The notes under the pieces were generated by a model that was given only the letters and a program-made list of their open reading frames with translations, searched no databases and was not told where the DNA came from. Both the position numbers and the translations under genes were made by a program. 55,712 bases of DNA from Amanita rubescens (taxonomy: Eukaryota; Basidiomycota; Agaricomycetes; Agaricales; Amanitaceae), in the NCBI GenBank assembly GCA_015039365.1, contig WION01000348.1, positions 1-55,712 on the forward strand, in the 5' to 3' direction. This document shows, piece after piece, positions 1-55,712 of the stretch (position 1 is the first letter of the stretch; every line of letters begins with the position of its first letter).

Positions 1-3000
1 GATCAGCACATAATGAGATATGATTGCAACTGTTTGATGCATCACCACTTACTAACTGTTAGCAATTTTATGAGATTGACTAGCAGCACAACAAAGACAA
101 TAGTATTGTCACTTACTGCCTATTGATTGTGAGAAGAATGAGTAGTGGAAGAACCAGGGATGTAGTATTACCCACTTCCTGTTAGTCATAAGATGAGATT
201 TTATCATGGTGTTCTGCAGAAGATCACTGCAGCATCACTCACGGCCTTATATGGAGGGCAATATTTGATCAAATCATCTGACAGAAAGATGGCTCTAACT
301 CACTTCCTATCATTTATGGAATGGTATGAGTTGAATGATTAGCAGGGAAACACTGCACTGTCACCTACTTTCTGTTGGTATTGGGGTGATATGTATCCAT
401 CTCAATAAATTGCCAAGCACAAATGCAACACAATATCACTCACTGCTATCTGTTGTTCATGGAATGCAATTACATCCTTCCAGGCAGAAAAACAAAGACA
501 GTAGTGCTACTTACTTCCTGTTGGTCATGGGTGTGATCATTTGATGTAATGAGTCAGACAATGTACCACAAGACATTGTAGTGCCCTCACCAGCTATGTA
601 TGATCAATGCATAATGAGTGATTATACTGGCAGGCAAAAGTTCTTCAGTGTCACTCACATTCTTTTGGCCATTGAATGGGATGGGATGAGATTGCTTGGC
701 AGAAAACACTGCAGTATCACTCACCTCCTATTGGTCATAGAATGACAATGATTAGATCTGGTGTAAACAAGTCACAGAGCCACTCACTATCTGTTGGATG
801 TGATCAGACTGTCTGCCAGAACATCACTTGAGTGTCACTCACTTCCTGTTTGTCATGGGAAGAGGTTCAGGCAAAGGCCATGGAAGAAAGTCACCATGGT
901 ACTACTCACTTCCTGTTGGTTGTGATATGGCATGCAATTAGACTATCTGAAAAGTGGCACACACTTTCTGAAAACCAGCATAAGGTAGATTAATCTGATT
1001 GTCAGGAAGAATAGGATCTGAATGCTAGTAACACTCACTCTCTGTTGGCCCTTGGATAAGATGTAATCACATCATTGCATGATAACTCACTTGCTGTGGA
1101 CTCTGGATTGTGTACATGTGGTGTAGAGAGGCTGTCAGGAAAAAAAGCTACCCCATCACTTACAAGCTGTTGGTTATGCAATAGACATCAGAAAACTGCC
1201 TGACAGACAAAATTTTGTGCCACTTGCTTCCTGAGATAAAGAAACACATGACCAGGCTGCTTCAGTTTGGCCAAAAAATGGTGCACTTTTACTCACAACC
1301 TGTTAACAGATTTCATCAGACTCTCTGCTAGCACATACAGCACCATTATTTACAATCTGTTGATTATTGCACAAAACATGATTAGGATGCCTGATAGGAA
1401 TGACTGCATGTCACCTCCTGTTTGTCATGAGATGAGTCTTGAATAATTGCTTGACAGAAGAACCTGAAGCATGACTTACAATCTGTGGTTGATGTCATGA
1501 GAAGTGATTGGACTACATGGCAGGAAAAGACTGGATTGCTACTGACTTGCTGTTGGTTATGAGATAGGATATAAATACTCAGATCTTAAAGCACTCATAC
1601 CTTCTGTTCATTATGGAGTGTATTGTGATCAGAGATACTGCCTGATGAACATTGCAATGTTACTTACCTGCTGTTGGTCATGATGAGATGTACATGTTCA
1701 AACAAGTGGGATGGGATGAGTTTACTGCCACTCACAAGCTACTCAATGTCACAGTGAGGATGTGTTTCAAAATGACCATGCAGGAACATTGCAGTGTCAC
1801 TCACAAACTGTTATTATCACATGAGATATGATGATTGTATGAGGTGGTAACAAATTTTACTAACATCCTGTTATGATAGAATGTTGTGATCAGATTCCTA
1901 GAAAAAAAGTGCAGCAATAATACCATAGTCTATTGATCATGGGAAGAGATATCGATCAAACTGCATGAATGAAAAATGTTGCAATGTTGCTCACCCACTG
2001 CATATGTTGAGAGTGAATCAAATGAGACAGCTAATGGAAAATCACTGCAGTATCACTCAACTATCTGTTGGTATGGTGTAAGATGTGATCAAAGTGTCTG
2101 ATGGAAGACACTGCGTACTACTCACTTCCTATTTGTCATGGAATAAAATACATATCATCAAGCTATATGTGAGAAGAAATGCCATGCAACTTACTGACTA
2201 TTAGTCAAGAGATTAGGTGTACCAGTTTACTTGCAGTGAAAAATTCATGCCAGAATTACTCACTTCCTGTCAGTCATCAGGCAGCATGTGATCAGACTAG
2301 AGCATCTGGCAAAAAGTACTGCTCACCTGCTGTTGGTCAAGGGATGAAATGCAATAAGACTACCTGGCAGGGAAAGGGTAGTGTTGCTTACCTGCTGATG
2401 GTCATTGAATGAGATTTGATCCAGTTACTTGGCAGAACAACATTGCAGTGACTGTACTCACTTGCTGTTGGTGATGGATATGATGTCATCATTGCCTAGA
2501 AACAATTCCTGCAGTGTTACTCACAAGCTGCTCATACATCATGAGATTTGGTCAGATCAGCCAACAGGAATTACTCACATCCTATTGTGTAATAAGGAGT
2601 GATCAGACTATTACTGCAAAGATTCCAAAGTCACCCACAACCTATTCCCATCATACATATGAGATGTGATCAAAAAATCCTATATCATCACAACTCACAA
2701 CCTGTTGGTCACCAGAAATGTAATGAGATTGGCTCCCTGATACAAAAGTGTTTATTGGCACTTACACTCTGGAGGTCACATTATGAAAAGGATGGATGAG
2801 AGAAAAGCACTGCAGTAACTTACAGGCTGTTGGTCATGGTAAGACTACATTTCTGAAGGCCACTGCAGTGTCACTCACCCACTGTTTGCCATTGATATGA
2901 TGTGATTATCTTGTTTTCATAAAGTATGCTGGCCCTACTCACCCACTATTGGTCATAGGATATGATGCAAACAGATGAGAAACAGGAAACAAAGCATCCA

Positions 3001-4783
3001 CTCCTACTCACTTCCTGTTTGTCATAGAAGATTAATTTTATCAGACTGCTTTGCGGAAAATTGCGGGCCTCCTGTCATCATAACATTGGATGTAATCAGA
3101 CCCCAAGTAATAAAAAAACAATGCAGGATCACTTACAAGCTTTGGAATGGCATGTGGTATCATCAGAGCATTTAAGACAAAAACTGCACTGGCACTTACA
3201 ACCTATTTATTATGAATTGAGACAGGAATTAGAATGTCTGGTAAAAGGACTCTAGTGTAACTGACAGACTGAATGACAGGTAATCTGAGGCCCCAAAGAA
3301 CATAAGTGAAGTTCCACTCACTTGCTGTTGGTCATCAGAAGAAAAGTGATTAAATTGGCTTGTATATGTCACTTGCCCACTATTGATCATGGGAGAAGTT
3401 TTAATCAGTCTTCCTGGCAAAAATACTTTGCTCACTCCCTGTTTTTTTTAGGGTGAGGTGTTCAGGATATATAAAGAAAATCAGCACCACTCACAATCTG
3501 TTGGCCATATGTGGTCAAACAGCCAGGAAGAGGCAGTTTTACTCACTTGCTGTTGTTGGTTATGGATGTGATGTGATCAGGCCACTCATTTGAGAGATGT
3601 GTCACTCACCCCCTGTGATTCATTAATGAGATGTGATAAAATTGTCCAGTAGAAAATGCAACACTGTTACTCACCCCCTGTTGTTATGTGATAAGATGTA
3701 TGTAATCAATTGCCTGACAGAAAAATACACCACAGTCACTCACTTGCTATTTGTCATAAGACATGGTGCAAGAAAACTGTGAGGATACCTAGTGTCACTC
3801 ACAAGCTATTCCCATGGGATGAGGTGTAATCAGTCCATCACAATAAAAATATCACAGCATCGCTCACAATCTGTCAATAATGGGTGTGATGTATCAGACT
3901 GCCTGACAAAAAAGCAATGCAGCATCATTTATGGACCTTCTGTTGTGAAGTATGGATGTGGTTAAATTGTTCAATAGAGAATAGTGAAATTACCCTCACT
4001 TGCTGTTGGTCATATTATAATACAAAGATTGATTGTGGTGCAGAAGGCCAAGGACTCCTGGCCACCCACCTTCTGTTGGAATGGGATGAGATTCAAATGC
4101 TATTTCTGGTAGTAATGTAGATAGCTCACAAGCTAATGGTCACAGCATGAACATCATCAGATTGTCCACCAGAGCAAAACTGTATTGTCTTGCTCACTGT
4201 CTAACAATCATGGGACAAGTTTCATTAGACTGCCTGGTGGAAAAATGACAACTGCAGAGTCATTTACTTGCTGTTGGTTGTGGTGGGTGATATGATTAGA
4301 TTTCTGGGCAGGAAAAAAGACTATTGTGTCACTTACTGACTAATCATATCATGAAATGTGATTAGGCTGTCTGGAAAAACACAATGCAGGATCACATACA
4401 TGCTGTAGTACTTAGTATGATCAAACTGTTACAAAAAACATACTGCAGTATCACTCACTTCCTGTTCATGATAACGAGGTATGATCAAATTTCCCAAAGA
4501 AATGATGCTGAAGCATCACACACAAGCTGTTGGGAGTGAGATGTAATGTGATTAGAATTTCTAAAACACTGTAGTGTCAAGCCATGTGTCTTACATTTTT
4601 TTCATCCTGTTCAATGTGCCATGATTGAGCACATCAGTGCAAGGGGATGTCAATACACTTACAACCTATTACATACTTCAATTTTTGCATGCCTCATTAA
4701 TATTGAAGGAACATACTGCTACAATACTCTATCCTTTATCTTAGATTTTTTAACATTCCCATTAGAGGGTGCCACACACTCAC
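1..4783 (-). repeat. Tandem array of ~73 homologous introns separated by one-codon micro-exons
   Basis: Diverged units recur about every 64 bp (range ~52-76). Read on the minus strand, each unit is a complete fungal intron. It starts GTGAGT or GTAAGT, has a branch-like CTGAT, CTCAT or CTTAC near the 3' end, and ends CAACAG, AATAG or AAG. Between the acceptor of one unit and the donor of the next lie exactly 3 nt, and these 3 nt vary while both flanks stay conserved. Three exons are longer: 6 nt at 444 and 1924, 12 nt at 4595. Other low coordinates include 53, 117, 176, 243, 304, 369, 515, 591, 659, 725, 788, 843, 910, 1039, 1164, 1297, 1480, 1601, 1805, 1995, 2126, 2264, 2462, 2699, 2943, 3137, 3322, 3547, 3744, 4000, 4268, 4459 and 4663. 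A few donors are GC (1228, 3377) or weak (3069, 3937). The array is in phase with the GTPase exon ending at 4784 and runs off the left edge. No transcript evidence is available. Confidence 0.8.
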
Positions 4784-6055
4784 CCAATAGTGTGGAAAGT
4801 GGATCAGAACCAACATGAAAATTATCTTCCATCTGGAATCCCCTGTGGCCAAAATACATCTAAAGATTGTGAAATTCAGAGTAATGATCCTAATGTGATT
4901 TCTTACTTCAGTGCAGCTTTGATGCAAATATTGACATTGTTCATCTGTGTTGAGACAAACAACTGGAGAAGACTAGCATCATCAATTACATCAGCAGTCC
5001 TCTCAGTCAATTCTGGACAGTTATTCCCTGGAATATCCATATCTGTTGAGCAACATTAGGACACAATATATTTAGGTTTTTTGTTTTAATTTCTACCTTC
5101 CAATCGCACATAGGCTTTTGGGGGATATCTTGTACTCAGGACTTTAGGAAGATAAACTCCCTGAAAAGTCTTATCAGCATTTTCTCTAGCCTTCTCCCAC
5201 TTATCTTCAGCTTCATTCAACTGAGTAGATTCTTGAATTATTTGACCATCAAATTTGGTGAATATCACTACCAAAGGCACTGCAAATGTATCATTCAGTT
5301 GAGAGTTGCAAAAAAAGGCTGAGAGGCAGCTTGCCAACTCAACCAAATATTATGACAATGTGTAATTGGCTGCAGGACTAACCTTTCCCAATGCCTTTGG
5401 CAAAAAATTCAAGCTCTGCAGATAGAAGAGGACGAGGACTGTCCATGGGTATGCAGTACCTATAAAAAGCTTAGCCTGTTTACTGTTGAAAAGAATAAAC
5501 AACATAAATACCAAATTGCATGTAATTGATCTTTAACTCGAGTTGCACTTGACCTCTTATCAATAAATTTCCAGACATTCATTAATTCCTCGCTTGCACC
5601 AGCTTCAAAACCCTGAGAGTCATGGAAGATAAAGTTGCTTCCAGGGTATGTAATTTGGTGTTCAATATCATGAATGCCTCGCTATAATCTATTGCATCTG
5701 ATCCAATTGTTCATTCTCATAAGTCAACTCACCTCCATTGATGGTGTCAAATGTATGGTGGAAGGAACCAATTGTTGATCTAAAGCACAGTGAATACAGA
5801 TACATAAGTAGGTGAGGGTTTAGTTTAGCTCACCATTCTGATCATAAATGACAGGCTCTGTCCCACTTTCTACACCACAGACCTTCTCAAGAATGGTTGT
5901 TTTGCCTGCATTGGCCCTTCCTATGATAAGAATCCGAAAATGGGGGCATTTGTATTGTTCCTTAAGCACTTTGATATATCCCACATCAGTCTCTGCAAGG
6001 CACAAGTCTGAATATTTGACATACCTGATACATGTGCACCAGCAGTCTCTGTCAT
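4784..6055 (-). CDS. P-loop GTPase of an expanded agaricomycete family; ordinary exons 1-8, continuing into the micro-exon array
   Basis: Hand-spliced exons are 6055-6025, 5992-5834, 5779-5733, 5681-5512, 5459-5383, 5279-5097, 5042-4907 and 4859-4784. All phases agree, giving 293 residues without a stop. The G1 P-loop GRANAGKT is at residues 35-42, the G3 motif DSQG at 100-103 and the G4-like TKFD at 169-172. A hydrophobic stretch at about 280-287 precedes FPHYW. The motifs resemble the many uncharacterised GTPase-like proteins of Agaricomycetes, so GTP binding is likely but the cellular role is unknown. The start ATG at 6055 needs a 32-nt first intron, which is very short; a later start is possible. 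The last exon ends in TGG followed by GTGAGTG, a good donor, so the reading frame is handed to the micro-exons at 4663 and below. Reading through instead gives 15 more residues and a stop at 4736-4738. Confidence 0.82.
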
Positions 6056-8181
6056 TGTCTCTGCTTGTACAATATGGGTTTCCAGCAATAGGAAGTAGCA
6101 GAAAAGTAATAATGAACTGGCGGGCCTACACGTGGAGTCACCACCAGCAACTGCCAGGGATCAAGGGGCTAATGAACAAGGTGAAGCTTGAAGGATGACG
6201 TGCTACAGAATTAGACTATGGGAAGTAACAGTCACTGCGTCAAAATTGAGAACGGTATGCAACGTTTGATACAATGAGGTCGAGACTCGACTGTGAATGC
6301 GCAATAGAAAAGTTGGGACGATGGGCTGGAGCGTGAGCGTGCGAGGCAAGCGATGATAAAGAATGGGTTAGGGTTGATAAGATGCCCTTCCGATCGTGTC
6401 CGAGCTTCGCGCCTTCGGAACTACATCTAAGGCTTCCTCATTTGGGAGTTATAGACATCTGATCGAATCCTCATGTACCTGCCAGTGATATCGCTCAGGA
6501 TCCCTTTACCATTCATCTCGCGATATATCACATATGAATATTCGTGCGACACCTAGCTCTGCGCGTTCACTACTATGTGTGATGTCCTCTTCGATTAATT
6601 GGATGAAGAAGCGGCACGTAGACCATGGTCCCGACTGGTCATTGTGCTCTGAAGGTCCCATCAACATCGATCGCGGGCCCAACATGAAGTATAACCGAAG
6701 TCCTGTTTGATTTGGACGTCATCTAGCGAAATCAATGGTGAAATATTCAGGTGTAGACCGCTAATCCCAGGATCCGTCCAAATCGCACTGGAAATATCGG
6801 CCGCGCAAGCCACCATCTATGCCAACGTGAGTCGCTAGTACAGCCATATGTTGATAAATGGGGTAACGAGATTCATCGATTGCTGTTGGTGTGCTATATA
6901 AGCAGTTGCGGGATATGATTGCATAGAAAGCTCTGTGAACGTTCGTAAATTCAGCTAGGCGAGTTAAAGAAAGACAGTCGGGAAGCTTGATGGCGCGACC
7001 CCGCCACGGCGAAGAACGTTCTTTGCCACGCCAGCCCAAGACTCCAGTATCACCGTATTGGAAGTTTTATTCGTCCTTGGTGTAGTTGACGTAAGTGGAA
7101 CTCTGCTTCGAGTCGGAGATGCACTGGCGTTGCTGTATGACGAAGTAACTGCCCCTAAACCCGATACTTTTTGTCGCGGGTCTCAAGAGGGGGACGTTGA
7201 CATAGAAGACAGTAACCGAGATGGGGTATGAGATAGCCTGCTGCCGCAGAATATAGATAGATGGGATCTAAACATCACATCAATAATGTATCGTAAAAAA
7301 TCGAACCAACAAGAAAAGAGTCTTACCCCGCCACCTTCAATCCACCGTTCTAACTTCTCATATGCTTTGGCGGAATGACAGAATCCGCAGAATGCCTCAC
7401 CCCTCCTGTCATGTTAAATCCTCTGCATCGCGGAATCACCGGCTTGTCCGTGGTCATCATGCTGCGCGGGGCTGATTGACGCTTGCGTTCTGGGCAGCGC
7501 GCTGAAGTGCAGATGGGATGGGGGGCCGTGTTGGGAAGAACGCTGGTGATGATCTGCTTGACACGTTGCAGGAACGGACTGTCGGGCCGGCACGACGGCA
7601 CGGCTACGTGACACAACCGCCCAGCGCCATGACTCCCATTCAGCGTTCTAAATTTCTTGAAACTCTCGTTTCAAGAGCTTCCCCGTCAAGCAGATGTTCC
7701 GAAAATGCAAACTGATTGCGCGTGTGAGTAATCGAACGCGCTTGACAGGGTTCACAGACGTAATTTTTCCATTCATGGACGTAGACATGACCTACACGAA
7801 GCAGGAAACCCTCATCTCAATTCATTGGAGGCTGTGTAAAGACAACTCACATTGGAGCGAATACGTACGTCGGGACCCGAGGTGAGTTCATATTGTCGCT
7901 ATGCTTATCACCAATTTGACCAAAGGCAGTTAGACACTGTTAGGCATCGTCTAACATAGACACGCCGATACTGCATGACCGACGCCAAGATCAACAGGAA
8001 TCTATGGAGCTCCCGCTTATGCCCATTCTTTCAGCATTCCAACAGCGCCAACTTACGTCTTTTACGGAGCCATAAACTGATAGCAATCATGTGCAAGCAC
8101 TTTTTCACGCATGGCCCCATACAAATATCATGCTTAGGTGAAACGGTGTCATTCTCATTGTCTTCCAGTCCCCCTTCCACG
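6056..8181. other. Intergenic region, no gene recognised
   Basis: Base composition becomes more GC-rich right of about 6.1 kb. Short open frames on both strands (for example 6761-7039 minus and 7350-7616 minus) show no motif, no convincing splice partners and no resemblance to a family I know. The last few hundred bases probably contain the promoter and leader of the FAD oxidase gene beginning at 8182. Confidence 0.5.
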
Positions 8182-10150
8182 ATGGCATATGCTGTGTGGC
8201 TACTACTGTCCATTCTGCTTTCCCTTGGTTCTGCCAAGCAGCAGCCATCTTGTCGATGCTTATCGTATCAACCGTGCTGGCCGTCTACGTCCGACTTTGC
8301 CCAACTCGAATCTCAACTCTCTGTACCATTGATCAAGCCCATTCCCCCTGCCTCTGCTTGCTACCCGCCGTCTCATCCCTCCGGGAACTGCGCCGCAGTC
8401 CAGGAACACCTGACTGACGCGACTTGGCGCTCAAATCTACCAGGGGCGATGCAGATACTCAACTTTGAGAGCTACGTTTTCAAAAACGGTACCATCGATG
8501 CATGTTATTATAACACGACCCTCGGATATCCATGCGAGCAGGGGAATATACCAATCCTCGGTGTAGAAGCACAGAAGGTCAGTGATATTCAAGCCGCGGT
8601 CAGGTTTGCAAAGCAGCACAACTTGAAGCTGATCATCAAGAATACTGGGTATGTCCAAATGCCTACGAAACATTCTCTGCCATTGACGTCGTTGTTTCCA
8701 AAGCCATGACTTTTTGGGTCGAAGCGCCGGTCGCGGCGGGTTCATGTTATGGACGCATAAACTGAAGGACATCACTTACGACGACTACTTTGTCCCAGAC
8801 GGCGCGCCTTTTACCGAATCATATAAAGGTATGGGGTTATTTATTGATTTAAACACGTTTTTTAGTGACATTTGCAGCTCTTACAATCGGCGCTGGGGTA
8901 CAATGGTCAGAAGCCTATGCCGCCGCAAACGCCAGCGGACGTTTCGTACTTGGCGGAATATCTGGTGGAGGGTCAGTCGGGGCTGCTGGTGGATGGATTC
9001 TTGGCGGTGGTCACAGCGCGTTTTCAGCCAAATATGGACTAGGTGCGTAAGTCTGCCGCCTCGGATGCATATAACTGAAGTCCTGCACAAGGTGTGGATA
9101 ACGTTATTCAATTCACACTCGTCCTTGCTTCGGGCGAATATGCCATCGCAAATGATTACAAAAACAGTGACCTCTTCTGGGCCTTACGAGGAGGCGGCGG
9201 TGGCACATTTGGTGTCATCGCGACTGTTACTTATCGCACCCACGAGGTCCTGCCATTCGCCTCGTTCAACTCCAGCGCTACATTTGCAACCCCCGAAATT
9301 GCCAAGAAATTCATGACGGAATTCATCCGCCTTCACCCAGATCTTTCAGATAAAGGATGGGGTGGTTATGCTTCTTGGTCCAACACGTCCTTTAACCATG
9401 TTTATATTGGTCCCAACATATCAGTACTTGAGGCGAAAAAGACGTTTTCGCCGTTCATCGAACCTGCGAAATCCATTGCGAAAGACTTTCAGTTCGAATT
9501 CGGAGATTTCAGCTCGTTTTACGAGTTTGAGCATCTCTTCCTCAGCACGCCAAGTGGTTCTGGGGGGTTATTGGAACTCACATCGAGGTTGATGTCTCGA
9601 AAGAAGGCCCAGGAGGAGCCTGAAAGGGTTGCCGAGTTGACGCTTGCCCTCGGCGTCGGTTTCTCGCAAGTCACCACCTTTTTACCGTTCAAGCCTAAGC
9701 TGATGTCGGTCTTAGCTTTGTCGCTGGGGGTACTGTTGCACGTGTCGACCCTGATAATGTCGGACTTAATCCAGCATGGAGAAAGGGGCTTGGAGTACTG
9801 ACCGGCGGAGCATCATGGGATGAAGGCACCTCAGCGGCCAAGATAGAGGTGTTAATACGGGATAGCCTCGATCAACTCAACAATTACCTGGACAAGGTAT
9901 CTCCAGACTCGGGCACCTACTTCAACGAGGTACGAGGCGTCACATTTGACGCAAAGTCGAATGGAAAACTAAAATTCGAACCATTTAGGCTTCCTTACAT
10001 GAGAGAGACCCGAAAAGGACGTTTTTTGGCTCCCATTACAATCGCCTGAGGCAAATAAAGAGGAAATATGACGCTGGTGACTTGTTCTTGGTTGCGGAGG
10101 GTGTTGGATCGGACGAATGGGATAAGTCACTGGATTGTCGCTGGTCTTAG
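8182..10150 (+). CDS. Secreted FAD-linked oxidase, PCMH/berberine-bridge-enzyme-like
   Basis: Six exons (8182-8648, 8704-8828, 8878-9042, 9092-9658, 9700-9929, 9989-10150) give an uninterrupted 571-aa protein. ATG 8182 was chosen because it opens a clear signal peptide (MAYAVWLLLSILLSLGSA), placing the enzyme outside the cell or in the secretory route. NTGHDFLGRS carries the conserved His (residue 157) that binds FAD covalently in this family. The Gly-rich stretch GGISGGGSVGAAGGWILGGG is the dinucleotide-site signature. The C-terminal SPDSGTYFNE and KRKYDAGDLFLV are typical of the BBE domain. The Cys used for bicovalent flavin attachment in classical BBEs appears absent, so attachment is probably through His only. 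Substrates of fungal members include carbohydrates, alkaloids and polyketide intermediates; nothing here decides between them. The fifth intron (9659-9699) is only 41 bp. Confidence 0.9.
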
Positions 10151-10745
10151 TAGGAGCTATGCCAAATGGTACCACGCATGAAAGCACGGCTCTACTACTT
10201 TACATAAATATTCAATTGAGATTGTCTGCTTTCCATATTCCATGCCCTGCCCCAACGACCATTTCATTTTCATTGAGTCGTTCGCCTGCACATAACCTCC
10301 CGTCTAGCCACGCTTTGAGTCCTAAGCTTCAATTCTTCCGATCGCCTGTTTGCAAATGTACATGCTACTGATGATCTACATATATCAATCAATTTTGTTC
10401 AATATGCAACAGATGCGGCTCACACTGTGCAACTCGCTATGGCCGACTTGATGATAGAAAACCCTTAGACAACGCGCACGGAGGACTACGGGTCGGATCC
10501 TGCCGATCGCCACGTTCACAGACCGAGTGGCAATGACGCGGACGGGGACACGCGCGGGACTTGCGTAACCCTAGTAGAACCCCAGCCATTGGCTCAATTC
10601 ACAAATCACACAATGTGTTGACAAGACATAACTATTAGTAAGGACGTACGGAGTCAACGCTTATCTAGTAGTAGAAATAGCAATAGTAACAGGACGGTAA
10701 CTGACCAGGAGAGCATGACGTCGACGACGCTCGCGGTGACGCTCC
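10151..10745. other. Intergenic region between convergent genes
   Basis: This lies between the stop of the FAD oxidase and the stop of the minus-strand gene at 10746. It presumably holds both 3' ends. I see no further gene. Confidence 0.5.
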
Positions 10746-11748
10746 CTAGCGCCTCCTCTTCTTAGCGCCTGTTTTATTAGTGCTCGCTTTCCTCTTCTTA
10801 CTAGTAGAGCCTCTTTCATCGCTGCTTGCTTTCCTCTTCTTACTAGTAGAGCCTCTTTCATCGCTGCTCACTTTCTTCTTCTTAGCGCCTCTTTCATCAC
10901 TGCTCGCTTTGCTCTTCTCTCTAACAGCCTCTTCCCCACTGGTCTCTTCCCCACTGATCTCATCCTCATCGGAACGACCGTAGTAATCTTCCTCCCCCTC
11001 ATCTTCCTCATACACGCGCGGACGCCCCCCTTTTACCGACCGCTCCACACTCCTAAACCTGGCCTCCATCCCCAACCGGTCCCGCTCTTCAGCCGTCAAC
11101 CGCCACTCCTTCCCCTTCACCAATCGCTTCCCCAGATAATAGCCGGACCACGAACTGTGGCCCCCTCCCGAAAGGTGCCAGTCAAACACCAAAAACGGGG
11201 ACCCATTATCATCCAGCACCACCGAAACGCCCACTGCATTGCCCTCCGTATCCAACCATGTTGCGCTGTCCTCGTCATCCTGCTCCTCATTCAGCAGCAC
11301 CTCCCAATAGCTCTCCACGACAGCCGCGTTCGAAGACTTCCCCTTCCGCACATGCCGCATGCCGTCAAACGCGACCGTGCACGTACCCCAGGCGATGTGC
11401 CCGCTAACGTCCTCGGGCGCGACTGACTGGCCGGGACGGTGCTTTGCAGCGCCGAGTATGATGCTGTGCCTCGCGATGAAAGCCGCGTCATCCTTGTAGT
11501 CGCTGCGGTGCATATCCTCGACATCCCCGCCCCACTCTGGGTCACCGCTGAACAGCCAGACGTAGGTGCCCAGGATGTCGGCAAGCCGTGTGGGGGTGTC
11601 GCGCATTTCCTGTGTAAGTAGGTTGAGAAACATGCGAAACTTTTGCAGGGTTTTTTCCCGCCCAAGTCTAAGAAGTACTCACAACTCCTGCAACGACTGC
11701 TTCATATGAGTCATCCCAATATTTCGGAGCGTCGCGCGGCCTGGCCAT
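10746..11748 (-). CDS. Hypothetical protein with an internally repeated basic tail
   Basis: Two exons, 11748-11683 (22 codons) and 11609-10746, encode 309 aa. The intron has donor GTGAGT and acceptor ACACAG, and the first exon opens MARPRDAPKYWDDSYEAV. The central part (about residues 25-190) is a mixed, Trp-rich globular region with no motif I recognise. After an acidic segment comes a Lys/Arg/Ser-rich tail in which SSDERG followed by a run of Lys recurs four times. At DNA level two of these units are near-identical ~42-bp repeats (10778-10862). The tail looks like a string of nuclear-localisation or nucleic-acid-binding segments. Function unknown. The repeat could be polymorphic in length. 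Confidence 0.6.
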
Positions 11749-12189
11749 TGTTTATGGCCAAGTTGGTCTTCGTGGAGCTATATAGAATTGAAATTGGGTT
11801 TTCCCACACCAATAAAACGCGTACGTGTAAAACTCCCGTAATGAACAAGGAAAAACACTGAGACGCGCGATGACAGAACTAGAGCGTGTATTCGCTATCG
11901 AGAGTGAGATGCGATGGCAGGAACTCCGAACGAATGAAAGAAGCAAGTAAGTTCAGTAAGTACGTTCGCGCGGTTGAAGTGCCTTTTATATCCTATTTGT
12001 ATCTGTTTGTTGTATGCAACTGTCAAGAACGAATCCTCACTGTTTCTGATCGGCAGCTTTGTGCAATCTGAGGAGGGTGGAAGATAAGGCACTCCACTTA
12101 TACACCGGCTCACAGCTCGTTTACGTACTCCTGACCCATGACCGTAATGGTTGATTTAGATTCTACTGCTTCACGAACGTGTTTAAATT

Positions 12190-12460
12190 TCTAGACTACG
12201 GCGTTATAACTCCCCCCCTCCCCCCACTTGCCCACTCCTCCCCGCGCAACCGTTTTCCTCCTGCTCTGTTGTAAGCCCACTCCTCTGTATACTGGCCGCG
12301 GTCCGGTCCGGTCCAGGTTCGGGACCCTTGAGGCCGGACCTGCACCGGACATGGAGGTTCGGTTCGGGGTGGGGGCGAACCTGAACCTGCACACGGGGTT
12401 CAGGTCCGGTTCGGGTTCGGACCATGCCTGGACCCCAAATGAGTGGCGAGCTGGGTGCTT
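12190..12460. repeat. GC-rich low-complexity block of GGTTCGG/CCGGTCC motifs
   Basis: A C-rich tract (12210-12240) is followed by many variants of GGTCCGGTTCGGG. The block contrasts with the AT-rich DNA on its right. It sits between the promoter side of the 309-aa gene and the decayed Helitron, and could be part of the Helitron boundary or a separate insertion. I saw no open gene in it. Confidence 0.5.
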
Positions 12461-12658
12461 GTAGCTTTGAAAGGTTCATGGAAGGCCTCGCTTCACTAAA
12501 ATTACTTGGTTATGTGGGCCGCTGCAGTGCACGGCAAGTCCGAGGCCTATTTAGGCTATTTTTATCTAATTATATCAAATCTGACATGATGATTAACTAT
12601 TAAGAGTAACTTACATTTAAAGTCAACATTTCATTCTTGAACACTATCCTCTATAAGA

Positions 12659-13468
12659 TTAGTTTTTTGTATAGATGGCAATGGATGCATTCTTTCCTCT
12701 GCAGTGGTATAAATTTTGTATTGTGTTTATCATACCATCATATATTGGCTCATCACCCGTAGTAATACCATCATGGAACCATGTCATTCCATTTTCATAT
12801 ACAATTCGAGAGGTGAAATGGTAATTTGAAAAGTAAATGATTCCTCTCAACATATATGTATGATGTTCCTGATCTATTGTCACATTGAATCTACTATTAA
12901 TCTGGAATTCATGACCTGATACATCCAAAGCTACAATTGGAAGTGCATAAGCAAATCTGAATTTTCTATATATGTTTATTTGACATAAATTGCATATCCC
13001 TTCTATGTCTTCTCTGAAATTTGTCATCCAAGATTCAGTAGATAATTCCCCCTGTGCACCAGCAACTATTAGACAACTATTGTTGCGAAGCTGAACATCT
13101 TCCACTAAGTGTTCATTGTAGCAATGTATAGATCTTTGAAGAGTATCTATTGGAGTCTCAAGTAGGATTTCCAAAAGCCTAGTGATACTAGTGTAGCGTC
13201 CCCATGCAAAGTTTATTGGAGATAACTGTTCTAATCTGAAACGTAAATTATCTCTGCTTGCATTCAATGATATCAGTCCAATATTGGATGCTGTGAAGTT
13301 GTTTAAAAGAGGACCCATTATTCTCTCATTCATGTTTCTAAATGTATCATCCCATTTCATACAGTCACTCTTCCAAATAGCATGTAATATGCTCAAAGCA
13401 GAATCATATGCACAGCTGTTTTCAGTCCAAGAAAATCCTGAAGGTGTTAATGATGAAACAGATATCAC
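12659..13468 (-). pseudogene. Helitron C-terminal cysteine-protease-like (USP/OTU-like) domain
   Basis: The open frame of about 269 codons starts with SGFSWTENSCAYDSALSILHAIW, where the Cys after Asn-Ser resembles the nucleophile box of deubiquitinase-like peptidases. Near its end is HFTSRIVYENGMTWFHDG, placed like a catalytic His box. The segment lies directly downstream of the helicase in transposase order, on the same strand but in a different frame. I recall similar NSCAYD-containing tails on agaricomycete Helitron proteins. Peptidase activity is an inference. The domain itself is free of stops, unlike the helicase. Confidence 0.6.
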
Positions 13469-13751
13469 ATTACTTGTCTCTATGTCAGGGGCTGATTTGT
13501 TTGTTTTTTTGTTAATCTTTTTTCAAACATCTGGTTACAGTCAATTAGTTTTAATTTTTTTGATTGTAGGAGGATGTCACACTCTTTCAGTTTCTTTTTT
13601 TAGATTGTAAGGGACACTTCCTTTTGCAGGAATAAAAGAGTTAATGACATTTGTTGAACCAAGATTTGCAACACTTTTATTTGTTTTCTTCAGTATCTTC
13701 CATTCTACATCATCTTCTATTGGATCAAGCATTGGGTCAGATTTGCTCCAC

Positions 13752-15310
13752 CTAATTGCACGATGTACTGCTGAAGGCACATAAGATCCCCTTTATACTT
13801 TCTGTAACTTGTATTAAAGTATTCCTTCTATATCCACTTACATTATTTGGCAGCTTGCTCTCATGTTCAAGTTTAGTTATTTCATCTAGCAACTCCAAGT
13901 CTCTGAACTCTTGTCTCAAAGCTCGAGATGCTCTACCTGTTATCTTTTTTGCATCAAAGCTTTGAAGGATAATTGTCCCTTCTGCAGTTGCACTCCTTGA
14001 AAGTGCAGTATAATAAGACTGATGTGATCTACAATATGTCAAATCAACAACATTATATGGACGAGTTTTCCCTTGTGATGCAAAGTCAGTCATTGCAAAG
14101 TTTGGAAGAACTTCTACTTGAGATCTGGACAAGCTGAGTTTGCTATCATCAGGCAATTTGCACATTATGACATTTGTAGTACGAGTCAATGGAACTACAT
14201 TTAGAGGTAAAGTATTTAATGTGATGTCTTTTGGAGGGTTCAAGAGCTTTACAAATAGAGTCTCCAATATAACTGCCCTTTGGTCCCTATTGTTGAATCC
14301 CAACCAACAACAATAGCCTCTTGGCCATTTGTGATGCATAGTTCAGTTGCAGCATTGCATTTAATGATGACAGGGAGTCCTATACAGAGTGACAATTTAC
14401 CTGGTACATGCTTATCAGCAGAGGAATGTGGAAGGTTCCATATAATCTGTTGCAATTCATTAGAGATGCAGCCAATTTCCTAGTTTTCCTTTTTCTTCTT
14501 GTAGTATTTTCATCAGTTGTGACCCTTAGTGAGTCTTCTGAATAGAACATAGTTAGTTGTTGACCAGTTTCTTGTGCAAACTTTATACCCCAACCTGTTG
14601 ATTTCATCTTTTGTATGTTCCTTGCAGTGATTATTGATACATTTCTGAACTTTGGATCACATATTGAGGGCTTTCCTGGACAAGAGATGTAATCTTGATC
14701 TTAGAAACTGTATGTCATCAGTAGTGCAATCTTTGTGTCTCATATTTTCCAATGCTGAGCGAAACTTATCATCATCTTCTGTATTTTGTTGTTGTCTCAT
14801 ATTTTGCCTAAGAATCACAACAGTTGTAACTTGGTGCCAAACAGCTCTTCCAATTGCTTCTTCTTGTGATCTCAGGGATGTTCCAAATTGTCCTATTGTA
14901 CGGCTATATAGGGACACATTTTCTCCACCTATTGGTGGAGGCAGTTGTGCAAAGTCACCAGCAAATATTGTTTATACCTCCAAAGGGTGTATCTAATCGA
15001 TTATTAACCCTTGCAAGCTGTGTGCTGATCCTGTATAAATCATGGCATGAAAGCATTGACACCTCATCCAAGAATACATAATCAACACCTTGTAATCGTG
15101 TTCGTACTTGAGATAACATCTTTTCAGATGCATTTTCACTTAGGTCATTTATTCCTAAAACCGAGTGATATGTTGATCCAGACAACAGTGCAGCAGCTGA
15201 ACCTGTTGGAGCAACAGCAATTAACTGATGAGCTTTATTTTGTGCAAAAAGAAGGATGTAACTGCTTTAATTACTTGAGATTTACCTGTTCCTCCCATTC
15301 CTCCAATATA
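13752..15310 (-). pseudogene. Helitron PIF1-like helicase domain, frameshifted
   Basis: Walker A GGMGGTGKS is encoded at 15304-15278, Walker B LDEVSM near 15070-15052, then a GDFAQLPP motif near 14950, VVILRQNMRQ near 14810, a CITNGQEA motif near 14330, and the C-terminal TDFASQGKT and SYYTALSRS motifs near 14080-13980. These are the ordered motifs of superfamily 1B PIF1/Helitron helicases. The frame changes at about 15250 (homopolymer run), about 14965 and about 14480, so no single polypeptide can be made from this copy. Confidence 0.8.
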
Positions 15311-16703
15311 CATCTTCAGTTGACCTGAGTTCACCATTACAACATGATGTGCAATTATTTTGAATGCACGTTCCTGCTCTTGATTTATTTAAACTCTGTA
15401 CATAATGAGTTGATAGAATATTCATGAATGGTTTGTAATGTTTTTTTTCCAAATATGATTTGTCAATGACTTGGACAACATTGGTTTACCATGACACTTT
15501 GAGAGACCTTCTTCTGGAGAATCAGATTGATGTTTGATTCTATCTGCAATAACTTTTTGCTTTTCATTTGTACAATGCCTTCCAATCAGATCCTTTCAAG
15601 TTTGCAGACTTGATTGGATTTATTGTTTGGAATCAATCTGAGAGAAATTTCATTTGTCCAGCCAGTTTGTCGCATCACAGCCCTAATATCTGCCATTTCT
15701 CTCTGTAGCTTTAATTCCTTGTTGCCTATTATGTTCTGATTGGTTCAATGCCATCATGTAAGTAAATCCCATCAACATAACTTTCTGGAGATTTCTTCAT
15801 CATTAGTCTCTATGTTTTCATTAAACATGAACAATGCTGCTCCCTTCCCTGCCTTCATTTGAGCACGATAGTCATCTCGAGCATCAAGGCACTCATATTT
15901 AATATTAAAGTTCATCAATTGATACTGTCTTTGTGTAAAGTTGTGATTTATAAATGTTTCATCCCAAGAAATCTCAATGTTTTTTAAGGAATTCCTGTTC
16001 TCCATGGTTTGAATAAAGTCAGCATTGTCATACAATAGTATTCTCTGTTGCCTTGGTCACACCTAGGTAATGTGCCTCCTATAAAATTTACAACTATATT
16101 TCTTTGTCTGGGTAACATGAGTACATGTGTTTCACACAAGGGATGTGACTTCTTGAAATAGTACATATTATTCTGCAGTTTCTTAGACTTACCATCATCT
16201 TCACCTTCACTATTTTCATCCCTATCATATTCATCAATCAATTCACACTCAGAAGGACAATCTTCACATTCATCATCACTAAATGCACCATTGACTTTAC
16301 TTGTCTTCTTATTTAAGTCTCTGGATGAAATACGCTTTCGTCACATCTTCTAACCCAGTCATACAAACACATGTTTCTAATCATTGGCCTGTAAATGTAG
16401 TCATATACAGGTGAAAATCCAATTATTTTTTTTACTTTTAGAATTGCAACTTTACTATTTAGGGTAGATGCCACATCAGAGTCCCACACACTATGCACCT
16501 CATTAACAAATGATTTCCAGTAGAACGAGACAAATTTATGTGAGGTAGTGATCTGGATTCCCAAGGAGGTACATGCAACCATTGGTCCACCCATTTCTGA
16601 TTTGGTTGACAGCAAGTTTACCATTTTTGTCAGCAATTGTCGAGCTTTATCCTTTTCAGAAATTGAACTCCAATGATTTCTTGATTTCTATCAAATATGC
16701 TTT

Positions 16704-17671
16704 TTATGCTTCAAACACTACATGTGTTTTTAAGCTGCTTTTAGTAATATAGTCAGAAATGTAGACAATAACTGCCTTTAATGCAGTACCTGACCACATG
16801 CTTGTTACATCTGTGTTGCACCTGAATATATATGTCAAATAAGTAGTAATGAAGTTCATCCAAGGTTCACCTTTTTTCAGGTTCAAGCCCCAGACTCTGC
16901 ATCAATTTGAGTCACTTCAAAAGTAGGTCTTGGAAAGCGTGCTTTGCATGTTCCATATTTGTTGTCTCTACACCCCACATATGCCACCCTTTTGTTAATT
17001 GAACCATCCTTGTTTAATCCTCTATCACAGTTATGAATGTTTGACTTGCTGACAATATCATCCACTACAATTCAAAATTTTTCCACCAAGATTCAACATC
17101 AGAACATTTCTGGCAGTCATTACATTCAGTGGGCACATTGGGGGAGGTGCATCAGGCAAAGTTTCAGTAGGGTCTTTATAGTCTCTGATTTACTAATGTG
17201 TCCATCTTTGTAAGATTTCATCTTTTGTCCTGTCAAAAATTCTCCAATCTGACAACTTTCAATCCATGCAATGATTTTTTCTTGGAAGTCAGAGTTTGGA
17301 TCCAGAATGAGGTCACGCATTTCCTGTGGTGTCAAGTTTCCCTTGATCCATAGCATCATATGTAAATGAAGAGCCAGTCTGCCTTGCTGTTCAACAGTAC
17401 CATAGAAAGCTTTAGTATGACCATACAAGCCCATATGTGTAGAACCAACCCCAAGAACATCACAAATAAATGTGTTTACTAAAAAGTGGAAAAATCTTGC
17501 ACATGCCACTGGATTGCTGCAAATCCGCCTTAGACGTTCATCATAAGGTAGGCTAATTGGTTCAAATAATTCCTCATTTCCGCATAGTAAATGCAAATAG
17601 GATGTTTTACATCTGCTGGAGATAATGTGATATACCAAAATGGTGCTCCACAGTGTGCAACAAGAGACCAA
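16704..17671 (-). pseudogene. Helitron HUH-type Rep (replication initiator) domain, broken
   Basis: YGTVEQQGRLALHLHMMLWIKG contains the HLH form of the HUH metal-binding motif (17368-17360). Downstream VYISDYITK (about 16763-16740) carries the two tyrosines of Helitron Y2 relaxases. Between them the frame is lost near 17070-17130 and again near 16885. In an active element this domain nicks and rejoins DNA during rolling-circle transposition. Confidence 0.75.
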
Positions 17672-18351
17672 ATCTCATTTCTCATCCACTTCTTGCTTGT
17701 ATTGGATCCTTTAACTTTACCAGAACATGATCTAAATCTCTAATCAGTTGAAAACACTGCTTTTCTGCTTCAGTATTTGGCTCAACAAAGTCATCCTTTG
17801 ACAGCGATGAATGATTGAGTTCAGTGCATCAGCATCAATACTCAGAAGTCTCCCTGATATGTCATCAAAAATACGCTTTTCAGCTAGAAAAACCATTAGT
17901 TGTAGCTGCTTTAACTTGTTCATGACTAAATGCCACAAAAGGGAAGTTAGGATCTGTTTGAAATCTTTTATCATGATACATAAGTAGACGTCTTTTGTGT
18001 TCAGCATCTGACAATCTTGGTACACTTCCTATACCACCTAATCCATAAGGAAAAGCCAAGGAAACATTTGAGGATATAAATGGGGATTCTTCCAGATGCT
18101 TTCAGCTTGGGCACCATGTCCAACTGCAAGAATCTTGCCTTGATTGTTTAAGTGATGCAAGCCTTAGCCTTGACTTCATTAATGACATTATTTTAAGTTG
18201 CTCTCCTGTTAATCCATGACTGTGAAGAGCACATACCTTCCTCTGTACCATCTTCTCCTCCATATCATGCACACTTGTACCTCAGCAGTTTTATTGGTGA
18301 ACAATTGTTTGAATTCTACACTAACTGGGGGCATATCTTCTGGATAGCTTT

Positions 18352-19143
18352 CTAGATTTGATTCAGATACACACACACATCAGCATAATCTGCATGATTT
18401 AGAATGAGCCAGTTTAGAGCTCTCTTTACATGATTACGACGGACTAGAAATGGTGTTCTCTTGAAATCAGCTGCAGATGGTTTACAAGGGCCTGTAAACA
18501 TGATTGCCAAAACCTCTTCTATGTCATCCTTTGGAGGAGGTAGCATGTCGTATACTTTTGGTAGAGGAGAAGGGAAGGCTATAGCATTTGCTTTCATTTT
18601 CCGCATTCCTGATGCAATTTTTATGGAGCAACAAGAATGTCGCACCCTGGCAACTAGCATTTGCTCCACTAGTCTTAAGGAAGACAATTCATCTGGAATT
18701 TCACCAATCCAAAGCCCATTGGCAAGCGCATGTTTAGGCACTTTGCCTTTGCGCAGAGCAGTTCTACATGTGTTACATACATGTTTGCAAGAATGATCTA
18801 TGACCACAGGATATTCTTTTAATTTATCATGCTCCTTGTGTCTCTCCTGTCTAGTAACACCCGGAGTATTTAACACATGAAGAAGGTTCTTAACATTTTT
18901 TAAACTTGAGAGAAGTTTTACACTGGTCAACTGCCCACATACAGCACATCCTAATTCTTCAATGTTTATCTTAGACATTTTTTGGCATGCTCCAGTAATA
19001 ACTGTATGTGCAATACTTTTAGTAATTGGGGGCGGTGGAAATATTGAATCCAATGTTTCTTCTACAATAGTTGAACTATCTGCTAATTTATAATATGTGT
19101 CTACTGATTTGTCCTTCATATCATTTATATTATTCACTTTCAT
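18352..19143 (-). pseudogene. Helitron N-terminal Cys-rich region
   Basis: This is a 263-codon open stretch with CAVCG and CKHVCNTCRTAL, followed by KVPKHALANGLWIGEIP. I recognise this arrangement from the N-terminal part of fungal Helitron proteins, before the Rep domain. It is separated from the Rep region by disrupted sequence (17744-18350). A further N-terminal fragment lies at 19140-19732 and contains another C-x2-C pair (SCSECHKF). Confidence 0.65.
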
Positions 19144-19749
19144 ATTTTTAATAAATTTCTGGTCTTAGATCTAGTATCTGTTATCTCTAGTTTGAACTTA
19201 TCAACAATTTTTGGGGGTTTTTCCATTTTATCTGGTTTGTTCACAGCAAATATTGTAACAAATTTGTGACACTCAGAACAAGAATGTAATAAGAAAAGGT
19301 TGTGAAGCATAGCTGAAGTTGATCGTGAGCCTACATCATCCCATGTGATTGAGCCAGTTGTCGACATGCTGATACAGGGATGATCTTTACAAGTGCACTC
19401 AGAGGTATGGATGTCTGCACATACATTGAATCAATATATTGATCCTTTGGCTCTTTGGTGTGTTCAATATATTGGAAAGTGCAACCAGATTTTGCTAAGT
19501 GACCTTGTATCGCTTTAGGCAGATAAGGCATCAACATATCATAGGAAATAGGACGCATTCTATAGCCACCAATATGTTCAGACCTTTTAGATGCTGAGAG
19601 TTTAAATTGACTAATGTCATGCCATACATTCAAACACATTTCAATGACCACCAATGTGATGAAAGCAGCAAATTGCATCTCATCTGAGACAATATGTAAC
19701 CATACTTGTATGATAACAAGCAAAAGAGTCATACCCCTGTCTTGGGCAA

Positions 19750-22389
19750 CTAAGTTAAGAATATATGCTATTCTACATTGAACATAAAGTTGCTGTTATA
19801 CATATATTATGGTGTTAGAACATTATATGGAATCATAGCTTGAACTTACAGATAAGAATGTATCTGATATTGAATAAACACAAGACATTGAATTGTGAAT
19901 CAAATCTATAGGATCATATGTATTAAGACCTTGAGGGTAATATCGAATATAGATTCTTACCATGTACAAGAACTGCTATTTGCAAAGCCCTGATGTCTCT
20001 GACTAATATGCATGCCACGATGACCACTAGGCACACAAGCGTAGGATAAAAAGACAACGCATGTTGAAATGCTATTAAAAACAAAAATAAGGAACGTCAT
20101 AACGTCGTCATCTCATACTAGACTCACAATTCATGATATCCCATTTTGCAAAAGAGGTCACTGAAACTGCGTTGATTACATGCAACATCATCTGTATATC
20201 CATCTGTGTAGACATAAATACTGATATCCCAATGATCATCACTCACGCATAGCTTTTCGCGCATCAAGCTTATCAGATGTGGTGAACCGTACAGGAAACT
20301 CCTTAAGTTGGTAATGGACGATTCCTGTACAAGTCTTGTGTAAATCATTTTTGAGAAAAGTAACAGCGCTTTTCCAAAAGTCAGGTCAGCTTAATCATGG
20401 ACAATGTAATGGATTGCACCATTGACGAGAACACAATCAATATCTATCCCCACCGCTACACATAGGCCATAGAACGGTTGGATAGTTGTTGAAATGAGAA
20501 GATGCTAAATGGATAACGAAATCAGACAGGGATGGATGATCACATAGTGCAAACTCACCAAGTCTTTCAATTCGCACGACATGTACATCTTCACTTTGTA
20601 GTAGTTACGTTGGAGGACTGTCGAGGTCGGTCACAGGGTTATCAGTTATAATTGGATTCCCATCGCACGTGCAACATGCTAGCCTATATCAGATACAGTC
20701 AAGACATTTACATAATATTTATCTGTTCCTGCCTATACACACGACATCAACTCATTGCCGAAGCATGTTACAAATAACCGATTGCAGATGTGGAACGTGT
20801 GGGCCGCTGATCAAGGAGATCCCGTCTCATTCACTGAATTGATCTCCTGTGTGAGTCGTGACTGACACCATTTGACGACTGTACATTGTCTACGGTGAGG
20901 CGCATTGTTAACGTAAAATTTAGGCGCTCATGATATACATGGAGTCAATTTCAATCATTATCGCCCACGCGCACTGCGATAACCAGTCACCGACGCGGAA
21001 CGCGCGTCCCTTGTGAGAGACACCATTTGAAGACTTGGAGATGGCGTCTTGATCCATGAAAAGCACCATTATGGCTACCGGGTGCGTTAATGTTTGCACG
21101 TAAAGCTATCGGCCATGTTGACGCAATGACAGATTAGGTGGACTTGGACGGAAATCCGCAGCGATCCATCCTGAAATTCTCGCTTCCGATTCAAAGTGTT
21201 ACTATGGATACAGGATGATCAAGTCGGATGGATGTGAGTACGGGCTTCCGCAGATTACACCCCGCGCGGCATGCATGGATGACAGTTTAGCTCAATAGGA
21301 CTGCCCTGCAACGATGAAGCTAAGCGTGTTGGTTGGAACCGGCAAGTCGGATGACGACGGTTACATCCTATGGATTACATGTTACGTTGACTTCCACCAC
21401 CGACTCGTCTTAGCTCCCAAAGTCACCTTCACTCAGACATCATCTACTTCTATCTCTCGGGCCCTCATATGCGACGTTCGGAAATTCTTAAACTAAGTGG
21501 CGAAGTTGCTGTTGTACGTACAATTTCATCCACCGATAACGTTTGAATTCTTATCAAGCGCAGGAATCCTATCCAACTTTCAAGGCGTTACTATTTCCTG
21601 ACTCGTCGAAGCTGCCCATTCTGATCAATATCCCTCTAATTCATCCATCATTACAACCAACTTTGCAAAATATGAATTTGGATATGTATTTTGAGGGCTC
21701 TACACCTCGAGTGAAACTCGTGAACGAATTTCCACTTGGTTCTCCTCTGCCATTGAAATATCAATATGTCTTTTTCTTCTTGTCGTTGGTATGTTTCACT
21801 CATATTCTTGGCTATAACGACGTTAAAGACTTAGTAAAGACAGATCAAATTGTCAATTCATGTATCATGAACTTATCCGCCGGTCATTCGTTATGGTTTG
21901 GCAATGTGCTTATTTTGAAGACCACCAAAACAGAAGAACAAAGGCTTGTTTCTATCACGGCGACTGACCGTTTATTGGCTGAACGCATCGTTTTATCGTG
22001 AGATCAACACTACTTTCAAGTCTCTCTTACTGATTTAATTTGTATTGTAAAGCTTAACGTATGGAACAAATTTATCGCAGTCCTCTGTGTCGACGTTGTA
22101 GATAGGTGGAGGACGTTAGACAGAGTACTCACATGAATCATATACGTTATCAATGAATGTATCCTTCAGTTCTTAATACAAAGTGCACGAACAGACGCAA
22201 GTTCGAGGCGGCTTCTACACGCGTGGGACATATTTAAACCATTCGGAAGAGGAATGATCGAAGTATTCCTATTGGACGTGAACAACTATAAGTACCGTCA
22301 ATGCTGGTTCTAGATGTCACCTCTATTCCGTTCGTGCACGTTCTATCCGTTCTCATATCTTTTGCATAACAAAGCCGATATTGTCATTG
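19750..22389. other. Mostly unassigned DNA; one weak coding candidate
   Basis: No recognisable gene lies between the Helitron and the F-box gene. A plus-strand open stretch near 21543-22001 (about 150 codons, ending GNVLILKTTKTEEQRL and so on) reads like the end of a fungal protein. It lacks an obvious start and I could not extend it confidently upstream. The rest contains only short frames. Confidence 0.35.
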
Positions 22390-23389
22390 ATGATCACCTT
22401 CGATATGTGTGTAACACTTTTCAATCGCTGTTCGTATTATTTTGATGACCGGAAATTAAGGACAAATTTCAGCGTAGAATTGTGGTTCAAAATTTTTGAT
22501 CTCCTGCCGATCGAAGACATTTTGGTCCTAGAGCGTACCTCACAGAGACTGAGGGATCTGAAGGATGAATACTGCCAGTCAGTTTTCAAACTGACAAGAG
22601 TCCTTATGCCATTCTTGTCATCGGAGAATGATGTACAAGAATTTGTCAAAACGATGAAGGGTACCGACGCGCTTATCAGCGGTTCCACCGCGTTGCAGTT
22701 TTTCGACAGGACATATTATCAATATGCCGATTTGGACCTCTACTTTGAAGCGAAGCACCTCGAAGTCTGGAAGACGCAGATGATCGCATTTGGGTATACC
22801 TTGGTTCCAAAGATAGGAAATAATGCATTGGATGTTGTCGAAAACATCTATGAGTATCCCAGCTTCCAACAAATAGAGGCGCTGGAGACCTTCAAGCACA
22901 GAAGTACAGCCAAGGTCGTACAATTGATGGCGACGAAGGCATCACCGATTCGTGCAATATTGGATTTTCATTCCAGTGCGTAGCGTTCCTAATGTGATTT
23001 GTTCTTAAACTGAGATACATAAAGCCTGCGTTATGAATGTGATTACACACGCGCGTGCATACTCTTTATATCCCGTCAGCACCTTTATCCAGCGAGAAAC
23101 AATAGTTTGTGGACCGATAAACAAAAAGGCGTTGAAAGCACTTGATAAATACAAGAAACGCGGTTGGCTTGCGGTACACACAATACTTACTGAAAACTTC
23201 CAATGCGCAGCGGATGAGTTGAAAATGAGGACACGTTGGCTCGGAGACAGTCGGTGCTGGATGATAAATCTTGAAGGAGAGAATAAAGAATGGTCTAAAC
23301 TTGAGGGGCATAACATATTGTGGTGTATAAAACTGACGAAGTACGCCAAAACTTACCAGTTTAACCCACAGATGGTGATAAAGAATTAA
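22390..23389 (+). CDS. F-box protein with nucleotidyltransferase-like segment
   Basis: Two exons, 22390-22975 and 23025-23389, joined by a 49-bp intron, encode 316 aa. Residues ~27-60 (FSVELWFKIFDLLPIEDILVLERTSQRL) form an F-box, the Skp1-binding element of SCF ubiquitin ligases. Next comes ISGSTALQFFDR, then YADLDLYFE, a GS...DxD arrangement like the nucleotidyltransferase fold; I recall the same pair in many basidiomycete hypothetical proteins. The second exon begins TCVMNVITHARAYSLYP, also typical of them. Activity is unproven. ATG 22390 is the first in-frame ATG. The sequence is intact despite lying between two helicase relics. Confidence 0.75.
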
Positions 23390-23977
23390 ATAGAAAGATG
23401 TAATTTCATACACGACATGTTTAAATGCTCATCGTAATGTTGCTCTGTAAGCTGGGGATTGTTCTCAATGCTCATAATAGAGCATCAAACCATCAAAAGA
23501 CAGCAACTAGTCGGCGACGTAGCTCGTATAGCATTTATATGTGTGATGGTCACCGCTTCGAGACATGAGGATAGGTCCTTACATTGGCATTAGTACGAGT
23601 GTCAATGCTATACTACAGCTAGTTCGTGTGATGCCACTGCCAGACGGAAGTCTACTGATGCGTCCACTTCGCCTACTCACTTCAGCAAACAACTTAGGTG
23701 GGGTGGGGACGTCAGGCACAGGATCTTTCTGGAGAATTTCCTGGAGCATTTTGGAACGCTCCAGCAGGAATGCGATCGTGCGATGGATCACGGCTGACTC
23801 TAGTGTGGATGATGAATTAACGCAAAGGGCGCAGCAACTCGGAACGGATCACCAAACCTACAGTATTCCGGAGCTCAAAGTTTTGCCATCATGTGATGCG
23901 CCAATGTGACGACGCAATTCTAGAACACCCTGTCCGCCTTTGGCAAAGAAGCACCGCAACCTGAAAGGTGAAGGGTT

Positions 23978-24260
23978 TTGGGAAAGGTTCATCCGCATCA
24001 TTCATCCCTTGCTCCTGCTCTATTGGCGCGCCTTCTTTCCTGCCAAGCACAAATGACCAAATTGTGGTATGGTCTCGACTACCTGTTCATTGACGAAGTG
24101 TCCATGGTCAGTTTTGGGTCTCTTCGAATGCTTAGCCTCATGCTCTCCTGGCCCTCCGATTGCTTATCTATGATTGACGAGAGAAACATCATCGTCGCAG
24201 GGGACGTAGCGCAACTTCCTCCTCTCACCATAGCGGGTAATCACTATGTTGGACACCGTC
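23978..24260 (+). pseudogene. Fragment of a second PIF1/Helitron-type helicase
   Basis: The plus strand encodes LDYLFIDEVSMVSFGSLRMLSLML, then IIVAGDVAQLPP: the Walker B region and the next helicase motif in correct order. The differences from the helicase at 13.7-15.3 kb (DEVSMVS against DEVSMLS, opposite strand) show it is a separate relic. No Walker A, Rep or C-terminal motif is visible nearby. Confidence 0.7.
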
Positions 24261-24929
24261 CGGTGTGTCTTCCCATCTTCTCTATTAACAGGGAGTCGCT
24301 GACCTTGTTTATTGTACTATTAGAATCACAACATCATAGACGACAAGTTCTATCAGATTTACACGGAGAGAGTCAAAGGAGTCATACATTCGGAGGAACC
24401 AATAGATGAACGATTTACATGTCTCTCGATCAACAACTCCACTAGCAACAAAGAAGGGAGTAAAACCGACAGCGACGACGATCGCCTAAGACCTTTTGCG
24501 ATTGTCCCGCCTGTTGATGGTGGACTTGAAAATAATGTAGCGGTAAGGTCATTTTGGGTAGTTATCCTTCCTTTGCACATCATTGCTTTTGCAGTCTTCT
24601 ACATCCTCTGTCTCTAGTAGCACAGCACTCGCATCCCGCGTCAAGCAGGCCAAGACCTCAGAAAAGAATGCCGGGAAGAAACGTGATACAGAGTACACAA
24701 ATGTCGATTGACAGTGACGCTCTTCAATTGTTTCTTTTTACACTACAGTTTAAATTTTCACATGACTATCATACGAGTATCGAACAGACTCTATAAGAGA
24801 AATGATATTGGTGAGCTAGGTAAACAAATGGTATGTAACTAGATGTATGCAAGTACAGAGCACATTTGGGCGTATATCCGATTTCGAAAGACGCAGTATG
24901 ACATGGAACGATGTTAGTCACCTCTCTGA

Positions 24930-25700
24930 ATCCCATCAATGAACGTCAAAAGGTGCGCTCCTGGAGAGATTTGTAAAGGATGTGAATCGTACGGTGGCTG
25001 TGATTGGGTCGATTTGTAGGCGGTTTCGGATACGTACGGGGGGGACCGTAGGCGTATTTAGTAGCATAGGCGTGAACCACGGGCCCTTTCTGATGGTGAG
25101 CGGGCAAGTTGATAAGACCGGGGTTCGTTTCTGATAGTGACAGGGTGAATTCGCGATTCGCAGATGTTGAGAGAGGTGAAAACAGAGAGCCGGAGTTTGT
25201 GAGATGGGCTCTAGGGCCGTAAGGGTATGAGTGATAGGCTTGTAGGCCAATTGGGATATATAGGGGGGGGGGCACGTGTAAGGCTGGGGGGGAGGGGGGG
25301 GCACGTGTAAGCCTTAAGGCCATTTGTAGAATAGATGCGAGAGCCGCTATTGAGGGTGAGGGAGTAGGTGTATGGGTCGTTTGTGAGAAGGACTTGAATG
25401 CCGTGAAGATGTGTTTGGGATGGGCGGCTATTTCAGATACGTAACGGGCGGAGGGGGGGCCGTGCTATGGCCATTTGTAGAGTAGGTTTGAGACCCTCTT
25501 GCGAGCGTGAGCGAGTAGACATATGGGCTTTTTGTCAGAAGGGCATGAACGCCGTTTGACCAGGTGTCAATGTGTTTGGGACAGGCTCCAGAGCCGCTTG
25601 TAGAGGCGACTTTGGTATGGCGGCCGACGGAGATGAGGTGAGAGATTTGAGAGCCGTTGATGGTTCTGGCGTGAGCGCCATTTGAAGGTTAGACTTGAAA
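24930..25700. repeat. Degenerate G-rich tandem repeats next to the telomere-tipped element
   Basis: GGCCATTTGTAGA-type units begin at 25319 and 25468 and align over ~110 bp, both continuing to GTGTTTGGGA near 25410 and 25570. A second motif, CGGATACGT followed by a G-run and CCGT, recurs at about 25026 and 25433. GGCACGTGTAAG occurs twice near 25272 and 25300. Guanine runs of 6-12 are frequent. The composition resembles subtelomeric or decayed satellite DNA. I see no gene. Confidence 0.6.
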
Positions 25701-25892
25701 ACTATTCCAGTTGCTGACAAATCAAGGTAAGTCGAGTTGGGGCGAACCGAAGGGAGAATTACCCTAAGCGTCTCAACAACAGGAATGGAACACATGTCAT
25801 ATGGCGGATGGGAGTCCAACGTTAAGTAAAGAAGAGATAAACAGCGGTGAAATGCTTGCTGGCGACGTTGAGATCGGCTTGACGTTATATAG

Positions 25893-26121
25893 TAGGGTTA
25901 GGGTTAAGATGAAGGGAACAGCAGATTCCCTATATGTAAATGTCGTGGACAGCAAAGGTTCTTTACCGATCATTCACATATATATGTGTTGTTCGGGGTC
26001 CTCTTGTTTCTCGACGTTTGAACGGACGCGTTCACTGAAACCGCATCCTGAACGTGAGGAGGACGGAGAGATGCGTGACAATGACGAGTTTCCTTTTCCT
26101 TCAGATTACATAAGTCATTTA
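25893..26121 (+). repeat. Left terminal inverted repeat, telomere-like tip
   Basis: It starts TAGGGTTAGGGTTAA (25893-25907). Shared landmarks with the right arm are TGTAAATG, GTTGTTCGGGGTCCTC, a TTTCTCGACG block, CGGACGCGTTCACTGAAAC, GTGAGGAGGAC and CAGATTACATAAG, all in the same order and spacing. Confidence 0.75.
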
Positions 26122-26358
26122 ATTGCATGAGGTCATTGATGACTCGTCATCATGCCCATGCGTTTTACCTCAAGGACCCACTCAAGTAAAGCGTATCTCA
26201 TTTACTCTTGCGAATGAACCTTTCCCAAAAACTGATATCTGCACATTGAAACATGTAGAGAAGATGGAGGAGACATGGGTGCAAGAGTTCATATAACGTC
26301 AACTACAACCGTCATTTATGTTATACGTGTATCATACATAACAATCAGATAGATGTTA

Positions 26359-28532
26359 TCATGCGAGGTCTTTAACGTCAACTTTGCCCAGTATGATTAT
26401 GAACTGAATATTTAAGCTCGCACAGCTTCTGATGGTGTCATCATCAGCGCTCGCTCTTGTTTTCCAGCTGCCCACTGTATAGCCAACAGTAGCGATGTAC
26501 TTGCAAGGGGGGATGTCTGTCTTGCCGTTTTTATATATCGGCAAATCCGTGATATTCTTCAATCCTTCCTTGTCAAACATAAACTCTGGTCTTTTGCGCA
26601 CATCGTAAACAGGTACTTTGAAGGAGGATGTTTTAAGACACATAACGTTGACAGAAAATTGTACGTACCATTGTCTTTGAACCCAAGTGATGGAGGAAAA
26701 TGCGTAGATTTTCCCTTGTTTGGATTCGGCGATGATCCAAGTTTGACTGGCGATGAAGTGAGAAGTCCTGCAGGTACTCGCGTACGTGAAGGGGAGCTTG
26801 AAGCTTGATTACAAAAGATTTAGGGAAGTCAAAGAAGATCAGGAACGAAAACGCACAGGATGCATAATTTACAGAGTTGTTATAATCTGCACCGGCCCCT
26901 TCTCTGCGAGTAGTAAGAAGCAAACTCCCTGAGTCTAATAAGCAAAGATATTCGTCCGTTTCAAACACAGTTCCTATATAGGCGAGAAGCCGTTGTACTT
27001 CTCCCGCAAAAGGAAGTAAGACAACCTGTCGAATCTAGCAAATAGCAGCACCATATCAGTTTATCAGAACGAAGTGCAGAAGATAATAAATATAATCTCA
27101 CCTTGTGACTAGCATTAATCGAACTATCCGTCGGATTTTTCAATTGAGATTCGACAACTAGTCCAGTCGTAAGGAACACTGCGTTCCTGCCTTGTTTACT
27201 GTTTTCGCCCTTGAAGCATATTTTGCCAGCATCATATGCTACTAGATTAGGCGATGCACGAGAAGGATTGAGAAAAGGTAATGTGTGGGTAAATTTCACT
27301 GCCGCTGTTAATTGCCTAAAAGGAAACATGGTAATCGGCACATTGGGTCAAGTTTTTAGTATACGTACCGTTTACCCTCAGGCCCCGCTACCATGTTTAA
27401 AACAACTTTCTCATATCCAAGAGCAACGTTAGAGCCTGGCTCAGGTTGAGGTTGGCCAAACCGAACAAATTGAATAACAGATGCATTCCTTTAATGTTGA
27501 AAACGTTAGCACGAAACGAAGAGTCACAAAGATGTTGGATGCATCGAAACTTGCCTAAGAGTGGGTAGAGTCTTATGTTCTTCGCGTAAGAGGGGATCAA
27601 TATCTTCTTCTTCTAATATCAAGGGATTATTCTGAATATCTTTGTTTCGTGTAACACCGGAGTCCGTAATCTCCGGAAAAGAGTCCAGATATGTTGTTTT
27701 TGTTTCTTTTGCTCGATAGTTTGTCAAAACATTCGTTGAGTTTCTCGATTTGAGTGAATGCGTACTGTGCATCGCATCGGAATCGTCCCCGCTTTCATTT
27801 GAGTTGTCGATATCGGAATCGGAAAACCTGAGTCGATATCTCGTTTGGCGGAAGAACATAGAGTTAGAATTGAACATACGAGTGTCTATCTTTGTTATCG
27901 TTTATACCGAAATCAGAGTCTCCTTCGGTACTAGAAGCGCTGAGATATGAAACACGTTGAGTGCCAACGTCATGAGGAGAAAAACGGAAAGCGACAACAT
28001 ACACAGTAGAGGATTCTTTTGTTGTATGCGATTGAGATTTTATGCGGGGCATCCCTCTGGTTGGACGTGCTGTCTGAATAGGTTTGGCAAGGTCCGAATC
28101 ACTGGATGCGATAAATGTCTACATCAAGCATTGAAATGAAACGAAATGTACCTTCGTAACTTGAAAAGTCTTGGTTTCTTGACATTTACGACAGCATATT
28201 CATCTGTATCAACAGCGACATTTGTAGAGAGGTTAGGGCTACAATAGACAGAAGTAAGAAAAGAATAAGAGAAAGCTTAAAGAATGACATACATTTGCTC
28301 AGGTTCTGTGATCTCGTTTTCGTGAGCGACAGTTTCAGACAGGATGTTGGTGCTTGAAACACGCGCAAGTGGAACGTCGCTATCATCATCGCCTGGAATG
28401 ACGAAGCTATAGAAGTATGCAAAATGAGAAACGTGTGATGGACAGACAAGAGACATACTTGTCTGACTCCGGAACAACCGAGGAAGACTTTACTTGTTTG
28501 GTGTTACTTCGTTTCCTTTTCCTTGGAGCCAT
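26359..28532 (-). CDS. Uncharacterised agaricomycete multicopy protein (left gene of the inverted-repeat unit)
   Basis: Ten exons (28532-28459, 28406-28293, 28238-28152, 28101-28003, 27939-27880, 27839-27528, 27488-27369, 27315-27102, 27034-26665, 26615-26359) join in phase to 568 aa with no stop. The N-terminus MAPRKRKRSNTKQ is strongly basic and NLS-like. An acidic, Ser/Asp-rich region (SDSDIDNSNESGDDSD) follows. The C-terminal half is globular, with VIQFVRFGQP, then LPVYDVRKRPEF-like and VGYTVGSW segments. I remember proteins of this pattern as numerous unnamed paralogues in Agaricomycetes, but know no function. The penultimate donor has an alternative 4 nt away. It diverges from the right-hand gene across 28533-29149. 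Confidence 0.7.
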
Positions 28533-29149
28533 TGAGACACGAAGACCACAGATCAACGGTGAGAGGTGAAAGACTGGTTGTGGGGAGCAGGATAGCACAC
28601 GGAAAAAAACTTGAACATACCCTCATATGATAAGGGTAACGATGGTGGTGAACTTGAAGCCGCATCGTTCAGGCGAGAAGCTGACTGTAGATCGTATTGC
28701 GATCGAATTCAACACACCAGAAATAGAACAGTAGTAAAGGCGCATCATCTGATGGTTAATCATTGAGCATCGGAGCACCGTTATTGTGGCCTTCGGTGCT
28801 CCGTTAGATGTTTCGCCTGTCAGAAATGATAACGCGCATGAAGTCCGAAGTACTTACCGTGACGACCATAGGCTAATCACTTGAAGTATGATCTTTGAGC
28901 TGCGGGATACTGTTCGATATAGTAATATTCGGTGAGCCGTCGGATGCGGCGCCCGTTGCGTCAATGCTTATTTCAGCAGCTACTGCGTCATCTGACGTTG
29001 TCTATTGTAGTCAAGTCCATTCGGCGATCCGTCGATCCCTATCCCTGGGAAGGAAGATCACGAGTTCAGGATCGCTGTAGGTCCTATATAGAAAATGTAT
29101 GAGCTGAGGAGCAGATGACGGCATCAATCACTGGTAACCAATCACATAC
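28533..29149. promoter_or_regulatory. Shared divergent intergenic region of the two-gene unit
   Basis: 617 bp separate the two start codons, so promoters for both genes are expected here. I found no clear TATA box or operator. Co-expression of the two genes is an inference from the geometry. Confidence 0.4.
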
Positions 29150-30439
29150 ATGAACGGCGACTACGACTTGAAAGCCGCAGGTAATGATCACATTACATCT
29201 GTCAATTGTAAAGCTCTTTGGCTAACGCAGCATAACCTATTAGCAGATCAACTTGAATACCTTTCAGGGGAAAGAAGTGTCAGTGCTGTATCGGGGATAC
29301 AGTTATCGCGTTTCACCAACGTGAGTTTTGTTGGTATTAAGTTTTCATCGCAACTCAATAATTGAGGCGATTTCCGACCAGGTTTCAGACTGGCCCAATG
29401 CGTATAGAGTCCTCCATATGAAATCCGCCAAGCAGCTTGTATATGCAGAAGGAACACGTAAAGATCCAGAGACTACGATGAGCGACTTGGTCGAAGTTGT
29501 CGTACATGTGCAAGGTATTATTTGGAGGCATGATCTCCCTCCCTTTAGGAACCAAGAAATGTAAGTTTGGTATTTATTACACAATCTCTCCACTAACCAG
29601 GTCGCGACAAAGAACGGCAAAGAAAGCAAGGTACCTTCGTCAAAGTGTATCACTCACCGGCCTTGGGACTCCCACGTTCGAGGCAGCAGTGAAAGGGATT
29701 CTCGATGTATATTCACTATTTGGAGGCCATGTACCACGAGATAAACTGAAACCGTGTGGATGTATTGATGCTTATGGCGAGTTCACGAGCATTGATTCAT
29801 CTAACCGTTACTTTTCTTCAATTAAAGATTGTGGCCCGACAGAGAGACAAATCCCATTTTCAAGTGATACCGACCCATATGGAATTCTGTCAAATCTCGA
29901 AAACTCAGGCTATGTTCATAACATTAACAACGTTGTCGAATATTACGAGCGTACCATTTTGGAGACGGGCGAAACGAAGTGAGTTGAAAAAAACTTTGGC
30001 GCGGAGAAAAAAACTTACAGTGTGTTGTGTGGTAGATATGTGGAAATATCGCCGGTTCGATTTCAAATTGGCGATATCGTTGAGGCGCAAATGACATTTA
30101 TGTTGGTATCGCTACCTGGAAACGATTACAAGATGGTATCTATCTTGCGAAGCATGACGATGCTTGACAATTCGTTCTCACAGGTAAATAGATACATTGT
30201 GGTCAGCTCAAAGCGGATGAATGATTTTATGTTTACAGAAAGCGTTTGCATCTAAAGCAGCTTCTAAATTGCATCAGAACTTGAAAACGCAAGGGAAGCA
30301 TTGCGTAGTAAAAAGAAAGATTGGATATGGGGATGAAGAACGTGCCAGCATAAGGGTGAAGTTGGGCCAAATGATCATTGATGATGATAACTCAGAGAAT
30401 CAGCGAAACGACAGGGCGAGCGAAGAAGGTGAAGAATGA
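29150..30439 (+). CDS. Uncharacterised agaricomycete multicopy protein (right gene of the inverted-repeat unit)
   Basis: Five exons (29150-29320, 29367-29560, 29601-29978, 30036-30183, 30239-30439) join in phase to 363 aa. Landmarks are SGIQLSRFT, YRVLHMKSAKQL, CGCIDAYGEF, DPYGILSNLENSGYVH, then FQIGDIVEAQMTFML and LRSMTMLDNSFSQ, ending in a basic then acidic tail (KRKIGYGDEE and so on). I recall the IGDIVE...LRS...LD.SF pattern as a large unnamed family in mushroom genomes. No catalytic motif is evident. The stop at 30437-30439 is 43 bp before the right inverted repeat. Confidence 0.75.
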
Positions 30440-30481
30440 TGCAGTTGCTGAAGCGGTTGATCGACCTGGGACAATCTAAGT

Positions 30482-30708
30482 TAATTTTCTTATGTAATCT
30501 GACAAGTAAAAGTACTCGAATCATTCTCACGTTTCTCTTTGTCCTCCTCACGTTCTGGATGCGGTTTCAGTGAACGCGTCCGATCAAGCGTCGAGAAACA
30601 TGAGGACCCCGAACAACACAGCAATGTGTCTGATCGGTGTCTAAGAACCCGGTTCCATTACATTTACACATATGAAATCTTCTATCATCCGTCGACCTAA
30701 CCCTAACC
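30482..30708 (-). repeat. Right terminal inverted repeat, telomere-like tip
   Basis: This is the inverted partner of 25893-26121. The outer tip reads CCTAACCCTAACC on the plus strand (30696-30708). The inner end is at CTTATGTAATCTG (30489-30501). Confidence 0.75.
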
Positions 30709-30967
30709 ATACAATGCCCCTCAAGTGGTTGCTCGTTCGCGACACCATCTCTTGTTCCTGTGGATCCAGCAACAACGACAGCTCAGGCCACTAACGCGCA
30801 AGCGACAACCAATCACAACACTTTGGCTTTATCACTATGAACCTCAAGTATGAGGAGGTATTCTCGTTACCCCTTCCCGAGAAGGAGAAGGGATCTCGTG
30901 CTTCACGAAAAGAATTGAACATCATTTATTACAAGTTTGAGACTCATTACGAGTGAAAGCATGAAGT

Positions 30968-32457
30968 TTGAACGATCTTCAGTACAAAGATGGCCCTCCG
31001 ACTTCTAGTATACTGTATGGCCAGTTCGAATCTCCAGCGCTTCCCAGCGGATCGATGGTACCGCGATGGGGTTCAGATTTGACGTCGGAATCAGCGACAA
31101 CGGCGATGGTACAGAGACAGACAGAAGGGTCCAGCACTTACCAAGGTGCGTTCATCCCTTTCTGTATGTACCGAGCCAGTGACCAACCCCCTTCTGCAGG
31201 ATCCTTCATTCGGGCCGCCAACATCCTTGATCTGCACCTAGCGCCCCTCCGCCACCCAAATGGGACCTCAACGTTTATAAACGCCACATCGGTGCCATCT
31301 CCCACCCGATTACACTCCATCTACAAACATCAAGATATTCTTATTGGATCTTTTCCCGAGATTCTCTTCCAATCGCTCCGAGTCTCGAGTCATAAACTCG
31401 ACGGTATGCCGATCTCTTCCCTTTTCATGTCCAATCTGACCATTCCACTAACAGTGATCCTCACAACACTACCGTACGTCCATCAACACCCGTCTTTTCC
31501 TAAACTCGACCGGCAGCTTACCCCAACCAACACGGTATCGATCCCCACCCGCTCAATTGGGGAACGCAAGACCCAAAGACACGCGGGCCCGTCATATACT
31601 CCCGTCTCTCTTCTTCCATTAAACACCGCAATACCATCGGCGCCCAAACCGGGTCCTACTCCATCTACCGCGCCCTCTCCACTGTGGCCATGGGCGCTCT
31701 TTCCCCCTCTCACAAGCCCGACTACGCCCTCACCCAACTCCCTGTCTCAATTTCACCCCAACCCTCTTGGTACGACAAACACAAGTTCGTCACCCTGCGT
31801 CCACAATCTCGCTGACCGCCGTTCACAGCCTGACTTGCTTGCTGACAGGTTGCGGTACCAGAAAGAGGAACTGGTACAGAGTCAAAGGATGTACACGACG
31901 CTGGCAGTGGAGAGAGTAGATGCGCGCGATCATACGACCGTGTTGGAGGCGTATTTGAGAGTGGTAGAGGTATGTGGTTTTGGGTCGAGTGTGGATGGCG
32001 ATCTGAAAATACTAAGTGGTGCAAGATGCAGGTGAATTTAAACGTTGGCGCACTGGGCGAGAACGCCGTCGAGCGTTATGCGCTGATCCTTGTCTTGTTT
32101 AAGTTGGGTAAGGGTGAGTTGCGTTCGTTTACATAATTTAAGTAATATATAGACATTTTCGGAGATGAAGGTATAAGAATCGAAGGAGTGTATGGAGGAG
32201 ACTTGATCGAAGAATGGAGACGGGCGTTGCTGCGAGCGCGCGAACATGAGCAGGATGTGAGCCGCGTTGCGGTCGTTGCTGTGGAACGGTTTGTGGATAA
32301 GGCTTTTGAGGTTCGTTACTTTTCGTGTCTCTTTTCAATGTCTCATTCTTTGCAATTGTTACCGCCAACATCAACTAAAGGCCGCTTCCATCTCTTGTTG
32401 CTCTCGAATCGGACAACACTGGTGCGGTTGAGTGTATCGACAATGCCCGGCGGATGA
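30968..32457 (+). CDS. Hypothetical Pro/Ser/Thr-rich protein with helical C-terminal part
   Basis: A long open stretch to about 31968 encodes a Pro/Ser/Thr-rich, low-order sequence. It then becomes charged and helical (LADRLRYQKEELVQSQRMY, then ARDHTTVLEAYLRVVE). Splicing at GTATGTGG (31969) to AAG or CAG near 32028-32034 continues to VNLNVGALGENAVERYALIL. Another intron leads to IFGDEGIRIEGVYGGDLIEEW, and a last one (32311 to about 32380) leads to a short C-terminus. The N-terminal start is uncertain and there may be unrecognised introns in the Pro-rich part. I do not recognise the family. Confidence 0.5.
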
Positions 32458-32586
32458 GTGTAGTCGATGCGAATGTATAAACTTATAAATTGCTACAATA
32501 CGTAAGCTGATGCGCCATAACATTCAATGAAGTGATATGGTGTAATATATATATAGGAAGCGATATATACTAGCGATAAAAGAGTC

Positions 32587-33612
32587 TTAGTATCCTAATT
32601 TGGAGAACACTATCGAATCAAACAAAACGTTCTTACATGTGAACAGAGTGATAACAATCCTACGACCAGAAGTCACAGGCGTGCAAAAATGAGCAAGAAT
32701 ATTAGCACTGAAACCAAGTAGTTGACCGGGATACACATCTATCTTCATCTTCAATTGAGGAAAGACTAATGTTCCTCCAGTCCACTTTCCCAACGGTAGA
32801 ATCCATGTTATACCGTGGTCGTTGGCATCAATGTGTATTTTTTCAGAACTGCCTTCCAGAACCGCGACGGTTGTGAACGCGCCTTCAAAATCAATTGCAG
32901 ACCTAGCAGCTATATCTTCAAATATTGAAAGAAACCGAGGAATACTTAATAAAATATGAATTTGATAAGTTGAAAGTATATAGAAGTGGACGAACTTTGA
33001 TTGAACTTTCCAGACATTTGGAGAATAGTATTTGGTGAAGGTGGCGATTTTAGACGCGACACGGTTGCGTAACATGGTTAAAAACCCATCCAACGCGGCC
33101 TGAATATCGCAGTTGTCGGATTTGGTATCGCTCGTGATGAAGGGAATCTTCTTATAACGTCTCCAAATGCCAAAATGGAAAGCGGCTGTCATTGAACGAG
33201 TTTTATGTTTCTTTCCCTTTGGTCTTACTCCTGTATCAATAAAAGCCTGCCATTTGGTGATTAGCTGTTTCATCTGGCCATCGGTTATTACGTTTCCAAA
33301 TTGTTTGACCAAAAAATCGGGGAAGATGAAACGTAAAGTTGACAGCGTGGAAAGTTTAGCTCTCGAAACCAAGCTAAATCGAGGTGTTTTGAATAGAACA
33401 GTTTTTGCGTATGAGGGACAGGAAACGTGGATGTTGCCTGTGTTATAGATGGAGTGTTTACTTTTGCCATATTTTGTACGAATTGTATGTTCAACAACAC
33501 TCTTAGACTTGCGGGTTAAGAAATCGCGTGGTATCGCGGAACAATGATGATACACTGAGATGATTGTTAAACAAGCTTTGAATATGCTGACGCTAAACTC
33601 AAACATACACAT
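32587..33612 (-). CDS. Tet/JBP-like 2-oxoglutarate/Fe(II) dioxygenase, 5' end uncertain
   Basis: The C-terminal half reads EKIHIDANDHGITWILPLGKW, with HxD at 32835-32827, then YPGQLLGF, LAHF (distal His) and VTSGRRI (Arg for 2OG). These are the metal and cosubstrate ligands of the double-stranded beta-helix, in the arrangement of fungal Tet/JBP-like enzymes, some of which oxidise 5-methylcytosine. An intron (GTTCGT to TTAAG, about 33018-32968) must be removed, leaving QSNIPRFLSIFEDIAAR in phase. Upstream, FGNVITDGQMKQLITKW looks like the usual helical N-terminal part. A minus-strand frame opening near 33883 begins with a very basic, nuclear-signal-like segment and may be the first exon. The family is known to be expanded and linked to transposons in mushrooms. 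DNA as substrate is an inference. Confidence 0.65.
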   Translation of the reverse strand: MCMFEFSVSIFKACLTIISVYHHCSAIPRDFLTRKSKSVVEHTIRTKYGKSKHSIYNTGNIHVSCPSYAKTVLFKTPRFSLVSRAKLSTLSTLRFIFPDFLVKQFGNVITDGQMKQLITKWQAFIDTGVRPKGKKHKTRSMTAAFHFGIWRRYKKIPFITSDTKSDNCDIQAALDGFLTMLRNRVASKIATFTKYYSPNVWKVQSKFVHFYILSTYQIHILLSIPRFLSIFEDIAARSAIDFEGAFTTVAVLEGSSEKIHIDANDHGITWILPLGKWTGGTLVFPQLKMKIDVYPGQLLGFSANILAHFCTPVTSGRRIVITLFTCKNVLFDSIVFSKLGY

Positions 33613-33883
33613 GCGATATTCAGCAACAAGCCTCGCTGTATTCCGAAAATGGATCCGACGGAGGAAACGTCGGTGTCTCGCCTCTTTCGATCGGCGGCCC
33701 CTTGGACGATCTATTTATCGATGTCAAGCGTAATTCGGTCAAAGACTTAAACACAAACCAGATCGTCGTCGTTTCTTTTTCACAACATCATTTGTCACAA
33801 CATCTGTTGTCTTCTTATTCCTCTTCCATCGTAATTTTGCTTTCTTATTTCTATTAACTCTTCCTTCTTCCGAACGAGTCATG

Positions 33884-34406
33884 AACTAGGAGGGTATAAT
33901 GTAAGTTGACGTCGTTCATAAGCAAAATATTGACATTTGAATACGCCTAGAAAGAAACTCATCGTAGATCATGATTTAGTTAATGGAATGTAAAAGTTAA
34001 TAATACATACCAACTTTTAGCTTTGTAGTCGAAGACAATGTCTTGAGTGGAAGGTAAGTGTCGACGTGTTCTATTTGTGACCCAACGCCCTAACCCTAAC
34101 CCGATATGAAAGCAGGGTCACGAACGGAATTCAGCTTATATTCAGTTACAACTAAGGCACATCACTAACGGAGCTCGACTGCTCTGAGAGTGGTTTCGTG
34201 TCCGAGCAAAGCAGTTCAAAATAGAAAAAAAGATCGTTCCAATTGCCCTGCGTCGTATTACAGCAGTGGTGACAAAAACCATAAGAAGTGAGAGAACTGT
34301 ACAAGTAGCGGGGTAACGCAATAAGAAGTGAGAAAACAGTGAGGTAGGTAACAATAGAGAGAGTGATAGTGTTTGAGGAGTAGCATAAAGTGTGCGATGA
34401 ACGCAG
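33884..34406. other. Intergenic region with a hairpin-framed telomere-like repeat
   Basis: CCCTAACCCTAACCC lies at 34088-34102. It is framed by GTGACCC (34077-34083) and GGGTCAC (34115-34121), an inverted pair able to form a stem with the telomere-like tract in the loop. It does not align with the inverted-repeat arms at 25.9 and 30.6 kb beyond the TTAGGG tract. No gene was recognised. Confidence 0.5.
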
Positions 34407-34407
34407 A

Positions 34408-34563
34408 GAGTTCTTTTTTCCGTCAGTCACCAAACGTTGTACGACGTATCGTACCATAAGCGTCTGATCAACGAGGATCCGAGAAGATAGTCCGAGTTCT
34501 TTTCTCCCTCAGTCACCAAACGTTCTACGACCTATCATGATCAACGAGGATCCGAGAAGAGAG
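34408..34563. repeat. Direct tandem duplication, ~75-85 bp unit
   Basis: GAGTTCTTTT at 34408 and at 34494 each begin a copy continuing through CAGTCACCAAACGTT, TACGAC and GATCAACGAGGATCCGAGAA. The second copy lacks about 14 bp. The flanking DNA (34564-35240) has no gene I recognise. Confidence 0.7.
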
Positions 34564-35243
34564 CACGCAGCGCTGCCGAGCAACCCGCACAAGAGCGTGA
34601 GCGATCAGATGCGAAGGCGATGCAGAAAGTGGGGGAATGTGAGGATTGAGAACTTCGTGCCGGTGAAAGTGGTTTGGAGGACATTGCGACAGGGGGGCAG
34701 CAGCAAGATTCAAGCACGAGAATGTAGCAGTAGGCGATAATGATGACATGGTGTAGGTGACGGGTTATAACATAGCGGTGGTGGTGAACAGCATGGTTCA
34801 TGCGAGCTGGAGTACATGGCAGAGGGGGCGGGCATTAATGCAGCGGGAGGACATTGAATTGAAAGGCGGTCAGCAAGAATGTGGACGCTGGGTTAGTCTA
34901 AGGGGCAAGAGCGAAAAGTATAAGTATATCGCATTTGTCGCCAGAGTGTGGTAGCGTCGCTGGCGCGGGAGCGATCGATGATTGTCAAAGCCAGGAGAGG
35001 CTAAGACGTTTGGCGTTTGTGACGTATGACTGTCCAAACGGGTGGGAGTATTACTAATCATTTTGGACTCTGAAAAAGAAAAATGTCATTGAGTCATGAG
35101 ATACGAGCAGGAGAATAAGAATCGATGTGAGAATGTCATAGAGGATCAACTAAAGAAGAACATTATGGATAAAGAAAGAGTGATCAAATTAAAGTTGATT
35201 AAGAAAAGGGGAGGAGGTTTATCGGGACTTACCGGCGTTTAAC

Positions 35244-36281
35244 CTATTCCCAAAAAGGAGAAAAAACGCGATTTGAGAGCTCACTCGGTATAAGACCGAG
35301 TCCTTCACTTCGTTCGGCCTCGGAACTCCCCATCACGAGGGCAGGCTCCGAAGGCGAGTGTGTGTAGGATCTGTCGCCTTTAGGTGAAAAGCCAGCAAGA
35401 ATCCTCATGTGATGTGCAACACTGTGATCTGCGAGTTCTATGGCTTCTGAAGTAGCCATGGCTGGATCTAGACAGAGACGCTGTGAGAGTATAGCAAAGA
35501 CATGGTTCTTATTCTTGGGGTTGAAATCCTCCCATTTCGAAGTTTCCAGGAAGCCACATCGATCATCTCGCCCTATATTTTTTCGGGCAGATGTGCATCC
35601 CACCTGGCAACAAAATGAGTAGCTGGGGTCTAAGGCGACATCTACGTACATTGGCCTTCCAAATTGGGAGATAAATGCGATGGTTTGCATGTCACCCATA
35701 CGCACGCTTACACGCCCCCTGCTTCTGGATATCACTCGCTGGTCGAAGCCAAGATCAATATAGGGTTTTAATAATTGCTTCAACTCCGATTTGAGTCGCA
35801 TACTAGAAAGTACTATTGCTTCAGTCAGACATGTGCAAGCAAGCAAAGCGGAAGACTGACTCTGACTGGGAGGAGGAGCATAGTAGAAGATGCTCGATTT
35901 CGTTCCCATGAAAGTGTACCACATTTTTGTTCCCGCTTTCTGAAGCTGCACGAGACACAGAAAGATCCAAAACTGCACACCCAATTCGTGTGCTTCGTCG
36001 AAATACATTATACTAGGTAGGACTGTTTGTAAAGTTTTTATAGGTTCCCACTTTCGATTTCAGCTACCAATATATTAAGAGCGCTCATCCTAAAGAAAAT
36101 GAAGCGACTGACTATGTTTGCTCGTTCGACTACTTTTGTAAAAAACGCATTTCGGTCATCACGCGCCCCAGTTGGCTCCATACGTTCATGCCAATGCTTC
36201 AGTAATTGCGGTCCATCATGCCCCTCCTCACTGTACCCTTGTAGCGTTTCGAGCATTGTTTGATGTGCAGCAGCGATGAAG
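35244..36281 (-). pseudogene. C-terminal part of an agaricomycete P-loop protein with YFDEAHEL motif, truncated at a MULE end
   Basis: MYFDEAHEL is a Walker-B-like motif. It is followed by ISQFGRPMYVDVAL, FAILSQRLCLD and SEPALVMG, a succession I know from a large unnamed agaricomycete family of putative P-loop ATPases. An upstream segment (36256-36110) encodes LLKHWHERMEPTGARDDRNAFFTKVVERA, also typical. Linking the two requires an intron I could not define well. The expected N-terminal half with Walker A is missing, because the frame meets the left terminal repeat of the MULE at 36282. I looked for the continuation beyond the right end (40334 onward) and found nothing convincing. Confidence 0.6.
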
Positions 36282-36341
36282 AGTGAACGCTATTCACCCA
36301 ATAGATTTTACGCATCACGTGATGACTCTGGCAAAATCCGA
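36282..36341 (+). repeat. MULE left terminal inverted repeat
   Basis: It starts AGTGAACGCTATTCACCC. The first 41 bp match the right end exactly, followed by a degenerate CTC-GGNAAAATCC block. Confidence 0.85.
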
Positions 36342-36563
36342 CGGGCTTCCCGTCGTCCAACAAGTAGCTCCACTTACGGATACGGGGCACGATTAGTGTA
36401 CGAGGTGGACGCGAGACGTTATTCAAGTTAAAACTCATTGGTGTGAACTTGTGTGAACCTTGAATGTATTGAATGCCGTAGTACACCTGAGCGCAGGAAC
36501 GCGCGCCAAGTTATGCTAACGCACTTGCCTTTTTTGGCGTGCTTCTCGTCTTCTCAGATCTAG

Positions 36564-39500
36564 ATGCCCCGCCAGATTCTCGGTTCGGCCCCTGACGCGC
36601 CCGCAGACCATGGCCATCCCACGCAAAAATGTGGCACATGCCGGAAGACTAAGCCTCTGAATGTGGCCGAATTCACGCAAACGCGCTCCGGATATGCCAA
36701 GACATGCAAGGATTGTTCCCGACGGCTCGCTGATGTGTATGCGAAGAGGAAAGCAACTAAATCCGATAAGGAAAACCAGCCACCACAGGCAGCTGATACA
36801 GGGGCAGATCCCGAGGACGAAGACCGGCAGGGTTGCCGTGATCTTTCTAATCTGTCGCTGGACGCGTTCCTCGCGTCGCTCAGCTCCACCTCCCGTGTTC
36901 TATCTTTGGAAGCAAATGTAGACATTGCATCGTTGGAAGGGAATACACCACGGGAGAAGGCTGACAAGCTTGTCAAATGTATTGGCGAGGAATTGAAATA
37001 CCGGTTTATGTGTGTGCTTTTTACCTCACCGCGATAAGATCTAACTACCAAATTTAGATATCATTCCCGATATGACTCACAGAGAACTGAGTTCTCTCGT
37101 TTCATTTATTTCTGTTCTCAGGCAGCAGATCGGCAGAAGAAGCCTCGAAAGGTGCAACGGGAGGGTGCAAAGCAGCGTGACAAGGAGTCAATGGACGTGT
37201 TTGACTGTCATGGCCAACTTCAAGTTGCAATCTTGTCTCCCGGTAACCCTGTTGCATTTGTGAAGCTGATACACAGGGATGATCATATTCCATATTGGAA
37301 TATTGACATACCCAAAGATGTCCGGGACTTTGTTCTTAAGAACCTCAGCCTGACACCACAACAGGTAAGGCCTTCACTGGTTCTTATTGAAGTTTGAATG
37401 ATGATCCCACTTTCAAGCTATGGGACGAGGTTCTTCGGATGCATCCCCAACCAAACTTTTCCCGAAAGACAATATATAACCTTTGGTCAGAACATGTAAG
37501 CAAAAAGTGGAAACGTGATGAAGACGAGGTCAAGTCAGCAAAGCTTTTGATCGAGGAAGCATCAAACACTCAGAATCGGGGAAATGAGGCTCGTGGCTTG
37601 TATACTGTTATGCCTGTTCCTTTACATGATGAGCCAGGGTTTGTTGCAATTGCCTTTGTGCTGAAAGAGGTGTTGTGCCAGTGGGGTGGCCAGATCAGAG
37701 AGATATCTTTGGATTCTGCCTGTGTGTTTTTTTATATATTTCTGCATTTATTTCTAATTTAGGTCTACTACTAGGGAACACAAACAAGAGTCGTTTTGAA
37801 GTCTATGCCCTTCTCGGCGAGACTTATGGCTCTGGTTGTCCTCTTGGATACCTGTTGATCCAATCCTCAGGTGATACCGAGGAAGGCGGAAAAGAACGGT
37901 ACCTGAGGGACCTTCTCTCATACGTCAAGAATACATGGAAGCTTCGTGCATTGATCACCTTGACTGACAAAGACTTATCTGAGATTAATGCCTTTCTTGC
38001 CATATACCCAGAGGCAAAGCATCAACTTTGCTTTTGGCATTGCTTACGAGCTGTCAAGACACGACTCTCAGTTTTACGACGCCGTCCCAAGTATTATGAT
38101 GTTCTTGAGGCAAAGAAGGAGTTCAATTGGATAGATGAGGCATTTGTCCCATCTGCGCAAGCAAAAGGACAACAGGTATGTACTACATTACACCATGATC
38201 ATACTTCCTACATATATTTTATTAGAACATGGCAACCATGACAAAGATGCTTCCCCGACTTACCGTCAGACTGCAAGGGGTAACCCAAAACATTGCTCCT
38301 CGGCCAGAGGAGACTGGACCCCGTTTGACCATCCGTCTCAACGGTGTTGTACGCTCCATCATTCCCCTTCCATCCAGGCAGGTCCACGATGAGCCAAGTG
38401 ACGCACTCGTGAATGCAGCTAATTCTGACTGCGAGGGGCCTTCCCTTGATGACGTCGATGACAGCGAAGACGGAGAGCTCCTTAAACAGGTGGATCAATA
38501 CTTGCGCAACGATGTTGAACGTGAAACTGAAGATGCACCTGACTGGCTACTGGATGCTGGTGAAACTCTGTCTGCAGATCCTGACTACACGTTTTGTCCA
38601 GCGGCTCATCGTCGCCAAGTCCTCCACCTGTTTACTCGCCACTTCTGCCTACACCCCGTATTTCCTGAACGCCATGGCACCTGGACTACTGAAGAGATCC
38701 GACGCAATTCCGTCTATGAGATGTATCAGTTTTGCCACATACGTGGGCTACGAGAAGTCTGGGGTTATCTGTGGGCTTGTTGGTACTCACCAAAGATGTG
38801 GCGGCTTTGGGCACGATCAACGACACAATATGTTTCTCGGCTGCGTACAACTATGAATGTCGAGAACTTCTGGAGGCAATTGAAGCATGACCACTTACAT
38901 CGTTTTGTTCACCCCCGTTTGGACCATCTTGTATGGATTTTGATATACAAAGTTACCCCAGCTTATATGGCACGTGCGGAAATCCTCGAGGATCGTTACC
39001 GGCAGGGCAGGTCAAAGCAATTAACCACATACCAAAAGTATTTCAAATCTGCATGGAAAAAACTTGAACAGGCACAGGTGAGCACTCGGCAGTACGTTAC
39101 AAACGTCGCCGATTGGACTTGTACCTGTGGTCGACAAAAATATGACCGCCATCATCTGTGCAAGCACCTTGTACAGGCGGTCAAGCCACTACCCGCGCAT
39201 TTTTGGCGTGAAGTGATTCGTAGGCGTGTAAAGCCTATCTATCAGCATCCGTCTCTCATTGCAAAGGGTAATGACTTACCGGCATCTGCCTTATCACGGG
39301 ACTTGTCCGGCACCATTTCAGATGGTGATGACCATATAGGTACTGTAGATTAGTCTGCACTGATTTATATGTGGCTGACATCGAATAGTTGACAGCGTGG
39401 AAGCGGCCAAGGTGAAACGGCGGCTGTCGGTCAACATAGATGAGCAATCCGATGATGATATCCGTGTACCTGCAACAAAACGAAGATTAGTAGACTCTTC

Positions 39501-39955
39501 TGCGAATGTCATAGATCTCACTACCGATTTACGGTCATCGCCGACTCCCAGCGGAAGCGTTCGAGATGCAATCACTATTCGAGGTTCATCACCATTAGCG
39601 TATGGAAGCGAAGGTGAAGAAGAGGAGGTACGTACTGTGATATGCCCGTCCTAGGCCTGTCCCTGATTGTCTACAGCTGGATCGGCTTGCTCGCGACCTT
39701 CAAGGTCGTGCTAATGATTTCCGCCAGGCAGCTGACATGATTGAAGAACAACTGAAATACCGTAATCGGATTTGGATGAAGTCCGTGCGAGACCGAGACC
39801 TTGGACATGATGTTCGTCACTTTGTTGCGGACATTGTTCGAACCGAGACTGGAAGGACCCGTGATAATACGTGGGGTAAAGCTGGTGATCGCACTGCAAA
39901 TAGAAGGATGAGAAATACGATGGGTTATCAGTCGAGAACTGAGGCACTTAACTGA
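36564..39955 (+). CDS. MULE transposase with SWIM zinc finger, intact
   Basis: Seven exons (36564-37009, 37058-37364, 37418-37721, 37763-38175, 38226-39339, 39389-39627, 39677-39955) join in phase to 1033 aa. An N-terminal zinc knuckle (CGTCRKTK...CKDCSRR) probably binds DNA. The DDE core shows ISLDSA (D350), NTNKSRFEVYAL, LTDKD (D421) and FWHCLRAVK; NVENFW supplies the likely Glu (E703). SWIM is C789-x-C-x10-C802-x-H804 (CTCG...LCKH). The C-terminus is charged and helical. This is the Mutator-like architecture: the enzyme excises and inserts the element through the terminal repeats. With no stop or frameshift and perfect repeats, the copy could be functional. ATG 36564 is the first in frame after the left repeat. 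Confidence 0.9.
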
Positions 39956-40273
39956 ATATTGATGTAGCAGGGCTTAGATACCCATGTGTCCCATCAGGTA
40001 CTCCAGTGAGACTGTCAACGGTGTGCGAGCGACCGAATATAGGGGCGGCGTCGTGCCATCATGATGTCGCCCAAGTCCATTGAAACACCGAGATCACCGG
40101 CCGAGGCTACGATGTCGACAAGGAGTAAACTTGCTTGGTTGAGCCCTTAAACGTCTAATTCATGTGGTCCTTGAGGAGTCATAGATGAGAGGAGAAGAGC
40201 GGCGTAGAAGAGCGGCGTAGGAGCGACTCGGAGTTGTGTCTGAGAGCGCTCGCCAGCAGTCACTCTTTGCTCG

Positions 40274-40333
40274 CCGGTCGGGATTTTCCGAGTCACGTGA
40301 TGCGTAAAATCTATTGGGTGAATAGCGTTCACT
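40274..40333 (-). repeat. MULE right terminal inverted repeat
   Basis: Inverted partner of the left repeat; 40293-40333 is identical to the complement of 36282-36322. Confidence 0.85.
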
Positions 40334-41125
40334 TCTCGGATATAGATCTCCTTGATTTAGGCGATTGCATTTGCCAACTAGCAATCCTTGGATACACAAG
40401 CATCCACATGACTGTGACACTTGGGCCGCTACACGAGCCACGTACAGTGCAAATGGCCGTGGGCCTGCTGGGGAGCAAAGTGCTTCTACAAACCGTATGG
40501 GCATGTCAGGCTGGCCGTCACACGTAGTCACTATGCAGGGCCTTGCTGGCCAGCGAAAAAGGTACGAAGAGGGATGGCAGGGGTCGTATCTTAGTTTGTG
40601 GCTCATCTTAGTGCTTATCGTATGATTTTCACCATTGTCCAATCCAATTTAAGTTATCTTGAGCTGTGTCCCGAGGACCCATAGGAAAAAACGGGTCCAT
40701 GGGTCACGATGAATCTGGACCATACGTTTCAACTATTTGCGCTTGTGGCGGCGTAGCGTTTGTTGAGTAATAGTAACGATGACCCCACAGTGGCAGATTC
40801 AAGCAAAGTATATTTGACATATTCTAACTGTACAACATTGGATATTTGAAGTTGCGACGTAGAGAGGGGATCGCAAGAGAGGCATCCGCACGCAACTGGA
40901 ACTGTCGTGGATCAATCGATCAGTGCCAAACAATCGTCCCTTACATAAGTAGTCAACCTGTTATTACGTTTCTTACGTAGGAGTCCAGCCTTAGTAGAAC
41001 ATCAATATAGTAGTATTTACGTACAAGGTACCACACGGCGATATTTTGGATAACCTTCTTTCCTGTGTCACTCTAAGCTCTCATCCTGTCGCTTGCTGCT
41101 CGTTAGCCCTGGTCGACTGCGAAAG
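40334..41125. other. Intergenic, promoter side of the Zn2Cys6 gene
   Basis: No gene is recognised. The first ~300 bp were checked for the missing half of the P-loop gene at 35.2-36.3 kb without success. The part next to 41126 presumably carries the promoter of the regulator gene. Confidence 0.4.
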
Positions 41126-42913
41126 ATGGCGCTCTCCACAAGCTATTTGACCTCACCGGCACCCATGGACGAATGTATAAGCTATGGCTCCGTGGCAATC
41201 CCTTATGGTCACCAGAGGCACAGCGTACCTGATGCGCGCAGGTTGCAGGAATTCCCGGTTCATGGTTCGCTATCTCCCAGCAGCGCAAGGCCCCCGCAAG
41301 GCTTTGAACATTCAGACAGACGATTATCACCGGGTACCATCGTTAATGGTCAATCTCACTGTTACCATACCGATGATGGGCATAATCCTGTTACCGGCAT
41401 CTTGTACAACCAGTCTGTTGATGCTCACCAGCAGGTGGAAAACTATCCAATTAAGATGGTAACATCGGCATTATCTCCTCCTTGAGCTGCGAAAGCTGAT
41501 TCAACATTGCGACAGTCCGAATACACCGTCGACATGCAAGGAAGCTTTGCCGAGCAGTCTATCAATAATACTCGCACGCGCGGCCTGGGGGGACGGAACA
41601 TGGATCCCAACTTTGCGGTACCCCAATATCCTCCTCCGGAATACACAGAGCATGTCACGGGCTGGAGTGAACCTTATTACCACGCCGAAAGTTACTGCAA
41701 ACAACTGGCTGCGTCTCATTATCTGATGTACCCCCACCTGACCCAAACTATTCGTGATGACTGGTATTTGACACCAAACAGCCTTTACGTCCATGGATTC
41801 TCCAAGGATCATGCAGTGAGTAGTCTTATTGTCTTCTGGACTTCCCACTAAGCCCGATCACTCGCCTCAACCATAAAGTTATCCCAACCCAATCATGCAC
41901 ACGTGCCATCTGGGATGGATATCGATATCTCCACGAGCAACGGTCTTGACCAACACGTTGGAACGCCTATCTCATTTAGAGTAACGTTAGATCACGATCG
42001 CATGATCCAAGACCAGGACCGAGAAGGATGTGTTGCTATGGCCCGGCTGACGCTTCATGCGGAACGTCCACCAATGTCATCCTATTCTGAGCTGTCCGCT
42101 CAAACGTCGTACTACAAGACTCTCAACTCCGTACGGCAATCAACGACGTCAGGATCGTCGGCCCCGTCTATATCTATACCCACTTCAATGACTACTAAGG
42201 ATACTAAGCCACTCAATTCGACCCCGGCGCCCAATCAGCAAGCGAGCAAGTCTTGTAAGGACGACTCTCCAGTGCTGTTATGCACACCGTCCAAGGCGTC
42301 TATCCCCTTCGAAGCATGGACACCTCCGCAAGTCAAGACTGTGGATCGATCACCACAATTATCGCGACGGAAACACTTCTCCTCTCGGAGCTCCTCGACC
42401 CGTTCGTCTTCGACCGAATCTCGTCGGTCATGCACGCTGTCGCCGAGTAGCCGGAACAAAGGGATGTTAAAGACGATCATGATGAAGAGGGGTGGATCGG
42501 AGCAAAAGAAGCAGAATTTGGCATGCTTATTTTGCCGGGAACGTAAGATCGCGTGTGGGCGCCCACTGGATGGGAGCGATGTCCCTTCTTGCAAGTGAGT
42601 TCTTCCCCTGGTTTACGAAATAGTCGATGCTGATATTTTCTTACCCTAGCCAATGTTTACGACGGTCACTGGAATGCAAGTATCCCACAGAATCGCGGCG
42701 TGGACAGCATAAACGTAACGCAAAGAAAGAAAGGTAATGACCTTGGGCATGATGCGAGTTTCGTGACATTGTACTGGCTGGGTTGTTTGACGCAGCTCAG
42801 AGGACCGCCGCTTGGAGTTGTTATTGGCAGCTGAGGCCTTGGATGACATCTCAGAGCTGCTATTCGTTGCGTTACTGAGTTGTATCAATCCAAAGCTTTA
42901 TAATATATACTGA
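41126..42913 (+). CDS. Zn2Cys6 (Gal4-type) transcription factor with C-terminal DNA-binding domain
   Basis: Five exons (41126-41458, 41516-41815, 41879-42594, 42650-42733, 42796-42913) give 516 aa in phase. The binuclear cluster is CLFCRERKIAC followed by SCNQCLRRSLEC, with the canonical C-x2-C-x6-C spacing twice, split by the third intron. A basic RRGQHKRNAKKER follows. The long N-terminal part (residues 1-400) is Ser/Pro/Tyr/Gln-rich and looks disordered, as in activation domains; a Ser/Arg-rich stretch precedes the cluster. The DNA-binding domain near the C-terminus is usual for several basidiomycete regulators. The final residues form a short Leu-rich helix. Target genes are unknown. Confidence 0.88.
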
Positions 42914-43791
42914 TCATGATCGTGTTGAATCAGCCAGCATTCTGAGAAATGAGATGAACCGTGAACCATTTGTATTAGCGTAAAATCATCTTCCGACTTT
43001 ACGATCGCGCGCATCACCACCGCCTGAGGGCCTTCCTTGAATCCAACCGCTTACAGATCCCCTTGTCTTTTCATCCGGAGTGAACAGGGCTCTTGAGGTC
43101 ATTCCCTCAGGCTGTCGCCGTACTGAGGGCTGAGGGCCGAGAGTGAATTTGCCTGGAAAGTTCAATCGTATAATAACTGTCAGTATATATGTATGTTCCG
43201 AGGCCTGAAAGGACTCTGCCTCTTACTCTGCGCAGCATCTTTCAAATTTTCGCTTTCCCGAGATCCGAGTGAAGACACTGGAATAACGGGTCAATCAAGA
43301 CCAGATACCTGCCAGTGTTTTCTCTGCTTAGAGGAGGATATTTCAAGGATGTATTCACTTACCAATGACTCGAGTTGCTACACTGTATGCGGTCGCTGGG
43401 CTGAGTGGCAGACCTTGCAAGGACCAGGCCCTCTTAGGTACTACGTTTCCCAGTAACATAGAATGCCACCTAAGAGGTATCGATCACCTTTTGCTTGAGA
43501 TGGTCCTGGACTCAGGACCCAGGTCTTACTTAGTACTTCTTTGGGAGTTAAGTACGGCCTTTGACAGGCTAAGTCATCTTTGGCCACTTTGATGGCTTTT
43601 TCCCCTTTCAAAAGCGGTGAAAGCTGCCAAAGTTGGAAGTCCCATTTTGCTGATGGATAGGGATCATGGATGAGGGTTGAAATGGTAGTCCCACGTAAGT
43701 TGCAGTTGTTCAATAAATGGTCGCAAATGACAAGCACTGGCACCGATGTGATATGTAATATAAAGTGTTTAATACAAAGGGTCCCTAATAC
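42914..43791. other. Unassigned DNA with small inverted repeats
   Basis: No recognisable gene. CCTCTTAGGT and ACCTAAGAGG form a perfect 10-bp inverted pair near 43428 and 43468. Nearby are further short complementary segments, possibly the remnant of a non-autonomous element. Confidence 0.35.
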
Positions 43792-44218
43792 TTAACTCCA
43801 GTACTGGGATCTTGCTGAGCGTTGAGCACGTACTCGCTGATACAATTCAGCCCTCTGCTTATCTTTTTTCCTCACACTGGGGTGATTTCCACGACTGACT
43901 CTCATCTGCCCCACGTAACCTGATACTAGTGGGCCAGACTCACCTCCATCTCCACCTGACACTGCAGCTGGAATTTCGCCTAGTGGTAAAGATGATGGAA
44001 GCATTGTTCCATGCATAAGTGTTGGATCGATTCGATCGAACGACCTGTAATGGATTTGTTGTCACTTTAAAGAAAATCTTATTTGAATGAGCAAGAGACC
44101 TTACCATAAAGTATTTGATCGAGACTCAAAGTAATAACCATAGGATGCTTGAATGAAAGCATACTCTTTCCATGGTGCATAGGCGACGAGTTCCAATTGG
44201 GTGCAAAGGCTCCGACAT
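43792..44218 (-). pseudogene. Truncated hypothetical gene, 3' two exons
   Basis: Exon 44218-44105 encodes ECRSLCTQLELVAYAPWK, then FIQASYGYYFESRSNTLW. It splices (GTAAGG to TTACAG) in phase to 44044-43792, SFDRIDPTLMHGTMLPSSLP, ending in a basic QRAELYQRVRAQRSARS tail. Its 5' side stops at 44219, exactly where the ATG18-EXO70 duplication begins on the other strand, so the start of this gene has been cut off. The family is not known to me. Confidence 0.5.
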
Positions 44219-45493
44219 TCGTCAAACAATACGAGTGAGTACCTTACTTCGACGCAGTCTAACCTCTCCCTCTAGTCTTCTTGATTCCACCGATGATAGC
44301 AATGGTACGTCGAGCAGACGAGTTGGACAAAGTGATTAGTTCGAGTTGTATTAGTACTATAGTAGTAATATTATTAGTTTCCTAAATAAGTAACTCTCCC
44401 TTTTACCGTCATCATGGACGATGAAAGCGCTGAAATTGAGTTGGTGAGTAGCCATGTCCATGTACTGGACATCTTCTGAAAGTACAACCCACAGCTCGAA
44501 CAGAACATTAACAAAACTCACCAAATCTCACAGTGCATCATATATACGATGCTTTCTTGTTTCCACCCGATGCTGAACGGATCAGCCAGCCGTCCTCGAT
44601 AGCTTCGATACCCGACTGGCGAAACTTGAAAAATCCATTCTGCCACTGTATACCTCAGCTCAGGTGCTCACTCGTCGAACTCAGAGTACGTGGCTTGGCT
44701 CTGCCTCTCTATTGGAACAACCACTGACGCTTCCTCAGACATTGACAAGACCCTATTGAAAATTGACGAAGTAGGAAGCCAAAACGAAGATCTAGACGTG
44801 GAAGAGGCCTTAATCTTACCCGGGTGAGTGTCCACCATCCCTCTCTTCATCCCGTTGTCTCACTAGCCCTCCAGACCCCAACCAGGCCAGCTCGACACCT
44901 AAAAATCCGCCATCGAACGTCTCAACGCTCTCATCACCTTCAAATACCCATCATCAGACCATCACGACGCCCCCGCCCGCCTCGTGGAAACCGGCGCCAA
45001 GAAGCTAACCCTTCTTTATACCAAACTCGTCGCGGAAGGCTCCTCTGGCTCTCCCCCAGGAGGAACAACCATTGAATTCACAATCTTACCCTTCCCTGCT
45101 GATCTTCTCGCCTCTCTACGTCCTCTAGTCTCGTTTTTGAGGACCTTGCCTTTACCAGCAACTCACCCAACCCACCCCACCGCTCAAGGGATCCGCTCCG
45201 TCCTCGTCGACGCCCAAAAAGGGTACGCAGACATGCGTGGAGCGCGGTCCAAAAAATGTCTATCACCTCGCCAAAAATGTCGTAGACGAGGCTTTGGCAA
45301 ATCGTTCGGAAAATGGGTCAAGTTGGTCTTGACCGTTGCCGAGGACGAATACAACCTCCTTTGCGATTTGGCTCCATTGACGTCGGGCCAATTGGTCGCA
45401 CAAGCTTACGGGGCATTACTCTCGCCGATTTTGGGATTGTTTGGGACGATGCTGGGGATCATTGATTGGGCTTATCAAATGATCGTTGCATAA
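44219..45493 (+). pseudogene. Duplication copy A: ATG18 3' end, intergenic, and 5' part of EXO70
   Basis: 44219-44337 matches the last coding part of the ATG18 fragment at 52.9 kb. The shared intergenic block ending AAATAAGTAACTCTCCC follows. EXO70 starts at ATG 44414 with MDDESAEIEL, then LEQNINKTHQIS after an intron. VLDSFDTRLAKLEKSILPL and TSAQ follow, then NIDKTLLKIDEV. Near 44984-45493 come METGAKKLTLLYTKLVAEG, PADLLASLRPLVSFLR and LAPLTSGQLVAQAYGALL. EXO70 is the exocyst subunit tethering vesicles at the plasma membrane, normally ~600 aa. Here only about the first 260 residues remain, with a frame disturbance near 45240-45310 and a stop at 45491. Confidence 0.75.
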
Positions 45494-45651
45494 ACATACT
45501 TTTTTGGCTTTATTGACGTACGAGAGTAACTTGTGTGTCTTCTCGTTCTTCTTTTCGTTGCGTTGGGCTGACTGATTTGACTATTGGGTTAGTGCGATGA
45601 AACTTCAATGCTGGACGGTGACCGATCGTTACGGATAGGAAATAGGGAATA

Positions 45652-45874
45652 GGGACCAGATATACATGGTCCCGGGATATTAGGAGGGTTTCTCCCCCAC
45701 ATAATGTGCTTTGGGGAGAAGGGAATAGATTGCTAGATACCAGGTAAGTCCCGTGGTATCGTTCCTGTTGACGTTTGACTAGCGTCTGAGCATAGACGCG
45801 TATAACAGGTAGATAGCGAGGGTTTGGCCCTCGCGCGTTTCGACATAAGGGAACGGGCTTGGGAACGGCCCGTT
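45652..45874. ncRNA. Hairpin-rich structured repeat, copy 1 (candidate structured RNA or DNA element)
   Basis: Successive perfect stems: 45652-45658/45667-45673, 45690-45697/45713-45720 with inner 45698-45702/45704-45708, 45736-45742/45754-45760, 45782-45787/45794-45799, 45816-45822/45828-45834 and 45852-45858/45868-45874. Several stems are retained in copy 2 with paired base changes. No protein frame is evident. The strand is not determined. Confidence 0.4.
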
Positions 45875-46239
45875 TGACGTTATCGTTGGAGGATTGAGCT
45901 GAAGGGAATGCGATGACGGGCGCAGGTGAACAAGATGGGTTCGATGGTGAGCTCTTCCTTATTCGTTTCTTCGGCTGACTGCTTTCACCGGCCTCGAAGT
46001 TTGGACCACACATCGGCCTCTCTTACACGCTTGGCTGAGCGGCGATGACATGACGATGATGCGGGTTAAGAGGTGGCGGAAGGGGGGCCGGACGGTTGGA
46101 ACACGTCATGAGGGGCTTGGGTCAGAAGGCGAGCCCTTTATCTGTCCTCCCCCTTCGCTCTCGCGCGGTATCTGACTAGCCGCTTGATTCAGGTGCAATA
46201 CGGCCCTGGAATAGTTGAGAGCAGTGGATAAAGGCCGGG

Positions 46240-46472
46240 CGAGAATCACTCATCGTTCTCGGTAACTACTCGTTTCGAGTAATTGATACCTCTCCCTCAC
46301 AGAACAGGTTCTGGGGAGAAAGGGCATAAGGATACCAGATGAGCCCTGATTCGTTCCCATCGGTGCAGCCGATGGACGTCTTCACTTAGACGCATACTAT
46401 ACCAGCTCGTTCGCGAGGATTTGCTTCTCGCGCGTTTCGACAAGAGAGGAATGGGCCCAAGAGCGGCCCATT
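46240..46472. ncRNA. Hairpin-rich structured repeat, copy 2
   Basis: Direct repeat of 45652-45874, about 598 bp downstream. Stems: 46240-46245/46256-46261, 46267-46272/46276-46281, 46291-46296/46314-46319 with inner 46300-46305/46308-46313, 46357-46363/46369-46375, 46377-46381/46388-46392, 46412-46417/46427-46432 and 46450-46457/46465-46472. The last stem has T:A where copy 1 has C:G. A further hairpin (GACGAGGAG/CTCCTCGTC) lies just downstream near 46510-46552. Confidence 0.4.
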
Positions 46473-46726
46473 CAGGTTATCGATAGAGGAGTGTGGGCGA
46501 TTGAAAAGGACGAGGAGTAATATTGCCTTGTTGAAGGCATGCACCTCCTCGTCTCTCCTCTTCAGAGCTAACTGCCTTTCTGACAGCTCCTCTTGTCGAA
46601 TTCTGGGACTCCGAAGAGGGTCCTATTATATCCACTCAGTCCGGCGAGGATAGGGGGTGGGAGGCGGGTAGGCTAAGCGTGGGTTCGTCCTTCTCTCGCA
46701 TGGCCGCCAGGGGCATCAAATTTGGA

Positions 46727-46742
46727 GGGGGGGGGGGGGGGG
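46727..46742. repeat. Run of 16 guanines
   Basis: Homopolymer tract within a G-rich segment (46640-46755). It could be an assembly-fragile or G-quadruplex-prone site. Confidence 0.8.
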
Positions 46743-46877
46743 TGGAGGGGGACTATTAACTGCAGGTGGCAGCCCGGTATGTGGTACATTCCATCCTATT
46801 CCATTCCCTTCACGCTCACTAACCACATCGAGCAGACGCAGACACTCTTGGGCCAACACGAGACTCGGGGATGAGCC

Positions 46878-47338
46878 GTGACGATAGAGGACTCAAGGAG
46901 TCATCTAAGGATAGAGAGTTCGTTGAACTCTCCGTTGGATCGAAACCGGCGTCGAATTACTAGTTCGACGTATAGCCGGTCCCTTCCCTTCTACAAGAAG
47001 AAATTGGCGAAATGGAGCAATAGAGCACCCCATGGTACCAGCGTGAGTCGCTCCACGACTTGTTCACCCCCTTGAACTGACTGACAACGCAGGTACGACA
47101 TTTGTCATGTTTCTCGCATGGAGGGTAGCCGTTATGGAACAGCTAGCTAGCCAGGTGCGTTCCCTGGCAATTCTTTCTCTTGTCAACGTTCACAGACTGC
47201 TCACATCTAGCTATGTCGATGAGGACTCGGAGGAGGCAAGTCCTGCAAATGTTTCTAGCACACAGAGCGGAATACGAGATCGCCCGTCACTTCGGACTAG
47301 ACTTAGGGTTGGCTCAATCGAAGGGAGGAGCAGGATAA
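46878..47338 (+). pseudogene. Fragmentary coding relic, possibly retroelement gag-like
   Basis: Pieces SLPFYKKKLAKWSNRAPHG, TTFVMFLAWRVAVMEQL and RRQVLQMFLAHRAEYEIARH follow one another on the plus strand, with plausible introns between them (GTGAGTCG to ACGCAG; GTGCGTTC to CATCTAG), then a stop at 47337. The sequence looks like real but incomplete protein. A gag-like identity is only a guess. On the minus strand 47388-48295 is open in two long frames, without recognisable content. Confidence 0.3.
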
Positions 47339-48187
47339 AGGGCTGCATGGGGCAGCTTAGGACTGGGTGAGTCCTATATTCTCCCTATTACGAGTGTGAT
47401 CTAACCAAGTCGCAACACGTAGACGTGTTCTTTCGACTCCGCGGAACGAGGGGCATGGGGAAGAACGGGGTTGTTGCTACATTCCGGAACGTCAATGGCC
47501 GGATAATGTGGGTAGCGGGCCCAGTCTGTTTACTTAGAGCGTTGACGGTTTCATGTAGAAATTGCTGACTTAGGCGGCTTACTGCGAACCCGCCGCGCAA
47601 GCTCAGAACTCGAGTGGGAAAGGTTTGACACCCACAGCAAGAGTGCAGATGTGGGTTCTCGGGTGAGTGTGATGCTTTACTCCGTTCTGTGATCTCACTG
47701 ACGACAGTATTAGCAACCTGTCGTCTCTCCTCCACCTCAATTGAAGAAGAAATCGGGGCTCGCTGAACAGCAGGCCCTGCGATAACATTTGAACGCTTGT
47801 TAGAGGATCCTAAATTACCGCCAGATGGTGTTTTGCCAAACGGCCGGGTAGCGGTTTTCACCAGTTTTGGGATCGCGACGCTGGGCTAGACGACGGCATT
47901 TCACCATGTCGGGGTGGAGAAGACAGAGAGACTCTAGAGGGAGTCTCCATTCGGTGAGCCATTCCTCGCACTGTTTGACGCGCACTGACAACGTTCGTCA
48001 CAAGCAGTTTCGGAATCGCCGGGAGAGGCGGAATAAATCCATCCTCAAGTGAGTTAGCAGGAGGGGCCCGTATAAGGGATACTGGTGTGGGATTACATGG
48101 GGAGGGGGCCGCGTTAGTTACAGGTAAGTTCCTGCATGCGCTCGTTCTTTCTGCTAGACTGACATCCGGGATGTGTTGTATCGTCAT

Positions 48188-49170
48188 CATACTTGAGGTT
48201 GCCAACCAGCGGGACGCGAAGCATCGTCGCACTAAGCCCGTGCGTTTGCTCGATCTTTCACAAGCATTTTCCAACTCACGGCTCTTTAGAACCATGCCTC
48301 AAGTGATGGTCATCTCATCTGTACCTATACAACATCGACCTCGACAACGGCGGTGAATGGGCTCTTGTCAAACAGTACAAGTGAGTGTCTTACTCTGACT
48401 ATCATCACGCTGTCTAACTCTCCCTCCACTCTTCTTGATTCCGCTGACGACAGTAAGGGTACATCGAGCTCGAGCGACAAGACGAGCTGGACGAGTGATC
48501 ACTTAGGTTTAGATTGTACTAGTAGTAGTTATAATATAATATATAATTTCCTAAATAAGTAACTCTCCCTTTACCGTTTTATCATGGACGACGAAAGCGC
48601 CGAAATCGAGTTGGTGAGCAGTCATGTCCACGTACCTAGACATCTTCTGAAAGTACCGCCCACAGCTCGAACAGAACCTCAACAAAACACCAAATCTCAC
48701 GACGCGTGATATGTACGACGTCGACAATTCTTTTCTTGTTTCCACCCCAAGTTCCAACGCTGAACGGATCGGCCAGCTGTCCTCGACAGCTTTGATACAT
48801 GACTGGCAAAACTTGAAATTTATCCTGCCATTGTATACCTCGGCTCAGGTGCTCACCCGTCGAACTCAGAGCGCGTGACGTGGCCCTGCCCCTCTATTGG
48901 AACAACCATTGACCCTTCCTCAGACATTGACAAGACACTATTAAAGATTGACTAAGTAACAAGCCAAAAAGAAGATCTAGACGCAGAAGAAGCCTAGCAG
49001 GTGAATGTCCACCAGCCTTCCTCATCCCGTTGTCTCACTGGCCCTCAGACCCCAACCAGGCCAGCTCGACACCTACAAATCTGCCATAGAACGTCTCAAT
49101 GCCATCAAATCCCCCTCATCAGACCATCACAATGCCCCTGCGCGGTTCGTTGAAACTGATACCAGTCGCG
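48188..49170 (+). pseudogene. Duplication copy B: ATG18 3' part, intergenic, and first exons of EXO70
   Basis: From 48188 the sequence parallels copy C (LPTSGTRSIVAL-type coding, then TMPQVMVIS, then the end of ATG18), followed by the common intergenic block and EXO70 ATG 48584 (MDDESAEIEL). Downstream exons can be followed to about 49170 (RFVETDTS). An in-frame stop replaces the codon after KIDE/KID near 48953, and short deletions break other exons. It is more diverged from copies A and C than those are from each other. Confidence 0.7.
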
Positions 49171-49234
49171 GTGACCCCTAGCTCTCATCCCGGGTGCTCG
49201 TTCAGACCTAGAAAGCCACATGCGGACTTTGATG

Positions 49235-50476
49235 ATATCCAGAGGCTGACATGCCAGCTGCAAATATAGAGTGGAAAGATGTGTATAGCTTTGGCTTCGA
49301 CCGGGTAGGTCCTTCTATGTTATCAAATTTCATCCCATTTTAACGCTTGTTTCGAACCAGAATCTACACAAGCGGAAGTCTTTGCAGATATTTCTCAGCT
49401 TGCTCAAAGTTGTATTGATGGTTATAACGTATCATCTTTGCATATGTCCGGACTGGATTTAGAAATCCTCCACCATGGAAGGTGGCACGATAAGCAAATC
49501 GCCTGCTTTACTCGGAGCGATGCTTATTAGGGTTACCAAAACAACAGTTCAATGGTATGATACCAAGTGCAGTACAAGATGGAGGGGCAATTCCTCGTTG
49601 TGCGTATGCATTCCGAAAATTTCGCGACGTCCTTTGACTCATCCAACCTATTAGTATAACGAATCTATACATGGCCTTTTAGCCCCCGCAAACTTGACAA
49701 TTGAGAAGAAACATGAGATCAAGCATGATCCAAAGACGGGCGCAACGCGCGTCGCGGATTTAACCATCGTCATCATCTCAAGTCGTCCCTCGCCCAATCA
49801 CGACGAAGCATGGCAGCTACGCTCGTCAACGAGCGTTCCTCTCGTTCCCTTTCTGTATTCACCCTTCGCATAACCGGTATCAACGTTGGGATCGGAAACG
49901 TCGGGAACGGCGATCCGTTCAGCTCTACGAGCTCCTACATTAGCGGAACAGGCGAGCGGTGCGAGGGGTCGCTGGACCTCGTCGATCTGGCGGGTAGCGA
50001 GAGACTGAACGTCAGTTTTGCGCCGGGCGTCGTTGCGGATAAGGAAAGGGTGAGGGAGACGCAGAATATCAACAAGAGTCGAGTCCGTTGGGAGATGTTA
50101 TCACTGCGCTTGGGGAGCGCGGAGAGGTGGGTGCGGCCGGGGCTAACAAGCATATACCGTATCGGAATTCCAAGGTATGCAAGCGAGTATCGATCGTCTG
50201 AGAGTTTGTGTTACTGACTGGTGGATTGCAGCTTACTTATTTACTTCAGAATTCGCTCAGTGGTAATTCAAAGACTCTGGTGAGCGCTGGATACACTTGT
50301 GTTGACGGTATCCCCTTAATTATTGTTAGATGGTCATTAATCTCCCACCACTCGCCACGGTTCGCAACAAAGGTTCGGCGTATTTGCTTCCTTGGGAAAC
50401 GTTCCTGACCATTTAACGATAGGCGAACAATACGACGATCGGAACAGCGAAGAAGCACGTCAAGACTTTGTCGTAG
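49235..50476 (+). pseudogene. Kinesin-14 (KAR3-type) motor domain, degenerate
   Basis: ADMPAANIEWKDVYSFGFDR, then [110 protein letters not shown] and NNTTIGTAKKHVK occur in the order of a C-terminal minus-end kinesin motor. The ATP-binding GQTGSGKS is replaced by a frameshifted, mutated stretch (IFAYVRTGF...). SSRSHS has become SSRSLS. Several frame changes separate the pieces. The final codons and stop (50474-50476) are recognisable, so the 3' end of the gene is present; the stalk and N-terminus are not. Confidence 0.75.
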
Positions 50477-50959
50477 ATGTCTTTTTTATAGTCTGGGTAT
50501 TCATGTATGATATAAATTCTGTAGAAGCGAAAGACTGAGAACTGTCACGGTCACACTATCACAACCCGGATGCCATTCATCCTTGCTGGCATATCGCGCT
50601 CGAGCTCTCGGACTCGCCTCCAAGGATGTCTGCGAGCGCAAAATGCCACCATCATACTCCAATAAATGCGTGGGATGAAAAAAGACAGGTGCGGATAATT
50701 CCAAGGTCGTTCGAGCGAGTGATGGAATGGAATTCTTGCAGGTCCGCCAAAGGTTGAAAAGGATGACAAGGGGCAAGTTAGGAAAGCAAAACAAAACGAC
50801 GGGCCAGGGGTACGTTTTTCTATGCTGTAGACTGGGACGGTATGGTAATCGACACAGGTGTTTAGCACTCCGGCTCAGGTGGAAACGAGCAAACTTTTAC
50901 TACAAGTGTACGCCCGTAAGACGATACACGACGTACTTGCTCTGAAAGCTCATGAATTC

Positions 50960-52290
50960 ATAATAGGATCCCTTCGCACCGACTGCGGTCAGGACAACGG
51001 CTTTCTTTGCGTTTTCGGAGAACGACCCGGTTAGAAAGTTTGGTTTGCCAAAGAAGTTGCTGTTGGAGGTATCTTTCGCTGCCAATTACATTTTCAAATG
51101 TGATTCTAACCTCTTTTCCCTTAGTATTGGGTTCTTTCTAGACCACATACCGTTATTAGGGACGTGACGATGGACGTGGTTAACATGTTGAAAGCTGCAA
51201 GGGATCGTTCCAGTGTGGATTCAAGACATGTTCTTAGTGGGTTGTCATTCAGCCAAAGTCTATACGATTCATCTGTTTCTAGCTGGGCGGTCTGGTGCTG
51301 GCAAAAGCTATTTACTTCTTCAAGCAGTCGAGTATTGCACGAAAAGCGGTTAGGTTGTCGTCTATATCCCCAGGGTGTGTTTACTTCTTCGTAACTATCA
51401 ATGCCAATGTTCAATTCCACGTTCAGCTGTTAATCTCGTCAACTCGTCGACGCCTTATTCAATACGATCTCAGGTCGCAAACATACATCCAGTCCCAATT
51501 CGCCTATCAAACCCTCCAACGCGCGCTTTCTATTAACATTAGCATATTATCATCCTTAAGCACCGCCAAAAAACTTTTCTTCGAAAAACAAGAGGTTCCC
51601 GCAGCCTCAACCCTGGTCGACCTGATTAATATCGGTCTCAAAGACGTATCAAGCGCTCCGGCTGTTCTTGATGTCTCATAAACGAGCTTGGTCGTCAAAA
51701 ACGTAAGTTCTATCGTCTGAAAGTAGAGTAGATGACTCACCTTATTTTCCCTTAGGCATCCATTAGCAGTGGACGACTTTCAAGCGCTGTACTGCAAGAC
51801 TGCCTATCGCGATCCATTTTTCAACCCCATCCGTCCGTATCACCTGTCTATGCGCGCCTGATCATGGAATACGCATCTGGCAGAAGATTCTTTGTGAGTT
51901 TATCCGCATCTCCGTCTGAAGCGCACTTGAGTTGAGATTCCGCATGCACACAGGCGAAAGGTGCCGTTTTCGTTTTAGGCGCAATCACTTACTCCGATCC
52001 GGCCTATCCGCTACCTCTCGAACAGAGGCACTTCAAATACCTTATGATCACCCGCAGAGCCCATATGACAAGTGCTCGCCACGCTGATAGAGTACACCAA
52101 GGGATTGAACCCGATACTTGTTCCCGAGAAGTTGAGCCTGGATGAGGCGGGGTCGTTGTTCGAAGAGTGGAAAGCGGAGCAGTCATACGCACCTTGTACG
52201 TCTGGCGTTCCGGAAGTTGTTTGTAACCCGTCTTTAACGTTATGCTTTTGACAGCGGCTCACGATGAAACTTTTCTTTCCAAATACACGC
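50960..52290 (+). pseudogene. Mitochondrial small-subunit ribosomal protein mS29 (DAP3-like), broken
   Basis: NDPVRKFGLPKKLLLE, VLSRPHTVIRDVTMDVVNML, a P-loop GRSGAGKSYLLLQAVEY, AVNLVNSSTPY, RSQTYIQSQFAYQTLQRAL, STLVDLINIGLKDVSSAPAVL, VDDFQALYCKTAYRDPFF, RLIMEYASGRRF and GLNPILVPEKLSLDEAGSLF follow the order of the GTP-binding mitoribosomal protein mS29. Breaks include an in-frame TAG where Trp is expected after CTKSG (51352-51354), frame changes near 51450 and 51780, and loss of the C-terminus after AHDETFLSKYT near 52290, where ATG18 sequence begins. Confidence 0.7.
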
Positions 52291-53030
52291 TATTAGCGGT
52301 TAGCTTGGCACATGATACGGTCCACATATTCAAGCTGAGAGTGAATAAAGGGAGCGCAACCAATGGTCCATCCTCGGTCGTCGCGGGTTTTGGAGCGACG
52401 AGTCCGCCGGATTCGGTGGATAGTCGGGAAGAGTATGACGGCGGGTACGAGGCAATGTGGAAAAGGAAAAGAAGAAGACGAGCATGTCGTAAGTGGCAGT
52501 GGGCGCACATAACAAATTTTGGTAAGTGACGAGTTGCATAGATCGATTTTGAGGAGAGTCGTTGCAAATGACCAAGACACTTGGGCATTTGGTAGGAAAG
52601 TATTTACCGCCCACGTTGACTGAGAAGTGTGGGAGCCCGTACGGGATTTCGCATACTTGAGGTTACCAACCAGCGGGACGCGAAGCATTGTCGCGCTAAG
52701 CTCGTACGTTTCAATCTTTCACAAATTTTCTCCAACTCACGGCTCTTTAGAACCATGCCTCAAGTGATGGTTATTTCATTTGAAGGATACTTTTTACCTA
52801 TCAACATCGACCTGACAACGGTGAATGGGCCCTCGTCAAACAATACGAGTGGTACCTTACTTCGACTATCATCACGCAGTCTAACCTCTCCCTCTAGTCT
52901 TCTTGATTCCACTGATGATAGCAATGGTACGTCGAGCAGACGAGTTGGACAAAGTGATTAGTTCGAGTTGTATTAGTACTATAGTAGTAATATTATTAGT
53001 TTCCTAAATAAGTAACTCTCCCTTTTACCC
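52291..53030 (+). pseudogene. Duplication copy C: 3' half of ATG18 (PROPPIN) and the EXO70 upstream region
   Basis: LLAVSLAHDTVHIFKLRVNKG, GKYLPPTLTE, WEPVRDFAYLRLPTSGTRSI, TMPQVMVISFEGYF and SLLDSTDDSNGTSS match the C-terminal blades and tail of the WD-repeat phosphoinositide-binding autophagy protein ATG18. The N-terminal blades, including the usual FRRG motif, are absent. Downstream of its stop (52960-52962) the block shared with copies A and B ends at 53030, just before the EXO70 ATG would appear, and unrelated DNA follows. Confidence 0.7.
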
Positions 53031-53628
53031 TTGACGCGTCAGTCAACGTCAGGCCACTTGACGACGGGTCGGGGTCTGACGAGGTCAGACCCGGGTCATG
53101 ACAACGCTGCCCTGTCTGGAAGGAAATGCCTCAAACTCGTGCTGTCTTCTCCCTGTCGGTGAGGGGGAAAGTCCAAGACAGTGCGCGTGCCATGTTGATT
53201 CGTAACATGTTGAACGGGATCATATATGAAGGAATAATGGACGAGGGAATATCATGCTTTTTTTTTGGCAGAGGACCGGGCATGACATTTGAGCATTCCA
53301 AAGAGCATCGCGCCCCGGATTTTGGTGCTCCACAAACGTCATGAGGGCAGTGCGACCCATATTACCCAAGTGCCATTGGGTCGCCACTTGGCACAAGTTC
53401 GCCATTGACCGACTGGGCACGGGGGTGTAGGTTTGTTGAGTGGTTCTCCGGCGGCTTTCTCAACATAGGACGCAATGCCCACTCCAATCTGGTTTGATCA
53501 GATACTATGTATACGTACTAAATGATGTGATGCTAGCTACTCAAGTACAAAATACAAGGTGAAAATGAATTCGGAGAATGGCAGCGTGTGATATTGTAGT
53601 AGTAAACTCCAGCTGCACGCAATGAAGC
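53031..53628. other. Intergenic, no gene recognised
   Basis: This stretch has only short frames (for example 53126-53344 plus) without motifs. It separates the truncated copy C from the 3' end of the membrane-protein gene. Confidence 0.4.
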
Positions 53629-54753
53629 CTAAAATCGAACGGTATCTGAGTTGCTCGTCGTATAGTAACGGGCCGGGATGGTGGTTAAGGTTGCCGTGAC
53701 CGTTGTCTCCAAGTCGGTTTCTCCTACCAGACCCGACGCAGATGTAGTCCTCCGTACCAGTACGGTCATTAGGTTAAAGGTGATCCCTACTATTTGAAAA
53801 TTCTGTTAGAACATGTAAGCGTCCAATTCCGTGTAATCAGCATCCTCCGACTTACTATCCCTGATATGATCAGTTGTGAAGCATTGCCGTGCATAAGCCA
53901 CGATATAAGGACCATAGAGGCGGTTGCCGTGTACAGCATACCCGATTCAATAATGACGCGCATGACGAACCGGATGCGTCGGGTTTGCAAATTGTTGAAC
54001 TGTGCAAGTCGCATTAACTGAAACGTTATCAGACCTATTGGTGGAAAAATTCATCACAATTACTGAAACTGGCATACAACGAAAACTCACAGGTCACGTA
54101 TGTGTTAATTGCGATGGTGCAAGTCCAAAAAAGTAGGATGATATGGTAGTCCATGGTGCTCTGGTGGGTAGTATTTCCTGTCGACGTTTGCGAATATACC
54201 CGAATAATGCTGCAGGCGATGCAAGTCAACCATAAAAGCACAGGGAAGACAGGAACAATCTTCGACTTGAAGAAGATGATCCAACAACGATGAATCTTAA
54301 GTTTTCAGGTCACCGAGCGTCGATTTTGGTGGCTAAAAACGCTTTACCATTACTGCGCCCGCCAGAAGGACTTGAATGTGGACAAATAGGGACTAGTAAT
54401 ATAGAGTTGTCAGCCGTGTTTTGATTCAGATTGAGTAGGCCTGGAACACTTACCGTCATCCAGAACAATCCGGCGGTAGAGCGCCCAAGCCGCTCAGTGA
54501 CGATTCGTCTCAAGGACAACGACATATGCAAAGAAGATGTCGCACAGAAGGCCAGCGTCAGTGTCAGTGATGGCCAATTGATTCGGAGAGGCGTCCAGTG
54601 GTCATGGGCATAAACGAGCGACCGGAGACAAAGCGGCAACGTTGCAAGGTAAATGCCACAGAAAATGGCCTCAACAAATAAGGCGACGACCTTTGCTTCG
54701 CTGAGAGCTGAACACATGCAAGCGACGACCTCAGAGGTCGTCGTGATAGTCAT
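53629..54753 (-). CDS. Multi-pass membrane protein of an agaricomycete hypothetical family
   Basis: Five exons (54753-54454, 54392-54348, 54295-54091, 54034-53856, 53802-53629) join in phase to 300 aa. Hydrophobic helices include VVALFVEAIFCGIYLATL, LTLTLAFCATSSLHMSL, SLFVHIQVLLAGAVM, VFPVLLWLTCIACSII, IILLFWTCTIAINTYV, ESGMLYTATASMVLISW and IVGITFNLMTVLV, so about seven membrane spans. Small mushroom proteins of this layout are common and unnamed, sometimes likened to receptors. The C-terminal tail is Thr-rich and hydrophilic. The sequence is intact. ATG 54753 opens the frame just before the first helix. Confidence 0.8.
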
Positions 54754-55712
54754 GAGGAACTGATATTTGCATCAGGTAAGCGAGATTCCTTCAATTGATT
54801 TGTATTTTGTTCAAATCCGATCATCATTTGATGCATCCCTGCTGCACGTGGGCCTGCTGCAGCCCATAGCAGTACCTATCGACCGGATTCGACCAGCCTC
54901 GTGGATTCAGGGAACTGAGGTTACCCTTAGCTGCAAGCGTGATTGCGATTACTGAGTACCGAACCAAAGACCAAGTGCATGCGGCATATCTTGTGGAATG
55001 TTCTTGAACAGGTTGTCCAAGTCATCGCAGTTGGCGCTTTCGGCCTAAACCAGTCATATTCTCCACAACGCAACCCGAGATTCCTCGTGGATTCAGGGAA
55101 GAGGTTAGCCTTAGCTGCAAGCGTGATTGCGGTTACTGAACCAAAGACCGACTCGTACATGCGGCATATCATGATATTCATCAGCAAAACGGTGATTTCG
55201 GCTCTGTTTCATCTCATTCATGTGTTGCAGCTCGCTTGTGGGCGCCAATGACTCGGCGTTGAAAAGAAACCCGAACAGTGGCACGTTCGGTAGTAACGGA
55301 AGATGGGGGGAGGTGCGGAGTCAAGGCGGCCCGTTGCATGTCGTAATTTTATCCTTAATTTCCAACTTATGCAGTGGTGACGTGGCAGAGCTGAAATGCA
55401 CGAGCCCGGCAATACTGCAGCAGACATCATCAGCAAGTACGCATCAGGGTCCTTCTGCGCTTACCCTGCCTGCCTGTCAGCTGCGCTAACTGTAAGCGCT
55501 GCAGAGCCGAGTATATTCGGTTTCATGGGTCTTCCGGTAGTTGAGGCTTCAAGGTGAGCCTCCCCCAGTGCGATGCGCCGATATCCTCCTTTAGATGAAC
55601 CAAATCGAGGCCCTCTCCGTGCTATATGCGTCAAATTGGCTCTGGACCTCGGTCAGCTTCTTCGCAAGTCACTACTATCACCAGCAGAACCGTCATTGAC
55701 TCGGTCACCAAT
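54754..55712. other. Upstream region of the membrane-protein gene with a ~90-bp direct repeat
   Basis: 54898-54990 and 55080-55170 are near-copies (CTCGTGGATTCAGGGAA, CCTTAGCTGCAAGCGTGATT, ACCAAAGACC, CATGCGGCATATC) about 180 bp apart. The remainder to the window end shows no gene I can name. A partial gene may run off the right edge. Confidence 0.5.

Follow-up and report, generated by a model that had tools for sequence, protein, structure and literature searches.

Predicted single-codon exons in series inside a GTPase gene family of the mushroom Amanita rubescens

At one end of a contig of the basidiomycete Amanita rubescens, dozens of intron-like units follow one another on a single strand, and what separates them is for the most part three nucleotides. 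This raises the question of whether a gene can be spliced one codon at a time and, if so, which part of which protein such codons would encode. The window analysed here, the whole stretch of 55,712 nt, is contig C276 of a 75.7-Mb assembly. Our analysis of DNA and protein sequences leads us to conclude, with high confidence, that the array is the middle of a GTPase gene, whose single codons would be spliced into a variable segment ahead of a C-terminal helical domain. An earlier note on this DNA had proposed such codon-by-codon assembly, and the proposal is supported by the near absence of stop codons, by 3-nt spacing that holds genome-wide, by homologues that align without gaps and by an apparent retained intron in the homologue P0026. 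This support comes from intact paralogues and from two subfamilies (L034 and L033) other than the tail type found in the window.

The array of the window lies on the minus strand and starts with a donor at position 4783; because position 1 is the end of the contig, it is truncated. The parse called 73 introns with a median length of 61 nt, which agrees with the roughly 73 successive units reported in the earlier note. The 72 exons between these introns comprise 67 of 3 nt, two of 12 nt and one each of 6, 4 and 33 nt. By eye, the 4-nt call at 2064–2061 is ATA followed by a GTTGAG donor, the 33-nt call conceals a 6-nt exon (1929–1924) and then GAT at 1867–1865, and TTA at 55–53 follows the last acceptor. 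With three by-eye readings added to the parse, the number of 3-nt exons rises to 70. The tally given earlier (70 exons of 3 nt, 6-nt exons at 444 and 1924 and a 12-nt exon at 4595) was thus reproduced by parse and inspection together. The pattern YAG-Nk-GTRAG occurs 48 times at k = 3 on the minus strand of the array and 0 to 3 times at each other k from 0 to 12, while YAG-N3-GTRAG has four matches in the 50.9 kb of the window outside the array, both strands counted. An equal-weight Viterbi parse, which allowed exon lengths from 1 to 60 nt and was trained from generic donor and acceptor consensus sequences, assigned 3 nt to 58 of 63 window exons. A row of units that are alike in length and follow one consensus could also be an untranslated minisatellite, in which the splice-like motifs would be incidental. 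However, within the window the motif is confined to one strand, and the spacing holds at 3 nt even though the introns range from 50 to 70 nt (5th to 95th percentile), both of which argue against a repeat of this kind.

Upstream of the array, the exons collected in Table 1 can be joined into a GTPase reading frame. The joined exons contain GRANAGKTT, DSQG and TKFD, which we take to be the P-loop, DxxG and TKxD motifs. By eye, the frame of exon 8 is open in the paralogous loci L025 and L027 as well. According to the earlier note, the GTPase enters the array in phase. This stands in part: the last long exon leaves the frame in phase 1, and phase 0 is probably regained before the array through a 2-nt exon, CA, whose bases are identical in the window, L023, L025 and L027. 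At this point the parse with a prior for 3-nt exons favours a 12-nt exon (4728–4717) over the 2-nt exon.

Table 1. Predicted exons of the GTPase gene and its array in the window, in order of transcription.
Feature	Positions	Strand	Basis and remarks
GTPase exon 1 (ATG)	6025..6055	minus	by eye; least certain, its intron only 32 nt
GTPase exon 2, P-loop GRANAGKTT	5834..5992	minus	joined-exon reading; homologues
GTPase exon 3	5733..5779	minus	joined-exon reading
GTPase exon 4, with DSQG	5512..5681	minus	joined-exon reading
GTPase exon 5	5383..5459	minus	joined-exon reading
GTPase exon 6, with TKFD	5097..5279	minus	joined-exon reading
GTPase exon 7	4907..5042	minus	joined-exon reading
GTPase exon 8, acceptor CCACAG, phase-1 end	4784..4842	minus	joined-exon reading
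Proposed 2-nt exon CA before the array	4717..4718	minus	inferred from phase
Single-codon array	1..4783	minus	at least 73 predicted introns, median 61 nt; parse
12-nt exon DEKN, inside the array	4595..4606	minus	parse
6-nt exon ACTATG, inside the array	1924..1929	minus	by eye; automatic parse missed it
6-nt exon ATAGCA, inside the array	444..449	minus	parse and exact pattern match

The arrangement is not peculiar to the window. A search of the genome with the GTPase DNA gave at least 47 matches (40 of 233 candidates scored). The earlier note had suggested looking for similar arrays at paralogous GTPase loci, and within this genome they are present in 19 of 20 GTPase regions (up to 10 kb each), some of which show only the first units, with the contig ending there. 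In the sole exception, L029, a foreign insert breaks up the GTPase, which accounts for the missing array. The C-terminal exon alone has at least 150 matches (150 of 216 candidates scored), many of which are paired and probably represent two haplotypes. In 17 array regions, a set that includes near-identical copies and leaves out four short or truncated regions of 21, the equal-weight parse gave exactly 3 nt for 858 of 952 exons. The second parse, which carries the prior for 3 nt, picks up weak sites and yields the decoded segments; its exons of other lengths are mostly of 6, 12 or 15 nt. Many consecutive, very small and phase-symmetric internal exons of this kind are what characterises a microexon-rich gene. 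The exact pattern CAACAG-N3-GTGAGTGA occurs 2177 times in the genome, compared with 2, 14, 9 and 25 occurrences when 0, 2, 4 and 6 bases separate the two elements and 2 occurrences of its reversed control. Since this strict pattern accounts for 42 of the 486 units in the decoded arrays, the genome may hold single-codon exons on the order of 10^4, the plain quotient of 25,191 being a rough figure.

The array had been described in the earlier note as a protein tail. This was not borne out, since conserved C-terminal coding exons follow in paralogues with a complete array, which supports its placement as an internal segment between the GTPase and the C-terminal exons. In the intact paralogues the array leads to a conserved Ile codon, a zero-length exon and another single codon. 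Three longer exons come next, one of 51 nt (ELFSLFG type; 57 nt long at L034), one of 25 nt (PTACQVLA type) and the final one (AKLSFWINKPF type), with boundaries placed by eye and by comparison with the homologues P0001 and P0025. At the zero-length exon an acceptor AG directly abuts a GTNAGT or GCAAGT donor, the configuration of a recursive (zero-nucleotide) splice site. All 16 loci in which the landmark could be located have this site, a count that includes near-identical copies, nine other regions not being evaluable.

The triplets themselves have properties of codons. In eight representative loci none of 486 triplets is a stop, as against 21.8 expected from base composition by position, and reading the joined triplets in the two alternative frames gives 8 and 58 stops in 478. 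Among the genome-wide triplets of the strict pattern, one of 2177 is TAA, TGA or TAG. This near absence of stops, together with the conservation of the flanking coding exons, further argues against an untranslated minisatellite. Codon choice differs between single codons and the family's ordinary exons. C occupies the third position in 3 of 486 single codons and in 143 of 732 ordinary codons, two-fold codons show T:C ratios of 89:0 and 99:59, respectively, and the corresponding xAA:xAG ratios are 125:26 and 79:65. The bias fits a codon whose end is the last base before a donor and which does not create a second AG acceptor, and we infer that codon choice in the array is shaped by splicing. Decoded array residues are shared between paralogues. 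Where residues have changed, mean BLOSUM scores exceed simulation in two of four paralogue pairs (p 0.0115 and 0.008), both of which involve L027, and do not exceed it in the other two; unchanged codons are above simulation at p < 0.05 in one of the four pairs. Constraint on the array residues therefore appears visible yet modest. In a separate count, 79 of 510 array introns proved to be multiples of three and free of stops, which rules out the notion that a retained array intron always introduces a stop or a frameshift.

Existing gene models suggest a different fate for the array, in which it is skipped or the GTPase ends where it begins, the 3-nt spacing being a relic of repeated units. The array genes are hidden by annotation: among eight A. 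rubescens models read, seven go no further than the GTPase or a little beyond it. The eighth, P0057, a public predicted model of 407 aa, passes over the array and runs from the GTPase straight into C-terminal exons. We nevertheless consider general skipping very unlikely, given that stops are nearly absent among the array triplets, that codon choice tracks residue and splice site together, and that decoded residues are present in contiguous homologues. Skipped isoforms may exist beside the long form.

These homologues were retrieved with a spliced model in which the GTPase exons and most array codons came from the window and the remaining codons and the C-terminal exons from L023. The resulting 455-aa query, used for both homologue and Pfam searches, was without the 25-nt PTACQVLA-type exon. 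The search of 5.8 billion proteins returned 1008 matches, 120 of which were listed; 27 proteins were read and 10 were tried against the decoded arrays. Coverage of the spliced model is 99 to 100% in three JGI proteins, which measure 445 to 478 aa and lie on contigs of ~1.5 kb. P0025 and P0026 come from short JGI contigs. Given their small size and absence of introns, the JGI contigs are presumably cDNA, and the intron-free homologues probably come from a relative.

The decoded residues of L034 align with P0025 over 41 ungapped positions, 27 of them identical (z 29.7, 300 shuffles). The parse called 39 of these 41 residues, and two were read by eye in stretches that it left unsplit. By eye, the GTPase of P0025 also resembles the A. 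rubescens model P0005 on the contig of L034. For L033 and P0026 the ungapped alignment spans 55 residues with 29 identical (z 19.7), five of the 55 residues coming from one 15-nt exon. L040 matches P0024 with gaps (z 10.2), and the match of L039 is weak (best z 5.3). The tail type of the window, represented by L023 and L027, matched no protein in the set of 10 homologues (best z 2.0 for L023 and 0.5 for L027). A search of this genome for the L027-type segment in undivided form had no candidates to score and carries no weight here. P0025 and P0026, both contiguous and of presumed cDNA origin, thus carry residues decoded from single-codon exons. This alone already contradicts an untranslated minisatellite, which we regard as extremely improbable.

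P0026 was also the only protein, from 130 candidates, returned when the query was limited to the segment and the C-terminal portion. Following its decoded segment it reads VCDIAQFSECQSHLNYCVT and then ends. The introns located at this position read VCEMPQFSEIPVTHPCL in L033 and L035 and VCEMPQFSEIPTHPNSS in L038, and in all three loci they begin VCEMPQFSEI. In a comparison of the P0026 end with 977 array introns, the L038 intron ranked second (score 45) after an L040 intron (48), and the L033 and L035 introns at this position fell outside the ten best of the 977. The scores of 60 shuffled P0026-end queries averaged 31.9 with a maximum of 45. Because shuffled queries also reach 45, the retained-intron reading leans on the orthologous position as much as on the score. 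Taken together, P0026 seems to end in an array intron that was retained at the orthologous position. Since it ends in this way, the simplest reading of P0026 would be a cDNA from a related species with such an array, spliced upstream but with one intron left in place.

The AlphaFold2 model of P0001 (mean pLDDT 81) is confident in the GTPase domain and in a helical C-terminal part, and it also shows a helix. The stretches modeled with low confidence, residues 295–305 and 321–354, appear by position to match the region split into single codons in A. rubescens. The best fold matches listed for this model are immunity-related GTPases (GM4951 and Irga6; PDB), slightly above other GTPases, and these matches, along with the motifs in the joined exons, identify the protein as a P-loop GTPase. 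The Pfam family MMR_HSR1 scored 19.3 bits with the window model, under the cut-off of 21.9, and 25.2 bits with the homologue P0066, over the cut-off.

An exon of 3 nt is too small to hold the factors of both neighbouring splice sites at once. Because there is no such room, each array intron would most likely be recognised as a unit (intron definition) and neighbouring introns would be removed at different times. The spliceosome would take out dozens of ~61-nt introns one after another, the codons joining as it proceeds, and skipping one unit would delete one residue and leave the frame intact. Should RNA confirm this, exon size would lie near the coding minimum, in series and genome-wide, and the array would test intron definition alone at 3-nt spacing, as well as the order of intron removal and its error rate. 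We further put forward, as a tentative and so far rather doubtful idea, that the segment is a hypervariable loop suited to recognition, editable residue by residue through evolution and alternative splicing. An intron family would then have invaded the segment at nearly every codon boundary and turned its residues into single-residue cassettes.

The array introns share one consensus across subfamilies, and the ordinary introns of the GTPase part are unlike it (0.448 identity compared with 0.456 for shuffled sequences). Relations among array introns were analysed in L040, L041, L042 and L044, leaving out L043 and pairs that differ by more than 10 nt. Within arrays, 247 intron pairs have at least 85% identity; the preceding codon is shared in 26 and the following codon in 25 of the 247. 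At orthologous intron positions between paralogues, the corresponding values are 55 and 57 of 69. Since near-identical introns within an array mostly flank different codons, the copying seems to have involved the introns but not their codons. Both near-identical introns at sites that are not homologous and copying that leaves out the flanking coding sequence are features of introners. Based on these sequence comparisons, the introns probably spread between already existing codons. Copies of one ancestral intron would have been placed there by introner-like insertion or by conversion confined to introns, with occasional later gain or loss of whole intron-plus-codon units. The repeated placement of introns between adjacent codons that this suggests bears on how introns are gained.

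The common consensus would equally be left by tandem duplication of an intron-plus-codon unit, the codons having diverged later under selection. Three of eight insertions of at least 30 nt between paralogues are whole units, two of the three being the same event (one unit in L027 relative to L023; two units in L033 and L035 relative to L038), and the other five are of different lengths, some at the array end. In L040 intron similarity is a little higher between neighbours than at a distance (0.689 vs 0.651), and codon sharing climbs with intron identity from 2–4% to about 10% per side, as duplication would predict. However, that leaves only ~10% of flanking codons shared per side among pairs of at least 85% identity, and in the two most alike pairs (identity of 1.00 and 0.99) neither flanking codon is the same. 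We consider growth by tandem duplication a possible but less likely origin than the spread of introns between existing codons.

Among microexon genes, the micro-exon genes of schistosomes are a relative of the arrangement described here. In the literature searched, which did not cover subscription papers, tiny exons appear singly or in small-exon gene families, and we found no report of arrays of single-codon exons. We regard the array as an extreme form of microexon gene that also has an introner-like side. The 1-nt exon of Arabidopsis APC11, for which intron definition and sequential removal of two introns were suggested, was preceded by 3 nt as the smallest exon characterised (cited in PMC4674806), and for plant microexons the two flanking introns are likely removed consecutively (PMC8831610). 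As in these plant cases, very small exons would enter the mRNA in Amanita; the plant genes, as these sources present them, have one or two adjacent microexons, whereas here there are dozens, each of one codon, in phase 0 and in many genes of a family. The bicycle and megacycle genes of aphids likewise belong to a rapidly evolving family of many small exons (PMC9168663). According to that source, the megacycle protein of about 2000 aa is encoded by more than 100 microexons, which must therefore be far longer than one codon, and bicycle internal exons are almost all in phase 2, unlike the phase-0 exons of the Amanita array. Introners and introner-like elements, as described in PMC4457414 and PMC9860276, also place near-identical introns at many positions, but the Amanita copies, read in loci of this GTPase family, are packed into a single gene segment at one codon boundary after the next. 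In filamentous fungi, the functional microexon of Trichoderma Xlr2 is presented as the first of its kind; it is a microexon in a fungus as here, but a single regulated one without an array in the account given (PMC11121469). The juxtaposed acceptor and donor at the array exit resemble the zero-nucleotide ratchet points of recursive splicing, which the source places within long introns (PMC8605326), whereas the Amanita site belongs to a chain of short introns and occupies a fixed position in the family.

The predicted introns of the array are separated mostly by single codons, and departures from this arrangement were identified at several of the paralogous GTPase loci. For one unit of the L034 array, the Leu and His residues encoded on either side of the abutting splice sites (listed below) are adjacent in P0025, a contiguous homologue that carries the L034-decoded residues in order, and this unit seems to have lost its codon. 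In L033, L035 and L038, the middle of the segment features a 15-nt exon, that is, five codons without an intron, and its peptides (PEMKR, LWIRK and SQKRK, respectively) vary strongly among these close paralogues.

Positions of irregular and of more regular array features
Contig or locus	Position	Feature
L034	~2035 (locus position)	AG abuts GTAAGT, between a Leu codon and a His codon
C749	2135-4150	Rare spacers of 2 nt or 4 nt (exact-pattern search): 13 of the 23 matches in the whole genome
C8	77456-80160	Array with many units spaced exactly 56 nt or multiples thereof (exact-pattern matches)

The cluster of off-length spacers on contig C749 could possibly represent a decayed array or assembly indels. 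The step of the C8 array is more regular than that of the other arrays among the matches listed. Because contigs C276, C235 and C333 each end within an array, these arrays may break the assembly.

At L029 (contig C765), a foreign insert splits the GTPase gene past the exon-7 region. The GTPase domain of P0025 is ~21 residues shorter than that of P0005, the A. rubescens model on the L034 contig, as if an exon had been partially skipped.

Most Amanita family members among the matches listed span 250-355 aa and, judged from listed length, would end at the GTPase; sequence was read for eight proteins, all from A. rubescens. The listed lengths for A. brunnescens, A. polypyramis and A. muscaria include ones that fit GTPase-only models, which hints at similar hidden arrays in these species.
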